In this document: positions 1 through 64,000 of the stretch, one piece after another
Position numbering within the stretch: position 1 is the first letter of the stretch
Layout of the letters: each line of letters opens with the position of its first letter
NCBI GenBank assembly: GCA_937870825.1
Contig: CALMZO010000329.1
Span: 1-64,000 of the forward strand
DNA length: 64,000 nucleotides
DNA from: an uncultured Chloroflexota bacterium
GTDB taxonomy: Bacteria; Chloroflexota; Anaerolineae; UBA4142; SHND01
Direction of reading: 5' to 3'
Position numbers and translations under genes: made by a program
Notes under the pieces: generated by a model
What the model was told of the DNA's origin: nothing
The model's database searches: none
What the model saw: the letters and a program-made list of their open reading frames with translations, nothing else

Positions 1-660
1 GAATACGAACACGCGTTTTGGCGCGATGGCTTTTCGCGCGTCGCGGGTTTGGACGAAGCGGGACGCGGCGCGCTCGCAGGTCCCGTCGTCGCGGCGGCGG
101 TTATTTTACCGCGCATCAAAAATACGCAACAGTGGACGCGACACGAATTGTTTCAAACAATTGCGCGCGCCAACGATTCCAAACAATTGAACGAACGCGC
201 GCGCGAAAATTTGTTTCAACCGATTTGCGAAATCGCCGTCGCGTATGCAATTGGCAGTGCGTCTCAAATAGAGATTGATGAGTTAAACATCTTGCGCGCG
301 TCGCATCTCGCCATGCGCCGCGCGCTCGAAAATTTATCCCCCCCCCCCAACGCGCTCTTGCTCGACGCGCTCGTCCTCGAACATGTCACCATCCCCCAAC
401 AAGGCATCATTCACGGCGACGCGCTCGCGCTTTCAATTTCTGCTGCGTCCATTCTCGCCAAAGTAACGCGTGACCGCATGATGCGCGAACTCGACGCACA
501 ATTTCCGCATTACCATTTCGCGCACAACAAAGGATATGGCACGCCCGAACATTTACGCGCGCTGCGCGAATTTGGCGCATCCCCCATTCATCGCAAAACC
601 TACGCGCCCGTTTTTCAATTGACGTTTGACCCTTCCTTTCAACCAGCGCAAGCAATTTGA
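1..660 (+). CDS. rnhB: Ribonuclease HII, 5' end outside window
   Basis: Frame open from base 1: [36 protein letters not shown], with the RNase HII DEAGRG motif and later [15 protein letters not shown]. The track start at 49 is internal. Confidence 0.93.
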
Positions 661-720
661 CGTTTGACGTTTTGACGTTTGACGTTTTGATGTTTTGACG
701 TTTGACATTCGTCCTTCGTC
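655..720. repeat. 7/8-bp micro-repeat array (CGTTTGA / CGTTTTGA)
   Basis: Sequence reads cgtttga-cgttttga-cgtttga-cgttttga-tgttttga-cgtttga-cattcgtccttcgtc between the rnhB stop and yraN. Confidence 0.8.
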
Positions 721-732
721 TTGTGCTACAAT
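702..732 (+). promoter_or_regulatory. Putative promoter, TTGACA(702)-N19-TACAAT(727-732), 7 nt from ATG 740
   Basis: Consensus-like boxes; the -35 box lies inside the micro-repeat. Confidence 0.4.
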
Positions 733-739
733 CTCGCGC

Positions 740-1120
740 ATGACGACGAACACGCGCGCTCGCAAAAATTTCGGCGATTCGGCGGAACGCATCGCCGCGC
801 TGCATCTCGAACAAAACGGCTATCGCATCCTCGCGCGCAATGTGCGGACGCGGTACGGCGAAATTGACCTCATCGCGCAAGACGCCGCCGGCATCGCGTT
901 CGTCGAAGTCAAAGCGCGCCGCACACGCGCGCACGGCGCGCCCGAAGAAGCCCTCACCCCGCGCAAACAATTGAAACTCGTCCAACTCGCCGACGCGTTC
1001 ATCGCCGAACACGAAATGTTTCAAGATAGCGCGTGGCGCATTGATGTTGTCGCGATTGAATTGGACAAAACAGGAAAATTGATTCGGGTGGAAATTATCA
1101 AGAACGCGGTGCAGATGTGA
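740..1120 (+). CDS. yraN: YraN/UPF0102 family endonuclease-like protein
   Basis: GDSAERIAALHLEQNGYRILARNVRTRYGEIDLIAQD...FVEVKAR matches UPF0102. The ATG at 740 is preferred over the track start at 695. Confidence 0.9.
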   Translation: MTTNTRARKNFGDSAERIAALHLEQNGYRILARNVRTRYGEIDLIAQDAAGIAFVEVKARRTRAHGAPEEALTPRKQLKLVQLADAFIAEHEMFQDSAWRIDVVAIELDKTGKLIRVEIIKNAVQM

Positions 1121-2079
1121 GCGAGAATTTGAAATTGCGGATTGCGAATTGGGAATTTCAAAATTCGCAATCCGCAATCCGCAAATTATTTGTTATCGTC
1201 GGTCCCACCGCCGTCGGCAAAACAGACATTGCGTTGCAGCTCGCGCACGCGTTCGACGGGGAAATTGTTTCTGCCGATTCGCGCACGATGTATCGCGGGA
1301 TGGATATTGCGACGGCGAAACCAACGCGCGAGGAACAAGCGCGCGTGCCGCATCACTTGATTGATGTGGTGGAACCCGATGAAGAATTGACGCTGGCGGA
1401 ATATCAAACACGCGCGTATGCGGCGATTGACGAAATTTTTGCGCGCGGCAAAATTCCGTTTCTCGTCGGCGGAACGGGCTTGTACGTGCGCGCGGTGGTC
1501 GAGGGGTATACCATTCCGCGCGTGCCGCCGAACATGACACGGCGCGCCGAACTCGAACAAATTCCCGCGCCCGAACTGTACGCGCGTTTGCGAACGCTTG
1601 ACCCCGAAATCGCGCAAACGATGCTGCCCAATAACACGCGGCGCATCATTCGCGCGCTCGAAGTGATTGAAGCAACGGGCGAAAAAATGTCCGCGCTGCA
1701 AACGCGTCACCCCCCCCCGTATCCCATCACACAGCTTGGTTTGAGTTTGCCGCGTCCGCTTTTGTATGCGCGCGTGGATGCGCGGATTGACAAGATGCTC
1801 GAAAACGGATTGGTGGACGAAGTGCGCGGCTTGGTCGCGCGCGGGTATGCGTTCGATTTGCCGAGCATGACGAGTTTGGGCTATCGTGAAATCGGCGCGT
1901 ATGTGCGCGGCGAAATTTCATTGGAGCAAGCCGTCACATTGTTGAAAAGCAACACGCGCAAATTTATCCGCCATCAAGCGAATTGGTTTCGTCCCGGCGA
2001 TTCGCGAATTCATTGGTTTGATTTGTCGGTTTCAAGCTATGATGCCATTCAAAAGTTTGTGGCAAGCGAAATTCCCTGA
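1117..2079 (+). CDS. miaA: tRNA dimethylallyltransferase
   Basis: LFVIVGPTAVGKTDIALQLAHAFDGEIVSADSRTMYRGMDIATAKPT; GTG start overlaps the yraN stop. Confidence 0.93.
   Translation: MSENLKLRIANWEFQNSQSAIRKLFVIVGPTAVGKTDIALQLAHAFDGEIVSADSRTMYRGMDIATAKPTREEQARVPHHLIDVVEPDEELTLAEYQTRAYAAIDEIFARGKIPFLVGGTGLYVRAVVEGYTIPRVPPNMTRRAELEQIPAPELYARLRTLDPEIAQTMLPNNTRRIIRALEVIEATGEKMSALQTRHPPPYPITQLGLSLPRPLLYARVDARIDKMLENGLVDEVRGLVARGYAFDLPSMTSLGYREIGAYVRGEISLEQAVTLLKSNTRKFIRHQANWFRPGDSRIHWFDLSVSSYDAIQKFVASEIP
1129..1187. repeat. Inverted heptamer (GATTGCG) repeat in miaA 5' coding region
   Basis: aaattgcggattgcgaattgggaattt / aaattcgcaatccgcaatccgcaaatt are inverted arms with 7-bp periodicity. Confidence 0.75.
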
Positions 2080-2091
2080 AACGCGAATAAT

Positions 2092-2153
2092 TAGAGTTCC
2101 CGCAGTTCCCTCATCTCCTTTATTTCCTTTCATTCCGCACCACAGGAACTCTA
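2092..2153. repeat. Inverted repeat TAGAGTTCC...GGAACTCTA enclosing approximate 9-mers (AGTTCCCGC, AGTTCCCTC, ATCTCCTTT, ATTTCCTTT)
   Basis: Direct reading of the miaA-glycerate kinase intergenic spacer. Confidence 0.5.
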
Positions 2154-2163
2154 GGAAACAAGC

Positions 2164-3477
2164 ATGTCCGTCACTCTCAACACTCTCCGTTCCGACGCGC
2201 GCGCAATTTTTGATGCGGCATTGCGCGCGGCGGACCCGCGTCTTGCCGTCGAACGCGTCCTCGCGCGGCGCGGCGAACGTTTGTTGCTGAACGGGCTGCC
2301 GATTTTTGATTTCACGCGCGGCAAACTCACCGTGATTGGCGCGGGCAAAGCGGGTGCGCCGATGGCGCAAGCGGTCGAAGAAATTGTCGGACCGGTGGAT
2401 GACTATCTCGGCGCGGTGACGGTGAAATACGGTCACACCTCATCGACGCGCAGTATTTTATTGTACGAAGCGGGACACCCTCTCCCGGACAAAAATACGT
2501 TGCGCTTTACGCATTCGCTCGTTTCGCTGTTGGAAGAGCAAACAGAAAATGATTTGGTGTTGTGTTTGTTTTCAGGGGGCGGTTCGGCGTTGTTCGAATG
2601 GCTGGTAAACGGCGTAACGCTCGACGACTTGCGCATGTTCACGAATGCATTGCTGCGCTGCGGCGCGACGATTTATGAAATCAATGCGTTACGCAAACAT
2701 ATCTCGCGCGTCAAAGGCGGACAGATTGCGCGCCTCGCACAGCCCGCGCGTGTGGTGTCGCTGATTCTTTCCGATGTGTTGGGTTCACCGCTGGATGTAA
2801 TTGCTTCGGGACCCACCGCGCCCGATTCGTCCACGTTCGCGGACTGTATTGCGCTTGTCGAAAAATATCATTTGCGCGAGACGTTTCCGCGCTCGATTTT
2901 GGAACATTACGAACGCGGCGCACGCGGCGAAATTCCCGAAACTCCAAAAGCCAGTGACGCCTTGTTTGCGCGGGTGACGAATGTGATTATTGCGGACAAT
3001 AAAATCGCGTGTGACGCGGCGGCACAGGAGGCGCGCGCGCGCGGGTATGCCGTGAACGTTCTTTCGACGACAATGCAAGGCGAGGCGCGGGACATTGGAA
3101 GAGAATTGGCGAAAAAGGGTATCGAGGGAGAGAAGGGACATTGCTGGCTCGCAGGGGGTGAGCCGACGGTGACGCTGCGCGGCAACGGCAAAGGCGGACG
3201 CGCGCAAGAGTTGACCTTGGCGGCGGCAATTGAAATTGCGGGCGATGACGAAATTGTGGTGTTCAGCGCGGGGACGGATGGGACGGATGGTCCAACCGAC
3301 GCGACCGGCGCGCTTGCAGACAACACAACCGTTTCACGCGCCCGCGCGTTGGGAATGGACGCGCGCGCATTTTTGGAAGACAACGACGCGTATCATTTTT
3401 TCGCGGCGCTCGCTGATTTGATGATTACGGGTCCGACGAATACGAATGTGAATGATTTGATGATTTGTTTGAAATAA
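2164..3477 (+). CDS. Glycerate 2-kinase (MOFRL/DUF4147 family)
   Basis: IGAGKAGAPMAQAVEE, CLFSGGGSALFE, SAGTDGTDGPTDATGALAD motifs of the GckA/TtuD family. Confidence 0.9.
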   Translation: MSVTLNTLRSDARAIFDAALRAADPRLAVERVLARRGERLLLNGLPIFDFTRGKLTVIGAGKAGAPMAQAVEEIVGPVDDYLGAVTVKYGHTSSTRSILLYEAGHPLPDKNTLRFTHSLVSLLEEQTENDLVLCLFSGGGSALFEWLVNGVTLDDLRMFTNALLRCGATIYEINALRKHISRVKGGQIARLAQPARVVSLILSDVLGSPLDVIASGPTAPDSSTFADCIALVEKYHLRETFPRSILEHYERGARGEIPETPKASDALFARVTNVIIADNKIACDAAAQEARARGYAVNVLSTTMQGEARDIGRELAKKGIEGEKGHCWLAGGEPTVTLRGNGKGGRAQELTLAAAIEIAGDDEIVVFSAGTDGTDGPTDATGALADNTTVSRARALGMDARAFLEDNDAYHFFAALADLMITGPTNTNVNDLMICLK

Positions 3478-3512
3478 AAAATTCGCCGCGAGATTTTCGC
3501 GGCGAATTTTTT
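3476..3512 (+). terminator. Intrinsic terminator
   Basis: aaaaaattcgccgcga-gattt-tcgcggcgaatttttt: 16-bp stem with T-tract after the glycerate kinase. Confidence 0.85.
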
Positions 3513-3686
3513 TTACGTTGTTGTTCGCCCGACGGCAAGCCGGTCGCCGGCGCTTTACCGCCGAACGAACCGCCGGAGCGAATGCCAAACGCCTCCCGGC
3601 TCGCGTCCGTTTGCTCGTCGGAATGGTTGCGATGGGACCTGTCGCTCATTTCAAATTCTCCGTGCTGCGCGCGCCAATAGAATCCC

Positions 3687-4586
3687 CTATCGCGTTGCGT
3701 GAACCTCTTGCTGAATCATTTCGAGCAAACGCGGATACACCACGTCGGGTTTGACCAACGGGTCGGCGGGGTCCATCAAGTCATGCGGCAGTCCCAGCTC
3801 GCGCGGAAATTCGTACGTGAAAATTTGATTCGTGTTGTGCGCGCGCCACGCGGCAACAAACGCGCGACAAATTTTATTGCTCACGGCAAAATCATTCGCG
3901 TTTGTAATCATCCAAACCGCGCGCGCGGCGGGCGGCTGACGCTGCGCCTGTTCGAGTAATTGGTTGCTCAAAATAAAAACATGCGCGAGTGTATGCGTCG
4001 AGAAACGCGGGTACGTGTATTGAAAGCCCCCCTGCTCGCGCACACGCGGGTCCCACCACATAAACAGATTCGGCAGGCGCTTGAACAAATGCGCGGCGAC
4101 ATGAGTAAAACGGGGCGGAATGACACTTGTCCCGTAGGCGGGCGCAACAATCAACACCCGTTCGACATCCGCGCGCTGTTCTGCGACCCACGTTCCCAAC
4201 ACGGCGCCGAGCGAAAGCCCAATCACCGTGAGTGAATCGCCAAAACCGCGCGCAATGTCCGCCGCCTCATTCGTCCATTCGAGCAATGCGGCGGGCGTCA
4301 ATTCCGCGTGCGCGTGGTGCATGCGGTCAATGTGTCCGTGATGCGGCAAGCGCGGCGCAAACACATTAAATCCTTGCGCGAACAACAAATCGCCGAACTG
4401 CGCGAATTGCTGCACACTGTCGGTGTAGCCATGCAAATACAACACGGCGCGCGGCGTCGCGCGTCCGTGTGACCAAAGGCGCGAGCCCGAAAGTTCGTGG
4501 ATGGTTTCATCATCGCGGGCGCGCAATGCCTCAAAACGCGCGAGCGCCTGGGAAAAGGTTGTGGTGGGATTTGAAATCAATTTCAT
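3687..4586 (-). CDS. Alpha/beta hydrolase (carboxylesterase-like)
   Basis: VLYLHGYTDSVQQF, GLSLGAVLG nucleophile elbow, HDLMDPADPLV near the C-terminus. Start at MKLISN; the track start is upstream. Confidence 0.8.
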   Translation of the reverse strand: MKLISNPTTTFSQALARFEALRARDDETIHELSGSRLWSHGRATPRAVLYLHGYTDSVQQFAQFGDLLFAQGFNVFAPRLPHHGHIDRMHHAHAELTPAALLEWTNEAADIARGFGDSLTVIGLSLGAVLGTWVAEQRADVERVLIVAPAYGTSVIPPRFTHVAAHLFKRLPNLFMWWDPRVREQGGFQYTYPRFSTHTLAHVFILSNQLLEQAQRQPPAARAVWMITNANDFAVSNKICRAFVAAWRAHNTNQIFTYEFPRELGLPHDLMDPADPLVKPDVVYPRLLEMIQQEVHATR

Positions 4587-5683
4587 CAGAGATGCGCGAG
4601 CGCGAGATTTTTGTAATGGCGCAGTCGCCGCGCGAACGCGCGCGTGTGACGTTCCGCGCGTTTCCAGCGCGAGTACGGTACGTCGTGACGGCGGCGCGGA
4701 ATGCCGACAAAGCCGCCAAGACACGTCCTAAATTCTGGCAACGGTGTTCGCCAAAACATCGAATCGTTATCGCGCGCTTGCTCAAACAACAACGGCAGCC
4801 CGCGTTCTTTTTCGCCGGGTACGTGCCACACAGAAACATTCAGGTCCGATGCTCGTACCGTGTTGGGAAATTCCTGCGTATAGATGCGGCGAAAAAATTG
4901 TTCATTCACGCGCGTTTTCAACAGACCGCGATTCAATACATACGCCAATGCCCATTCGTCATTGTCAAAAATGCTCCCGCCATTTGCCAAACGCGGCGCG
5001 CTGTGTCGCGCGTATTCGTTCAAGCAGTTCCACCAGCGTTCAAATTCCGCATTAAATACGCGCAGCGTTTCCGTCGTCCCGCCGATGCATTCCGCGCCAT
5101 AGAGGTCGGGAAATTTTTCGGGATACGTCGGGTCCAGACGCTGATACAGCTCCCCCAAATCTGCGCGGCTCAGATGATTCGGGTGACGTTCAAAAGGTTT
5201 GCGCGCGCCGTACGGATTGCACGTGAGCAGCGTTTTGGGTGGAACAATGGTTTCCCAATCCGCGTTGGAAAGAGTCCACACACAATCGCTGTCCATCAAC
5301 AAGAGTACATCGTGCGCGTCAAGTTGCGGGACCAGCGCGCGCAAAACGTCGTAACGATAAAATGTATTGAGAAACGAAGCGGATGCGCCCGCCGGTGGTT
5401 TGTAAATTTCAAACGGCGTGAAAAACGTTTCGACGTGCCACCGCGCCAAGAATTGCTGCGCGGAATTTTCGCCGATGGTAAAGTCCGCCCCATCGTTTGT
5501 GCCGACGACAATCCGCGCGTTGGGATAACAACGCCGCGCCGTCGCGCAAAACACCAAAACATTTTTCCAATATATGGCGCGGCGCACCTCTGCACTGCGT
5601 TTGCCGCCCAATTCCGGATAGAAACTTGCCGCATCGAGCGGGTTCGTATCAACACAAACAAAAGTTGCAATCGTTGGCTGCAT
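4586..5683 (-). CDS. Putative glycosyltransferase-like protein of unknown family
   Basis: LLLMDSDCVW (DXD-like) and a nucleotide-sugar-transferase-like layout. ATGA overlap with the downstream hydrolase. Confidence 0.5.
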   Translation of the reverse strand: MQPTIATFVCVDTNPLDAASFYPELGGKRSAEVRRAIYWKNVLVFCATARRCYPNARIVVGTNDGADFTIGENSAQQFLARWHVETFFTPFEIYKPPAGASASFLNTFYRYDVLRALVPQLDAHDVLLLMDSDCVWTLSNADWETIVPPKTLLTCNPYGARKPFERHPNHLSRADLGELYQRLDPTYPEKFPDLYGAECIGGTTETLRVFNAEFERWWNCLNEYARHSAPRLANGGSIFDNDEWALAYVLNRGLLKTRVNEQFFRRIYTQEFPNTVRASDLNVSVWHVPGEKERGLPLLFEQARDNDSMFWRTPLPEFRTCLGGFVGIPRRRHDVPYSRWKRAERHTRAFARRLRHYKNLALAHL

Positions 5684-5684
5684 A

Positions 5685-6851
5685 TCAAACCGGAACAAGC
5701 AGAGTGCGATGCGTACACAAGCGTTCAATCAACGCCGCGAGCAACTGCGTGCGTGGAAGAATACTGTCGCGTTCGATGTATTCATCGGGACTGTGGTCAA
5801 GTCCGCCAATCGCGCCCAGTCCATCGAGGACGGGCACTCCCGCTGCCGCGACATTGTTCGCGTCGGATGCGCCGCCCGTCGCCTGGTCTTGAATTTCAAA
5901 ACCCAACTCGCGCGCGCATTCTTTTGCCCATTCCGCCATCAGAGCAATCGCCGGAGTTTTCGCCATCGGCGGAAAATTGAACGCGCCCTCGATTTCGACG
6001 CGCGTGCGCGCGACATGCGTTTGCGCCGCAAGCTGCATCACCGCGTCGTGGGCGATGCGCGCGCCTTCAGGAGTTACCGCGCGCACGTCCACTTGCACCC
6101 ACGCTTCATCCGGCACAACATTGGTGCGCGTGCCGCCGCCGACGATGCCCGCGTTCACCGTCACGCCCGGCGCGATGCCGTTCAACCGGTGCAAAGCAAT
6201 GATTTGATGCGCGAGTTCTAAAATCGCATTCGCGCCTTTTTCGGGTTCCACGCCCGCGTGCGCGGAATGTCCGTGCACGCGCAGTGTGTACTCGCCCGTG
6301 CCTTTGCGCGCGCTGACGATGTTGCCGTTTGCGCGCGCGCCTTCGAGAACGAGCACCGTGTCCGCTTTTTTCACGATGGGCATGTAGAATTTTTTTCCGG
6401 TGGGCGAACCGATTTCTTCATCACAGCCAAAGAAAATCGCAAGTTCCGCAAAATTGTCGAAACCCGCGACTTGCAAGCCGCGCAGCGCATACATTGCCAT
6501 TAACACGCCGCTTTTCATATCCCCGACACCGGGACCGATGAGTTTATTGCCCTCCGCGCGCAGCGGACGCTCCGCCGCGACGCCGACAGGGTACACGGTG
6601 TCCAAATGCGTGAGCATCAAAAATTTGCCGTCACCCTTGCCGCGTAGGCGCGCGAGATGGCAATTGCCGAATTCGCGCACGGGAAAGTATTCCATGTCCC
6701 ATTCCCATTCCTGCCCGCGCGCGTTAATCCAATCGCCGACTAAATCCACACCCGCTTTGGTGAACGTGCCGCAGTCCACATTCACGAGCGTTTCAAGGTC
6801 TGCCAAAAGTTGGGGAAAAGAAGCTTCGAGAAACGGTTGAAGGTTGAGCAT
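5685..6851 (-). CDS. M20 family metallopeptidase (carboxypeptidase G2/ArgE-like)
   Basis: LMLTHLDTVYPVG, GPGVGDMKSGVLMAMYAL, FFGCDEEIGSPTGK, HSAHAGVEPEKGANAILEL. Confidence 0.9.
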   Translation of the reverse strand: MLNLQPFLEASFPQLLADLETLVNVDCGTFTKAGVDLVGDWINARGQEWEWDMEYFPVREFGNCHLARLRGKGDGKFLMLTHLDTVYPVGVAAERPLRAEGNKLIGPGVGDMKSGVLMAMYALRGLQVAGFDNFAELAIFFGCDEEIGSPTGKKFYMPIVKKADTVLVLEGARANGNIVSARKGTGEYTLRVHGHSAHAGVEPEKGANAILELAHQIIALHRLNGIAPGVTVNAGIVGGGTRTNVVPDEAWVQVDVRAVTPEGARIAHDAVMQLAAQTHVARTRVEIEGAFNFPPMAKTPAIALMAEWAKECARELGFEIQDQATGGASDANNVAAAGVPVLDGLGAIGGLDHSPDEYIERDSILPRTQLLAALIERLCTHRTLLVPV

Positions 6852-6912
6852 GGTGTGCGCGCGATTTTACAAGCGCGCGGAATGAATGTCAATGTGATTT
6901 GTCACACCCACC

Positions 6913-7039
6913 AGGGCAACTGCAAAGTCGCGTTAACTGTCATTTCGAGCGAATGCGAGAAATCTCACTACGCGCGGCAGCCGAGATTTCTCACTCCGTT
7001 CGAAATGACACCTCCTTGTCAAGGGACTTTGCAGTCGCC
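6913..7039. repeat. Nested palindromic element: outer GGCAACTGCAAAGTC/GACTTTGCAGTCGCC, inner GTCATTTCGAGCGAAtgcGAGAAATCTC / inverted
   Basis: Inner arms 6939-6967 and 6981-7009. Related copies at about 32562-32626 and 37586-37680. Confidence 0.85.
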
Positions 7040-7090
7040 GTGTCACGCACACGACAGACAGGGCATTGCAAATTGTGTACAATTCGTAAA

Positions 7091-7113
7091 GCGCAATGCG
7101 ACGCGCATTGCGC
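7091..7113. promoter_or_regulatory. Perfect 10-bp hairpin GCGCAATGCG-acg-CGCATTGCGC upstream of the histidine kinase
   Basis: Direct reading; operator or structural role unknown. Confidence 0.45.
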
Positions 7114-7169
7114 GACGAGAAAGATTGTAGTACTGTTGGGCGCGCAGTGTTGCAAGTGAAAGCCCGCAT

Positions 7170-10100
7170 ATGCCAAACACAAAACCGAAAACAAATCCCA
7201 AACCGACGCGTTCCCGCAAAACGCCGCCCGCGCAAGTGAAACCGCGCGCGCGCAAACCAAGCGCCGCGCTTTCCCGCGACGCGCAAATTCAAAACGCGCT
7301 CTATCGCATCGCCGACGCCGCCAGCGCGGTGACGGACATGCAAGAATTTTATGCGACGCTGCATCGCATTGTGGGCGAATTGATGTACGCGAAAAATTTC
7401 TTTATCGCGCTGCACGACAAACAGAGCGACATTTTGAGTTTTCCGTACTTTGCCGACGAAACGGGTGACACCGCGCCGCAGCCGCAGCCGCTGGGAAATT
7501 TTCGCGGCGCGACGAACTATATATTTCGGGTGATGAAACCCGTGCGTGCCACGCGCGCGTTTGACGAGCAAATGATTGCACGCGGCGAATACGAATTGTC
7601 AGGAACGTCGTCGGAAGATGGCCTCGCCGTGCCATTCGTCATTGATGAGCACCTCAAAGGACTAATTGTCCTTCAGAGTTACACACCCGAAATCGGCTAC
7701 AGCGATGCGGATTTGGACGTACTCAATTTTGTCGCGCAACACATCGCGACAGCATTAGCACGCGCGCGCGCGATTGAAGAGACCAAGCAGCGCAACGCAG
7801 AGCTGCATGTTATCAACAGCATTCAACAGGGCCTCGCGTCCAAATTGGAATTCAAGGCGATTATTAATCTCGTCGGCGAATCCGTGCGCGACATCTTTGA
7901 CGCGCAGGTGACTTTTATTGCGCTGGTTGACCATTCCACCAACATGGTACACCTGCCCTATTACGTGGAGGACGGCAAGCGTTTTGAAGAAGAGCCGTTT
8001 CCCCTCGGCGAAGGACTGACGGCACATGTCATTCGCACGCGCACGCGCCTCATCATCAACGAAAATTTCTTGGAGCTCGCGGTCAAACTTGGAGCAAAAC
8101 CCTCGGGCAGTGGACGAATCTGCAAGTCGTGGACGGGAATTCCAATCTTTGCTGCCGAGCGGGTGATTGGGATGTTGAGTCTACAAAACTATGAACATGA
8201 AAACGCGTTTTCGGATTCCGCCGTCAACTTGATGACGACCATTGCGTCGTCGCTTGGCATCGCGCTGGAAAATGCGCGCTTGTTTGATGAAACACAACGG
8301 TTGTTGAAGGAAACAGAACAGCGCGCGGCGGAATTGGAAATCATCAACAGCGTGCAGCAGGGACTCGCATCGAAACTCGACATGCAGGGCATTTACGATT
8401 TGGTGGGCGACAAGATTCGCGAAATTTTCGATGCACAAGCAGTCGTTCTTGTGCGCCTCGACCACGAAAACGAACTGATCTATCGCCCCTACATCACCGA
8501 AAAGGACAAGCGCATCGAATTTCCGCCGGGTCCTTTCCACGGACTTGCGCGCCACTTGATTCAAGAGCGTCACACCATCCTTATCAATGAAAATTGGGCA
8601 ACCCGTCTACGAGAACTTGGAGGTATCACGTCAAACGAAAATGAGACCAAAGCATGTCTCTTGGTACCATTCCTCGTCGCCGGTCATGTTATGGGGTGGA
8701 TCGCTTTAGAAAATTTGGAGCACGAAAATGCATTTACCGAATCCGATGTGCGCTTGCTCGAAACTCTTGCCAACAGCATGAGTGTCGCGCTCGAAAACGC
8801 GCGCTTGTTTGATGAAACGCAGCGTCTCTTGAAAGAGAGCGAACAACGCGCGGCGGAACTGCAAATCATCAACGCAGTCCAACAAGGACTTGCCTCAAAA
8901 CTCGACATGCAGGGCATTTACGAATTGGTCGGCGAAAAAATTCGCGAGATTTTTGATGCCCAAGTGGTGGTCATTGGTTACCGCGATGAGGCGGCAAACC
9001 TCTCGCGCTTTCCGTATGCGATTGAACGGGGCGAACGGGTCTATTTCCCACCTATCACTTTGCCGCCCGGCAAGCTCGGTCTGCTCGGCGATTATTTTCA
9101 AAAGACGCGCCAGCCACTCGTCATCAATCAAGATTTTGTCGAACGCGCCGCCGAATTTCCTTTCCTCCAAAACGGTGAGGGCGAAAAACCCAAGTCACTG
9201 ATCTCGGTCCCCATCTTTAGTGGAAACAATTTTCGCGGCGCGATTTCCTTGCAGAATCTTGACCACGAAAACGGATTCAGCGCATCGGATGTGGGACTTT
9301 TGCAAACTCTCACAAACTCGATGAGTGTTGCCCTGGAAAACGCGCGTCTGTTTGAAGAAACGGAACGCCGCGCGCGCGAAACTGCCGCAACAAGTGAAAT
9401 TTTACGTATCATCAGTCAATCGCCCGGCGATGAAAAACCAGTTCTCGATGCGATTGCGGTGAGCGCGGCGCGTTTGTGTGATTCCAGTGACGCGCAAGTG
9501 TTTCGTGTGAACGGAAATGTTTTGGAGCAGGTGGCATCGTTTGGCGACGTTCCGAATTTGCCGCTGGGCGAAGGCATCCCCCTCAATCGCGGCTCGGTCA
9601 GCGGACGCGCGTTCCTTGACCGACGAACGCTTCACATTTCCGACATTCTCACATTACCCCCCGAAGAATTTCCGGAAGCCATCGCCTTGGCAAAACGTTT
9701 TGGTCATCGCACGACGCTTGTCGTCCCCATGATTCGCGAAGGGGCTGCGCTCGGCGTCATTCTGCTGCGCCGCATGCGCGTAGAGCCGTTCAACGAAACC
9801 CAAGTTCGGTTGCTCGAAACGTTTGCTGACCAAGCCGTTATCGCCATCGAAAACGCGCGTTTGTTCGACGAAATCCAGAGCGGCAAACAATACAACGAAG
9901 CGATTGTGCAGACGAGTCCCGTCGCCATCATCACCGTTGATTTGGATTTCAACGTCGTCTCGTGGAATCCCGGCGCGGAACAATTGTTTGGCTACACGGC
10001 GCAAGAAGCGATTGGGCGCAACATTTACGACCTGCATTCCAAACTCGACCAGCTGCGCTCGGAATCTACGCAGTACGGAGAGGAAATCAAATCCGGCAGA

Positions 10101-12209
10101 CGGATTCGCGCCATCACCCAACGCACGCGCAAAGATGGTTCGCTCGTAGATGTGGAAATGTCCGGCGTTCCGGTCATGGTCGAAGGCAAACAGCTCGGTA
10201 ACATTCTCATCTATCATGACATTACCGAACTCGCACGCGCGCGGCGCGAAGCGGAACTAGCCAATCAAGCCAAGTCCGCGTTCCTCGCGACGATGAGTCA
10301 CGAAATTCGTACACCGATGAACGCCATCATCGGCATGAGCGGATTGATGCTGGACACGCAACTCAATCCAGAACAGCGCGAGTACGCAGAAATTATTCGC
10401 AGCAGCGGCGACGCGCTCCTCACCATCATTAACGACATTCTCGACTTTTCCAAAATCGAAGCGGGCAAAATGGAAATCGAGAATCAGCCGCTCGATTTGC
10501 GTGAGACGGTCGAAGGCGCGCTCGACCTCGTTGCGACACGCGCGGCAGAACAAGGGCTCGACCTCGCGTATCAATTTGATGCGAATGTGCCGCAAACCAT
10601 TGTCGGCGATGCGACGCGTCTGCGTCAGATTCTCTTGAATCTATTGAGCAACGCGGTGAAATTTACGGAAAAGGGCGAAGTGGTCTTGAACGTAACGACG
10701 AACGACGAACGACGAACGACGAATCCAACTTTGTCTTTGGTCAATCGTCCTTCGTCGGTTGTCTTGCATTTCTCCCTCCGCGACACCGGCATCGGTATTG
10801 CGCCCGCGCAGCTCGCGCGCTTGTTCCAATCGTTCTCGCAAGCCGACGCGTCCACCGCGCGCAAGTACGGCGGCACGGGCTTGGGACTCGCGATTTCAAA
10901 ACGCCTCACGGAACTGATGGGCGGAACGATGTGGGCAGAGAGCGCGGGCAAAGGTCACGGTTCAACATTTCACTTTACGATTGAAACCAAAGCATTGGCG
11001 ACGCCGCGGCGTACCCGCCGCGAATTGGACAGCACACAGCCATTGCTTCAAGAAAAACGCGCGCTCATCGTGGACGACAACGCGACGAATCGCCGCATCC
11101 TCGTCACGTATTTGCGAAATTGGGGAATGCTCACGCGCGATACGGCATCCCCGCACGAAGCGCTGCAATGGATTCAACGCGGCGACCCGTTCGATGTAGC
11201 CATTCTCGATATGCACATGTCAGAGATGGACGGCGTAGAATTGGGACATGCGATTCGAAATCAACGCGACGCGCGCGCATTGCCCCTTGTGCTATTCAGT
11301 TCGCTTGGACAACGCGAGCAAGCCGATTTGTTTCACGCGCAGGTCAGCAAGCCCATCAAGCCGTCGCAGCTTTACGACACGCTGGTCAATTTGTTTGTGC
11401 AGGAAACGCTTACCATCTCTACGGGGGAATCCAAAATGGTGCTCGACCCCACCATGTCACAAAAACACCCGCTCCGCATTCTCCTCGCCGAAGACAATGC
11501 GGTGAATCAAAAACTCGCGCTGCGCTTGTTGCGGCAAATGGGCTATCGCGCGGATGTTGCCGCAAACGGCATTGAAGTTTTAGAGTCGCTTGAACGGGGC
11601 GCGCAGTTTGCGCCATATGACGCGATTTTGATGGATGTGCAAATGCCGGAAATGGACGGGCTCGAAGCATCGCGCCAAATCAACAAACGGTATGCGCAGA
11701 GTGAACGCCCGCGTATTATTGCCATGACCGCGAACGCGATGCAAGGCGACCGCGAAATGTGTCTCGCCGCGGGCATGGACGATTACTTGACAAAACCGAT
11801 TCGGGTTGAGGAACTCGTCGCCGCACTATTCAAAACCAAGCCCCATCGAGACCAAGGACAACGGACAACGGACGACGCGATTTTGGATTCTCACGTCTTT
11901 GCAAATTTAAAAGCGACGATGGGCGCGGATTTCATCGGCGAGCTCATTGACACCTTCCTTGAGGATTCGCCGCAACTCATCGCCGAAATGAAACGCGCGC
12001 ACGCGGCGAATGACATGGACTCGTTCCGCCGCGCGGCGCACAGTCTGAAATCCAACAGCAACAATTTCGGCGCGTTGCAATTGGCGGCACAAGCACAAGA
12101 ATTGGAGGGGATGGCGCGCGAAAGAAATTTGACCGGGGCGGAGGAAAAAATTGCAAGAATTGAAAAAGCGTATGAAAAGGTAAAGCGCGTCTTGGAGCAG
12201 AGGCAATGA
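7170..12209 (+). CDS. Multi-GAF (about five), PAS, HisKA-HATPase, two-REC, Hpt hybrid histidine kinase
   Basis: Repeated GAF modules with linker ETQRLLKE.EQRAAEL.IIN.VQQGLASKLDMQGIYDLVG; FLATMSHEIRTPMNAIIGM; RILLAEDNAVNQKLAL; AAHSLKSNSNNFGA Hpt. Confidence 0.95.
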   Translation: MPNTKPKTNPKPTRSRKTPPAQVKPRARKPSAALSRDAQIQNALYRIADAASAVTDMQEFYATLHRIVGELMYAKNFFIALHDKQSDILSFPYFADETGDTAPQPQPLGNFRGATNYIFRVMKPVRATRAFDEQMIARGEYELSGTSSEDGLAVPFVIDEHLKGLIVLQSYTPEIGYSDADLDVLNFVAQHIATALARARAIEETKQRNAELHVINSIQQGLASKLEFKAIINLVGESVRDIFDAQVTFIALVDHSTNMVHLPYYVEDGKRFEEEPFPLGEGLTAHVIRTRTRLIINENFLELAVKLGAKPSGSGRICKSWTGIPIFAAERVIGMLSLQNYEHENAFSDSAVNLMTTIASSLGIALENARLFDETQRLLKETEQRAAELEIINSVQQGLASKLDMQGIYDLVGDKIREIFDAQAVVLVRLDHENELIYRPYITEKDKRIEFPPGPFHGLARHLIQERHTILINENWATRLRELGGITSNENETKACLLVPFLVAGHVMGWIALENLEHENAFTESDVRLLETLANSMSVALENARLFDETQRLLKESEQRAAELQIINAVQQGLASKLDMQGIYELVGEKIREIFDAQVVVIGYRDEAANLSRFPYAIERGERVYFPPITLPPGKLGLLGDYFQKTRQPLVINQDFVERAAEFPFLQNGEGEKPKSLISVPIFSGNNFRGAISLQNLDHENGFSASDVGLLQTLTNSMSVALENARLFEETERRARETAATSEILRIISQSPGDEKPVLDAIAVSAARLCDSSDAQVFRVNGNVLEQVASFGDVPNLPLGEGIPLNRGSVSGRAFLDRRTLHISDILTLPPEEFPEAIALAKRFGHRTTLVVPMIREGAALGVILLRRMRVEPFNETQVRLLETFADQAVIAIENARLFDEIQSGKQYNEAIVQTSPVAIITVDLDFNVVSWNPGAEQLFGYTAQEAIGRNIYDLHSKLDQLRSESTQYGEEIKSGRRIRAITQRTRKDGSLVDVEMSGVPVMVEGKQLGNILIYHDITELARARREAELANQAKSAFLATMSHEIRTPMNAIIGMSGLMLDTQLNPEQREYAEIIRSSGDALLTIINDILDFSKIEAGKMEIENQPLDLRETVEGALDLVATRAAEQGLDLAYQFDANVPQTIVGDATRLRQILLNLLSNAVKFTEKGEVVLNVTTNDERRTTNPTLSLVNRPSSVVLHFSLRDTGIGIAPAQLARLFQSFSQADASTARKYGGTGLGLAISKRLTELMGGTMWAESAGKGHGSTFHFTIETKALATPRRTRRELDSTQPLLQEKRALIVDDNATNRRILVTYLRNWGMLTRDTASPHEALQWIQRGDPFDVAILDMHMSEMDGVELGHAIRNQRDARALPLVLFSSLGQREQADLFHAQVSKPIKPSQLYDTLVNLFVQETLTISTGESKMVLDPTMSQKHPLRILLAEDNAVNQKLALRLLRQMGYRADVAANGIEVLESLERGAQFAPYDAILMDVQMPEMDGLEASRQINKRYAQSERPRIIAMTANAMQGDREMCLAAGMDDYLTKPIRVEELVAALFKTKPHRDQGQRTTDDAILDSHVFANLKATMGADFIGELIDTFLEDSPQLIAEMKRAHAANDMDSFRRAAHSLKSNSNNFGALQLAAQAQELEGMARERNLTGAEEKIARIEKAYEKVKRVLEQRQ
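10695..10765. repeat. Heptamer array (ACGACGA)x4 followed by inverted-sense heptamers (TTGTCTT TGGTCAA TCGTCCT TCGTCGG TTGTCTT), in frame in the HATPase domain
   Basis: Direct reading. Encodes VTTNDERRTTNPTLSLVNRPSSVV between GEVVLN and LHFSLRDTGIGIA. Confidence 0.85.
11849..11876. repeat. Heptamer array AGACCAA GGACAAC GGACAAC GGACGAC, in frame in the REC2-Hpt linker
   Basis: Direct reading; encodes RDQGQRTTDD. Confidence 0.75.
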
Positions 12210-13228
12210 GTTTGGTTTTAATCGTTGACGACAATCGGATGAATCGGCTGCTGCTCTCACGCGGCGTGGAGCAGATGGGACATAAAGTCGCGTTCGCGGA
12301 GCATGGCAAGCAAGCGTTAGAGATGGTGCAGGGCGGCGCGTACGATTTGATTTTGCTCGATGTCGAAATGCCCGAACTCGACGGCTTTGGCGTGTTGGAA
12401 AAATTGCGCGGCGATATTCACCTGCGCGATATTCCCGTCATCATGACATCATCGCTCGACGAAATTGACAGCGTGGTGAAATGCATCGAACTCGGCGCGG
12501 AAGATTATTTGCACAAGCCGGTGAATCCGGTGTTGCTCAAAGCACGTTTGAATGCTTCACTCGGAAAAAAGAAATTGCGCGATGAGCAGCGCGAACTCAT
12601 TTCCAAGTTTGCGACGGAACAAGTCGCCGAAGATTTGTTGACGAGCGGCTTTTCACTCAGCGGCAAGTTCGTCGAAGCAACTGCCATGTTTTGCGACATT
12701 CGTTCGTTCACCACCATCACCGAAGCGCAATCGGCCGCCGAAACGATTGAACTCTTGAACAACTACTATACGTTGATGATGGATGCGATTGGCAGCGAAG
12801 GCGGCATCGTCAATCAAATGGTGGGCGACGGTTTAATGTCCATTTTCGGCGCGCCCGTCGAACGCGCCGACCATGCGCCGCGCGCAGTGCGCGCCGCTTT
12901 GCAGATGGTCGAGTTGATCGAGTTGTTTAACGCCGAACAGCTCGCCTTGCAGCGTCAACCCATTCGCATCGGCATCGGGATTGCCACAGGGCAAGTGATT
13001 GCGGGTTATACCGGAACAATGCGCCGCGCCACATACACCAGCGTCGGCGACGCGGTAAATCTCGCCGCGCGTTTGGAAGCGCAAACGAAAACGCTCGGCG
13101 AAAAAATTTTAATCAATGCCGAAACGCGAAATCGCCTGGACGATTCGATTGGGATAATTGACAAGGGCGAAATTGAAATCAAAGGCAAACTGCAGCCCGT
13201 GCGCGTGTTTGCCGTTCAAGTAAAATAA
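12206..13228 (+). CDS. Response regulator receiver with class III adenylate/guanylate cyclase domain
   Basis: LVLIVDDNRMNR...LILLDVEMPELDGF REC; ATAMFCDIRSFTTI, MVGDGLMSIFG, TYTSVGDAVNLAARLE cyclase motifs. ATGA overlap with the kinase. Confidence 0.93.
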   Translation: MSLVLIVDDNRMNRLLLSRGVEQMGHKVAFAEHGKQALEMVQGGAYDLILLDVEMPELDGFGVLEKLRGDIHLRDIPVIMTSSLDEIDSVVKCIELGAEDYLHKPVNPVLLKARLNASLGKKKLRDEQRELISKFATEQVAEDLLTSGFSLSGKFVEATAMFCDIRSFTTITEAQSAAETIELLNNYYTLMMDAIGSEGGIVNQMVGDGLMSIFGAPVERADHAPRAVRAALQMVELIELFNAEQLALQRQPIRIGIGIATGQVIAGYTGTMRRATYTSVGDAVNLAARLEAQTKTLGEKILINAETRNRLDDSIGIIDKGEIEIKGKLQPVRVFAVQVK

Positions 13229-13248
13229 AGTCTCACAGCAAGCCAAGG

Positions 13249-13282
13249 GCGCAGTCCGATTTCCGACTGCGCTCATTTTTTA
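13249..13282 (+). terminator. Intrinsic terminator
   Basis: gcgcagtc-cgatttcc-gactgcgc followed by tcattttttatttt. Confidence 0.75.
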
Positions 13283-13284
13283 TT

Positions 13285-13313
13285 TTGACACGAACGGTAC
13301 CGCACGTTATACT
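13285..13313 (+). promoter_or_regulatory. Sigma70-type promoter TTGACA-N17-TATACT
   Basis: TTGACA 13285-13290, TATACT 13308-13313, 17-nt spacer; upstream of the glycan locus. Confidence 0.65.
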
Positions 13314-13404
13314 CGCGGGCGTTTTTGGATTTTGTCTTGGCGATTTTGCCAACGCGCGGCGATGGAAATCTTGTTTTTTGTCTTGGCACTTGAAACCAAT
13401 TCCG

Positions 13405-15162
13405 ATGTCTCGTTCCGTTAGAACAACATGGACGTTTTTCACGGAGGACGCGCAAGGGCGCGTTCTTGTTTTTGGCGCGCTCGTCACACTCGCACTTGGG
13501 CTGTCCCTCCGCGATTTTTATTCGTACCAATTCGGGTTTCAACCCGATGCGTTGGATTACTGGCTGCTCGCGCATGGGCTGATAAATGGTCCCGCGTTTG
13601 GCTTGAACTTTGACCCCTTTGCGCCGGTACCGACCCATTACCCGTTCGGTTTTCCGATGCTGCTCATTCCCTTTGTCCTTGCCGCCCCCACCGATTTCGC
13701 ACTCCCCCAATGGTTGTCACTGGCAGCAACAGTGACCAGCGCGGGAATTCTGTACTGGGGCTGGCGTTCGCTGGTCCCAATGTACGGGAATGGCTGGCGT
13801 ATCGCCGTAACGGCAATGTTTCTGCTTGCGCCGACAACCATCTCACACACCCGCGTGGTGCTTTCGGAACCGGTCTTTACCACGATGGTTTTGCTGGCGT
13901 TGTGGTTCGCCGTGCGCCTCGCCCGGTCGCCGCGTTCACTGCGCTTGTGGTTCGGCTTGGCGGTCGCGTGTTTTTTCATGGTGTTTGTCCGAAGCATCGG
14001 CTGGGTGTTTTTTGCGAGCATTCTGTTGTATTTGGGATATTCGCTGCGCCGCCAGCTCGCGCGCGGCATTCTCGTTCTCGTTACCACTTTTGCGGTTCTC
14101 ATGGCGCCTGTGCTTGTCCTGACGCCGGTTCACATTGAAAATTTGATTCCGACGCAGTATGTGGAATGGCTGATAGAGTACGGACCCATCAATCCATTTC
14201 GAGTCCGCGCGAGAAACAGAGCGCAAACTGCCGCCGTGCTTTCTCAACCGACGCCGACGAGTGGCTCTCCTTCCCCAACGCCATCGCCTCAAGCCCCTCC
14301 GACCCCAAGTGTGAACATCGTCTTGGATGTTCAATTTATCGTCAAGCACATTCAGGAGGACTTGCGCCGCTTGTTGCTGCTGTCGGGGGGGGGTGAATTA
14401 GAGCAACGGATTGTGACGCGGTTGGATTTGCCCGGGTTGCTCATTCTGCCCGGCGCGGCTGCCCTGCTGCTCGTCTTGTGGGGGAATGTCATTTGGGCGC
14501 GCGACACGCGGCGCGTGGAAAAAATTCCCCTCTCGCTGTTTCAATTTTCAACCTTTGCGTATCTCGGCATCGCCTTGGTCTGGCGCGGCGGCGGCGAGCG
14601 TCTGTTTTATCCCGTTCAACCGCAATTGTATCTTGCCATGTTCTTGGGCATCGGCGCGCTTGTCGGTGTTTTGCTGCGCGCGTTGGCACGGTTGCGTGTT
14701 GTCAGTTTAGAAACGCTTGCCGTGCGCGCACAACAGCTTGTTGCGCTCATCGTGGTTGCGTGGCTCGTTCTCGCCGTATATCGAGACCTCACCCTCCGTA
14801 CGAGCTATCAAGCGTGGGGTGATTTGCGCGAACGCACGGACTGGATTGCGAGCAACATACCCGCCGATGCCGTGCTCCTGTCCGATTGGGCATCTCTCGA
14901 TTATATGATGGCGGGACGCCGCGCCGTTGAATTTCCCCAGACTGCCGAGCAAATTGTCGAGACCACGAATCGGCTCGAGCAGAATCAAATCAATTACGTC
15001 ATTGCCGGCACGGATGAAACTCTGAGCGTAAGAGGCATTTCAACGCATTGGTGGCGCGTTCAAGCCTTTGTCCCGAATCTGAACAAGTTGCGCCGTGCGG
15101 GGAAACTCGTCCATATCTATTCGAGTCCGTTTCCGTTTCAAGTATTTCAGGTTGTCCCGTGA
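13405..15162 (+). CDS. Polytopic membrane glycosyltransferase (GT39/ArnT-like)
   Basis: Multiple TM segments, FQPDALDYWLLAHGLINGPAFG luminal acidic motif. ATG at 13405 (track start 13285 is upstream). Confidence 0.65.
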   Translation: MSRSVRTTWTFFTEDAQGRVLVFGALVTLALGLSLRDFYSYQFGFQPDALDYWLLAHGLINGPAFGLNFDPFAPVPTHYPFGFPMLLIPFVLAAPTDFALPQWLSLAATVTSAGILYWGWRSLVPMYGNGWRIAVTAMFLLAPTTISHTRVVLSEPVFTTMVLLALWFAVRLARSPRSLRLWFGLAVACFFMVFVRSIGWVFFASILLYLGYSLRRQLARGILVLVTTFAVLMAPVLVLTPVHIENLIPTQYVEWLIEYGPINPFRVRARNRAQTAAVLSQPTPTSGSPSPTPSPQAPPTPSVNIVLDVQFIVKHIQEDLRRLLLLSGGGELEQRIVTRLDLPGLLILPGAAALLLVLWGNVIWARDTRRVEKIPLSLFQFSTFAYLGIALVWRGGGERLFYPVQPQLYLAMFLGIGALVGVLLRALARLRVVSLETLAVRAQQLVALIVVAWLVLAVYRDLTLRTSYQAWGDLRERTDWIASNIPADAVLLSDWASLDYMMAGRRAVEFPQTAEQIVETTNRLEQNQINYVIAGTDETLSVRGISTHWWRVQAFVPNLNKLRRAGKLVHIYSSPFPFQVFQVVP

Positions 15163-16211
15163 TGCGCGCTTTTACTCCCTCTGCACAAGACTTTCCTGTT
15201 CCCTTGTTCGAGGCAGCCTTGCTCAACCCGGTCACAACCCTCTCTGTAATCATCCCCATTCATAACGCCGCGACAACGTTGCCCGCGTGTTTGCAAGCGG
15301 TCTTTGCTTCGACCCATTCCGCGCAAGTGATTGTGGTGGACGATGCTTCGAGCGATGACCCGGCGCGGCTTGCCGCGCAATATCCGTGCGAATGGCTTAC
15401 GCTGTCCAGAAATGTCGGCGCCGCGGCGGCGCGCAACGTCGGGGCGCGCGCTGCCACCGGCGATATTTTATTTTTTCTCGACGGCGATATCGTGGTGGAG
15501 GGCGATACCATCGCGCGCATTTTGCGCGCCTTTGCCGATGACCCCGCGCTCGCGGCGCTCTTTGGCAGTTATCAACAAGATACCGTTCCGAAAAATTTTT
15601 TCTCGCAATACAAAAATTTACTGCATCATTACACGCACCAAATTTCGGCTGTCGAAGCTGCCACCTTTTGCAGCGGCTATGGCGCGATTCGGCGCGAGAT
15701 TTTTTTTGCGCTCGGCGGTTTTGACGAATCGCAGCGCGCGCTCGAAGACATTGAATTTGGCTATCGCCTGCATCGCGCAGGATATCGCGTACGCCTGTTC
15801 AAAGATTTGCAGTTCACGCATCTCAAAGAATACTCGTTCGGCGGACTCGTGCGTTCCGATGTTTTGCAGCGCGCGATTCCATGGACGCGCTTGATGCTGC
15901 AAAAGCAAATTTTTCGGAATGATTTGAATACCAAATCCAATAATGTGGCGAGCGTCGTCGTCTCCTTTTTGATTTTGTTTGCGCCGCTGTGGCTTTGGTT
16001 TGTGCCGTACGGTGAAATTTTGCCGGCTGGATTGCTGCTCGCACTGCTGTGGTTAAATTGGGACTTTATCAAGTTCGTCACACGCGCACGCGGCATTTTG
16101 TTTGGCTTGCAGACTTGTGCGATGACGTGGTTCTTTTACATTTACAGCGGCATCGGCTTGCTCTTGGGACTGGGAATCCACTTGAAGCAAACTTTATTTT
16201 CGCGCGCATGA
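15162..16211 (+). CDS. Glycosyltransferase family 2 with C-terminal TM segments
   Basis: TLSVIIPIHNAATTLPACLQAV, FLDGDIVVEGD, GGFDESQRALEDIEFGYRLHRAGY. TGATG overlap with the previous gene. Confidence 0.9.
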   Translation: MRAFTPSAQDFPVPLFEAALLNPVTTLSVIIPIHNAATTLPACLQAVFASTHSAQVIVVDDASSDDPARLAAQYPCEWLTLSRNVGAAAARNVGARAATGDILFFLDGDIVVEGDTIARILRAFADDPALAALFGSYQQDTVPKNFFSQYKNLLHHYTHQISAVEAATFCSGYGAIRREIFFALGGFDESQRALEDIEFGYRLHRAGYRVRLFKDLQFTHLKEYSFGGLVRSDVLQRAIPWTRLMLQKQIFRNDLNTKSNNVASVVVSFLILFAPLWLWFVPYGEILPAGLLLALLWLNWDFIKFVTRARGILFGLQTCAMTWFFYIYSGIGLLLGLGIHLKQTLFSRA

Positions 16212-17413
16212 ATGTGTTGTGCATTACGTACGGCTTGCCGTACCCGCCGCACAGCGGCGCGCGGGCGCGCGATTTTTTCTTGCTCCGCGAAATCGCCAAG
16301 CAGCATCGCGTCACCTGCGCCTGCCTGCTCGAACAGCCCGACGAAGCGCGATGGATTGCCGCGCTCGAAACGTTTGGCATTCGCGCCATCGGCATCCCGC
16401 CCGCAGACACGACGATTTTCCAAAAAGCGCGCGCGTTCGCACAACATCGCGCGGTGCGCCGCCCGTTGGCAACATTTGATTTTTGGAACACGCGGTTGTA
16501 CGAATGTTTCCGGGAATTGACGACGGGAGAATCGTACGACATTGTTCAAATCGAACACTCTTTCCTCGTCCCGTATCTCGACGCGCTGCCAAAATCGTTT
16601 CGCGGCAAAACGATTTTGGATTTGCACAACATTGGCGCGCGGCAATATGCGCGGCTCGCCGCCTTACCGTTGTCCTTGTCCGCGCGCGCGCAGTTTTGGC
16701 TCAAGGCGCGCCTGATGCAAAATTGGGAAGCGCAACACGCAGCGCGGTTTGACCGCGTGTTGACCGTTTCGGAAAAGGAAGCCGCGTGGCTGCGCGCAGA
16801 AAATCCGGCGCTGCGCGTGTCCGTTGTGGAAAACGGCGTAGATACCCGCGCGATTCCGTTTTTGGCACAATCTGAAAATCGCGCCAAGCTTTTGTTTGTC
16901 GGCACATTGGGATATGCGCCGAACGCGGATGGACTGCAGTGGTTCGGCGCGGAAATTCTGCCGCAAATTCAGCGCACAATACCGGAGGTGTCGTTGCAAA
17001 TCGTCGGACGCGCGACCAACGCACGGGTGCGCGCGTTTTCTGATTTGCCCAACGTGTCGCTCGCCGCGAACGTTTCCGGTTTGGAATCGTTTTATCGAGA
17101 CGCAGAGGTCGTCGTTGTGCCGCTGCGCGCGGGCGGCGGCACGCGTTTGAAAATTTTGGAAGCAATGGCGTACGGACGCGCGATAGTCTCGACACATCTC
17201 GGCGCAGAGGGTTTGGATGTGCGTGATGGCGAGGACCTCCTTTTGGCAGACACGCCGCGCGCATTTGCGGCGCGCGTCATTGAATTGTTGCAGAATCGCG
17301 CCGAACGGGAGCGCATCGCCTACAACGCGCGTCAACTGGCGGAAACGCGCTGGGCGTGGTCGCATCTCGGCACAAAACTATTGAGCATCTATGACGAACT
17401 CGCCGCTGTTTAG
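16208..17413 (+). CDS. Glycosyltransferase family 4 (GT-B)
   Basis: MNVLCITYGLPYPPHSGARARDFFLLREIAK; VVVVPLRAGGGTRLKILEAMAYGRAIVST. Confidence 0.9.
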   Translation: MNVLCITYGLPYPPHSGARARDFFLLREIAKQHRVTCACLLEQPDEARWIAALETFGIRAIGIPPADTTIFQKARAFAQHRAVRRPLATFDFWNTRLYECFRELTTGESYDIVQIEHSFLVPYLDALPKSFRGKTILDLHNIGARQYARLAALPLSLSARAQFWLKARLMQNWEAQHAARFDRVLTVSEKEAAWLRAENPALRVSVVENGVDTRAIPFLAQSENRAKLLFVGTLGYAPNADGLQWFGAEILPQIQRTIPEVSLQIVGRATNARVRAFSDLPNVSLAANVSGLESFYRDAEVVVVPLRAGGGTRLKILEAMAYGRAIVSTHLGAEGLDVRDGEDLLLADTPRAFAARVIELLQNRAERERIAYNARQLAETRWAWSHLGTKLLSIYDELAAV

Positions 17414-18071
17414 TATTCTCATTCCCACCCTCGGCGAACGCCGCGCGCAATTTTTGCGGATATACGAGACCCTGCGCGCGCAAATCGAAACCGCGCAGAT
17501 GGAAAACGATGTCGAAATTTTAGCGTTGTGCGACAATCGCGAACAATCGCTCGGCGCGAAACGCAATCTGTTGCTGCAACGCGCGCGCGGTGAATTTGTG
17601 GCGTTCGTGGACGACGACGATGCGGTGGCGGAAGATTATGTGATGTTGATTTGTGAGGCGTTGGCGCGGCATCCCGAGATTGATTGTTTGGGCTTCACGG
17701 GCTTGGTCTATTTTCGCGGCGCGCATCCGCATCGCTTTGTGCATTCGTTGCGGTATGACCATTATTTTTCAAAGGGGGGGGTGTACTATCGCCCACCGTA
17801 CATTTTGAATCCGATTCGCCGCGCACTCGCGCGACAGATCACGTTTGCCAATATCAGTTTTAACGAAGACCAGGATTGGGCGATGCGTTTGACGCGCGCA
17901 AAGCTTATGCGGACTGAATTTATGCTTCAAGACATTTTGTATCATTACTACAGCCGCCGCCGTTACGCGGTGCAATGGGCAATTGATGTGACAGAACCTT
18001 GGCGCCATCCGCTTGGTCTGCAATTGGTCAATCGTCTGCGCGTGGTGCGGTGGCTTCAAAGAAACCGGTGA
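17391..18071 (+). CDS. Glycosyltransferase family 2
   Basis: LFSILIPTLGERRAQFLR, FVAFVDDDDAVAEDYV. Contains a G8 tract at 17774-17781. Confidence 0.85.
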   Translation: MTNSPLFSILIPTLGERRAQFLRIYETLRAQIETAQMENDVEILALCDNREQSLGAKRNLLLQRARGEFVAFVDDDDAVAEDYVMLICEALARHPEIDCLGFTGLVYFRGAHPHRFVHSLRYDHYFSKGGVYYRPPYILNPIRRALARQITFANISFNEDQDWAMRLTRAKLMRTEFMLQDILYHYYSRRRYAVQWAIDVTEPWRHPLGLQLVNRLRVVRWLQRNR

Positions 18072-18898
18072 ACGAACGGGTCATTCAGCGCGTGCGCCCC
18101 GCGAAAACGTGGAATGGGTTCGCGTGGCGCGAAATGTGGGAACGCCGCGAATTGGTCGAGGCGTTGATACGCCGCGAGATTCAGCTGCGCTATCGTCAAA
18201 CCTTCGCGGGCGTTTTGTGGGTCCTGGGGCAGCCGCTGATTACGACGATTGTTTTGAGCATCCTCCTCACGCGGCTCGCGGGGCAAACGCAAGGCAATGT
18301 GCCGTATCCCTTGTTCGTGTACGTGGCGTTGGTGGCGTGGGCGTATGTGAGTCACGCGCTCACCAAAGCGACGACGTGTTTTATCGAACACGCGGTCTTG
18401 ATTCAGCGCGTGTATCTGCCGCGTTTGCTCATTCCTTTTTCCGTCATCGTTGCCGCGCTGACCGATTTTGCGGTGGCGCTGCTTCTTTTGCCGATTCTGA
18501 TGTTCATCTATCAAATCGCGCCGTCCATCACCCTGCTCGCTTTTCCGTTGGTCGTCGTATTGATGGTTATCACGGTGTTTGGGATGGGCTTGTGGCTCGC
18601 CACCTTTAACGCGGAATATCGTGACATTTCGTTTGCCTTGCCGTTTCTCTTGCAGCTCGGACTTTTTGTGACGCCGATGTTTTATTCGAGTGAAATTATT
18701 CCGCTGCCGTGGCGTTGGCTCTATGCGTTGAATCCGATGGTCGGGGTTGTGGAAGGAATGCGCTGGACGTTGTTGAATCCCATGTATCCCGCGCCGACGG
18801 CATTGTTTTTGATTTCGACGTGTTCTGCCATCGCAATTCTGGTGAGTGGGCTTTATTTGTTTCAACGGCGCGAGCCGATTTTGGCGGATGTCATATGA
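18068..18898 (+). CDS. Polysaccharide ABC exporter permease (Wzm/TagG-like)
   Basis: RREIQLRYRQTFAGVLWVLGQPLITTIVLSILL and several TMs. GTG start overlaps the previous stop. Confidence 0.9.
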   Translation: MNERVIQRVRPAKTWNGFAWREMWERRELVEALIRREIQLRYRQTFAGVLWVLGQPLITTIVLSILLTRLAGQTQGNVPYPLFVYVALVAWAYVSHALTKATTCFIEHAVLIQRVYLPRLLIPFSVIVAALTDFAVALLLLPILMFIYQIAPSITLLAFPLVVVLMVITVFGMGLWLATFNAEYRDISFALPFLLQLGLFVTPMFYSSEIIPLPWRWLYALNPMVGVVEGMRWTLLNPMYPAPTALFLISTCSAIAILVSGLYLFQRREPILADVI

Positions 18899-19674
18899 AC
18901 GCCGCTGCGATTTCCGCCCGTCATTTGTACAAACAATTTACGCCGCGCGCGATGTATTCGCGCGGCTTGCGCTTTGCCATTGACCGCGCCGCCCGCGCAC
19001 CGTTGCAGCGGACGACGAGCGTCAACGGACATCGCAGGCGTGAAGATACGCGGTGGGCGCTGTACGATGTTTCGTTTGAAATCGCATGCGGCGAGTGCGT
19101 GGCGCTCATCGGACACAACGGCGCGGGCAAGTCGGTGCTGCTGCGAACATTGGCGCGTGTTTCGTACCCCACGCGCGGCGAAGCCGATTTGTACGGCAGC
19201 GTCGGCGCGGTTCTGGACGTGGGCGTCGGCTTCAATCGCGAACTCACGGGACGCGAAAATATCTTTTTGCAGGGCGCGATTTTGGGAATCAAAAAGCAAG
19301 AGCTCGCGAAACGTTTGGATGCGATTGTGGCGCTGTCGGGGATGCAAGATTTTTTGCAAGAGCCGCTGAAAACGTATTCGAACGGCATGCAAGTGCGTCT
19401 GGCATTTGCGATTGCGGCGCAGTTGGAGCCCGAAATTTTATTGATGGATGAAGTGCTGGCGGTTGCGGATGAGGAATTTATTCGCGTCTGCGTGCAAAAA
19501 TTGCGCGACTTGAAAAACGAAGGGCGTACGATTCTGCTCGCGTCGCACGATATTACGCTGTTATCGCAAGTGTGCACACGCGCGTTGTGGCTGGAACGCG
19601 GGCGCGTGGTCGGCGACGGCGGGATGGATGAGATTATGGCGCAATACCACGCGCACGCGAGCGCGTCGCTCTAG
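18895..19674 (+). CDS. Polysaccharide ABC exporter ATP-binding protein (Wzt/TagH-like, no C-terminal carbohydrate-binding domain)
   Basis: LIGHNGAGKSVLLRTLA Walker A, YSNGMQVRLAFAIA signature, ILLMDEVLAVADEEF Walker B; about 259 aa. Confidence 0.92.
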   Translation: MNAAAISARHLYKQFTPRAMYSRGLRFAIDRAARAPLQRTTSVNGHRRREDTRWALYDVSFEIACGECVALIGHNGAGKSVLLRTLARVSYPTRGEADLYGSVGAVLDVGVGFNRELTGRENIFLQGAILGIKKQELAKRLDAIVALSGMQDFLQEPLKTYSNGMQVRLAFAIAAQLEPEILLMDEVLAVADEEFIRVCVQKLRDLKNEGRTILLASHDITLLSQVCTRALWLERGRVVGDGGMDEIMAQYHAHASASL

Positions 19675-20555
19675 CGCGCGGACAAACGCGCGGCGACCGC
19701 GCGACACAACCGTACTTGCGGATGCTCACCGTAACGCTCCGTCAATTCGCGGAACGCGGGGCGAAAGGGTTTTTGTTTCCACGCAAAATACTCGTTGTAG
19801 GCGTCCGCGTCGCGCGCGAGAAATTGCACGTACGCGGCGAGCGCGCGCGGCGATTCAAAATCGTTGACGTTGAGATAACACTTGTCGCCCGGCGCAAACG
19901 TTTCCACGTTCGGCGCGCCGAGATAAATCGGCACGGAACCTCGAAGCAGCGGGTCAAAAAACTTTTCTGTAACATAATCGCGCGCAATTGCATTTTCAAA
20001 CGCGAGTGTGAATTTGTACCGCGCGATGGTGTCCAATTTGGTGGCGCGCCACCGGTCCTTGGCTAGGCGCGCATTGTTCAAAAATTTTCCATACGAATCC
20101 ATTTCCACATGCCGCATGAGTTCGCGCATGTATTCGCGGCGTCCACTTGAATTGATGCGGCTCGAAACAAAGGCAACCACGGGCGCACGCGCCGTTTTCG
20201 GCTGCGGCGGCTCCCTCAAGGCGCGTACGATGTCTTGAACCTGACCATCGAAATACAACGCGGGCACATCCGCGTCCAATTGATATGTCATGGTCAAATC
20301 GAACGCGCGCATAAAATTTTCATCTTTTAAACGCGGATAATTTTCTTGGCACTCCATGGACCACGCCACCCAAATTTGCCCCGGCATTTTTTTGGGCAAG
20401 AAAAAACGCGGCTGCCATTTCCACTGCGGCAGGTGAAAGACAACGGCGTTGGCTTTGTGATACTGGCGGCGGTCGGCAGTAATTTCATAACCCGGCGGCA
20501 ACGCAACCATTTCGAGGGGCGCATTCCACAACGTGTCGTAAAAGAGAATTAACAT
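19671..20555 (-). CDS. GT10-like alpha-1,3-fucosyltransferase family protein
   Basis: KFTLAFENAIARDYVTEKFFDPLLRGSVPIYLGAPNVETFAPGDKCYLNVNDFESPRALAAYV resembles the GT10 C-terminal domain. Confidence 0.85.
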   Translation of the reverse strand: MLILFYDTLWNAPLEMVALPPGYEITADRRQYHKANAVVFHLPQWKWQPRFFLPKKMPGQIWVAWSMECQENYPRLKDENFMRAFDLTMTYQLDADVPALYFDGQVQDIVRALREPPQPKTARAPVVAFVSSRINSSGRREYMRELMRHVEMDSYGKFLNNARLAKDRWRATKLDTIARYKFTLAFENAIARDYVTEKFFDPLLRGSVPIYLGAPNVETFAPGDKCYLNVNDFESPRALAAYVQFLARDADAYNEYFAWKQKPFRPAFRELTERYGEHPQVRLCRAVAARLSAR

Positions 20556-21525
20556 GACTCATCCGCGCAAATTGATTTCATGCCTTGAACCGCTCTGCAC
20601 ACGCTTCTCTTTGGCGCGCTGGATAGAGTGGCAAGCGCGCTATTTGACGGAATACGGCGCGCGGCGCCTGGCATGGTTTTTTATGCAACCGTTTGCCGAC
20701 CAAGTGACCTTTCGCCGACATGAACTATTTTGGACGATTTCCTTGCGCGATATTTCCGTGGCGAGCGAGTTGTGGTTCTTTCCGCAAAGAGAAGAATACA
20801 CGCTCGAACGGGTTGTCGAGTGGGCAGCCGCACACGGGCGCTTTGAACGCGGGCAAACGATTCTGGAATTGGGCGCAAACTTTGGCAGCACCACACTGCG
20901 ACTCACACAATTGACCGCTTGTCACATCCTTGCCGTTGAACCGGTGCCGCGCACCCTCGCGCTGTTGAAACAGAACGTCGCGCAAAATCAATTGACGACG
21001 CGCGTCACGATGGTCGAGCGCGCGGTGAGCGAAACGGACGGGCAACTCGAAATGCTCGTGCCGCTCAACGCGTACGGCGGTGCAGAAATTTTTGTCGGCG
21101 GTGTGACGCGCCCTGAAGCAATTTTTCAAGGCGCGTGTGAAACGGTAACCGTCCAGACTGTGCGTGTAGATACGCTGCTGCGCGAACTCGACGTGGACCC
21201 GACGACGATTGCGTTTGTGTGGTGCGACGCGCAAGGTTCGGAGGGCGCGGTGATTGCAACGGGTGAGATGTTGTGGCGCGCGGGCGTGCCGCTGTGGGCA
21301 GAAATCGCGCCGCTGCTCTTGACCCGTCAGCGCGCGCTGGAACGTTTGCTCGACGACGTAACGCGATATTTCGAGACGTATATTCCGCGTCCGCAGTTGG
21401 ACGCGCAAGGCATCGGCGCGTTACCGCGTTCCATCAACAGCTTTTCTGAATTTGTCGCGCAGCTGCAAGGCGAGGCGCAAATGGATGTGCTGCTCATTCC
21501 GCCAAGTTCAAACGCGTCGTCGTAA
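20554..21525 (+). CDS. FkbM family methyltransferase
   Basis: TILELGANFGSTTLRL, ILAVEPVPRTLALLKQNVAQN, VRVDTLL...WCDAQGSEGAVI. Confidence 0.88.
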   Translation: MTHPRKLISCLEPLCTRFSLARWIEWQARYLTEYGARRLAWFFMQPFADQVTFRRHELFWTISLRDISVASELWFFPQREEYTLERVVEWAAAHGRFERGQTILELGANFGSTTLRLTQLTACHILAVEPVPRTLALLKQNVAQNQLTTRVTMVERAVSETDGQLEMLVPLNAYGGAEIFVGGVTRPEAIFQGACETVTVQTVRVDTLLRELDVDPTTIAFVWCDAQGSEGAVIATGEMLWRAGVPLWAEIAPLLLTRQRALERLLDDVTRYFETYIPRPQLDAQGIGALPRSINSFSEFVAQLQGEAQMDVLLIPPSSNASS

Positions 21526-22695
21526 CTCGGCTGCCACAATTTCGCGCAGCTGTCCCATGAATCGTTCTGCGGAAAACTGCGCGGCGCACGCGCCAAGCTG
21601 CGCGCGCAATGCCGCTTGCGTGTGTTCATTTTCCAACACGCGCGATATTTTTTCTACCGCGTCTTGTGGCGACGCATACAGCAAACGCGGTTCCGCCCCT
21701 ACAATTTCGACCTGTCCTCCATCGTTAGGCACAAAGACAATCGCTCCGCCGCGCGTCATTTCCGCAACGGCGAGACCAAAATGTTCGTCCTCCATCCCAT
21801 GAATGCCGTACCGGTGCGTCGTAATCAACTGCGTCAATTCCTCGCGCGCAATGTTTTCATGAAACGAAACCCAATCGGCATTCGCGTGAATGAGCGCGCG
21901 GATTTCATGGTAATACTCGGCATAGTTCGCGTTCTCATTCATCCCGCCGATAACGTGCAAGTGAATGTTGTGACCGCGCTCGCGCACCGCGCCCAAAATC
22001 TCGATGATGCGTTCGTATTTCTTTTCGGGTGAGATGCGTCCGATACACACAAAGCCGTTTTCGCGTTCCTGCCATGGAACTGTCGCGGGCTGCACGCATA
22101 CAGGCGGATACAGTGTGCGCGTGGGCATCTCATAGCTCGCTTGATACACTTGACCCGTCCAATCGGAATTGACCAGCGTCAGATTTTGGCGCATTTTTTC
22201 AAACTGAAATCCTGATAACAAGCGCCACGGACGATAATGGACTTGTACAAGATACTTGGCGCGTTCAGCCAGCGATGCGGACGCGAAAAATTTTTTGTCG
22301 CGATAGAACTTGTTCAACCAAGGAAAATGGATGTACTGAATGGCGCGGGTACCGACATCACATTCATCATTAAAAAAAATCGTCAAATCCGCGCCACGCG
22401 CCATCCGGCGCCCGGCGCGCAAGAGAAACGCCAACGGCAAAAAACTGTGCATATCAGGGTCAAGCGCGGCGAGACGGCGCATCCAGTCAGGAAAATGCGC
22501 GCTCCGAAATTGGGATGGATGCAGCTGCGTTCCATAATAGCGATTGATTTCGTCCCAGTGCGACGGTTTCCAGGTCAGGAACGTAACGTCATAATCGCTC
22601 TTGAGCGCCTCCAATGCCCACGCCGCGACGGACTGCCCCCCGCCCGGCGGATTGATATTGACTTGCAAAAAAAGAATGCGTGGTCTGCGAGTCAT
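21508..22695 (-). CDS. Glycosyltransferase family 4, paralog of 24461-25624
   Basis: ILFLQVNINPPGGGQSVAAWALEAL...NSDWTGQVYQASY...PWQERENGFVCIGRISPEKKYERIIEIL. Confidence 0.88.
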   Translation of the reverse strand: MTRRPRILFLQVNINPPGGGQSVAAWALEALKSDYDVTFLTWKPSHWDEINRYYGTQLHPSQFRSAHFPDWMRRLAALDPDMHSFLPLAFLLRAGRRMARGADLTIFFNDECDVGTRAIQYIHFPWLNKFYRDKKFFASASLAERAKYLVQVHYRPWRLLSGFQFEKMRQNLTLVNSDWTGQVYQASYEMPTRTLYPPVCVQPATVPWQERENGFVCIGRISPEKKYERIIEILGAVRERGHNIHLHVIGGMNENANYAEYYHEIRALIHANADWVSFHENIAREELTQLITTHRYGIHGMEDEHFGLAVAEMTRGGAIVFVPNDGGQVEIVGAEPRLLYASPQDAVEKISRVLENEHTQAALRAQLGACAAQFSAERFMGQLREIVAAELRRRV

Positions 22696-24464
22696 GTGGA
22701 ATGCTTTTGGCGTGTCGCGGTAAAGACGCCCAGATGGTTTGCCGTGCGTCGCATCTGCACAGAAAAGCCCAGGCGCTGCAAATGGGCGACGAGATACTCG
22801 GCGCGATAGTCGGAATACTGTTCCAGCTGCGCGCGGGGGTCCAGCTGCGCGTACAGCGGTGCTTCCACTTCATGATATTCTCCCGCAATATAATCCACCC
22901 GCGCCAACAAGCGGCTCGTCAACAAAATCGGATATTCACTGGCTTCGCAATCGAGTTTCAAAAAACGCACGCGCGCAAATTGTTCGAGGATTTCATCCAG
23001 CCCGATGACTGCGACAGTCTGCGGCTCCGGCGCGCTGGCATCAAAGAGCTGTTCACCAAACTCGCTGACGATACCGCGCAATAACACATTTCCCCCTCCC
23101 GTGTTCTCGCCGTTATAACCCGAATGTACCAACGTGTACGGTTCGGCGATATCGCTGCGAAACACCGCGAGGTGAAACAGATGCACGCCTTGCAAAGTAC
23201 CGACATGCTGAGCCAATCGTTGAAAATTTTCCACTTCGGGTTCAAACGCATAAATTCTCCGCGAGCCGCGCAGATAACACATAAAACTGAATGTCCCAAT
23301 GTGCGCGCCCACATCCAGAATCACATCGTCAGGCGCAAAATTCATCTGCTCAACCCCGTACTCGTCCCACAACGCGATGCTGTCCACGACCGCCTGTCGT
23401 TCAAACCGATTGCGCGAGCGAAATCGCGTCCGCGCGTACGGATGTCGCCACTGGCGCTGCGCGTAATCGAAATGTTCCGCCGCGCGCGGCATCACATTTT
23501 CTTTAATCACCGAAAACGCCGCGAGTTTCGTCAGAATATACGCGCGCATTCCCAACTCGCGCGCCGCGCCTCCAACTTTTTCGAGCGCCTTTGCCGTTTC
23601 CCGCTTCAAGGTTGACGCTTGACGCAGCACGAACGAACGCGTCTCGCGCGGCGGCAAAAATTTTCGCGCGACGACGTTGTAGGTTGTGTCCACCTGGCGC
23701 ACAAATGCTTCGGTCATTTTGCCCGCGTGAAAGGTTGAAAAATCGCGGCGATACCGGTTCCACCACAAATGCGCCCACAAGTGAAAACTCACGACGCCTT
23801 CGTTGTCGGTATCCAAGCCTTCGAGCAGCGTGTGAATCCCTTGGCGCGTCCACATGTGTTTGTAAAAGATGCGCGGCGGTTCGAGATGCACAAGGGCAGG
23901 ATATTGCGAGGCGAGCCGGCTCGGCAGCAGCGTCGAATGATTGCTCCAGGTGCCGTTGAACGCGGCACGATGTTGTTCGAGCCACAATTTGCCAAAACGC
24001 GAATTGCGTTCCGACATCATGAACGCGTTGCACACCGACGGACGCAGCTGTTTGGTGATGGGGTCGGGAATATCGTCCTCGCGCCCCAAGACGAACGGCA
24101 TGTTATACAACGCGCGCGGAATCGGATTCACAAACAACGTGTCCATGTCCGCGTACACGCCGCCGTGCGAGACCAATTTTTCCAAACGGACAAAATCCGC
24201 CGCGTGCGCGTACTTGTACCGCGCGACATGCCAATCGCGATAGCGATAGCGGTCAATGAACGCGACGCGCGGAATTTTCACCAACACCAATTTCTCTTTG
24301 ATGAAATCCCAATACCGTCCATATGGTTCGTAATGATAATAAAAATAAATCGCGTCGGGGCGATTCACCTCCAGACACGATTGCAAGCACAAATAATGGA
24401 CGAGATGAAACGGCGCGCTCTGGCGTTTGAGGCCAAAGACAAAATGGAAACGATTGGGAATCAT
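22692..24464 (-). CDS. Fusion: N-terminal DXD sugar-binding glycosyltransferase (Gly_transf_sug-like) and C-terminal FkbM methyltransferase
   Basis: N-term MIPNRFHFVFGLK...LVSHGGVYADMDTLF; C-term DDVILDVGAHIGTFSFM...IYAFEPEVENFQRLAQHV...LDEILEQF..VRFLKLDCEASEYPIL. Confidence 0.85.
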   Translation of the reverse strand: MIPNRFHFVFGLKRQSAPFHLVHYLCLQSCLEVNRPDAIYFYYHYEPYGRYWDFIKEKLVLVKIPRVAFIDRYRYRDWHVARYKYAHAADFVRLEKLVSHGGVYADMDTLFVNPIPRALYNMPFVLGREDDIPDPITKQLRPSVCNAFMMSERNSRFGKLWLEQHRAAFNGTWSNHSTLLPSRLASQYPALVHLEPPRIFYKHMWTRQGIHTLLEGLDTDNEGVVSFHLWAHLWWNRYRRDFSTFHAGKMTEAFVRQVDTTYNVVARKFLPPRETRSFVLRQASTLKRETAKALEKVGGAARELGMRAYILTKLAAFSVIKENVMPRAAEHFDYAQRQWRHPYARTRFRSRNRFERQAVVDSIALWDEYGVEQMNFAPDDVILDVGAHIGTFSFMCYLRGSRRIYAFEPEVENFQRLAQHVGTLQGVHLFHLAVFRSDIAEPYTLVHSGYNGENTGGGNVLLRGIVSEFGEQLFDASAPEPQTVAVIGLDEILEQFARVRFLKLDCEASEYPILLTSRLLARVDYIAGEYHEVEAPLYAQLDPRAQLEQYSDYRAEYLVAHLQRLGFSVQMRRTANHLGVFTATRQKHST

Positions 24465-25624
24465 GAACCTTTTTCAACCTGCCCGCGCAGTTCGCGCACA
24501 AAGCGTTCGGGTGAAAACAATTCTGCGCGCGCGGCTAACGCGTTCCGCAAATCATCTTGCGCGCGCGCATCCTCCATCACCCGCACAATTTTTTCCACCG
24601 CGTCCGCGTGCGAATCGTAACGCAAGTGCGGCTCGTTCCCGACAATTTCCACTTGCCCGCCGTCATTCGGCACAAACACGATGCAGCCGCCGCGCACCAT
24701 TTCCGCGGGCGCAATCCCGAAATGTTCTTGGCGATACGCGTGAATGCCGTAACGCTGCTGCGCGACGAGTTGTTCTAACTCGTGACGCGCGATGTTTTCA
24801 TGCAATGTCACCCACGCGTTATGTTCTTGGACGAGCGCGTGAACGCGTTGATAGTACGCCGAGTCCATGCGCGCATCGCGCAGCGCGCCGATGATATGCA
24901 AATGCAGCGCGTGTCCGCGCGCGCGCGCGTCGGCAAGAATCGCAATGATGTCTTGATATTTTTTTTCCGCCGAGAGCCGCCCGATACAAACGAATCCATT
25001 TTCGCGTTCCGTCCACGCGACGCGCGGCGCACTCCACGACACGGGCGGATACAACGTCTGCGTCGGCGCGCCGTACGATTCTGTAAAACAGTGTCCTGTC
25101 CAATCCGAATTGACGAACGTGATATTCTGTTTCATGCGTTCCCACGAGAATCCCGAAATGATGCGCCAAGGGCGATTGCGGTACAAAAAACCAAGCAGGG
25201 GTGAACGCCGCCTCAATTCTTTTTCGCGGCGTTCCATGCGTGACCGGTACGGATAGTGAACGTACTGGAGACACGGCGCGCCCAAATCAATTTCATTCCA
25301 CAGCGCGAGCGTCCTGTCGTACCGCTTGCGAATCCATTTTCCATAACGCATCATCATCGCAGTGGGCTGCGCGCGCCACGGGTCAAGGTCGAGCGGAAAC
25401 AGTCCGCGCAATGGCGCAGGTGGAAAAAAATTTTTGATTCTGCGCGCGTCGAGGGTCGTGCCATAAAAGCGATTGATTTCGTCGAACCGCGCGGGCGTCC
25501 ACGAAAAAATATCGAGCGCAAAATCATCTTGCAGCGCCTGCGCCGCCCACGCCGCCACACATCCCGCGCCGCTTGGCGGATTCATATTTGGATGCACGAG
25601 TAAAACGCGGGGTTTGGATGTCAT
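24461..25624 (-). CDS. Glycosyltransferase family 4, paralog of 21508-22695
   Basis: VLLVHPNMNPPSGAGCVAAWAAQALQ...NSDWTGHCFTESY...AWTERENGFVCIGRLSAEKKYQDIIAIL. Confidence 0.88.
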   Translation of the reverse strand: MTSKPRVLLVHPNMNPPSGAGCVAAWAAQALQDDFALDIFSWTPARFDEINRFYGTTLDARRIKNFFPPAPLRGLFPLDLDPWRAQPTAMMMRYGKWIRKRYDRTLALWNEIDLGAPCLQYVHYPYRSRMERREKELRRRSPLLGFLYRNRPWRIISGFSWERMKQNITFVNSDWTGHCFTESYGAPTQTLYPPVSWSAPRVAWTERENGFVCIGRLSAEKKYQDIIAILADARARGHALHLHIIGALRDARMDSAYYQRVHALVQEHNAWVTLHENIARHELEQLVAQQRYGIHAYRQEHFGIAPAEMVRGGCIVFVPNDGGQVEIVGNEPHLRYDSHADAVEKIVRVMEDARAQDDLRNALAARAELFSPERFVRELRGQVEKGS

Positions 25625-25716
25625 GCCGTTCTTGTGGTTTTTTCGTCGTTGACTCTGGTTCTTGCATTCACCGGAGTTTTCCAAACTATGGAACGCCCAT
25701 TATACTCATTTTGAAA

Positions 25717-26484
25717 ATGCGCTCGCTCTTTATCGTTTCGCTTCCGCGTTCCATGTCCTCGATTGCGTTTCAGCTCGCGCGCGCAGCGCTGCCGCTTGCA
25801 AGCCCCGCATGGGTGAGCGACGGCGAAGTGTTGAACGTCGAGCGGTACGCGCACTATGGCAGTTTGGAAACCGAACGCAGCACGCGTTTTTTGTTACGCG
25901 AACGCGACGCAGGGCGTTTTACGCACTTGCACAATTTTCTAGACGATGTGACCAAGCCCGGAGGATTCATCTACAAAGATGTGCTGCAACCATTTGTCCT
26001 CGCGGAATGGCAAGGGCTCGCGCGGTTCAATGTGCTGCGAATCGAACGTGACGTCGCGGATGTTGCCTACGCGATGCTTCGCCAGAATTGGACGTTTCCG
26101 CGTTACGCCGCGCGTGAGGCGAAATGGACACAGCCGCTTTCGTTTTGCCAAACTCTATTGTGCCGCGTCGCCAAACGTTCGCTGCCTTGGCAATTTTTTT
26201 GGACGAATCGCGCGCTCGAAGATGCGGTCATCGAGGGCTTGCTACGCGCCGAACGCGCGCTCGCGTCCATACCCGCGAGAGTGCTTGACTATGAACATCT
26301 TGTCCACGACGAAAATAGTTTGCATCAAGTATTCGCCGCGTTGTATCCCAACGTAAAAATTTCCGTGCCGGATTATCTCGACGAAAAATTTCTCGCGCGC
26401 CGCGAACGCATTTTGAAACGCCGCGCCACGCCGCGTTATCGCGCCCTCCAAAAACGCATCGAGGAAATTCGCGCGACGATGTAG
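25717..26484 (+). CDS. Sulfotransferase-like protein
   Basis: MRSLFIVSLPRSMSSIAFQLARAALP (P-loop-like PAPS site); starts downstream of TATACT at 25701. Confidence 0.6.
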   Translation: MRSLFIVSLPRSMSSIAFQLARAALPLASPAWVSDGEVLNVERYAHYGSLETERSTRFLLRERDAGRFTHLHNFLDDVTKPGGFIYKDVLQPFVLAEWQGLARFNVLRIERDVADVAYAMLRQNWTFPRYAAREAKWTQPLSFCQTLLCRVAKRSLPWQFFWTNRALEDAVIEGLLRAERALASIPARVLDYEHLVHDENSLHQVFAALYPNVKISVPDYLDEKFLARRERILKRRATPRYRALQKRIEEIRATM

Positions 26485-26485
26485 C

Positions 26486-26542
26486 AAAAAAAGAGACCCG
26501 TTTTCTCCAAGTGCAACGAAGAAAACGGGTCTCTTTTTTTTT
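26486..26542. terminator. Bidirectional intrinsic terminator between convergent genes
   Basis: aaaaaaagagacccgttttct...agaaaacgggtctcttttttttt, about 21-bp perfect stem. Confidence 0.93.
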
Positions 26543-26544
26543 CA

Positions 26545-29500
26545 TCACTCTACCACAAACTGAATCGGCTTACTCTCGCCTTGCAGATTCGGATTATAGT
26601 AATCGTACATGGATGTACGCGGTGTCTGCACGCGCAGTGGAAATTTCGCCTGCAACGCATAATCGAACGAAATGCGTTCGCCCGCGCGCACATTTTCCAA
26701 ATACAAAATGATTTGGCGTCCCGTCAATTCATACCGCGACAATTTTCCCTGTTTCACCGCCGCGTCCAATTCGTCGGTCAACACATTGAACCCCGGCGGC
26801 ACGCCCAAGTCCACGACTGCCATGCGCGCTTCGCCCTCGTTCAAACGAATCGTCGCCCTCGCGCGCACCTTGTCGTTCACTTTTAATTCCGTGCGGTCAT
26901 AATCCACCTCAACTTGCATCGCCTCCGCGCGATTTTCCTCCACCCCTTTCCAGTCCACATAGTACGAGGTCGAAATTTGGTACGCGAACGCGCCGGTGCC
27001 ATTCACGCGGAATTTTATTTCCCGCGCGCCCGCACCGATGTCGTCGAACGTCAAAACCTGTACTGCCGAATCACCTTTTTCAAAACGCAATTCGCGTTCC
27101 GCGCTGTCGTCGAACGAAACCGTCACCGTTCCTTCTGCCGCGCCCGTGCCGCCTTCCAGCGCGGAGGCGACGAGTGCGCGCAGTGCGAGGATGGTTGCTT
27201 GCGTTGTGCCCCATGTGCCGCGCGGGTCTTTGTGTTGAATCAAGTACGTCAACGCGGCTTGCGCGGAATCGAGCTGCGCGCGTCCTTTAAGCAGCGCGTG
27301 CGCGGCGAGCGCGGTGGTTTCCAAATCGCCGAATTCACCATACGCGCCGCTAAAGGTTCCGCCGCGACTGGTCCAATATACTCCGTCGTCTCTCGTTTCT
27401 CGCATCTCGTTCAAACGGTCCAACACGTCACGCGTACTTGCATCGTTCACATCGTACGCCACCAACGCATTCGCAATCAACGCCAACACATACGCATCTT
27501 TTACGTTTGACGTTTGACCTTTCAAATACCCTATCGCGCGCCGCGTTCCATTCTCATCTTTTCCTCCACTCTCCGCCAACGCCCACGCGACAATCGCCGT
27601 CAACGCGGTGGGGTCACGCGGCGAATCGTGCGGATGGTCCCAGCCCACTTCGCCTTGCCATGTCCCATCGCGACTCTGCGTTTGCAATAACCACTGCCGC
27701 GTGCGCTGCAAAACCTCCGCGTCAATCGGATACACACGCGCCATGTCGTTAAATTCCAAAAGCCCTTTCGCGCTCAACATTGCCGACGCGGGCGGTTTCC
27801 CGAAAATCGAAAAGCCGCCGCCGTCATTTTCAAACGTGAGCAAACGTTGATAACCGAGCCCGATGTAAGTCTCCGCTTTCAATTGCACTTGCGGCGACAA
27901 CTGCGCGGTTTCTTTAAGGTACGTCAACGCGAGAACGTTCGGGTATGTTGTCGAACTCGTTTGTTCAAAGCAGCCGTTTGGCATTTTGAAAATCGCGTCG
28001 AGCCCCTCGACGAGTTGGCTCATCACACCGGGATACACTTTGACCTCGACGCGCGCCGTGCCGGGAATCGCGCCGTTCGGAATATTTGCGGTTTGCGTCG
28101 CGTCTGCGCGCAGCCAATTGCTCTGTGTCTCGACAAACTCTTTGCCGTCGGGATACACGCGCACATCTTTTTGAATCGCGTCGCTCATGGATTCTCCAAT
28201 GGCTGTGACCTTTAACTGCTGCGCGCCAAACGCGCGCGCGGTGATACGGAAATACACCACATCAATTTCATTCGCCTCGACGGTGATGGATTTCGTCGCG
28301 TCGTCGTCCAAATCGAACCATCCTGCGTTTTCGATTTCGAGTTCGACGCGCTGCGCGTGCGGCAAATAATTGTACACCGCGACAGGAATCGCGATTTCAT
28401 CATTTTGCGTGAGCGCAATCGGCAAATCCAAATCAATGAAAAAGTCCTGGAACACGCGAATCCCCGCTTGCGCCGTTCCCAATTCGCCGTTTTGCGAATT
28501 TGCCAACGCGGCGAGCCGCCACGTCGTTATTGAATCCGCGAGCGGCAATTCTATTTCCGCGCGCCCATTTTCGTCCGTGATGAGCTGCGGATTCACGTAC
28601 AACGTTTCGGGAAAGTACGAACGCGTGCGCGGCGCGGCTGCCGCGTTTTGCGATTGCGCTTCATTTGCCGACGCGGGCGCGGCAGTTGGCTGCGCGGGCG
28701 CCGCTGTCGGCTGCGGTGCCGCCGTCGGCGCAGCTATCATTGGAAATGGCACCGTGGTGGGCGCAGCAGAAGGCGCACAGCCCAACAACGAAAGCGGCGA
28801 AATATACGCAAGCGTGTTGCCCATCGTTCGCACAAACGGCGTCGCTTGCGGCAGCCACGCGAGCAGCATCACGAGCGGCACGAGCAGAATGCCGACACCG
28901 AACGCGCTCAAGCCCGCGCGTTTTTCATTCGACAACACGAGTCCAACGCCAAACAAAACCCACGCGGCAATGCCCGCGAGAAACAGAATCGCGATCCACG
29001 CGAACGCGCGCAATTCATTGACGTTCAAGCGCGTCGTGAACGCGAACACGCCCAACAAAACAATGTACGCGGTGAGCAGCATTAACGCGAGCTGCGTCAA
29101 CGTATCGCCGCGCTCAAGCGCATAGACCCACAACAGCACGTAACACGTCACCCATCCCATCACGAGCGCGATGAGCGCAAGTTGCAAAATCAACGTACTC
29201 GCAAACACGTACGCGAGGACGCCAATCACCAACGCGACGAACGGCGCGGCGATGCACACGCCGAGCAGAACGACAGCCCCGCGCGCCAACGCGTCGCCCA
29301 AAATTTTCCGCGCGTTCAGTGCGCCGAAAATCAGACCGCCGAACGCGAGCGGCACGAGGGTGAGAATAATGCCGAGCGCGTCATTGAAATCGGCAAAGCG
29401 TTCGGATTGCGCGCGCGCAAATTCCGCGCGTTTCTGTTCGAGCGGAATTGTATGCAAGGGAAGGTTGAATGTCGGAAGGTTCGCCCACGCCGCTTGCGCG

Positions 29501-31389
29501 GATTGATTCTTTGCGGCAACGTATTCCGTTTGCGTGTTGGTGTCGCCGAGTAATTGAAAGTCGTTATGCAGTTCGTAGCGCGGTTGCAGCAAATCGTTTT
29601 GCAAAAGGAAATACAATTTCGCAAAACCCGCGTCCTGTTCCGCCAACGCGAAAACGGATTCGTCAACGGCGGTGATACCGAGCGCGCTTGGCACTCCTAC
29701 GCCGTTCTTGTTTTTCACGTCAAACGTCAAGCGGGAAACGTCGCCGGGGCGATACACCTCGCGGTCTGCCTTGATGTCAATCGCGAGTTCGTCGGCGGGG
29801 TCAATGACGAGGGTACGAGTGTCGCGCGTAATGTTCGCGTCCGTTCCGATGTGATACGCGTGCAGTTGAATTGTGCCGATGAGTTCGGGCGTTACATCAA
29901 TTTCCAATTGCGCGCGCCCGTTCGTCGTCGTCACCGCGCGCGTGGAAAGCGTTTGCTCTTGGCGCGTAATGTCGAGATACACCGTTCCCGTACTCGCGCG
30001 CGAAAATATATCAAAACGCATCGTGTCGCCGACGCGGTACACCGCGCGTTCGGGACGAAGCAAAATTTGACTCTTGTTTTCCGCGCGCAGTTCGACACGT
30101 TTTTCCGCGCGGTTGCCTCCGGCATCTTGCGCGCGAATTTCCATCGTGTTCGCATTGCGCGGCGTGAATCGAATTTCGCCGATGCCGTACTTGCCCGTTT
30201 TTGTCGTGTACTCTTTGCCTGCGATGCGCGCAGTAACGTCCGTTTCCACCGGCGCGCCGTCCGGCGTGGACGTGAGAACGTACAAGATATTTTCCACATC
30301 GGGAACGAGTTCGCCGCTTTCGGCAACGGCGTCAATAATAATCGGCGAACGCGCAATTGGAACGACGCGCGCGGCTTGTTCGAGATGTTCCGCCTGGTCC
30401 GTCACGTCGAGTTCGAGCGAAACATCCGCGCGGTCTTGGTCCAGTCCGCGTCCCGCAAAATAATTCGGCAGGTCGAATGCAAATTCGTACACGCCTGCGT
30501 CATTCGTGCGTCCGTCAAGATTGACGAATTCGTTGCGCGCAACGTCGTACGTCGCGGCAGCGAGATTGACGCGCGCATCATTCACGGGCTTGCCGAAAAA
30601 GTAATCGGCGCGCACGGTGCCGCGCACGCGTTCGCCGGGGAGGTAAAACTTTTTGTCCGTTTCAATCGCGAGTTTGAACTTGGGCAGCACGTACGGTTTC
30701 ACCGTCACCGTTTTTTCGGATTTCACGTCGTCGTTCAACGTCGCGATAATTTTGTATTGTCCCGAATTGACGCGGTCGGCGAGCGTGAAATCGGCGGACG
30801 CGATGCCATAGTCCGAAGTCTCGAAACTTTTTTGAAAAACTCGAGTCCCTTTCGGGTCTTCGACGACGAATTCGAGTTTTTGTTTTTGCGCGGGCTTGCG
30901 ATTGAACGCCGAGAGCGCGAGCGCGCGCAGGCGCATCGTTTGTCCGGGCTGATACAACGGCTTGTCGCTCGTCGCCAGCACTTTGTATGTGCGCTTGACC
31001 GTCACATTTTGTTCAATCTTGTCGCTGCCGTAATTGGAACGAGTTTCAATCGTGAGCGTCTGTTTTTCAGGGGCGTCCGGCGGAATGTCGAGCAGAATGG
31101 ATGCCGTGCCTTGCGCGTTCGTTTTGCCGACGGCGGTTGAATCTTTGCCCTCGCCCGCGAGCCGAATTTTGATTTCCGCGTTCGGCACCGGTGCGTTCGT
31201 TTCAAAATTTTGAACGACGATACGAATCGCGCCCTGCGAGTCGGCTTCAAATTGATTCGGCGCAATGACGAGGGTGCGCTGTTGGTCGGCGCGAATTTCG
31301 CGCGTGCCGTTCCAATATGCCGCGCCGATGACGACGACGACGAGAACGAGAATCGCGGCAATGGCGCCGAGACGAAATAGTTTTGACAT
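26545..31389 (-). CDS. Alpha-2-macroglobulin family protein with thioester motif and internal multi-TM segment
   Basis: MG domains (DKPLYQPGQTMRLRALAL, DKKFYLPGERVRGTVRADYFFGKPV), thioester PNGCFEQTSSTTYPNVLAL, TED-like domain, N-terminal TM. Confidence 0.93.
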   Translation of the reverse strand: MSKLFRLGAIAAILVLVVVVIGAAYWNGTREIRADQQRTLVIAPNQFEADSQGAIRIVVQNFETNAPVPNAEIKIRLAGEGKDSTAVGKTNAQGTASILLDIPPDAPEKQTLTIETRSNYGSDKIEQNVTVKRTYKVLATSDKPLYQPGQTMRLRALALSAFNRKPAQKQKLEFVVEDPKGTRVFQKSFETSDYGIASADFTLADRVNSGQYKIIATLNDDVKSEKTVTVKPYVLPKFKLAIETDKKFYLPGERVRGTVRADYFFGKPVNDARVNLAAATYDVARNEFVNLDGRTNDAGVYEFAFDLPNYFAGRGLDQDRADVSLELDVTDQAEHLEQAARVVPIARSPIIIDAVAESGELVPDVENILYVLTSTPDGAPVETDVTARIAGKEYTTKTGKYGIGEIRFTPRNANTMEIRAQDAGGNRAEKRVELRAENKSQILLRPERAVYRVGDTMRFDIFSRASTGTVYLDITRQEQTLSTRAVTTTNGRAQLEIDVTPELIGTIQLHAYHIGTDANITRDTRTLVIDPADELAIDIKADREVYRPGDVSRLTFDVKNKNGVGVPSALGITAVDESVFALAEQDAGFAKLYFLLQNDLLQPRYELHNDFQLLGDTNTQTEYVAAKNQSAQAAWANLPTFNLPLHTIPLEQKRAEFARAQSERFADFNDALGIILTLVPLAFGGLIFGALNARKILGDALARGAVVLLGVCIAAPFVALVIGVLAYVFASTLILQLALIALVMGWVTCYVLLWVYALERGDTLTQLALMLLTAYIVLLGVFAFTTRLNVNELRAFAWIAILFLAGIAAWVLFGVGLVLSNEKRAGLSAFGVGILLVPLVMLLAWLPQATPFVRTMGNTLAYISPLSLLGCAPSAAPTTVPFPMIAAPTAAPQPTAAPAQPTAAPASANEAQSQNAAAAPRTRSYFPETLYVNPQLITDENGRAEIELPLADSITTWRLAALANSQNGELGTAQAGIRVFQDFFIDLDLPIALTQNDEIAIPVAVYNYLPHAQRVELEIENAGWFDLDDDATKSITVEANEIDVVYFRITARAFGAQQLKVTAIGESMSDAIQKDVRVYPDGKEFVETQSNWLRADATQTANIPNGAIPGTARVEVKVYPGVMSQLVEGLDAIFKMPNGCFEQTSSTTYPNVLALTYLKETAQLSPQVQLKAETYIGLGYQRLLTFENDGGGFSIFGKPPASAMLSAKGLLEFNDMARVYPIDAEVLQRTRQWLLQTQSRDGTWQGEVGWDHPHDSPRDPTALTAIVAWALAESGGKDENGTRRAIGYLKGQTSNVKDAYVLALIANALVAYDVNDASTRDVLDRLNEMRETRDDGVYWTSRGGTFSGAYGEFGDLETTALAAHALLKGRAQLDSAQAALTYLIQHKDPRGTWGTTQATILALRALVASALEGGTGAAEGTVTVSFDDSAERELRFEKGDSAVQVLTFDDIGAGAREIKFRVNGTGAFAYQISTSYYVDWKGVEENRAEAMQVEVDYDRTELKVNDKVRARATIRLNEGEARMAVVDLGVPPGFNVLTDELDAAVKQGKLSRYELTGRQIILYLENVRAGERISFDYALQAKFPLRVQTPRTSMYDYYNPNLQGESKPIQFVVE
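27504..27524. repeat. Heptamer repeat CGTTTGA CGTTTGA CCTTTCA within the A2M CDS
   Basis: Same word as the array at 655-720; encodes KGQTSNVKD. Confidence 0.6.
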
Positions 31390-31403
31390 GGGACTCCTTT
31401 CAG

Positions 31404-31438
31404 GATGGGTAAGGTGACGGGTGACGGGTAAACGGTCT
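31404..31438. repeat. Heptamer array GATGGGT AAGGTGA CGGGTGA CGGGTAA ACGGTCT
   Basis: Fills most of the spacer between the 31449-32309 gene and the A2M gene. Confidence 0.65.
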
Positions 31439-31448
31439 CCCGACTAGC

Positions 31449-32309
31449 TCACTCGGAAATGTATTTCGGATAAAAACCGTTTTGTGTTTGCACGGATTGC
31501 GCGAGTTTGTTTTGAAATGCGCGCATCGTTTCCGCGTCTTGCGCGATGCGTGCGTCGTGTGTGAGCTGCGCGACGCGGCGCGATTCGTATTCGAGCTGCG
31601 CGGCAAGATTCCACGCGTCGAGATATTTTTTGTTTTGCGACATGCGTTCGATTTCTTGCGCGCCTTGCACGGCGCGTTGATGCGTGACGTGGTGCATGAC
31701 TTGAATGTCCACCAACGGGTCGGGATTCGCGTTGGCGAGAAAATCGGCGGTGACGCTTTGTGCGAAAATTTCCGCGCGTTGGGTAACGGAATCGGTATAT
31801 CGCAATTCGACATGTGCCAGTGTGCGTGTGCCATTCGCGGTCGGCGCAGCGTCCAATTGCACCAATACAACGCGCGCGTCGCTGTTCCACAATTCGGGCA
31901 ACTGAAGCGAAACGGGCTTTGACGGTAACACGTCGGCGTATCCCAAAATTTGTACGACGCGAATGTCTTGGGCGGGAATCAGCGTGAGCATCACATTCGA
32001 CGCGATGTTTTGGCGGCGTTGGGCATCCTGCGCGCGCAAAGCGATTTGCAGCCACACCTCTCCGCCGCGCGCGGGAATTTGCGGATTGCCCAAACGCGTT
32101 TCCATTCCCACGCGGGAAGCAATGGGCGCAAGCAGGTTGTAGGGTGAGTCCTTTGGATATTCAAGCGCGGACAGGGGCTGCACACGAACCACCTCGGGCG
32201 CGGTAATTTCTGCGCCGGCAAACGAGGTTGTGACCGCGCTTGGCAGCAGGGTATTCAGTCCAAAGACGAGGACGAACAGAAACGCGAGCAAGATGAGCAG
32301 ACGGTTCAT
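31449..32309 (-). CDS. Secreted/anchored protein of unknown function, A2M neighbour
   Basis: MNRLLILLAFLFVLVFGLNTLL signal/TM; long beta-like region then helical C-terminus; operonic with A2M. Confidence 0.55.
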   Translation of the reverse strand: MNRLLILLAFLFVLVFGLNTLLPSAVTTSFAGAEITAPEVVRVQPLSALEYPKDSPYNLLAPIASRVGMETRLGNPQIPARGGEVWLQIALRAQDAQRRQNIASNVMLTLIPAQDIRVVQILGYADVLPSKPVSLQLPELWNSDARVVLVQLDAAPTANGTRTLAHVELRYTDSVTQRAEIFAQSVTADFLANANPDPLVDIQVMHHVTHQRAVQGAQEIERMSQNKKYLDAWNLAAQLEYESRRVAQLTHDARIAQDAETMRAFQNKLAQSVQTQNGFYPKYISE

Positions 32310-32561
32310 CACATTCCTCCTGGCAACGCAACCGTAAATTACAGAGTTGCGACTGAACAAGACCACACCTGTTTGCGGTAGCGTTGGTGGCAACTTTTTG
32401 TGTTTTCGATTACACTTTCGCCGTAAGATACGCCGCGCGGCGTTGCATCTCAAGACGCACTCGCGTCGCATCGCGTAACATCGGCGTACCACTTTGGGAA
32501 CTAGATGTGTACCATTGAGTGTTACAGCGGGTTTGTGGCTATTTTTTCGAGGAACATTTGC

Positions 32562-32626
32562 CATTTCGAGCAGAGCGAGAAAGCTCAATGCCGCAACAGA
32601 GATTCGTCACTCTGTTCGGAATGACA
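32562..32626. repeat. Degenerate copy of the CATTTCGAG palindromic element
   Basis: catttcgagcagagcgagaaagctca ... tcactctgttcggaatgacag. Confidence 0.65.
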
Positions 32627-32637
32627 GGCAAAAAGTG

Positions 32638-34170
32638 ATGAAATCCTTTGGCGCGCTTTTAACCGAATACATGACGCGTACGGGCATTAGCGACAGCGAA
32701 ATGGCGCGGCATTTGGGCGTCAGTCGGCAGACGATTTTTCGCTGGAAGGAGGGAATGACCGCGCGCCCGCGCGTGCGTGAGGATGTTTTGAAATGCGCGG
32801 ACCGTTTGCGGTTGACCGCAGAGGAACGCGATGCGCTTTTGCTCGCGGCGGGGTTTGCGCCGGAAACGCGACAGGCGACACAGGACGAAAGACGAACGAC
32901 GAACGAAACGGAAACAACAGAACCGCAAACGCTTGTGCCAGTCATTGAACCCAACGCGATTGCCGCTGCGCCGACGCGTTCACTGCTGCGCCGCGCGCGT
33001 TGGCTCGCGTTCGCAATACCCGTGCTGGTGTTGTTTGGATTTTTTGGCGGCGCGTTTTTGATTTTTCCGCGCGAGACCCAAAATCTCATCGCGTTTGTAA
33101 ATCCGCCGACGCCGACGGCGACGGTGACACCACCGCCGCCTACCCCGGTTCCCCCGTCCGAACAAGTTGTGGTGATTGCGGCATTGAACAGTCGCGGCGG
33201 CACCGCGCCGCCGTACAACGTGACAGCGCGTTTGCGTTTTGCATTCGAGCAGGAAATTCAAAAACAAAATTTTCTGGCGGTGCGAATTTTGGATATTGCC
33301 GACCAGGTGCGGGACCCGGTGATGGCGGAACGTTTGCGCGCCCGTTCGGGCGGACAGGTCATGTTGTGGGGCAATTATTCGGGAGACAATGCGCGCGTGG
33401 AAATCGGGTACAGCACACACGTACCGTTTCGCGCAAGCGGCGCGTCGGTTTTTCCCATGCTGCCCGTAGACCAATCGGCGACGCTGAATTTGAGCAAACC
33501 GAACGAGGTACGGGCGCTCGCGCTGTTGACGCTAATGCCATTGCATTTGGAGCGCGGGGATACGATACGCGCAGTGGAAGCGTTCAACACCGCGCAGAGT
33601 TTGACGCCGTACTCGAACGAAATGCGCGCGGCGTTGGAATTTTATCGCGGCTACTTGCTGCAAACCACCGGTTTGGAGCAGAACGCAGAACCGCGCGAAT
33701 TCGACGAGGCGATTCGCGCGTACAATCGAAATTTGAGCACGACATCGCTTTACGAAGCGTACTTGAATCGCGGCTTGGTGTATCTCGCGCAAAATGAAGA
33801 TGCGGCAGCAAAAACGGATTTTCAACGCGCGCAAGGAATTGAGCCGCAGCGTCCCGAAGCATGGCGCGCGGCGTGTTGGGCATTCGCGTTGGAACAACAG
33901 CCGCAAGCCGCGCTGTCGTTATGCGATGCGGCGGCGACGCGCGATGCGTCCGCGTGGTCGCTGGACACGCGCGCGATTGTGTATGCGGAATTGGGACGGT
34001 ATGCGGATGCGGCAAACGAGTTTCAAAATTTTCTGCACTGGCTCGACACGCAGCCCGCGCGCACGCGCGAATTGTTTGCGCCGACGCGACGCGCGTGGAT
34101 TGAAACCTTGCGCGGCGGAAAAAATCCGTTTGACACGGAATTGTTGAATCAGTTACGCGGTGCGCCATAG
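32638..34170 (+). CDS. XRE-type HTH regulator with TM helix and TPR-like C-terminal domain
   Basis: SDSEMARHLGVSRQTIFRWKEGMTARPR HTH; LAFAIPVLVLFGFFGGAFLIF TM; TPR-like repeats (YEAYLNRGLVYLAQNEDAAAKTDFQRAQGIEP). Confidence 0.75.
   Translation: MKSFGALLTEYMTRTGISDSEMARHLGVSRQTIFRWKEGMTARPRVREDVLKCADRLRLTAEERDALLLAAGFAPETRQATQDERRTTNETETTEPQTLVPVIEPNAIAAAPTRSLLRRARWLAFAIPVLVLFGFFGGAFLIFPRETQNLIAFVNPPTPTATVTPPPPTPVPPSEQVVVIAALNSRGGTAPPYNVTARLRFAFEQEIQKQNFLAVRILDIADQVRDPVMAERLRARSGGQVMLWGNYSGDNARVEIGYSTHVPFRASGASVFPMLPVDQSATLNLSKPNEVRALALLTLMPLHLERGDTIRAVEAFNTAQSLTPYSNEMRAALEFYRGYLLQTTGLEQNAEPREFDEAIRAYNRNLSTTSLYEAYLNRGLVYLAQNEDAAAKTDFQRAQGIEPQRPEAWRAACWAFALEQQPQAALSLCDAAATRDASAWSLDTRAIVYAELGRYADAANEFQNFLHWLDTQPARTRELFAPTRRAWIETLRGGKNPFDTELLNQLRGAP
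32870..32911. repeat. Heptamer array GACAGGC GACACAG GACGAAA GACGAAC GACGAAC GAAACGG in frame in the HTH-TM linker
   Basis: Direct reading; encodes ATQDERRTTNETE. Confidence 0.75.
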
Positions 34171-34230
34171 GGCAAGACGCGAATTGACATGACCGAACGA
34201 ATCGCCAAGGTCTTGGAGACCTTTGCGGTT

Positions 34231-34334
34231 TAGAGCAATTTCCTATTTGGTTTGGGGTTTTCCCCTTTTGCGTCTTTGCGCCTTTGCGTGAGATTTAGTT
34301 TTCTCTCCCACTAAACAAATCGGAATCTGCTCTA
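34231..34334. repeat. Palindromic element, arms TAGAGCAATTTCCTATTTGGTTT / inverted, with internal CTTTGCG 8-mers
   Basis: Left arm 34231-34253, right arm about 34312-34334; ctttTGCG TCTTTGCG CCTTTGCG at 34265-34288. Confidence 0.7.
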
Positions 34335-36179
34335 GGTGATTGGCAATCCTTCCAGCTCCATAATCCTCAACGCGTTCGTCGTGGGCGAGGGTCCTGCGCG
34401 TAACGTGTAATCAAACACCAAACGCCCCTCGCTCACATCATCGCGAAAATGAAAATTGCGCGCGAGCGGATTTTTTTCGGGAATGTGCGCGAGTTCCAAA
34501 TCGTGCGTGGCGATGAGCCCCGCGCCGTTTGCGCCGAGTAAAGTGTAAATGTACGCGCGGCTGCCGATGAGTCGTTCGCGATTGTTCGTGCCGCGAAAAA
34601 TTTCATCAATGAGATAGAACAGCGGTAATTCCTCCGGTGCCCCGAGTTCCCTCAAAAGTTCTTTCAAGCATTTCACTTCCGCATAAAAGTACGAAAAGCC
34701 GTCGGCAATGGAATCGGTGATGCGAATGCAGGTACGCAAACGAAACGGCTGCGCGACAAAGTTCGCCGCGATGACCGGCGCGCCCGCGTAGGCGAGACAA
34801 AAGTTGATGCCGATGGTTTTGAGGAATGTGCTTTTCCCCGACATGTTGGAACCCGTGAGAATTTCCACTTGGCCCAAATTTTGAATTTCAAAATCGTTCG
34901 TGATGCGCGCGCGCGCGGGAATTAACGGATGCCCCAATTTTTCCGCGCGCAAAATCGGCGACGCGGGCGCTGAGAATTCGCGCGCGCGAATTTCGGGAAA
35001 CGCGGCGGCGGGATGCAGCGCGGCGAAATTGCCGAGCGCGATGAGCGCGTCGAGTTCATGCACCACGCGCACCCATTCGGGCAAGGTTTGCGCGACGCGC
35101 GCGCGCTGACGGTCGGCGAGAAACGCAAACAAAAAATCCCACGGCAAAATTAGATTGAGGAACACGGCGAACAACGGGTTGCTTCGCAAACCGACGGCGG
35201 CAGTAATCCACTGCACCACGCGCAATTGTTCGGAGGGCGCGGGGGTTTTGTTTTGAAACAGCGAGACGAGTTCCGCGAGATGCGGCGCATCGTGATATGA
35301 CGCGCGTTCGAGGTACTGCGCGAGCGCGCGAAATTTTTCGAGTTCGGTGTTGAGGCGCACGACGGCATTCAAAACTGCTTCCCTATGGTCTTTGTTCCAA
35401 AAATAAAATGCCACGTACGCCAGGAATGAAAAAATATAGTACGCGGGAACATTCCAAACTTGCGCGAGGGCAAACAAGACAAGATTTATGAAAACGAGAA
35501 TCGCCGCAATCGGCAGCGTCCAACGCAAACGCGCGGACGGGAATTCCGTTCTCAACCAATCGAGCAAATTGTCGCCTTCGAGTTCGCGTTGCAGCACGCG
35601 GCGATAGGTGAGCCAAAAGCGTTCGCGAAAACGCGCGCGCGTTTTCAATTCGCGCACGATGTTTTGGCGCGCGTGCAGCGCGTTCACGTCCGGACGCGAC
35701 TGCGTGAGCCATTCCGCAAGCAATTGTGTGCCGTGACGCGAAACGGTGGTGTCGAGGAGTTGATGGAGCGAATTGTAACCGGTGAGGTCAAGGTCACGCG
35801 CGAGGGATTTGCGCTCTGCGAGCAATTCAATCGGACGCGGCGCGGGAATGTTTTCCCAATCGAGGAGGAGGCGCGCGCGTTGGTCTTGTTTTTGCGCGCG
35901 TAAACGCGTCAGTGTTTCAATCCAATTATCCTGGCGGCGATGGACAAGCACGAGAAGCGAGAAAACGAGAAACGAGAGCGCGACAATGAACCACGCGAGT
36001 GTGCCATTGAAAAAAATCGCGGTCAGAATCGCAGCAACGATGCCGATTAAAACAATCGTGAGGCGTAACAGCGCGATTTGATTGCTGCGCTGTTCCAACG
36101 GAAGCAAACGTTTCGCCAGACGTTCAATTTGAAAATCAAGAGTTCTTGCACTTGATACCTGATACTTGATACTTGACAC
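34332..36179 (-). CDS. Membrane-anchored MutS-family ATPase
   Basis: EILTGSNMSGKSTFLKTIGINFCLAYAGAPV, YLIDEIFRGTNNRERLIGSRA, ATHDLELA; TM segments near residues 40-80 and 215-265. Confidence 0.85.
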   Translation of the reverse strand: MSSIKYQVSSARTLDFQIERLAKRLLPLEQRSNQIALLRLTIVLIGIVAAILTAIFFNGTLAWFIVALSFLVFSLLVLVHRRQDNWIETLTRLRAQKQDQRARLLLDWENIPAPRPIELLAERKSLARDLDLTGYNSLHQLLDTTVSRHGTQLLAEWLTQSRPDVNALHARQNIVRELKTRARFRERFWLTYRRVLQRELEGDNLLDWLRTEFPSARLRWTLPIAAILVFINLVLFALAQVWNVPAYYIFSFLAYVAFYFWNKDHREAVLNAVVRLNTELEKFRALAQYLERASYHDAPHLAELVSLFQNKTPAPSEQLRVVQWITAAVGLRSNPLFAVFLNLILPWDFLFAFLADRQRARVAQTLPEWVRVVHELDALIALGNFAALHPAAAFPEIRAREFSAPASPILRAEKLGHPLIPARARITNDFEIQNLGQVEILTGSNMSGKSTFLKTIGINFCLAYAGAPVIAANFVAQPFRLRTCIRITDSIADGFSYFYAEVKCLKELLRELGAPEELPLFYLIDEIFRGTNNRERLIGSRAYIYTLLGANGAGLIATHDLELAHIPEKNPLARNFHFRDDVSEGRLVFDYTLRAGPSPTTNALRIMELEGLPIT

Positions 36180-36182
36180 CTC
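36148..36182. repeat. Heptamer array GCACTTG ATACCTG ATACTTG ATACTTG ACACCTC at the 5' end of the MutS-like gene
   Basis: Direct reading; encodes N-terminal SSIKYQVSS on the minus strand. Confidence 0.7.
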
Positions 36183-37455
36183 ATTGCACCCAATCGAGAA
36201 AACGATAATACGGCGCGGCGAATGGCAGGAACCATGGATTGCCCCAATAGAACGGCATCGTGGGAAATTTCATGCCTTCAAAGGGATTGTGCCATTCTTG
36301 ACCCGCGATGCGATTGGCGAGTTGTTGTCCGAGATACGTAGCGAGCGCGACGCCGTGACCTGCGTAACCCATCGCGTAATACACACCGTCCATTTGTCCC
36401 GCGTGCGGATAAATGTCAAAGGTGAAACCGAGCGTGCCGCCCCACGCATACGCGGTGGGATATTTCTCCACTTGCGGAAAAATTTCCAACATGCCCTTGC
36501 GTAAAATGTCCGCGCTCCCGCGCACGGTGTCGGGCGTCGCGGGAAAAAACGCGGCGCGTCCGCCAAACACAATGCGGTCATCGGGCGAGCGACGAAAATA
36601 GTACAAAAGATTTTTCGTGTCGAAAATCATGCGATTGTTCGGAATGAGTTGCTGCGCGAGTTTTGCGTCGAGCGGTTCGGTGGCAATGATGTAACTGCCG
36701 ATTTGGATGATACGTTTTTGAAATTGCGGCATCGCGCGGTCGGTGTATCCGTTCGTCGCCGCAATCACCTCTTTGGCTTGGATATTGCCGCGCGGCGTTT
36801 TCACAATAAAGCCGTTGGCGTTTTTTTCGACGCGTGTGGCGGGCGTCGCGTCGTGCAAATCCGCGCCTGCGCGTTGTGCGGCGCGCGCGAGCCCGCGCAC
36901 GTATTTCGCCGGATGCAGTCCCGCGCTGCGTTCGTCCACGAGACCGCCGTGATAAAAATTGGTGTCGAGTTCGGCGCGCAAATTTTGTTTTTCGACAATG
37001 CGCGTGGGGTAATCAAATTCGCGTTCGAGGAGTTCGTGCGTTTTTTTCAAATGGTCAAGATGCGCGGGTTTGTACGCCGCGTCAAAGTGTCCGCGCCGCG
37101 CAAAATCGCAGTCAATGTTTTCTTCTCGCACAAGCGTCGCGACGGTTTCCAACGCGGCGAGTGACGCGTTCCACAACTCGCGCGCGCGCGTAATTCCAAG
37201 CGTGCGCGTGATTTCGCCGATGCCGTGTTTGTGTCCCGTCAGCGCCATGCCGCCGTTGCGCGAACTCGCGCCCCAGCCGATGCTTTCTTTGTCCAACACG
37301 GTAACGAGTGCGCCGAGTTTTGCCAACCGCAGCGCGGCAGACAGTCCCGTATACCCGCCGCCGACGATGACGACATCGGCGCGTTCGGGCAATTCGCGAT
37401 TTGCAAACGAAGGCAGGTCAGGGGCTGTGGCAGACCAGAGGGATTGGAGTTGCAT
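36181..37455 (-). CDS. FAD-dependent oxidoreductase (DAO / gamma-glutamylputrescine oxidase-like)
   Basis: ADVVIVGGGYTGLSAALRLAKLGALVTVLDKESIGWGASSRNGGM; YAWGGTLGFTFDIYPHAG. Confidence 0.9.
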   Translation of the reverse strand: MQLQSLWSATAPDLPSFANRELPERADVVIVGGGYTGLSAALRLAKLGALVTVLDKESIGWGASSRNGGMALTGHKHGIGEITRTLGITRARELWNASLAALETVATLVREENIDCDFARRGHFDAAYKPAHLDHLKKTHELLEREFDYPTRIVEKQNLRAELDTNFYHGGLVDERSAGLHPAKYVRGLARAAQRAGADLHDATPATRVEKNANGFIVKTPRGNIQAKEVIAATNGYTDRAMPQFQKRIIQIGSYIIATEPLDAKLAQQLIPNNRMIFDTKNLLYYFRRSPDDRIVFGGRAAFFPATPDTVRGSADILRKGMLEIFPQVEKYPTAYAWGGTLGFTFDIYPHAGQMDGVYYAMGYAGHGVALATYLGQQLANRIAGQEWHNPFEGMKFPTMPFYWGNPWFLPFAAPYYRFLDWVQ

Positions 37456-37538
37456 AGTTTTGTGATGGAGCGATAGAGAGAGTTAGAGTGACAGAGAGAT
37501 GAGGTGATTATACTCGCGCTTGTTTATTTTCGCGCGCG

Positions 37539-37576
37539 AAAAAAAATCCAAGCCGCATTCGACTTGGATTTTTTTT
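37539..37576. terminator. Bidirectional intrinsic terminator
   Basis: aaaaaaaatccaag-ccgcattcga-cttggatttttttt. Confidence 0.9.
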
Positions 37577-37585
37577 GTAACTCAC

Positions 37586-37680
37586 GTTACGCAGCACTGT
37601 CATTTCGAGCCGCCTTTGCGAGAAATCTCAGTGGCGCGAAAACCGAGATTTCTCGCTGCTCTCGAAATGACATGCGTAAC
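37586..37680. repeat. CATTTCGAG palindromic element, copy with outer GTTACGCA/TGCGTAAC
   Basis: gtcatttcgagccgcctttgcgagaaatctcag...ccgagatttctcgctgctctcgaaatgac. Confidence 0.85.
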
Positions 37681-37694
37681 ATCAGTTTGTAAAT

Positions 37695-38483
37695 TTATTT
37701 CGCGGCTTTTGCGGCTTTCGCGGGTTTCGCAGTCGCTTTGGGCGGTTCGGGCACCACTTCTTCGCGCAGTTTCACAGGTTTCTCGCCTCTGCCGCGCAAA
37801 CGCAGGTTCAACATTTCTACAAAGACCGAAAAGCCCATCGCAAAATAGATGTATCCTTTCGGGATATGCACTTCCAATGCTTCGACGACGAGCGTGAAAC
37901 CGATGAGCAAGAGAAAACTCAGCGCGAGCATTTTAATCGTCGGATGTTCGTCCACAAATTTGGCAATGGGACTCGCCGCAAAAATCATTACCGCTGCGGC
38001 GGCGATGACCGCAATCACCATGATCGGAATTTCGTTCACCATGCCGACGGCGGTAATCACCGAGTCGAGCGAAAACACAATATCGAGCAGCATGATTTGA
38101 ATAATGACGGCCGTGAACGACGCGGCAACGCGTTTCGAGGTGTGTCCTTCTTCACCTTCCAACTTTTGGTGAATTTCCTGAACGCTTTTGTAAATCAAAA
38201 ACACGCCGCCGACGAGCAACACAATGTCGCGTCCCGACAATTCAAAGCCCGCGAGAGCCACAATCGGCGCAGTCAAGCCGACAATGAAGGAAAGCGACAA
38301 CAAGAGCAAAATGCGCGTAATCACCGCGAGCGCGATGCCGATGGTGCGCGCGCGAGATTGTTGTTCCTTTGGCAGTTTGCCCGCAAGAATCGAAATAAAA
38401 ATCACATTGTCCACGCCGAGAACCAATTCCAGCGCAACCAATGTGACGAGCGCGACGAGCAGTTCGGGATTTAACCAGTCCAT
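37695..38483 (-). CDS. TerC family integral membrane protein
   Basis: LELVLGVDNVIFISILAGKLPKEQQSRARTIGIALA; DIVFSLDSVITAVGM. Confidence 0.92.
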   Translation of the reverse strand: MDWLNPELLVALVTLVALELVLGVDNVIFISILAGKLPKEQQSRARTIGIALAVITRILLLLSLSFIVGLTAPIVALAGFELSGRDIVLLVGGVFLIYKSVQEIHQKLEGEEGHTSKRVAASFTAVIIQIMLLDIVFSLDSVITAVGMVNEIPIMVIAVIAAAAVMIFAASPIAKFVDEHPTIKMLALSFLLLIGFTLVVEALEVHIPKGYIYFAMGFSVFVEMLNLRLRGRGEKPVKLREEVVPEPPKATAKPAKAAKAAK

Positions 38484-38607
38484 GGTAAAAACTCCTCAAT
38501 GAGAATGTTCGGAATTATAAGCGAGAGACGCGATTTCGCAAGAGGCGCATTCGAGTTGACGGAGCATCTGGAGAAATTACGCCGCACAAGTCGAAACGTA
38601 ACATACG

Positions 38608-38711
38608 TTTTCCACATTTTTCCACACGTTATAAATAATTATCCACAATGCGCGCAGCGGAATCGCCCGTATTTCGCGGCAAAAAGCGCGCCGCGATTCA
38701 CGTTATCCACA
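38608..38711 (+). promoter_or_regulatory. DnaA-box cluster (TTTTCCACA x2, TTATCCACA x2) upstream of dnaE
   Basis: TTTTCCACA 38608-38616 and 38618-38626; TTATCCACA 38639-38647 and 38703-38711; AT-rich ttataaataatta between. Confidence 0.65.
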
Positions 38712-38772
38712 GCCGCGCAAAACCTGGTCAGCGTGTTGATAAAAACTTTAAGGAGCTCTCGCGCGCGTACCA

Positions 38773-38781
38773 TGCTATAAT
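38773..38781 (+). promoter_or_regulatory. Extended -10 TGCTATAAT upstream of dnaE
   Basis: catgctataatccgcg; clear -35 not identified. Confidence 0.45.
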
Positions 38782-38896
38782 CCGCGTAGAACGTTTATTC
38801 GTCGGTTGCACGCGCCTACAAGTATTTTCACCTCCCCTGCCACGCCTCGCTGTTGGTGGGGGATGTTTTTCACTCGTCGCTCAGTCCTCATCGCTC

Positions 38897-41800
38897 ATGA
38901 CTGATTTTGTCCACCTCCACGTTCATTCCGAATACTCGCTCCTCGACGGTTTGTCGCGTACCAAAGGACTCGCCGCGCGCGCCAAACAATTGAACATGCC
39001 CGCCGTCGCCGTCACCGACCATGGGACCATGTTCGCGGCAATTGAATTTTACGACGCGTGCAAGGAGCAAGGCGTCAAACCGATTATCGGCGTCGAAGCG
39101 TATCTCGCCCCGCGCACAATGGCAGACCGCGACGGCAAATTGGACCGTTCGCCGTACCATCTTGTCTTGCTCGCCGAAAACGAAAGCGGTTACAAAAATC
39201 TTTTGAAAATTTCTTCGACCGCCCAGCTGCAAGGTTTTTATCAAAAGCCGCGCGTGGACAAACGCTATCTTGAAAACGTTTCAGAAGGCATTATCGCGAC
39301 GACGGGTTGTCTCGCCGCCGAAATTCCCCAACTGCTCGTACACGGCAAAACAAAACAGGCGCGCGACTTGGTGGACTGGTATCGCCAAATTTTTCAAGAC
39401 CGCTTTTACGTCGAACTTCAAGAACACGGCATTCCTGAACTGACGCGCGTCAACAGGGATTTGATTGCGCTCGCGCGCGAATTCAAGCTCAAGCTGATTG
39501 CGACGAACGATGTCCATTACGTCGCGAAAGAGGACTGGTTCGCCCAAGATGTTTTGTTGTGCGTGCAAACGGGCGCGACGGTCAATCAGAGCGACCGCAT
39601 GAAAATGGACGGGCGCGATTATTGGTTCAAGTCGCAGGATGAAATGCTCGAGGTGTGGGGCGAATTGCCCGAAGCTCTCACCAACACGCTCGAAATCGCC
39701 GAACGCTGCAACGTTGATTTGTCGTTCAAAGGATATCACCTCCCCAATTTTACCGTCCCCGAAGGATTCACGCCTGCAAGCTACCTGCGCGCAATTTGCG
39801 AACAAGGTTTTCGCCAACGCTATCCCGACGCGTCGCCCGCATACATTGAACGCTTAAATTACGAACTCGGCGTGATTCACAAGATGGGGTTCGAGACGTA
39901 CTTTTTAATCGTGTGGGATTTGTGTCGTCACGCGCGCGAAAATGGCATTTGGGCGAATGCGCGCGGTTCTGCCGCCGGTTCGATGGTGGCGTATTGTCTC
40001 GGCATCACGCATCTCGACCCGCTCGAACACAATCTCATCTTTGAACGTTTCCTCAATCCTGACCGCATCTCGATGCCCGACATTGATTTGGATTTTCCCG
40101 ACGATGCGCGGCAGGACATGATTAACTATACGGTCAACAAGTACGGCAAAGAAAACGTCGCGCAAATTATTACGTTCGGCAAAATGTTGGCAAAGGCGGC
40201 GATTCGTGATGTCGGACGCGCGATGGATTATCCGTTGAGCGAAACGGACCGCGTCGCCAAATTGATTCCGATTGGTCCGGGGCAAACGATTGACGGCTCG
40301 CTTGAAAATGTGCGCGAGTTTCGCGAACTGTACGAAGGTTCCGATTACATTCGCAAACTGATTGACAACGCGAAATTGTTGGAAGGCGTCACGCGCAACG
40401 CGTCCACGCACGCGGCGGGCGTCGTCGTCACCGACAAGCCCGTCATTGAATACACGCCGCTGCATCGTCCCACGCGCGGCGATGAATCCGGCACGCCCGT
40501 GACGCAATATCCGATGGGCGACCTCGAACACATCGGACTTTTGAAAATTGATTTTCTCGGACTCGCGCATCTGACGATTGTGCGCGAAGCGTGCAAACTC
40601 ATCAACGAACGTCACGGCACAAATTACGATTTGAACTCGATTCCCGTCGAAGATGCGAAAGCGTTCGAGTTGATGGCGCGCGGGGATGTGATTGGTCTGT
40701 TCCAATTGGAGGGGGGGGGGATGAAACGCGTGGTGACGCAGATGCGCCCCACGAAATTTGACCATATCGTCGCGACGATTGCGCTCTATCGTCCGGGTCC
40801 GATGGACTATATTCCCGATTACATTGCGCGTCTGCACGGGCAGCAAAAAATCGAATATCGCCATCCCGCGCTCGAACCGATATTGGGTGAAACGTTCGGG
40901 ATTATGATCTATCAAGAACAGATCATGCGGATTGCGCGCGATTTGTGCGGATTCTCCGGCGGCGAAACCGACACCCTGCGAAAAGCCGTCGGCAAGAAAA
41001 ATAAAGAAGCCATCTTGAAACAGCGCGAAAAATTTATTTCGGGCGCGGGCAAGACGGGTATCATCACCAAAGAAATTGCAAGCGGCATTTTTGACGACAT
41101 TGAATTTTTCGCGCGGTACGGGTTCAATAAATCGCATGCTGCCGTGTACGGCGTTCTCACTTGTCAAACCGCATACCTCAAAGCGCATTACACCATCGAG
41201 TACATGACCGCACTGCTTTGCACGGACATTGGCAACACGGAAAAAATCGCCATGTTCATCGCCGAAGCGCGGCATTTGGGAATTCAAATTTTGCCGCCCG
41301 ATGTGCGCTACAGCGGCATGAAATTTACGATAGACGATGGCGCACACGCGATTCGCGCCGGGCTGCTCGCCATCAAAAATGTCGGCGAAGGTCCGGTGCA
41401 GGCGATTCTCGATGGACGGGACGAAAAGCCGTTTGATTCGCTCGACGATTTTTGCACGCGCGTAGATTTGAAACAAGTGAACCGCCGCGTGTTGGAATCG
41501 TTGATGAAAGCAGGCGCGTTCGACGCGTTCGGACATCGCGCGCAGCTGCTCGAAGCGATTGACCAAATGCTTTCCGTGAGCGCGTCGCATCACAGCGCGA
41601 GCGCGGCGGGACAATTGAGCATGTTCGGCGGCATGTTGGCGGCGGACACGTTCGGCGAATTGCCCAAGGTCAAAGAGATTGACAACAAAACGCAGCTCGA
41701 ATGGGAAAAAGAGTTGATGGGCGTGTACTTTACGCCGCATCCATTGTTGAAACTCGCGGACGCCGCGAAAAAACATGTCGGCGCGTTCACGGGCGAAATT

Positions 41801-43006
41801 ACGAGCGAAAGCGACGGACACCAAGTCACCATCGGCGGCATTATCAAAAGCGTGCGCCAAATCACTACCAAAAAAGGCGACGCGATGGCGTTCCTCCAAG
41901 TCGAAGACCCGCAAGGTTCGATTGAAGTTGTCGCGTTTCCGCGTGTGTTCAACGACTGCCGCGATGTGATTCACGAAGACGCGCTGGTGCTTGTGCGCGG
42001 CAAAGTCCAGGTGCGCGAAGAAAAAATCGCGCTGCTCGCGGACTTGATTTGGAATTTTCCGATTGACGACGCGTCATCACGCATCCTGTTTGGGACAGGC
42101 GGGGCGCGTGATGACGCGTCAACTCCCAAACCCGAAGCCGTCGCGCACGCCGACCGACCCATTCCCGGAATTTTTTCCAACACGCCGGTCATTGTTCCCA
42201 AACCCCCGCCGAGCGTGAATGAAATCGTCGAACGCGTCATGGACGATTGGCTGCCGCCGCCGGGAGAGTGGGATGAGGAACAGACGACAGACGACAGACC
42301 ACAGACGAGAGACGAGAAACGACAAGCACATGTCATTGATGAAATTCCGCAAGCTACGGGAGTGATTGAACAAGTTGCGGCTGCTGAAAATTCAAATGTC
42401 ACTGTTGCCGAAACGCAGACGGAAACTCTCGACGCTGACGATGAATGGTTCAAACCGAATGACGACGCATTTGCGGAACCGGAACCAATTGCTTCGAATA
42501 TTGAAACGCTTACCCTAAAACAAGAAACAGTTAGCGTGCCTGTCGAACCACCAATGAACGAAATTCCAACACCCGCGCAAAACAGTGCGCCTCCCCCAAC
42601 CAATCCCGTTCCCGAAATCAAACTCGGCGGCGGCGTCGCCATTCCGAGCAAGAATGCCGGCAACGGCGCGACGCGCCCGCAGCATTCCGCGCCTGCCCCA
42701 CGCGGCAATGTGGGAAACGTCGCGCGCGAAAATTCTCCCGTCTATGTTCCGCGCGGCAATGGCAACACGCGCCGCGTGCGCGTACGCATGTATCGCACGA
42801 ACGACGACGCGCTCGACACGAAACGAATGCGCGAAGTGGTGAAACTATTACGCAGCGCGGAAGGACGTGACCGCTTTGCGCTCATTGTCCCGTCGCAAAA
42901 AAGTTGGATCGAACTCGACTTTCCAAATTTCTATACCAACATTGACCAAGTGATGCCCGTCCTGATGGATAGAGTAAGTGATTGGGGCGAAGTAGAGTTG
43001 GGTTGA
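38897..43006 (+). CDS. dnaE: DNA polymerase III subunit alpha with extended C-terminal tail
   Basis: FVHLHVHSEYSLLDGLSR PHP; PDIDLDFPDDARQDMI; FQLEGGGMKRV; SHAAVYGVLTCQTAYLKAHY; OB fold. Start at MTDFVHL. Confidence 0.95.
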   Translation: MTDFVHLHVHSEYSLLDGLSRTKGLAARAKQLNMPAVAVTDHGTMFAAIEFYDACKEQGVKPIIGVEAYLAPRTMADRDGKLDRSPYHLVLLAENESGYKNLLKISSTAQLQGFYQKPRVDKRYLENVSEGIIATTGCLAAEIPQLLVHGKTKQARDLVDWYRQIFQDRFYVELQEHGIPELTRVNRDLIALAREFKLKLIATNDVHYVAKEDWFAQDVLLCVQTGATVNQSDRMKMDGRDYWFKSQDEMLEVWGELPEALTNTLEIAERCNVDLSFKGYHLPNFTVPEGFTPASYLRAICEQGFRQRYPDASPAYIERLNYELGVIHKMGFETYFLIVWDLCRHARENGIWANARGSAAGSMVAYCLGITHLDPLEHNLIFERFLNPDRISMPDIDLDFPDDARQDMINYTVNKYGKENVAQIITFGKMLAKAAIRDVGRAMDYPLSETDRVAKLIPIGPGQTIDGSLENVREFRELYEGSDYIRKLIDNAKLLEGVTRNASTHAAGVVVTDKPVIEYTPLHRPTRGDESGTPVTQYPMGDLEHIGLLKIDFLGLAHLTIVREACKLINERHGTNYDLNSIPVEDAKAFELMARGDVIGLFQLEGGGMKRVVTQMRPTKFDHIVATIALYRPGPMDYIPDYIARLHGQQKIEYRHPALEPILGETFGIMIYQEQIMRIARDLCGFSGGETDTLRKAVGKKNKEAILKQREKFISGAGKTGIITKEIASGIFDDIEFFARYGFNKSHAAVYGVLTCQTAYLKAHYTIEYMTALLCTDIGNTEKIAMFIAEARHLGIQILPPDVRYSGMKFTIDDGAHAIRAGLLAIKNVGEGPVQAILDGRDEKPFDSLDDFCTRVDLKQVNRRVLESLMKAGAFDAFGHRAQLLEAIDQMLSVSASHHSASAAGQLSMFGGMLAADTFGELPKVKEIDNKTQLEWEKELMGVYFTPHPLLKLADAAKKHVGAFTGEITSESDGHQVTIGGIIKSVRQITTKKGDAMAFLQVEDPQGSIEVVAFPRVFNDCRDVIHEDALVLVRGKVQVREEKIALLADLIWNFPIDDASSRILFGTGGARDDASTPKPEAVAHADRPIPGIFSNTPVIVPKPPPSVNEIVERVMDDWLPPPGEWDEEQTTDDRPQTRDEKRQAHVIDEIPQATGVIEQVAAAENSNVTVAETQTETLDADDEWFKPNDDAFAEPEPIASNIETLTLKQETVSVPVEPPMNEIPTPAQNSAPPPTNPVPEIKLGGGVAIPSKNAGNGATRPQHSAPAPRGNVGNVARENSPVYVPRGNGNTRRVRVRMYRTNDDALDTKRMREVVKLLRSAEGRDRFALIVPSQKSWIELDFPNFYTNIDQVMPVLMDRVSDWGEVELG
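42068..42120. repeat. Palindromic element inside dnaE: GACGCGTCATCACGC...GCGTGATGACGCGTC
   Basis: Perfect 15-bp arms; encodes DDASSRILFGTGGARDDAST. Related to about 55870-55925. Confidence 0.85.
42280..42328. repeat. Heptamer array ACAGACG ACAGACG ACAGACC ACAGACG AGAGACG AGAAACG ACAAGCA inside dnaE
   Basis: Direct reading; encodes EEQTTDDRPQTRDEKRQA in the C-terminal linker. Confidence 0.85.
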
Positions 43007-43046
43007 AAAAAAATCCGATGCGTGCCGCATCGGATTTTTTTTCAAC
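43002..43046. terminator. Intrinsic terminator overlapping the dnaE stop codon
   Basis: gttgaaaaaaaatccgatgcg-tgc-cgcatcggattttttttcaac: 21-bp perfect stem. Confidence 0.92.
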
Positions 43047-43051
43047 GTTGA

Positions 43052-43057
43052 TATAAT
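43052..43057 (+). promoter_or_regulatory. TATAAT 7 nt upstream of ATG 43065 (possible leaderless transcript)
   Basis: gttgatataatcaagcacATG. Confidence 0.4.
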
Positions 43058-43064
43058 CAAGCAC

Positions 43065-44090
43065 ATGTTGCGTTCGCGCTTGATTATTTTGCTGCTTGCG
43101 CTTGGCTTCATCATTGCCGCCGCGTTTGCCCTCGCCATTTTTTTCATCCCCACACCCCACGTCGTTCAAGTCGAACCCGCGAACGACGCAACCGAAATTC
43201 TACTCACGTCACCAATAACAATTACGTTCTCAACCGCAATGCAGCGCGTTGAAACACAGAACGCGATTTCGTTCACGCCGCGCGTCGCGGGAGAATTTTT
43301 CTGGCGGGATGACCAAACCGTCGTGTTTGGACCCATCGCAAAACTTCCCGTTTCGACAACGCTCACCATCAACATTTCGCAAAATGCGCGTTCGTGGCTG
43401 ATGCGTCCGTTGCCAGAGGAAACCGTTTCGCGTTTCACAACCTTGTCGTATTTGGCTGTGGTGAGCAGCACGCCGCAGCGCGACGCGCAGTTTGTGCACA
43501 CGCCTGACCGCATCGTTGTAGAATTCAATCGCGCGCCCGATGGAAATCTTTTGGCGGACAGCATCATGCTCGAACCGCCGTTGGAAAAAATCGCGCTCGC
43601 TCTGCAAGGAAATGTTTTTACACTCTATGGCGCGTTCGAGCCGCGCACCCGCTATCGCTTTATTCTGCCGGGCACTGTCTTGGACAAACAATACAGCATC
43701 GAATTGGGACAAGACTACGAGTGGAATTTTTACACCACCGCGCAGTATCCGAATTTTTCGATTTTGAATCGCGGACGCGTTCTAAAATTTTCCCCGAACG
43801 CGCCGATTGAAATTCCAACGCAATTTACAAATGTCTCGCGTTTGGATGTCGCGTTGTATGAAATTTCACAACAGGCGTTTGATGAAAATGCCAATGCGCC
43901 ATTTGAAGAATGGTACGTGTTTCAACCGTCCACCGCGCCGCGTGTCACACAAAGCATCGTTACAAACGCGCAGCCCGACAAGTACGTCCAACAAAAAATC
44001 GTTCTTGACTCTCTTGCACGCGGAACCTATTTTTTGAAAATTAACACGCCCGAAGACGTGAGCGACGCACAACTGGTATTGGTAGAATAA
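43065..44090 (+). CDS. Secreted Ig-like (SbsA/Big_5-type) protein resembling the N-terminal part of A2M-family proteins
   Basis: VVQVEPANDATEILLTSPITITFSTAMQ; VVEFNRAPDGNLL; C-terminal DVALYEISQQAFDE...LARGTYFLKINTPEDVSDAQLVLVE. Confidence 0.6.
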   Translation: MLRSRLIILLLALGFIIAAAFALAIFFIPTPHVVQVEPANDATEILLTSPITITFSTAMQRVETQNAISFTPRVAGEFFWRDDQTVVFGPIAKLPVSTTLTINISQNARSWLMRPLPEETVSRFTTLSYLAVVSSTPQRDAQFVHTPDRIVVEFNRAPDGNLLADSIMLEPPLEKIALALQGNVFTLYGAFEPRTRYRFILPGTVLDKQYSIELGQDYEWNFYTTAQYPNFSILNRGRVLKFSPNAPIEIPTQFTNVSRLDVALYEISQQAFDENANAPFEEWYVFQPSTAPRVTQSIVTNAQPDKYVQQKIVLDSLARGTYFLKINTPEDVSDAQLVLVE

Positions 44091-44091
44091 C

Positions 44092-44136
44092 TTGCCGAGT
44101 TTCAAAATTTTCTCTGAAAATTTTGAAACTCGGCAA
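44092..44136. repeat. Perfect 20-bp inverted repeat without T-tract
   Basis: ttgccgagtttcaaaatttt-ctctg-aaaattttgaaactcggcaa. Confidence 0.8.
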
Positions 44137-44225
44137 TCCCTCCTTCACAATTCCTCCATAATTCCTATAACCCCTTTTCACAGAGTGCGCGTATAACAGA
44201 TATAGTTCCCGAAAAGGAGTCGCCC

Positions 44226-45443
44226 ATGAAAATACTCACCCTGCTGTTTATCTCCCTCTCGCTGCTCACGCTGGTCGCGTGCGGACGCGAGGAAAAATTA
44301 TCCGAGCCGGAAATTCAAGCCACCGTACAAGCCGCGCTCATTGCCACTTCTATCGCGCAAGCCAATTCCGCAAACCAGGTGAATAACGCGGTGAACGCGA
44401 CGTTGACCGCTGTCGCGCCGACGCCAACGCCGAATACGCTTGTCGTCACCGCAACGTCGAACCCGCAGCCCACCATCATTTACATTCAAACGACGCCATT
44501 GCCGCCAACCGCGACACCCGCGAACGTTGTGGTGATGACCGAACAAGAACTCGCCGCGCTGATTGACCAAGCCGTTGCCGAAGCATACGCGGCGGCAGAA
44601 ACCGCGTACACGACGACGACCACTTCCACCGCCGACGACACCGTAACGACGCAAGAATCGCAAAGCATGACGTACACCGTGCAGCTCTCGGAGCAGCAAG
44701 TCGAAGAAGCGCTCGCGCTGATTGACCAATACTATGCCTACTATAGCGAGGTCTCGCAAGAAACGTTGGCAACGCTTCAGACGATTGAACAGGACTTGAA
44801 CGAAATCGCGGCAAACACTACTGCGATGGCGCAATCGCTCGAAGAAATCAATCAAACTCTAGAGCAGGGACTCGAACTCGCGCAAGAAACGATTACCCAG
44901 CTCGAAAGCGCGGCGCAAAACGCGCAGCAGCAAGCGAACGAAGCGAAAACCAAAACGCAAGCGTGGTACGATGCGACGCAAGCGCAAATCGAAACGCGCG
45001 CCCAAAACGCGTTGAACGTGCAGCCGAACGCGGTTGCCAACACACCGCAAGAAGCCGTCGCCCAAGTTCGTGGTTATGTCGAAACCGCGCAGCGCACATT
45101 AAACAAAGGAAAACTTTCCACACAAGACATTCAAACTCTCGCGCAGCAAGGCGCGAACACGAAAGCGAGTTTGCAAAAATTCGGCGGCGCCAACGCGCAG
45201 CAATTTTCCGGCAGCGTGGACAAAATGACGGTCCTCGTCGCCAAAGGCGAATTGCCGCAAGCGAAACAAGAATATGGAAATTTGGAATCAAGTTCGCGCA
45301 CGCTCGAATTTAATGCCAAAGCAAACGACAACGTGCGTCCCGGTGGAAACAACAATCAACCCGGAGGCAACAACCCAAAACCCGGCGGGAACAATCCGCA
45401 GCCCGGCGGCGGGAACAATCCAAAACCGAAACCGCGTCCATAA
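44226..45443 (+). CDS. Lipoprotein with coiled-coil region and PGGNN-rich C-terminal tail
   Basis: MKILTLLFISLSLLTLVACGRE lipobox; heptad-rich middle; NNNQPGGNNPKPGGNNPQPGGGNNPKPKPRP. Confidence 0.7.
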   Translation: MKILTLLFISLSLLTLVACGREEKLSEPEIQATVQAALIATSIAQANSANQVNNAVNATLTAVAPTPTPNTLVVTATSNPQPTIIYIQTTPLPPTATPANVVVMTEQELAALIDQAVAEAYAAAETAYTTTTTSTADDTVTTQESQSMTYTVQLSEQQVEEALALIDQYYAYYSEVSQETLATLQTIEQDLNEIAANTTAMAQSLEEINQTLEQGLELAQETITQLESAAQNAQQQANEAKTKTQAWYDATQAQIETRAQNALNVQPNAVANTPQEAVAQVRGYVETAQRTLNKGKLSTQDIQTLAQQGANTKASLQKFGGANAQQFSGSVDKMTVLVAKGELPQAKQEYGNLESSSRTLEFNAKANDNVRPGGNNNQPGGNNPKPGGNNPQPGGGNNPKPKPRP

Positions 45444-45480
45444 AAAAACGGAGCATCCTGTCAAGGAGCTCCGTTTTTTT
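45442..45480. terminator. Bidirectional terminator between convergent genes
   Basis: aaaaaaacggagc-atcctgtcaagga-gctccgttttttt. Confidence 0.85.
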
Positions 45481-46126
45481 CTTTTTGTCCCACCACAAAC
45501 GTATTCATCGCGCCGTAATGTTTTCCCAACATCATTCGCAAAAACCAGCGCCGCGGCAATGTGCGGCGCGGCAGGAACGGCGGGTCATCGTGTCCCGACG
45601 CAAGAATTTCAAAACCCGCGCGCAAAAACATATTTTCCAGCAGCGGACGCGGGTACGGACGAACGTGCGTTGGGTCAAGCCAAAACGTTTCGCTGATGAC
45701 ATCAAGCGAAACGGGATTCGGCGTAATCACAATGAAACGTCCTTGCGGCACAAGCACACGCGCGCACTGTTCCAACAAAACGCGCGCATGGAACGGCGTG
45801 AGATGTTCAATCACATGCGCGCAATACACCGCGCTGTAACTCGCCGCATTCTGCGCGGTCAAAAATTGCAGCGCATCCTCTTGGACCACATCCAAATTTT
45901 TGCCGCGCGCAATTTCAATTGCCTCTTGCGCGAGTTCCACGCCGCGTCCAATACGCCCGCGTTCGCGCACCAATTCCAGAAAAACACCCGAGCCACAGCC
46001 CAAATCCAAAATCGGAAATGCAGTTGGCGCTGCGATTGCCCAATCAACAAAGCGCGAATGGTACACGCGCAGTTGCGCCGCGCCGCCGTAAAATTCGTTC
46101 AGTCCGCTCGATTTCATCTCAATCAC
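45461..46126 (-). CDS. Class I SAM-dependent methyltransferase
   Basis: PILDLGCGSGVFLELVRERG, YCAHVIEHLTPFHARVLLEQCARVLVPQGRFIVITPN. Confidence 0.88.
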   Translation of the reverse strand: MIEMKSSGLNEFYGGAAQLRVYHSRFVDWAIAAPTAFPILDLGCGSGVFLELVRERGRIGRGVELAQEAIEIARGKNLDVVQEDALQFLTAQNAASYSAVYCAHVIEHLTPFHARVLLEQCARVLVPQGRFIVITPNPVSLDVISETFWLDPTHVRPYPRPLLENMFLRAGFEILASGHDDPPFLPRRTLPRRWFLRMMLGKHYGAMNTFVVGQKEKNGAP

Positions 46127-47699
46127 TCGCCCGCGCGAAAAAGAATTTGCGCGGAAAATTTTTCACCATCTCGCGCCCCATTTTTAAATAATGACGCGCC
46201 TCTGCACTGCCCCACCACGCGGCGAGGACGAGGTACACCAACGCGGTGATTGCCAGCGAAATGCCCAATGCAACAAACAACGCGACGTTCTGAAAATTTT
46301 GTGCGAGCTGCGCGCTGAAAAACAAACCAAGCGCGAGCGCCACACCCGCCGCGCCCGCCGCGCCGAGCGAACGCTGAAAAATCGCGCGCCAGCCCTTTCG
46401 CTCAAACGCAAAGCGCGCAAACAACACACAACCAAACACTTGCGAAACGACGAACGCCATCGGCAGACCGCGCAATCCAAACACGCGCGCACTCACAAAC
46501 GCGGCAACGATGTACACTGCCGTATTCAGCACTCCCAAACCCAGCGCCAAATTCATTTTGCGCTGCGCGTGCAGCCCGCGCGTGAGAACGAGCAAAACGC
46601 CTGCCGGGGCGACGCCGAGCATAAAAAGTTGCGCGAGCGCAGCCGTCGTTTGCGTGTCTTGTACAGAAAACGCGCCGCGCTCAAAAATCAATCGCACAAC
46701 CGATTCCGCATTGAAAAAAAACCAGAGCGTCAACGGCAGCGTCAAGAAAACACTCGCGCGCACGCCTTGCGCCAACGCGTCATTCCACGATTCCTGTGCG
46801 CGCTGTGAGTCCGCGTGCGCTTGAATCAAATGCGGATACAGCACGAGCGCGAGCGAACTCGACATGACAACGCCGGGAATTTGAAACAATTTTCCCGCAT
46901 ACGCGAGGAGTGAAAGTTCACCTGTTGGAAATGTGGAACTCACCACGCGTTCGACAATCGGCACACTCTGCGCAAGTGCGACGAACGCGACGAGCGGAAG
47001 AAACAAACGGAATGTTTCGCGCACCTCCGCGTTATTCCACGCGAACGCGAACGCGGGACGCCAACCTTGCCGATACAAACCGAACGCCTGCGCAAGCAAT
47101 TGAATCAACGCGCCGACAGTCAAACCCAACACCGCGCTTGCAATTCCGATATGTTGACCAAGCGCGAGAATTGCGAGAAATGCCGCGCCGTTGACAAGAA
47201 CCGCTGCCAGCGCGGGCAAACGAAACGAGCCGAGCGCGTTCGCAAAGGCGCCGAGCAGCGCGGACATGCCCAACAAAAACAACAGCGGCGCGCCGAGTTG
47301 CGTCAAAGAAATTGCCAACGCGCGTGTTTCCTCATCCCATCCCGGCGCAAGCCACAGCACAAGCCAGCGCGCGGCAAAAAAAATCAGCGCGACGCACAGC
47401 GCCAATATCACCCCCCCCCACGAGAGGAGCGTATTTGCCAACGTCCACGCCTGCGCGCGATGGTCCAAACGCGAACGAAACACAGGCAACAGCGCGGGCG
47501 CGAGCGCGCCGGACATGAGTACCGTCGCGAGCATCGTCGGAATAATTGTCGCCACGAAAAACGCGTCGGTCAATACGTTCGCGCCAAACACAGCCGCCAA
47601 ACTCGCATCACGCGCATAACCCAGCAGCATTCCAAACGCGGACAACACCGCGACGCCCGTCAACGCGCGCAGTGGCTCAAAACGCGGCGCAGCATTCAT
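46119..47699 (-). CDS. murJ: Lipid II flippase MurJ/MviN family
   Basis: MLLGYARDASLAAVFGANVLTDAFFVATIIPTMLATVL and the multi-TM MviN pattern. Confidence 0.88.
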   Translation of the reverse strand: MNAAPRFEPLRALTGVAVLSAFGMLLGYARDASLAAVFGANVLTDAFFVATIIPTMLATVLMSGALAPALLPVFRSRLDHRAQAWTLANTLLSWGGVILALCVALIFFAARWLVLWLAPGWDEETRALAISLTQLGAPLLFLLGMSALLGAFANALGSFRLPALAAVLVNGAAFLAILALGQHIGIASAVLGLTVGALIQLLAQAFGLYRQGWRPAFAFAWNNAEVRETFRLFLPLVAFVALAQSVPIVERVVSSTFPTGELSLLAYAGKLFQIPGVVMSSSLALVLYPHLIQAHADSQRAQESWNDALAQGVRASVFLTLPLTLWFFFNAESVVRLIFERGAFSVQDTQTTAALAQLFMLGVAPAGVLLVLTRGLHAQRKMNLALGLGVLNTAVYIVAAFVSARVFGLRGLPMAFVVSQVFGCVLFARFAFERKGWRAIFQRSLGAAGAAGVALALGLFFSAQLAQNFQNVALFVALGISLAITALVYLVLAAWWGSAEARHYLKMGREMVKNFPRKFFFARASD

Positions 47700-48734
47700 C
47701 TAGCGCGGCTCCACCTTGAGCACGTTCGACGAAACCCAAAAAATTCGATTGTTCACGCGGACTTGGTACAAGACAGAGGATTCGACTTGGGCGCGTTGAA
47801 TGGCCTCGCCGCCGCCCGCGCCGGAAATTTCCGCGCACAGTCCCAAAATCAACGGACGCGGCGACTGCGCTTCACACGCGAAAATTGTATCGCTCACAAA
47901 TTCGACGCGTGCTCCGGCAACGTTCGTATCGTATTGCGGAAGCGGCGCGGGCGTTCCGACAACATTGTCGTTCAGAGTCCAAAAATGGAGTGTGCCGCCG
48001 CTCGACAAAAGATGTGTAAAAGCGCCCTCTTGCGCGAGAATTTGAAATGCGGAATTCGTGTCGGGCGCGGTGTAGAGCCACAGTTGGTCTGTCGGCATCG
48101 GCGCGTCTTGATTCAACGCAAACACTTGCGCGAAGGGTTTGAGATACACCGTTCCTGCGGGAGGCGGCGTCGGCGTATCTTGTACCGTCAACACACCGCC
48201 TTGGTGCACAATGACCAACGGTTGCCCCGTGCGGTCTACGCGCGTTTGCAACGTGTACGAACAACCCGGCGCGAATTCAACTTGCCCCGTCACCACCAAA
48301 TTGTTTGTCGCATTCGGCACAAGCGGCACTTTTAATTCCACCGGACGCGCCGTCGAAAAATCTCCCTGCTGCGAAACCGTTCCCGCTTCGCTCGTAATCG
48401 TAATCGCGCGCCCGCGTCCCAACGTGACAGAAATTTTTTGTGACAACAAATTCGTCGGCGATACGACAGGATTCACCCACAACGGTTCAGGCGTCGCGGG
48501 AATCGGACAGCCGCTTGTGGGCAAAGGCAATGGCGCAAGCGTTGGAATGTCAGTTGGTCGGAGAGTCGGAATTTCAGTTGGGAAAAGGGTTGGCGACGCG
48601 AGCGCGATTTGTGTTGGCGTGCGCGTGGGAATTGGCGCAGTCAACGCGCCGAAAAACGAAATCAGCAGCGGTAACGCGATGATGAGGACGACGAGCAAAG
48701 CGAGCGCGGCAATACGCGCGAATCGTTCGGGCAT
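47700..48734 (-). CDS. Secreted/anchored protein with Pro/Thr-rich linker and SH3-like C-terminus
   Basis: MPERFARIAALALLVVLIIALPLLISFF TM; PTRTPTQIALASPTLFPTEIPTLRPTDIPTLAPLPLPTSGCP; VESSVLYQVRVNNRIFWVSSNVLKVEPR. The track start at 48842 reads through the repeat array. Confidence 0.6.
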   Translation of the reverse strand: MPERFARIAALALLVVLIIALPLLISFFGALTAPIPTRTPTQIALASPTLFPTEIPTLRPTDIPTLAPLPLPTSGCPIPATPEPLWVNPVVSPTNLLSQKISVTLGRGRAITITSEAGTVSQQGDFSTARPVELKVPLVPNATNNLVVTGQVEFAPGCSYTLQTRVDRTGQPLVIVHQGGVLTVQDTPTPPPAGTVYLKPFAQVFALNQDAPMPTDQLWLYTAPDTNSAFQILAQEGAFTHLLSSGGTLHFWTLNDNVVGTPAPLPQYDTNVAGARVEFVSDTIFACEAQSPRPLILGLCAEISGAGGGEAIQRAQVESSVLYQVRVNNRIFWVSSNVLKVEPR

Positions 48735-48737
48735 TTT

Positions 48738-48842
48738 GAATAAAGGATGAGGGATAAAGGATGAAGGATAAAAGTAATCAGTAATCAGTAATCGGTAATC
48801 AGTAGACTGATTACTGATTACTGACCTCTGATTACTGTTCAC
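48738..48842. repeat. Fifteen contiguous in-phase heptamers with inverted arms (AGTAATC.../...GATTACT)
   Basis: GAATAAA GGATGAG GGATAAA GGATGAA GGATAAA AGTAATC AGTAATC AGTAATC GGTAATC AGTAGAC TGATTAC TGATTAC TGACCTC TGATTAC TGTTCAC. Confidence 0.92.
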
Positions 48843-51352
48843 TTGAACGCCAACTGCGGTGTCACATCCGCCGTTTCTTCGACATCGAGACGCTGAATGA
48901 TTTCTTTTTCTTCGGGCGTGACCAAAACTTTTAACGTGGTATAAAAACCATCGGGTAACACGAGAACGCAGTACCCGCGCGGGCGACGGCGCGCGCCGAT
49001 AATCAAATCAATCAGCGCGGGCTCGTACCCTTTTTCCACGAGCATCTCGCGGTCTTCGGGTCCTACCTGAAAATACGCGACAGTGCGAAATTTTTGCAGC
49101 GCGATTCCCAAATTGCTGCCCAACAAATCGCGTAACGTTTGTGTCGCGGCGGCAATGACGAGTTTGCGTTCCGCCCAGTCTTTGAACGCTTCCGCGACGT
49201 ACGTCGCCACTTGCTGCGCGTTGTCCGAAAGTTCGCGGTCTTTGGGCATGAGACGATGCACTTCGTCAATCACCAACGCGGCGGGAGAATTGCGCGACGG
49301 TAACCACTCTTCATAAAAAATTTTCATGAACGCGAGCAAGCATGGGTCATCCGCGAGCGCGTACGGACGCGTCCCCTTCACCGGTTGATACAACACTGCG
49401 CGTTCGGAAAAAAGTGCCGCGCGCGTTTTTTCCTCAAACCATTTCAAATCGTCTGTCGGATGCAGCGTCACACCGCCAATCGCTTCGAGCGCCGCTTTCA
49501 TGCGCGTCGAATATTTAAGGTTGATGGCGACGACTTTATAATTCAAAATTTGCAAGCGCAATAAAAACCAAACAATCAGCGTGGACGATTTTCCGCCGCC
49601 CTGGTCGCTCACCAACAACACGGGTCCGGTGTCCGAACGAAAATCCGCGTAACGCAAACCCTCTTTCCCTGCCGTCACACTGCGCCCCAACAAAATTCTG
49701 CCGCGCGCATCGGCGAGATGAATATCGCTCCCTTCTTCGCGCGCCAGCGTCGTCAACACTTGCGTCGTCAATAAACGCTGCGCGGGCGGACGCGGCGGCA
49801 TCGTCAACCAATTCATCGCGCGCACCATTACGTTTGACCCTTCACGGTGTTCAGGGCGGGCTGTCTGCCGTTTCACGTTCAACACTGGCAGCCATGCTTC
49901 CATCGAATTGTCCAATGCGCGGTCTGTCAGCGGTGTGAGATTCAACGCGGTGAGGTACGATGCCGCAAAGTTTTGATTCGTCTGCGACTCGCGTTCGTCC
50001 CTTCCCCACGTCACCAAATATGTTTCCGTATCGAAAAGATATTCGAGCGAACGCTTGTCTTCCAATTTTTCCAAAATTTCCCGTAGTTCCCTTGCTTGCC
50101 TAAATCTTCCCAATCCGGGAACTCGCGCCGCCAACAATTCACCGCGAATTTGCGTCGCACTCGTATCACGCGGCAGTGGCGTAATCGTCACGCTCAACAT
50201 TCCATCCGCCGCGCTCAACGCGCGCATCAACGCGTCGCGCGCATCATTGAACGGCGTATTGACGCGCAACACTTGCAGCACATTTTTTTGTTCGCGCGCT
50301 TGCGAAACGAGCTGCGCGCCAAGTTGCAATTGTTCGGGAATGTAACCGCGATACGCCACACGCGGCAGTGTGCCTGCATCCAGCAGCGTCGCCTGTTGAA
50401 TTTGGGCGAGAAAACTTTCGCCGCCAAAAATCATTCGCAGCAGCGATTCCGCCGCGAACGCGCCCAGCGGTGACAAGCCCATGTCCAACGCGCCGAGCCA
50501 ATCGCGCACGCGGTCTTGCACATGCGTCGGATACACAATGCCCGTGATGACGACACGCGCGCGTTTTGCGCCGCTCGCCGCGAGTTCTTGCAGCGCGTCG
50601 AGATACTCTTGCGGCACGCGGCTCGCGCCGTCGCTGTCGGTCAAATCGAGTTGTCCGAGATGGTAATCGGTGAGCCAAAATAATTTTATCGGGACCGCGC
50701 CTTCTTCGTGCTGCGCGAGATACGCGAGGAATTTTGTCAGCGTGTCGGCGACGTCGGCGGCAGCGAGCGCGGGTTTGTAGCCCGTGCGTCCGAGCGTGAG
50801 CAGCGCGACGTGAACATGTGTCCCATCGCGCGAAACGATTTCGCCGTCGCTCTCGATTTTTTGAATGGGCAGTCGTCCCGCGACGGTTTCCAAATTCAAC
50901 TTGCCGCCGTTCGTTTCATGCTGCGCGATGAGCCAAAACAAAATTGCGCTCACCACAAATAACAGCGCGCCCAACATCCCTGCGCGCACATCGGCGAGTC
51001 CGAGCAAAACAATCGCGACGAGCGATGCGGCGATAATGGCGAGCAGATACATTTTCGCTTCGGGCTTTTGCGACGGCAAGGTCAGCGGTTTGAACAACCA
51101 CTCGTACAACGAACGCAAACCGCCGACCACAACACGCCACCGTTTGTAAAACGCGAAAAGCAAAACATAAAACGTGACGGGTCCGAGAATTTGAATCCCC
51201 GCGAAATCTCGCAGCGCCGTCCAAGCGAGCATCAACCCGCCGAGCGTCAGCGCGAGCAATTCCAACCACGTCAACCCAATCGTGGTTGTGTAATTGAGAA
51301 ATGCCCACAGGCGCGTGAGAAATATCGCGCGGGGGGAAGAATACGTTCGCAT
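48839..51352 (-). CDS. HerA/VirB4-like P-loop ATPase with N-terminal TM segments
   Basis: LLVSDQGGGKSSTLIVWFLL (Walker A-like), AALVIDEVHRLMPKDRELSDNAQQVATYVAEAFKDWAERKLVIAAATQTLRDLL (Walker B and sensor region); TMs in the first about 160 aa. Confidence 0.75.
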   Translation of the reverse strand: MRTYSSPRAIFLTRLWAFLNYTTTIGLTWLELLALTLGGLMLAWTALRDFAGIQILGPVTFYVLLFAFYKRWRVVVGGLRSLYEWLFKPLTLPSQKPEAKMYLLAIIAASLVAIVLLGLADVRAGMLGALLFVVSAILFWLIAQHETNGGKLNLETVAGRLPIQKIESDGEIVSRDGTHVHVALLTLGRTGYKPALAAADVADTLTKFLAYLAQHEEGAVPIKLFWLTDYHLGQLDLTDSDGASRVPQEYLDALQELAASGAKRARVVITGIVYPTHVQDRVRDWLGALDMGLSPLGAFAAESLLRMIFGGESFLAQIQQATLLDAGTLPRVAYRGYIPEQLQLGAQLVSQAREQKNVLQVLRVNTPFNDARDALMRALSAADGMLSVTITPLPRDTSATQIRGELLAARVPGLGRFRQARELREILEKLEDKRSLEYLFDTETYLVTWGRDERESQTNQNFAASYLTALNLTPLTDRALDNSMEAWLPVLNVKRQTARPEHREGSNVMVRAMNWLTMPPRPPAQRLLTTQVLTTLAREEGSDIHLADARGRILLGRSVTAGKEGLRYADFRSDTGPVLLVSDQGGGKSSTLIVWFLLRLQILNYKVVAINLKYSTRMKAALEAIGGVTLHPTDDLKWFEEKTRAALFSERAVLYQPVKGTRPYALADDPCLLAFMKIFYEEWLPSRNSPAALVIDEVHRLMPKDRELSDNAQQVATYVAEAFKDWAERKLVIAAATQTLRDLLGSNLGIALQKFRTVAYFQVGPEDREMLVEKGYEPALIDLIIGARRRPRGYCVLVLPDGFYTTLKVLVTPEEKEIIQRLDVEETADVTPQLAFK

Positions 51353-51357
51353 AAATT

Positions 51358-51681
51358 TTAACGACTGAGCCGCACAAAATCGCCGCGCTGAATACCCTTC
51401 AACGCCTCAAGAATTTTCGGTACAAGCGGACTCAACGATTCATATTTATTGTTGACGGCAACGAGCAGAATGAACGCAATATCAAAACGCTTCAGATCCT
51501 GTTGATACTCTAAATTTTGGTCAACGATGACAAACACATCGAATCGCTCACTGGCAAGCCGCAGCAGTTCGCCGTTCTTTTTACCGCGCCATCCGATTTC
51601 GGTAACAGTTGCCACATCGTGTCCGCGTAAATCCCGTTTCAAGCGGCGCGGCACGGATTCATCTAAAAGAATTCGCCTCGT
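51358..51681 (-). CDS. PIN-like toxin (DUF5615-like); start codon unclear
   Basis: In-frame (ACG)RRILLDESVPRRLKRDLRGHDVATVTEIGWRGKKNGELLRLA..FDVFVIVDQNLEYQQDL. The track only has the internal GTG at 51654. Confidence 0.65.
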   Translation of the reverse strand, partial: TRRILLDESVPRRLKRDLRGHDVATVTEIGWRGKKNGELLRLASERFDVFVIVDQNLEYQQDLKRFDIAFILLVAVNNKYESLSPLVPKILEALKGIQRGDFVRLSR

Positions 51682-51900
51682 TCAAGCCAAAGCAAGTTCT
51701 TTCGCGTACTCTAATACTGCCTGCGCCTGTTCACGCGTCACAGAGGGAAAATCATCCAAGAATACATCCAATGGATCGCCTCCTTCCAGATAATCAAACA
51801 ACGTTTGCACGGGAACACGCGTGCCACGAAAGACCGGCGTGCCGCTCATAATTTCAGGGTCACGCACAATCAACTCACTGGAAAGAATCTGTGGTTCCAT
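51682..51900 (-). CDS. DUF433 family antitoxin
   Basis: VRDPEIMSGTPVFRGTRVPVQTLFDYLEGGDPLDVFLDDFPSVTREQAQAVLEYA. Confidence 0.92.
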   Translation of the reverse strand: MEPQILSSELIVRDPEIMSGTPVFRGTRVPVQTLFDYLEGGDPLDVFLDDFPSVTREQAQAVLEYAKELALA

Positions 51901-51914
51901 TTTGTCCCCTTTGC

Positions 51915-52382
51915 TTACAACTCACTCAACCTAACTTTCCGATGCAAATTCCGCGTTATCACATTCCGCGAAATCGGCGACTGCAAAATCAATTCGCAGC
52001 CGCGCGCATAAGTATCCCACACGCGTTTGTTTTGATTCAAGGCGGCGAGTTCGTCCCACACTTTCACCGTCAAAAATCCGAGCGGCACATATTTGAATGT
52101 CGCGCGAATCGGCAAATAGCCCATGCCGCGCATTTTCAAATCGCGTTCCACAATCAAGTACACACAGCGCGGCTTTGTGCCGACTGCCGCCAGCCACATG
52201 TTGCCGATGGTCAAACTCGCATAGCTGTCATGGATGCCGAACCACGCGTCGTTGGGATACAATTTCGATGGCGCGCGAAACGCCTTTTCAAAAAATAAAA
52301 CGAGTTCGTTTGCAAATTCGTTCGCGCCGCGTTTTGCCAGCCACGCGCGCGTTTCGATTTGCCACTTCTTGTTGTGTTTCAC
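51915..52382 (-). CDS. Hypothetical protein
   Basis: 155-aa ORF in tight operon context; overlaps the GNAT stop/start by 4 nt. Confidence 0.5.
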   Translation of the reverse strand: MKHNKKWQIETRAWLAKRGANEFANELVLFFEKAFRAPSKLYPNDAWFGIHDSYASLTIGNMWLAAVGTKPRCVYLIVERDLKMRGMGYLPIRATFKYVPLGFLTVKVWDELAALNQNKRVWDTYARGCELILQSPISRNVITRNLHRKVRLSEL

Positions 52383-52828
52383 GCGAGCTGCTTTGCCATG
52401 AACACGCGCCGGAAACCATTTTCTTGGCGGCGTTCGGTTTCCACGTAACCCAAGTGCTTGTAAATTTCAATGTTCTCTACCATTTTTTCATGCGTGTAAA
52501 GACGAATTTCGTTCCGCCCCTGCGCGCGCGTAAATTCTTCTACAAATTGCATCAAACGTTTGCCGATGCCCTTGCCTTGCGCGTTCGGCGCGACGGCGAT
52601 ATTTTCCAACAAGACATGCGCGTCCTCGCAGTACAGCACCACGAGTCCACACACCGCCGCATCGTGCTCCAACACATGCACCGTTTCGCGCGCAATCAAT
52701 TCGGCGTAATCTGCCAACATCGGCATCGGCTTTCTGCCAATGCGCGCAATGTATTTTTCGTACGCGGCGTTGACGATTTGAACCACCGCGTCGTAATCAC
52801 GCGCTGTTGCGAGACGAATGGTTGCCAT
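52379..52828 (-). CDS. GNAT family N-acetyltransferase
   Basis: MATIRLATARDYDAVVQIV...LLENIAVAPNAQGKGIGKRLMQFVEEFTR...IRLYTHEKMVENIEIYKHLGY. Confidence 0.92.
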   Translation of the reverse strand: MATIRLATARDYDAVVQIVNAAYEKYIARIGRKPMPMLADYAELIARETVHVLEHDAAVCGLVVLYCEDAHVLLENIAVAPNAQGKGIGKRLMQFVEEFTRAQGRNEIRLYTHEKMVENIEIYKHLGYVETERRQENGFRRVFMAKQLA

Positions 52829-52830
52829 TA

Positions 52831-53745
52831 TTAAACCCACGAGGCGATGCTCTGCTCCAACTCTTGCGGGGTATAAAAGTGTTGCGCATACTGGGTGCTG
52901 TGCCATTCGGTTACCCAATCGCGTGGCAGGCAAAGTGCCTTCAAAAAATCGCCGTGGATATTGCCAGTTCGTTTTGTCTCACCTACGTTGCGATTGACCA
53001 AACGAAACTCTGGAATTCCAAGAAAATCGTACATGGCTTGGGTTGCGACTTGATTCAGGTCTTCCAGCCGCACAAGCAACAAGCTCAGGTTTTGATGGTG
53101 ATAAATCTGATAGCCGCGCGTTTTATCGAAGGGTACGGCATACACATCGAGTCCAAACGGTTCTTGGAGTTGACGCTGAAACCAACCACGCGGCGTATGG
53201 TCACCGAAACGATGAACAAAATAGTCTGTAACTTCGGAGATGCCAAGTTCACCGCGTTCATATCGTTCTACCGGATTCGGAAAATGATTTTCGATATTTT
53301 CAAAAAATGCCGAAATCAAGCGCGGCACAGGCAGGCGCGTCAAACTGATGAAATTCCATTTTTTGTTCGGGTGCCGTGCCATTTCGGCGCGGACCTCCTT
53401 GGCCACTTTAATCAGTTGCAGCGCTTGTGCTGCTTGTGCTGGCGTGCGACGCTGCGACACCTCTGCCATGTAGTCCAATTCATTCAAATAATGCAAATGA
53501 TACAGCGGCACACCCAATTCCAAACGCTTGAGGGAATAATAGACCGAAGTCGAACCGACTTTGCCCATTTGATACACGACGATGGGGTTGCGAATGCCGA
53601 ATTTTTTCGGCGCGCGTCCAAGCGTACGCGCAACATGCACGCCCCCGCCGTTCCAATACATCCACCGCGCTGCCCAGTCGAAAACGCCTTGCACGCCCTC
53701 TTGCGTGAGGCGTTCATTCAATTTTTGCAGACGAAAACTTTTCAT
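52831..53745 (-). CDS. Putative capsular polysaccharide synthesis / sulfotransferase-like protein (NKWYS-type), copy 2
   Basis: NPIVVYQMGKVGSTSVYYSLKRLELGVPLYHLH; SLTRLPVPRLISAFFENIENHF. Confidence 0.75.
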   Translation of the reverse strand: MKSFRLQKLNERLTQEGVQGVFDWAARWMYWNGGGVHVARTLGRAPKKFGIRNPIVVYQMGKVGSTSVYYSLKRLELGVPLYHLHYLNELDYMAEVSQRRTPAQAAQALQLIKVAKEVRAEMARHPNKKWNFISLTRLPVPRLISAFFENIENHFPNPVERYERGELGISEVTDYFVHRFGDHTPRGWFQRQLQEPFGLDVYAVPFDKTRGYQIYHHQNLSLLLVRLEDLNQVATQAMYDFLGIPEFRLVNRNVGETKRTGNIHGDFLKALCLPRDWVTEWHSTQYAQHFYTPQELEQSIASWV

Positions 53746-53760
53746 CGCTTTATCACGATT

Positions 53761-54690
53761 CTACACCCACCGCGCCACACTCGCCGCCAATTCGCTCTCG
53801 TTGTAAAAATGGCGCGCATAGCGCGTGGCGTCTGTAGCGTTAATATATTCGCGCGGCAAACGCAGCTGCGCGAGAAACTCGCGGTACAGGGCGCCGTACG
53901 GTTTTTCACTGCCGATATTTTTTTGTGACAATTGAAAATGCGGCAGTCCCAAAAACGCGCGCATCGCGTCACCAACACACGCATTCAGATTTTCCAGGCG
54001 AATCAGCAACAAACGCGCGCGTTCGTTCTCGTACATCGCGTAACCTTGCGCGTGCGGAAACGGCGTGGCAAAAACATCAATGCCAAACACATCGCGCACC
54101 TGGTCGTCGAACCAATGAATCATGGACGTATCTTGAAAGCGCGCCCAAAACGTTTCATTCAATTCTGCAACGCCGATTTCATTGTTTTTCCAACGTTCCC
54201 AAAAGTTTGGCACATACGCGTCCACGTTTTCAAAAAAATCCGACAGCGCGCGGGGAATCGGCGCGCGCACCAAACTCACGAGCGCCCATTTTTGCCACCG
54301 CGCGCTGTCCACAAGGTTTCGCAGCGCGCGTCCTTCGCGGAGCGCGGCAAGATTGCCTGTCGGGTCTATGCGCGTCCGCCGCACGCCTTCTTCGTACACC
54401 TCAAAGCGATTCAAAACGTGCGCGTGATACACCGGCACATCCAAATCCAAATCGCGCAGCGCATCATACACCGACGACGAACCGACTTTGCCCATCTGGT
54501 AGACAATGATGGGCGTGTCAATGTTAAATTTTTTGCGCGACCGGCGATATTTCAATTCCGCGCGCACGCGCGGCATCGCAGGCACGCGATACAGCTTCCC
54601 TTTCCAGTACAGCCAGTTCGCAGCCCACCCGGGCAGCCCGCGAATGCCTTGTTCGTTCACGCGTCGTTGGATTTTTTGCAAGGCCATCAT
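53761..54690 (-). CDS. Putative capsular polysaccharide synthesis / sulfotransferase-like protein (NKWYS-type), copy 1
   Basis: TPIIVYQMGKVGSSSVYDALRDLDLDVPVYHAH; SLVRAPIPRALSDFFENVDAYVPN. Paralog of 52831-53745. Confidence 0.75.
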   Translation of the reverse strand: MMALQKIQRRVNEQGIRGLPGWAANWLYWKGKLYRVPAMPRVRAELKYRRSRKKFNIDTPIIVYQMGKVGSSSVYDALRDLDLDVPVYHAHVLNRFEVYEEGVRRTRIDPTGNLAALREGRALRNLVDSARWQKWALVSLVRAPIPRALSDFFENVDAYVPNFWERWKNNEIGVAELNETFWARFQDTSMIHWFDDQVRDVFGIDVFATPFPHAQGYAMYENERARLLLIRLENLNACVGDAMRAFLGLPHFQLSQKNIGSEKPYGALYREFLAQLRLPREYINATDATRYARHFYNESELAASVARWV

Positions 54691-55811
54691 TCGTTCAACA
54701 TTCGCTTGCGCGCCTCATCAATTTCGCGCGCGCGTGATGCTTCTGCCGACGACGGCAAATTCGCCGCCGCGTAATCGCCCGCGCTGTCCGGCACCATGTC
54801 CGTCCACGCGCGTCCCACCGCATCGCGCATCATCGCAAACGGAATGCTGAAAAATTTCCAGGAAAGTACGGTGAGCAACAATCCGGCGGGCAGCACGAGC
54901 CATGTGTAGCCCGCCACATCTTGCGCGGCAGCCAACGCCAGGACGAGCAGCAGCAACGCCCCTTGCGTCACCAACGCGAACCACGATTCAAAAAATCCGG
55001 AAAGGACGCGTCCTGCCGCACGCGGGCGCGTCCCTTCGATGAGTACGGAAAACGGAATCACCAACACGCTCAACAAGCGCAACAAAATCAATGCAATGCC
55101 GCGATACACAATTTGCAACAAAACGACGAGAAACAAAATAATGGAAACAAACAACGACAAAATGGAAAGCAAGCCGCCGTTGTTTTGCAAATTCGACAAC
55201 ACACGCATCACCTGGTCGAGCAGCGTTGCGCGCGCGAAAAAATTCGCGTCTGCCGTTCCGCTCAACGCAATCGCAAGCGCGCGTCCCAAATCGCTCATGC
55301 CGCGCATAATCACCGCAAACGCGGCGAGAAAAATCATGACGCCAATCACCAAGCCAATGTACAACAACGGATTCGGAATCGGACGTTCGCGGTACACACT
55401 GTACGCGAGCGTCACCACGTACGCGAGCGCGTACAGCGGCGTCAACGTGAGCAGCGTGCTTGCCACGCTTGCCGCGAATTGATTGATGCCGAGATTCGGG
55501 TCCGCGAAATCCAAAAAGAAAATGCCCGCGCCCGGTTGATTCAAAAAATCCGTCGCGCCCTGTTTTGATTGTTCAAAAATTTGGTCAACGTTCGGGGTTA
55601 CCTTGCCTTGCGCCAAATCGCTGACCATTCGCACAATCGCGTACACTTTGTCCAATTCGCTGACGCCGGGAATTTGCAAACCACTGCCTCCTTCTCCTCG
55701 TGGGAGAGGGACAGGCGGTGAGGTTGGAATCGGCGTCGGGTCTTGCGCGTGCGCGACCAGCTCACTGCCCATCGCCAACAGCAACGCGCAGCATATCGCC
55801 GCATACACCAT
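54687..55811 (-). CDS. Polytopic membrane protein, TrbL/VirB6-like
   Basis: Signal peptide, amphipathic segment, then about six TMs (LLSILSLFVSIILFLVVLLQIVYRGIALILLRLLSVLVIPFSVL...FFESWFALVTQGALLLLVLALAAAQ). Confidence 0.55.
   Translation of the reverse strand: MVYAAICCALLLAMGSELVAHAQDPTPIPTSPPVPLPRGEGGSGLQIPGVSELDKVYAIVRMVSDLAQGKVTPNVDQIFEQSKQGATDFLNQPGAGIFFLDFADPNLGINQFAASVASTLLTLTPLYALAYVVTLAYSVYRERPIPNPLLYIGLVIGVMIFLAAFAVIMRGMSDLGRALAIALSGTADANFFARATLLDQVMRVLSNLQNNGGLLSILSLFVSIILFLVVLLQIVYRGIALILLRLLSVLVIPFSVLIEGTRPRAAGRVLSGFFESWFALVTQGALLLLVLALAAAQDVAGYTWLVLPAGLLLTVLSWKFFSIPFAMMRDAVGRAWTDMVPDSAGDYAAANLPSSAEASRAREIDEARKRMLNE
55680..55722. repeat. Palindromic CCTCACC/CCCTCTCCC-GGGAGAGGG type element inside a CDS
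   Basis: Reverse strand cctcaccgcctgtccctctcccacgaggagaaggagg encodes TSPPVPLPRGEGGSG; related to 59610-59645. Confidence 0.6.
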
Positions 55812-55869
55812 CCAATTTCCGGTACTCTTCACACTCAGAGCAAGATGAGCGAGGATGACACATTCATCC

Positions 55870-55956
55870 TGACGCATCATCACGCACAATGCCACTCGAC
55901 GCGCGGCATGCGTGATGACGTGTCACAGCCCTCATCCCTCATCCCTTATCTTCCCA
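55870..55956. repeat. GCGTGATGACG palindrome plus heptamers CCCTCAT CCCTCAT CCCTTAT
   Basis: TGACGCATCATCACGCA 55870-55886 / TGCGTGATGACGTGTCA 55909-55925; heptamers 55929-55949. Confidence 0.75.
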
Positions 55957-56263
55957 ACAGCCAATCAAAAAATCCCTGTGCCGCGCCCGGCGCGCTCGAT
56001 TCCGCCGCCGCGCGTCCTGCGAGCAAAAATTGAAACAGAAACCCGCTCAACAGCGCGACGCCGACGCAAATCACCAAAATTCGCACCGTATTTTTCACCT
56101 GCTGCCGTCCTTCCACGCTGTCCGTGAACGTGTCGCCCTGCACAAAAAAAATCCAGGCAAGGCGAAACAAAAAGTAAAACGCGAGCAGCGTGAAAATCAC
56201 AAAGACCCACGATAACGGCGAACTGAAATTCCCCGACAACAATTGTTGAATCAACTCTGGCAT
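55946..56263 (-). CDS. Small two-TM membrane protein
   Basis: 105 aa; SPLSWVFVIFTLLAFYFLFRLAWIFFVQ and VRILVICVGVALLSGFLFQFLLAG; first gene of the minus-strand run. Confidence 0.6.
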   Translation of the reverse strand: MPELIQQLLSGNFSSPLSWVFVIFTLLAFYFLFRLAWIFFVQGDTFTDSVEGRQQVKNTVRILVICVGVALLSGFLFQFLLAGRAAAESSAPGAAQGFFDWLLGR

Positions 56264-56361
56264 CCTCTTGCTCCTTTTGCAAACTACACAAAAGCTGTGG
56301 CACGTCGCGCCACGGCGATATTATATACTATCGTATTTCAAAGCGATTTTTTCACCCGTGC

Positions 56362-56367
56362 TATAAT
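56362..56367 (+). promoter_or_regulatory. TGCTATAAT extended -10, 7 nt upstream of GTG 56375
   Basis: cccgtgctataattccccgcGTG. Confidence 0.4.
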
Positions 56368-56374
56368 TCCCCGC

Positions 56375-57259
56375 GTGCTTGCGACGCAATCGGAACGGCT
56401 CACCATTCTCATCCCCGCGTTTAATGAAGCCGACACGCTCGGCGAGGTCATTTCCCAACTGTGCGCCCTCTATCCCCAATCCGAAATTCTGGCGGTGGAC
56501 GACGGTTCGACGGATGCGACCGCGACAATTGCCGAAACGCGCGGCGCGCGCGTGATACGACATCCTTACAATAAAGGTAACGGGGCATCCATCAAAACGG
56601 GACTGCGAAACGCGACGCGCGAACTCGTTCTCATCTTTGACGCGGATGGACAGCACGACGCGCGCGATATTGCGAAACTTGCGGAATGTGTTGGCGAGTA
56701 CGATTTGGTCGTCGGCGCGCGCGATGAAAATTCACAGACCGATTTTGGACGCCGCATGTATCATCACGTCTTGAATGCGCTCGCGTCGTATCTGTCCGGG
56801 ATGCGCGTGCCCGATGCCACATCCGGTTTTCGTGTCGCGCGGCGCGCCGATTTGCTCCAATTCATTCACCTCTTGCCCAACGGTTTTTCCACGCCCGTGA
56901 CGACATCGCTCGCGTTTATCAAAGCGGGCTATTCGGTAAAATTTTTGCCGACGACGATGTTGAAACGACAGGGGGGGGTGAGCAAAATCAAACCGGTGCG
57001 CGACGGCACGCGTTTTGTCATCATCGCCTTTCGCATGAGTACGATGTTCGCGCCGATGAAGTTGTTTTTGCCTGTAAGCGCGGCGTTGTTCGTCACCGCG
57101 TTGTTGTACACCATCGTTGACATTTTATTTTTCTCGCATCGGCTCTATATCACCAATTCCGCCGTCCTGCTTTTCACCATGACGATTTTGATTTTTCTCA
57201 TCGGGCTGGTCGCCGAACAAATCGCCGCGCTGCGGTTTGAACGCGTGGAGAAGGAGTAA
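56375..57259 (+). CDS. Glycosyltransferase family 2 (dolichyl/polyprenyl-phosphate sugar synthase-like) with TM tail
   Basis: LTILIPAFNEADTLGEVISQL, ILAVDDGSTDATATIA, IFDADGQHDARDI, two C-terminal TMs. Confidence 0.9.
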   Translation: MLATQSERLTILIPAFNEADTLGEVISQLCALYPQSEILAVDDGSTDATATIAETRGARVIRHPYNKGNGASIKTGLRNATRELVLIFDADGQHDARDIAKLAECVGEYDLVVGARDENSQTDFGRRMYHHVLNALASYLSGMRVPDATSGFRVARRADLLQFIHLLPNGFSTPVTTSLAFIKAGYSVKFLPTTMLKRQGGVSKIKPVRDGTRFVIIAFRMSTMFAPMKLFLPVSAALFVTALLYTIVDILFFSHRLYITNSAVLLFTMTILIFLIGLVAEQIAALRFERVEKE

Positions 57260-57320
57260 GTAGCAGGTATTAGGTAGCATGGAACACTTTACCACTTGCT
57301 ACCTTATACCTGCTACCCGC
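57258..57320. repeat. Nine in-phase heptamers forming a 20-bp inverted repeat
   Basis: GTAGCAGGTATTAGGTAGCA ... TGCTACCTTATACCTGCTAC; fills the spacer between stop 57259 and ATG 57324. Confidence 0.88.
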
Positions 57321-57323
57321 ATC

Positions 57324-58289
57324 ATGCAATTCCTCAAACGTTATCAAACTCCCCTCCGCCTTCTCACGGCCCTCGCGCTCATCGCGCTTGTACTCTTTTT
57401 GAAGATTGATTTGCGCGAGACGTTTTCCATCCTCGCCAATGCGAATGTCCTGCTCGTCGCGCTGTCGGTGTTGGGGTTCATTCCGTTCTTGCTCGTAAAA
57501 GCATGGCGCTGGCAAGTGATATTGCGTGACCTCGGTGTCGCAATTCCGTTTGGGCAAGCGGTTCGTCTTTATGCGCTCGGACTCGGCGCGGGCATGTTGA
57601 CGCCGGGGCAAGTGGGCGACGCGGTAAAAATCGCATATTTTCGTGAACGCGGTTTTGGACAATCCATCATCTCGATTTTGTTGGACCGCCTGTGGGATGT
57701 TTTGATACTTGTCTTGCTCGCGGGCAGCGGCGCGTTGTTTTTTGTTCAATTGTTTGAAGGCGAATGGATTGCGATTGCGTTGTTGTTCGCGGGGACGGTT
57801 GTGGTATTCGCCGTCGTCAACCATCCGCGCGCGCAGCACTGGCTCTTTCACCAATTGCGCCGCGTGCGAAAAAAAGATGACGCGCTCGCGGCGTATGAAC
57901 CGCAACCGCTTACCCTCACGCAAATTGTGGTACAATTTTTGTTGAGCATTCTCGCGACGGCGCTTGTGTACGCGCGTTTGTATTTGCTCACCAGCGCGTT
58001 GGGAATTTTCCTCGCGCCCGTTCCATTCGTCGCGGCAATGTCGCTTGCCACTATCGCCGCGTTGTTACCCATTTCGCTCATGGGCGGAATCGGCACACGC
58101 GACGCGGCACTGTTGCTCATTGCGCCCATTATCAACATCACCGGCGCACAGGCGCTCGCCATTTCAACGCTCATTCTTTTCATTCAACTCGTGAACGGCA
58201 TCGTCGGATTCGCCGTTTGGCTCTTGGAAGGCAAGACACCGGAACCCAGAACAAAGAACACAGACGTAAGCCGCCCCTCGACTCTGTAA
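57324..58289 (+). CDS. LPG synthase TM-region / flippase-like integral membrane protein (UPF0104)
   Basis: ALGLGAGMLTPGQVGDAVKIAYFRERGFGQSIISILLDRLWDVLILV; multi-TM. Confidence 0.85.
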   Translation: MQFLKRYQTPLRLLTALALIALVLFLKIDLRETFSILANANVLLVALSVLGFIPFLLVKAWRWQVILRDLGVAIPFGQAVRLYALGLGAGMLTPGQVGDAVKIAYFRERGFGQSIISILLDRLWDVLILVLLAGSGALFFVQLFEGEWIAIALLFAGTVVVFAVVNHPRAQHWLFHQLRRVRKKDDALAAYEPQPLTLTQIVVQFLLSILATALVYARLYLLTSALGIFLAPVPFVAAMSLATIAALLPISLMGGIGTRDAALLLIAPIINITGAQALAISTLILFIQLVNGIVGFAVWLLEGKTPEPRTKNTDVSRPSTL

Positions 58290-58352
58290 TCTGTGTTCTG
58301 TAATCTGTGTTCTGACATCCGTGTTCTGTCATCTGTACTCTGTAATCTGAAA
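58283..58352. repeat. Ten contiguous heptamers TCTGNNN, with an inverted partner arm at 58241-58264
   Basis: TCTGTAA TCTGTGT TCTGTAA TCTGTGT TCTGACA TCCGTGT TCTGTCA TCTGTAC TCTGTAA TCTGAAA. Confidence 0.92.
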
Positions 58353-59590
58353 TGCGCGTCCTCATGCTCACCTCGTCGTACCCGAAATTTCGCGGCGACA
58401 CGACAGCCCCGTTCATCGAATCCATCGCGACTAACATTGCGCGTCAAAACGTTGCCGTACATGTTGTGCTGCCCGAACATCGCGAATTGAAACGCGGCGC
58501 GGTCGAAGACGGTGTGCATTTTGAACCGTACAAGTACGCGCTGAAAAAAGAATGGACGCTGTGGGGCTACGCGGAAGCGCTGCGCGGCGATGTGAAATTG
58601 AAACGCGGCGTGTACGCGCTCGCGCCGTTCGCCATCGCCTCATCGTTTCAAAAAATGATGCAAGTCACCGCGCGCGAAAAATTTGATGTCATGCACGCGC
58701 ATTGGGTTTTGCCGAACGCGCCCGCGGCGGCGCTCGTCGCGCGGATTCGCAAATTGCCGCTTGTGATTTCGATGCACGGCAGCGATGTATTCATGGCAGA
58801 AAAAAATCGCGCGTTCGGCGCGACCGCGCGTTGGTGTTTTGACCATGCCGCGTGGAGTACCGCGTGCAGTGATGATTTGATGCAGCGCGCAATTTCCATC
58901 GGCGCGGATGAAAACAAAACCGAACTGATTCCCTATGGCGCGGACGCGAAAGCATTTCACGTTCATCCTGAACACGCCGCGCGTGTGCGCGCGGAATTGC
59001 AGCTCGAAAAAAATGACGTCATGATTCTCGCCGTCGGACGCATGGTGTATAAAAAAGGTTTTGAATTTCTCGTGCGCGCAATGCCGCAAATTTTACAGCA
59101 CGCGCCGCACGCGCGTTTGGTGTTGGTCGGTTACGGCGATTTGCGCGACGAATTGCAAGCGCAGGCGCACGCGCTCGGCTTGAACGGACACGTCACCTTT
59201 GCCGGACGCGTGCCGCGCCAAGAAATTCCCGCGTATTTTAGCGCGGCGGATATTGTGAGTGTGCCGTCGGTGCGCGACGACGCGGGGAACGTGGACGGTC
59301 TGCCGAATGTGTTGTTGGAAGGGATGGCGGCAGGCAAAGCGATTGTTGCGAGCAACATCGCAGGTTTTCCTGATGTGATTGAAAATGAAGCGAGCGGAAT
59401 TTTGGTCGAGGAAAAAAATTCGGATGCGTTGGCGCGCGCGATTGTGCGTCTCGCGCGCGATGAAACATTGCGCGAACGCTTGGGCACGCGCGCGCGAATG
59501 CAAGTGCATGAAAATTTGAACTGGGAAAACGTGGCGCGGAAATTTATCAATGCGTATGCGCGCGTGATAGAAAAACAAAGAGCCAATTGA
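58352..59590 (+). CDS. Glycosyltransferase family 4
   Basis: MRVLMLTSSYPKFRGDTTAPFIESIA; MHGSDVFMAEKNRAF; VPSVRDDAGNVDGLPNVLLEGMAAGKAIVASNIAG. Confidence 0.92.
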   Translation: MRVLMLTSSYPKFRGDTTAPFIESIATNIARQNVAVHVVLPEHRELKRGAVEDGVHFEPYKYALKKEWTLWGYAEALRGDVKLKRGVYALAPFAIASSFQKMMQVTAREKFDVMHAHWVLPNAPAAALVARIRKLPLVISMHGSDVFMAEKNRAFGATARWCFDHAAWSTACSDDLMQRAISIGADENKTELIPYGADAKAFHVHPEHAARVRAELQLEKNDVMILAVGRMVYKKGFEFLVRAMPQILQHAPHARLVLVGYGDLRDELQAQAHALGLNGHVTFAGRVPRQEIPAYFSAADIVSVPSVRDDAGNVDGLPNVLLEGMAAGKAIVASNIAGFPDVIENEASGILVEEKNSDALARAIVRLARDETLRERLGTRARMQVHENLNWENVARKFINAYARVIEKQRAN

Positions 59591-59609
59591 TGCGCTGATT
59601 CGAAAATAG

Positions 59610-59645
59610 ACCTCACCCCCAACCCCTCTTTCACAAAGAGGGGGA
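59610..59645. repeat. CCTCACCCCCAACCCCTCTTT-cac-AAAGAGGGG palindromic element
   Basis: 9-bp perfect stem 59623-59631/59635-59643. Confidence 0.7.
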
Positions 59646-59706
59646 GATTCTCATCTTTGGTGGTGAACAGAGAGCATGTCAACTTGTAGCATGAACGGAG
59701 GTATAT

Positions 59707-60390
59707 ATGCCCCGCAGTAAACAGACCAAAGGCATTTGCGCTTTTTGCGGCGCGGAAATCGGCAAAGGCACAGTCGCAAAACATTTGGCGAGGTGTGAAA
59801 CACGTCGCGCCCTCCTTGCCCAAAGCGAAAACGAATCGCGCGCAGCGGAAACCCTTTATCATTTGCGCGTCCAAGCGATGGGCCAAAACGAGTTTTGGTT
59901 GGATGTGGAAGCGCGCGGAGAAAGCAAATTAAAAGACCTTGACCGTTATCTGCGCGGCATCTGGCTAGAGTGTTGTGGACACTTGAGCCGCTTCTCTATC
60001 GGCGGTTGGGGCGGAAATGAAATCCCCATGAGTCGCCAAGTCCAACAGATTTTTCGAGAAGGGACTGCGCTCGTACACATTTACGATTTCGGCACTTCTT
60101 CCGAAACAATGGTCAAATTTGTCGCAACACGCCGAGGGAAACCGACCAACACGCGTCCCCTCGCGCTGCTCGCGCGTAACGTAATGCCCGAAGCGAAATG
60201 TATCGAGTGTGACGCGGCGGCGCTGTGGTTGTGCAACGAATGTTTGATCGAGGACCAGGTGTGGGGCGTGTTGTGCCAAGCGCATGTTCAAACTCACCCG
60301 CACGACAATTACGGCAAGCCAGTCCGTCTGGTAAACTCACCCCGCCTCGGCTTGTGCGGCTATGATGGTCCTGCAGAACCGCCGTACTAG
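59707..60390 (+). CDS. Zinc-finger protein with pRiA4b ORF-3-like domain
   Basis: CAFCGAEIGKGTVAKHLARCETR; YHLRVQAMGQNEFWLDVEARGESKLKDLDRYLRGIWLECCGHLSRF; C-terminal CIECDAAALWLCNECL. Good SD ggagg. Confidence 0.65.
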   Translation: MPRSKQTKGICAFCGAEIGKGTVAKHLARCETRRALLAQSENESRAAETLYHLRVQAMGQNEFWLDVEARGESKLKDLDRYLRGIWLECCGHLSRFSIGGWGGNEIPMSRQVQQIFREGTALVHIYDFGTSSETMVKFVATRRGKPTNTRPLALLARNVMPEAKCIECDAAALWLCNECLIEDQVWGVLCQAHVQTHPHDNYGKPVRLVNSPRLGLCGYDGPAEPPY

Positions 60391-60407
60391 AATCCATCCG
60401 CGCGCGT

Positions 60408-61439
60408 ATGAGTAAACTATCGCCTTCCTTCACCCCCCCCCACCTTACGCCTGAACAACAACTCGCGTATTTCGTTCAACGCGTGCGCGCGCAAATTCAT
60501 CCCGCGTCGTTGGAAAAAATTCAAACGCGCGTGCGGGAATTGAATCTCGATTTTTCGAACGACGAAATTTTGATTCTCGCCGCGCTCGACAATCCGCGCC
60601 GTGTGCAGTGGTTTCTCGACAACGAAATTTATTACAACAATGACCACGCGACGATTGAACAAGAAGAAACGTCCATGTCGCCGCGCAGGGTGTTGCGAAC
60701 GGGGATGGCGCACTGTTTTGAAGGCGCGCTCTTTGCGTTTGCGGTAAATTTTTTACACGGCTTTGAACCGCGCTGGATGTTGCTGGAAGGCAGCCGCGAT
60801 GTGGACCACAATCTCGTGCTGTATCAAGACAAACACGCGATGCGTTGGGGCTGCAACGCGCATTCGGGCTATCCGCATCTGAACGGGCGCGACGCGGAAT
60901 TTTTTACGCTGCGCGAATTGGCAGAATCGTACGCGCCGTACTATTACAGCGGGTACACGAACGACCCGCGCGATTTAACGCTCGTCGGTTTTTCCGAACC
61001 GGTGGATATTACAAAAAAATTTGGCGCGCTGTGGATGACACAACTCGAACCGACGTGGGATATTTATTATTTGCTCGTGGACGATTCGTGGATTTTTGAA
61101 CGCATGACGCCGCCGTACGGGGAACAGTACCGCGACGCGAGCGAAACGCACGGTTACATGTTGATTGATGCGTTAAAAAAGAACTGGATTGAGGTGAGAC
61201 CGCGTCCGTTCGTGAACGTCAATCATTTGCCGCCGCACGCGCAAACGATTTGGCACCAATTTTGGGAAGCGTTCGACCCGAAAGGTCATTTGCCGCGCGG
61301 ACGCGCCGCCGCACTTGAAGGCGAATTTTTCAAAATCACCGGCACGACACCGATTGATTTGAATTTCAACGCGGAAGAGTTGGGTTATTTTTTGGAAAAG
61401 GGGTATCGCGTCGAACAACTTTTCACGCGCTCGTCTTGA
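60408..61439 (+). CDS. Hypothetical protein, possible transglutaminase/papain-like fold
   Basis: RTGMAHCFEGALFAFAV...LEGSRDVDHNLVLYQDKHA: Cys and His in transglutaminase-like spacing. Confidence 0.4.
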   Translation: MSKLSPSFTPPHLTPEQQLAYFVQRVRAQIHPASLEKIQTRVRELNLDFSNDEILILAALDNPRRVQWFLDNEIYYNNDHATIEQEETSMSPRRVLRTGMAHCFEGALFAFAVNFLHGFEPRWMLLEGSRDVDHNLVLYQDKHAMRWGCNAHSGYPHLNGRDAEFFTLRELAESYAPYYYSGYTNDPRDLTLVGFSEPVDITKKFGALWMTQLEPTWDIYYLLVDDSWIFERMTPPYGEQYRDASETHGYMLIDALKKNWIEVRPRPFVNVNHLPPHAQTIWHQFWEAFDPKGHLPRGRAAALEGEFFKITGTTPIDLNFNAEELGYFLEKGYRVEQLFTRSS

Positions 61440-61501
61440 TTTCACCGCGCCATGATGTTTGTTCCAACGCTCTTGTCAATGCCGCGACAAAAAATACGTC
61501 C

Positions 61502-61843
61502 TCAATGTTTTTCGCTTCGCATGAGATGCAAGTCCACGAGATATTCCTGGTCTGCGTTCAAATTGCGAAATGCTACGCCCGCGCGATAGCCCTTGTCGCC
61601 GCGCGCCACCCACACCACGCGCGCGGGAATATCGCCATAGCCGCCGTTTGGTTTTACCAGCGTAAGCGCACATACTTCGCCGGGCAACAGACGTTCCTGC
61701 ACTTGGAGCAGCGCGCCGGTGCGGCTCAAGTTCAGAGTTTGCACCGCGACCTCGCTGCTGCTCCAACTTGTATCTTCGCGCGCAACGAAACCCGTGACGG
61801 CAACCAATTTGCGCTGTGAACTCCGATTTTCATTCCCCATCAC
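61502..61843 (-). CDS. PilZ domain protein
   Basis: TLNLSRTGALLQVQERLLPGEVCALTL...ARVVWVARGDKGYRAGVAFRNL. Confidence 0.75.
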   Translation of the reverse strand: MMGNENRSSQRKLVAVTGFVAREDTSWSSSEVAVQTLNLSRTGALLQVQERLLPGEVCALTLVKPNGGYGDIPARVVWVARGDKGYRAGVAFRNLNADQEYLVDLHLMRSEKH

Positions 61844-62211
61844 ACACCCCCTTGTGATTTTCCGTTCACCAACTCAATCTGGTGTGAATTCGAGAGCGAA
61901 TCTCCTTCAAGACGTTTGCTTGGTCGGTTGTGGGATTTGAGCCAACGCTATCAAGCCGCGCCACATACACCTACACAAGACGCAAAAAACGGCAACAGGT
62001 CAGCGACAGCGCGCAGCAATGCTTTTACCCGGACATCGCCCGCCAACAACCCGGCTTGTTAACTCGCCGTTTGGTTTCGTCCGCCGCGTAGAAATGGCAA
62101 TGGCTGTATCGCACCCAAACCAATGATAACACGCATTTCCAAAATTGGACACGGCAATTTTTTGCGTCACTTTTCTGGTAATTGGCACTTGGGCGAGACA
62201 ATGTGCGATAA

Positions 62212-62275
62212 GGATAGGGGCGTCCACAAGGGCGCGCCCCTACCATTCCTTCGTCTTTCGTCTTTTGTCGTCCGT
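62212..62275. repeat. Palindromic GATAGGGGCG...CGCCCCTACC element followed by heptamers CCTTCGT CTTTCGT CTTTTGT CGTCCGT
   Basis: Arms 62213-62222 and 62235-62244; heptamers 62248-62275. Confidence 0.75.
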
Positions 62276-62283
62276 CGGCTCCC

Positions 62284-63153
62284 CTACCACCCGTGCGCGC
62301 GGTGATGCGCTTTGTTTAACGCGTCGCGCGTCAACGCTTGAACGAGATGTGCGCGATAGTCGGCGGAGGCGTAGATGTCGCCCATGGTCGTCAAGCCGTC
62401 CGACGCGACTTGTGCTGCCGCTTCGATATTGTCGTCGTGCATCGGTTTGCCTTTGAGCGCTTCTTCGGCAACGCGGGCGCGCTGCGCGTGGTCTGCCGCG
62501 CCCGTGACGCCGATGCGAACATCGGTCACGATGTCGTCGTCAATTTTCACCCACACGGCAACGCCCGCGACGGCATAGCGCGACGCGGGATGCGGAAATT
62601 TTGCATAGGCGACACCGCCGCCTTTTGTGTCGGTTTTCGGAACGTGCACGGCGGTGATGAGTTCGTTCGCGTTCAACGCCGTCGAAAACAGTCCCGTGAA
62701 AAGGTCGTCGGCGTTAATGCTGCGATTCCCGTTCGGACCTTGCGCGAGAATCACCGCGCCGAGCGCGAGCATTGCGGCGGGATAATCGGCGGCGGGGTCC
62801 GCGTGTGCGAGGGAACCGCCGATGGTTCCGCGATTTCGCACTTGGCGGTCGCCGATATGCGACGCGACTTCGGGGAGGAGTGAGCAATTGTTGCGCAGCA
62901 GCGCGGAATGTTCGACATCGTGATGGGTTGTGAGCGCGCCGAGCGAAATTTTATCGCCCAGGTCCTGAATGCCGCGCAGGTCGGAAATTTTGCCAATGTC
63001 AATCAACGCGGGCGGCGTGGCGAGACGCAGTTTCATCGCAGGCAAGAGCGAGTGTCCGCCTGCAATAATTTTCGCGTCCGCATTTTTTGCCATCAACGCG
63101 AGCGCTTCGCTCACCGACGCGGGCGCAAAGTATTCAAAAGGTGCGGGATACAT
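62284..63153 (-). CDS. FAD-binding subunit of xanthine dehydrogenase/CO dehydrogenase family (CoxM-like)
   Basis: FEYFAPASVSEALALMAKNADAKIIAGGHSLLPAMKLRLATPPALIDI; RNRGTIGGSLAHADPAADYPAAML. Confidence 0.93.
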   Translation of the reverse strand: MYPAPFEYFAPASVSEALALMAKNADAKIIAGGHSLLPAMKLRLATPPALIDIGKISDLRGIQDLGDKISLGALTTHHDVEHSALLRNNCSLLPEVASHIGDRQVRNRGTIGGSLAHADPAADYPAAMLALGAVILAQGPNGNRSINADDLFTGLFSTALNANELITAVHVPKTDTKGGGVAYAKFPHPASRYAVAGVAVWVKIDDDIVTDVRIGVTGAADHAQRARVAEEALKGKPMHDDNIEAAAQVASDGLTTMGDIYASADYRAHLVQALTRDALNKAHHRAHGW

Positions 63154-64000
63154 TATGCCTGCCCTCCGTTTTTGGACTGCATGGCGCGCCACACTTTTTC
63201 GGGCGTGAGCGGCATATCAATGTGTTTTACGCCGAATGGTTTGAGCGCGTCCATCACTGCGTTCACCACGGCGGGCGTCGAGGCAATCGTTCCCGTTTCG
63301 CCCGCGCCTTTGACGCCGAGCGGATTCACGGGCGACGGCGTGACGGTGCGCGCGGTTTCGTACGACGGAAGCATCGCGGCAGTTGGCACCGCATAGTCCA
63401 TCAGCGAACCACTGACGAGCGTTCCATTTTCATCATAGACCGCGCCTTCGTACAATGCTTGCGCGACGCCTTGCGCGATGCCGCCGTGGACTTGCCCGTC
63501 CACAATCATCGGGTTGATGACATTGCCCACATCGTCAACCGCGATGTACCGCAAAATTTTCGTCTGCCCCGTTTTCGCATCCACCTCGACAATGCAGATG
63601 TGCGTGCCAAACGGATACGTACAATTCGGCGGGTCATAGTACGACGTTTCATCCAGGAACGGTTCCATGCCTTCGGGCAGCGAATACCCGACCGCCGCCT
63701 GCAGCGCGATTTCTTGAATCGTTTTCGCGGACGCGGGCGTCCCTTTCACCATCACCTTGCCGTCCTGATACACCAAGTCTTCGATGTTCGCTTCAAGCAT
63801 GTGCGCGGCGAGACGTTTCGCTTTTTCTTTGATGCGCTGTGCGGCGCGATACACCGCGACGCCGCCCACCGCGCCCGAACGCGAACCGTACGAACCATAA
63901 CCGAACGGCGTGCTGTTGGTATCGCTGTGCTGCACAATCACATCGTCAACGCCGATGCCCAATTCGTCCGCGATGATTTGTGCCATCGTCGTCTCGTGTC
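63153..64000 (-). CDS. Molybdopterin-binding subunit of xanthine dehydrogenase/CO dehydrogenase family (CoxL-like), truncated at window edge
   Basis: HETTMAQIIADELGIGVDDVIVQHSDTNSTPFGYGSYGSRSGAVGG; VDGQVHGGIAQGVAQALYE; GVKGAGETGTIASTPAVVNAV. Confidence 0.93.
   Translation of the reverse strand, partial: HETTMAQIIADELGIGVDDVIVQHSDTNSTPFGYGSYGSRSGAVGGVAVYRAAQRIKEKAKRLAAHMLEANIEDLVYQDGKVMVKGTPASAKTIQEIALQAAVGYSLPEGMEPFLDETSYYDPPNCTYPFGTHICIVEVDAKTGQTKILRYIAVDDVGNVINPMIVDGQVHGGIAQGVAQALYEGAVYDENGTLVSGSLMDYAVPTAAMLPSYETARTVTPSPVNPLGVKGAGETGTIASTPAVVNAVMDALKPFGVKHIDMPLTPEKVWRAMQSKNGGQA

Follow-up and report, generated by a model that had tools for sequence, protein, structure and literature searches.

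Palindromic REP/BIME elements and REPINs are intercistronic and are transcribed between co-directional genes, and they have one sequence in common genome-wide, which is not made of 7-nt words. Among described heptanucleotide repeats, the GGGAATC heptads of Xanthomonas are dispersed and intergenic, lie mostly between aligned genes near or overlapping stop codons (16% are between convergent genes), and include 70–75 inverted (convergent) pairs able to form stem–loops (PMC4692102). They consist of one G-rich, quadruplex-forming word throughout the genome, with the G-rich strand coding after stop codons and non-coding before start codons; transcripts begin or end in the quadruplex-forming repeats at a higher frequency than in controls, and a regulatory role was not identified (PMC4692102). 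The TAACTGA direct repeats of Beggiatoaceae, cyanobacteria and Bacteroidetes are intergenic heptads near start codons, built from one word with related words rarely repeated, with one inverted case in 170 sets and, in the Maribeggiatoa genome, two to six units per set (PMC4679880). The heptads of Nostoc form few inverted pairs only (PMC4692102), and the GATAGRA heptamer satellites of Chloroflexus aurantiacus are dispersed and belong to a single word family (PMC6749651). In the literature on Chloroflexota we found no description of inverted heptads in operon spacers.

The spacer described here lies in a window of 64,000 nt (the whole stretch of DNA that was analysed) from a 7.2-Mb draft metagenome assembly of an Anaerolineae bacterium (Chloroflexota) with about 5% contamination. 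The 105 nt from 48738 to 48842 divide exactly into 15 in-phase heptads, which on the plus strand read GAATAAA, GGATGAG, GGATAAA, GGATGAA, GGATAAA (heptads 1–5), AGTAATC, AGTAATC, AGTAATC, GGTAATC, AGTAGAC (6–10) and TGATTAC, TGATTAC, TGACCTC, TGATTAC, TGTTCAC (11–15), heptads 1 and 15 being loose matches only. At lag 7, 70 of 98 positions match (identity 0.71), with harmonics at lags 14 and 21 (0.66 and 0.52, respectively), while the other lags from 1 to 13 give identities of 0.14–0.36; TRF resolves the interval into three adjoining period-7 arrays. The spacer contains an inverted repeat with arms of 34 nt that are 85% complementary and 2 nt apart. The original prediction of an exact 15-heptamer parse, of a strict period of 7 with changing words and of inverted arms able to fold on each other was thus borne out on all three counts, by the interval read word by word, by the lag-7 identity together with the three TRF arrays, and by the inverted repeat. 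That the heptads fill the whole spacer holds for the 15 in-phase words but not for the boundaries, as the spacer proper is 48735–48838 and the terminal word TGTTCAC overlaps the ATPase stop codon (48839–48841).

Both genes that flank the spacer are encoded on the minus strand (Table 1), so that on the mRNA the order is ATPase stop codon, hairpin (AGTAATC and then GATTACT words), unpaired TTTATCC words and the next ATG. The stem begins 2 nt past the ATPase stop codon; between it and the next ATG lie TTTATCC/TTCATCC words that stay unpaired over about 38 nt. The predicted fold has a free energy of −36.2 kcal/mol, compared with −11.2 ± 2.5 kcal/mol in shuffled sequences (z −10.2). A search of Rfam with the spacer gave nothing above the gathering score, only sub-threshold microRNA-like matches, and no obvious Shine–Dalgarno sequence precedes the downstream gene. 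Neither the ATPase nor the downstream membrane-anchored protein had a match in Pfam, and the ‘HerA/VirB4-like’ identity first assigned to the ATPase was therefore not confirmed. Elsewhere in the window, 52831–54687 holds two adjoining paralogous genes of ~305 aa each with the common motif IVYQMGKVGS(T/S)SVY.

Table 1. Coordinates of the target spacer, its flanking genes and further arrays within the window
Feature	Position	Strand	Basis
Downstream gene, membrane-anchored protein	47700..48734	−	Gene prediction
GGATGAA/GGATAAA heptad array; on the mRNA, unpaired pyrimidine-rich leader (TTTATCC/TTCATCC) right before the next ATG	48738..48772	−	TRF; fold
AGTAATC-type heptad array (plus-strand reading); on the mRNA, 3' stem arm, (GATTACT)n	48773..48804	−	TRF period 7; inverted repeat
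TGATTAC-type heptad array (plus-strand reading); on the mRNA, 5' stem arm, (AGTAATC)n	48806..48837	−	TRF period 7; inverted repeat
Predicted RNA stem–loop, 28 bp, 3 symmetric mismatches	48773..48836	−	Fold prediction, MFE −36.2 kcal/mol, z −10.2
Upstream gene, predicted ATPase, 837 aa, GGGK P-loop	48839..51352	−	Gene prediction; orthologues in relatives
Same kind: co-directional spacer, AAGTATC-type heptads	36108..36180	−	Array scan and gene calls
Same kind, short: co-directional spacer, GGGATGA heptads	55878..55945	−	Array scan and gene calls
Same kind: co-directional spacer, (TCTGTNN)n heptads, direct only	58290..58351	+	TRF and gene calls
Coding variant: stop-free in-frame ACAGACG heptads, poorly conserved C-terminal stretch of dnaE-like gene	42277..42325	+	Array scan

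This spacer does not stand alone: intercistronic hairpins made from short-period tandem words, mostly heptads, form a class that extends over the genome. Used as a query, it has 64 matches in its own genome. A scan of 0.70 Mb with a criterion of at least 18 of 21 lag-7 matches found 52 arrays, against none in Markov-shuffled sequence, with 8 arrays at lag 8, 3 at lag 9 and none at lags 5, 10 and 11. Lag-7 autocorrelation, which had been named as a genome-wide check, is therefore above background and dominates the spectrum. In a further shuffle test, 42 of 224 spacers carried arrays where 0.05 would be expected. Genome-wide counts were taken from an unselected 1.16 Mb, a 16% sample of this genome, with genes called by a purpose-written hexamer gene finder and with thresholds that were chosen by hand and not preregistered; heptad-filled gaps probably number several hundred in all. 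The words themselves are diverse, with 73 canonical classes among 163 arrays and 18 arrays in the commonest class, so there is no one consensus word for this genome. Nor is AGTAATC a marker of the lineage, since exact triplets of it occur in 7 of 301 other Chloroflexota genomes, mostly from one other family of the class. The array of contig L146 shifts stepwise and in phase (ATGAGGG, ATGAAGG, ATGAACG, ACGAAGG, ACGAACG, ACGAATA), and the identity between units falls with their distance, from 0.72 through 0.65, 0.59 and 0.52 to 0.44, which fits the prediction of copying from the neighbouring unit. In some arrays a constant 4-mer is apparent beside a variable 3-mer (GAGC+NNN, ACTG+NNN); as a general rule this was rejected, the overall effect being small (0.648 versus 0.629 permuted). 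The longest array, in L087 (13596–13841), has 35 units over about 246 nt and consists of GAGC with a variable trimer (AAT, GAT, GTT, ATT). Units of other lengths also occur: at 651–703 of the window 7- and 8-nt units alternate (TTTGACG/TTTTGACG) and appear as period 15, and a co-directional gap at L120 15202 holds a period-9 array (CACAGAGGA ... AAGGACACG).

The arrays have a marked genomic context. Outside predicted genes lie 52 of 76, while 15% of the sequence is intergenic. When spacers of up to 200 nt in the 1.16 Mb are considered, a heptad array is present in 77 of the 357 co-directional ones but in none of the 43 convergent or 27 divergent ones (77/357 versus 0/70, Fisher p 2.8e-7), and the rate in co-directional spacers peaks at 32% for lengths of 50–120 nt. 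Pooled with relatives and over all lengths, the corresponding figures are 113/637 co-directional, 8/115 divergent and 0/99 convergent (co-directional versus convergent, p 3.5e-8). Another family of the order has periods spread over 7, 8, 9 and 10 and hairpins of the same design; there, with the other periods included, 4 of 37 convergent gaps carry arrays, so the strict absence from convergent gaps applies to heptads. The array within the dnaE-like gene is translated in frame as TTDDRPQTRDEKRQ, and at the same place in the relative G005 there is a related repeat, also in frame, QTTDDRRQTTDERQ.

Each array spacer was divided into halves, and the first was compared with the second (a match being at least 14 of 18). 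By this measure 42% of the arrays of this genome have arms that are inverted repeats matched within the locus, against 6% in cross-locus comparisons; the figures for relatives were 41% and 2%. A strong locus-matched inverted arm is missing from more than half of the arrays, and the hairpin is therefore not universal. In the 44 array spacers with strong stems, the stem starts a median of 2.5 nt past the upstream stop codon, and 73% of stems start within 5 nt of it, compared with 44% under random placement in the same gaps, a bias that none of 2000 random trials reached. Stems lie closer to the stop codon than to the start codon. Hairpins, ordinary terminators included, are also found in non-array spacers, and the mean fold z of co-directional spacers is −2.1 without and −2.4 with arrays; it is therefore not the hairpin as such that is special but its periodic, word-built form. 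The 5' half or arm is purine-rich in 58 of 77 array spacers of this genome (p 7e-9); as a general rule this was rejected, as it was not repeated in a second family (10/25).

The arrays share with intergenic heptameric simple sequence repeats their head-to-tail 7-nt units, their many dispersed loci and their mainly intergenic position. As with the Xanthomonas GGGAATC heptads, paired inverted copies lie near the stop codon, and the purine-rich 5' half resembles the Xanthomonas polarity in this genome, though not in the second family. The inverted layout had been thought distinct from everything known, and this cannot be upheld given ~70 inverted GGGAATC pairs with stop-codon bias in Xanthomonas (PMC4692102). 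Unlike in Xanthomonas, there are 73 word classes here and few G-runs, none of 99 convergent gaps has an array, and at orthologous sites both the words and the periods are replaced. In the words of the target spacer GGG occurs just once, where two units meet, and no G-tract quadruplex-forming word of the Xanthomonas type was found in it. The TAACTGA repeats have a nearly identical counterpart here in the word TTACTGA, and ‘split’ sets with related words are common to both. The analogy first drawn with cyanobacterial STRRs, such as the GGGGA(C/T)T repeats of heterocystous species, is a fair one in that these too are heptad tandem arrays, mostly intergenic, but the likeness is weaker than that to Xanthomonas. 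In 200 kb of a Nostoc plasmid, lag-7 arrays were few; convergent gaps held two, and short co-directional gaps had none. The GATAGRA arrays of Chloroflexus aurantiacus come from the same phylum and are likewise dispersed heptamers, but of a single word family, and the accessible part of their description reports neither inversion nor operon context (PMC6749651). Unlike REP/BIME elements, the arrays have no conserved palindrome common to loci, as the 6% of cross-locus arm matches indicates. We judge that the class belongs to the kind known from Xanthomonas, Beggiatoaceae and cyanobacteria, of which it is a many-worded, inverted and operon-internal variant; it differs from what is known in its many words per genome, in keeping heptads out of convergent gaps and in being rewritten where junctions are orthologous.

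Relatives retain both the ATPase and its downstream partner, and flanking proteins are 65–90% identical between species while words, and even periods, turn over. At the orthologous ATPase junction G004 has a gap of 18 nt and G013 one of about 5 nt, and the gap of G006 is without periodicity; in G005 the gap consists of different heptads that fold weakly (z −2.0), G009 and G011 have inverted nonamers with unrelated words (z −6.4 and −5.0), and G020 has inverted heptads of a different word (GTGAAAC/GCATCAC, z −5.2). Orthologous spacers, which had been proposed as a further check, thus proved unrelated in sequence, yet those of G009, G011 and G020 are inverted short-period arrays, so that the same form turns up again with its sequence rewritten. 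This recurrence may be partly coincidence, because about 1/5 to 1/3 of such gaps carry arrays anyway, and the gaps of 5–18 nt in relatives show that the hairpin is dispensable. In G005 the genes that flank the 55878–55945 gap overlap by 4 nt. In another family, the gaps orthologous to it (L032 4859 and L109) have inverted decamer hairpins (ACGCGGACAA / TCCGCGTTCA), a design that recurs in L033 and L035. The long gap at 37456–37694 of the window has a palindromic element (TCATTTCGAG...GAAATCTCG ... CGAGATTTC...CGAAATGA), which is missing from the 9-nt gap of G005. Within the assembly itself, two 87%-identical contigs, L075 and L162, have a 107-nt array and a 40-nt non-periodic gap, respectively, at the same junction. 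The synteny of these contigs (G000 C16 and C32) at about 87% identity suggests that the bin includes a second strain or species.

Our working hypothesis, to which we assign a probability of about 0.45, is that the arrays are born by slippage and fold-back copying and are kept as intercistronic RNA hairpins. Each would originate at its own locus through replication slippage in steps of 7 nt, together with fold-back copying (template switching), which would give both arms the same word; such an origin is backed indirectly by the decay of unit identity and by the locus-matched arms. Arrays would then be transcribed within operons as strong stem–loops. As intercistronic mRNA structures these may set the two cistrons apart, impeding both read-through and reinitiation in the interval from stop to start codon, and may protect the upstream 3' end, as REP elements do but without a fixed sequence. 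In the target spacer, the unpaired UC-rich heptads past the stem may provide the downstream gene with a leader.

Nearly as likely is a neutral origin, in which slippage and template-switch errors would seed arrays wherever purifying selection tolerates them and the hairpin would be functionless. Such a by-product would accord with the turnover of words and periods between conserved proteins, with the variable presence of arrays at orthologous junctions, with the in-frame arrays inside poorly conserved stretches of genes and with the many arrays that are not inverted. However, it must explain the heptad-free convergent gaps, which should tolerate arrays most, and it does not predict the bias of stems toward the stop codon.

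Other explanations are considerably weaker. We think it unlikely that a dedicated polymerase or reverse transcriptase, with a ~7-nt step and snap-back, writes sequence-arbitrary hairpins into operon junctions as a structure-only regulatory layer, whose form and stop-codon position would be maintained although each species has its sequence written anew. A mobile or templated element, inserted at stop/start junctions by a transposase or polymerase (MITE-like, or by snap-back synthesis through a reverse transcriptase or repair polymerase), would account for the near-empty junctions (18 nt in G004, 40 nt in L162) and for the locus-matched arms, and two RVT_1 proteins are encoded in the genome; it is nevertheless improbable, as reverse transcriptases are no specific indication of it, no sequence is common to loci among the 73 word classes, and the few near-empty junctions compared have no obvious target-site duplication. 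There is only a slight chance that the arrays are protein-binding iterons or translation-initiation signals whose word is recognized by a protein, as proposed for TAACTGA in Beggiatoaceae: arrays often sit right before start codons and TTACTGA is one base off TAACTGA (PMC4679880), but the unrelated words are too many for one binding protein and stems are nearer the stop than the start. Intrinsic terminators or attenuators, suggested by strong stems between genes, were rejected as least probable of all, since, in agreement with the original prediction, the target region has no terminator-like site (GC-rich stem and T-run) and the heptad class is absent from the convergent gaps where terminators belong, while other spacers of the genome have ordinary hairpin and T-tract terminators (e.g. 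43007–43064).

Returning to slippage, fold-back copying and retention as RNA hairpins, a mechanism of 7-nt steps with inversion would, if the pattern holds, become testable, as would the question of whether intercistronic hairpins can be kept for their shape alone. About 1/5 of short within-operon gaps in these uncultured Chloroflexota would then contain heptad arrays, of which many would be hairpins with an arbitrary sequence and so invisible to searches for conserved sequence, and the scattered reports from Xanthomonas, Beggiatoaceae, cyanobacteria and Chloroflexus would be joined as one phenomenon.
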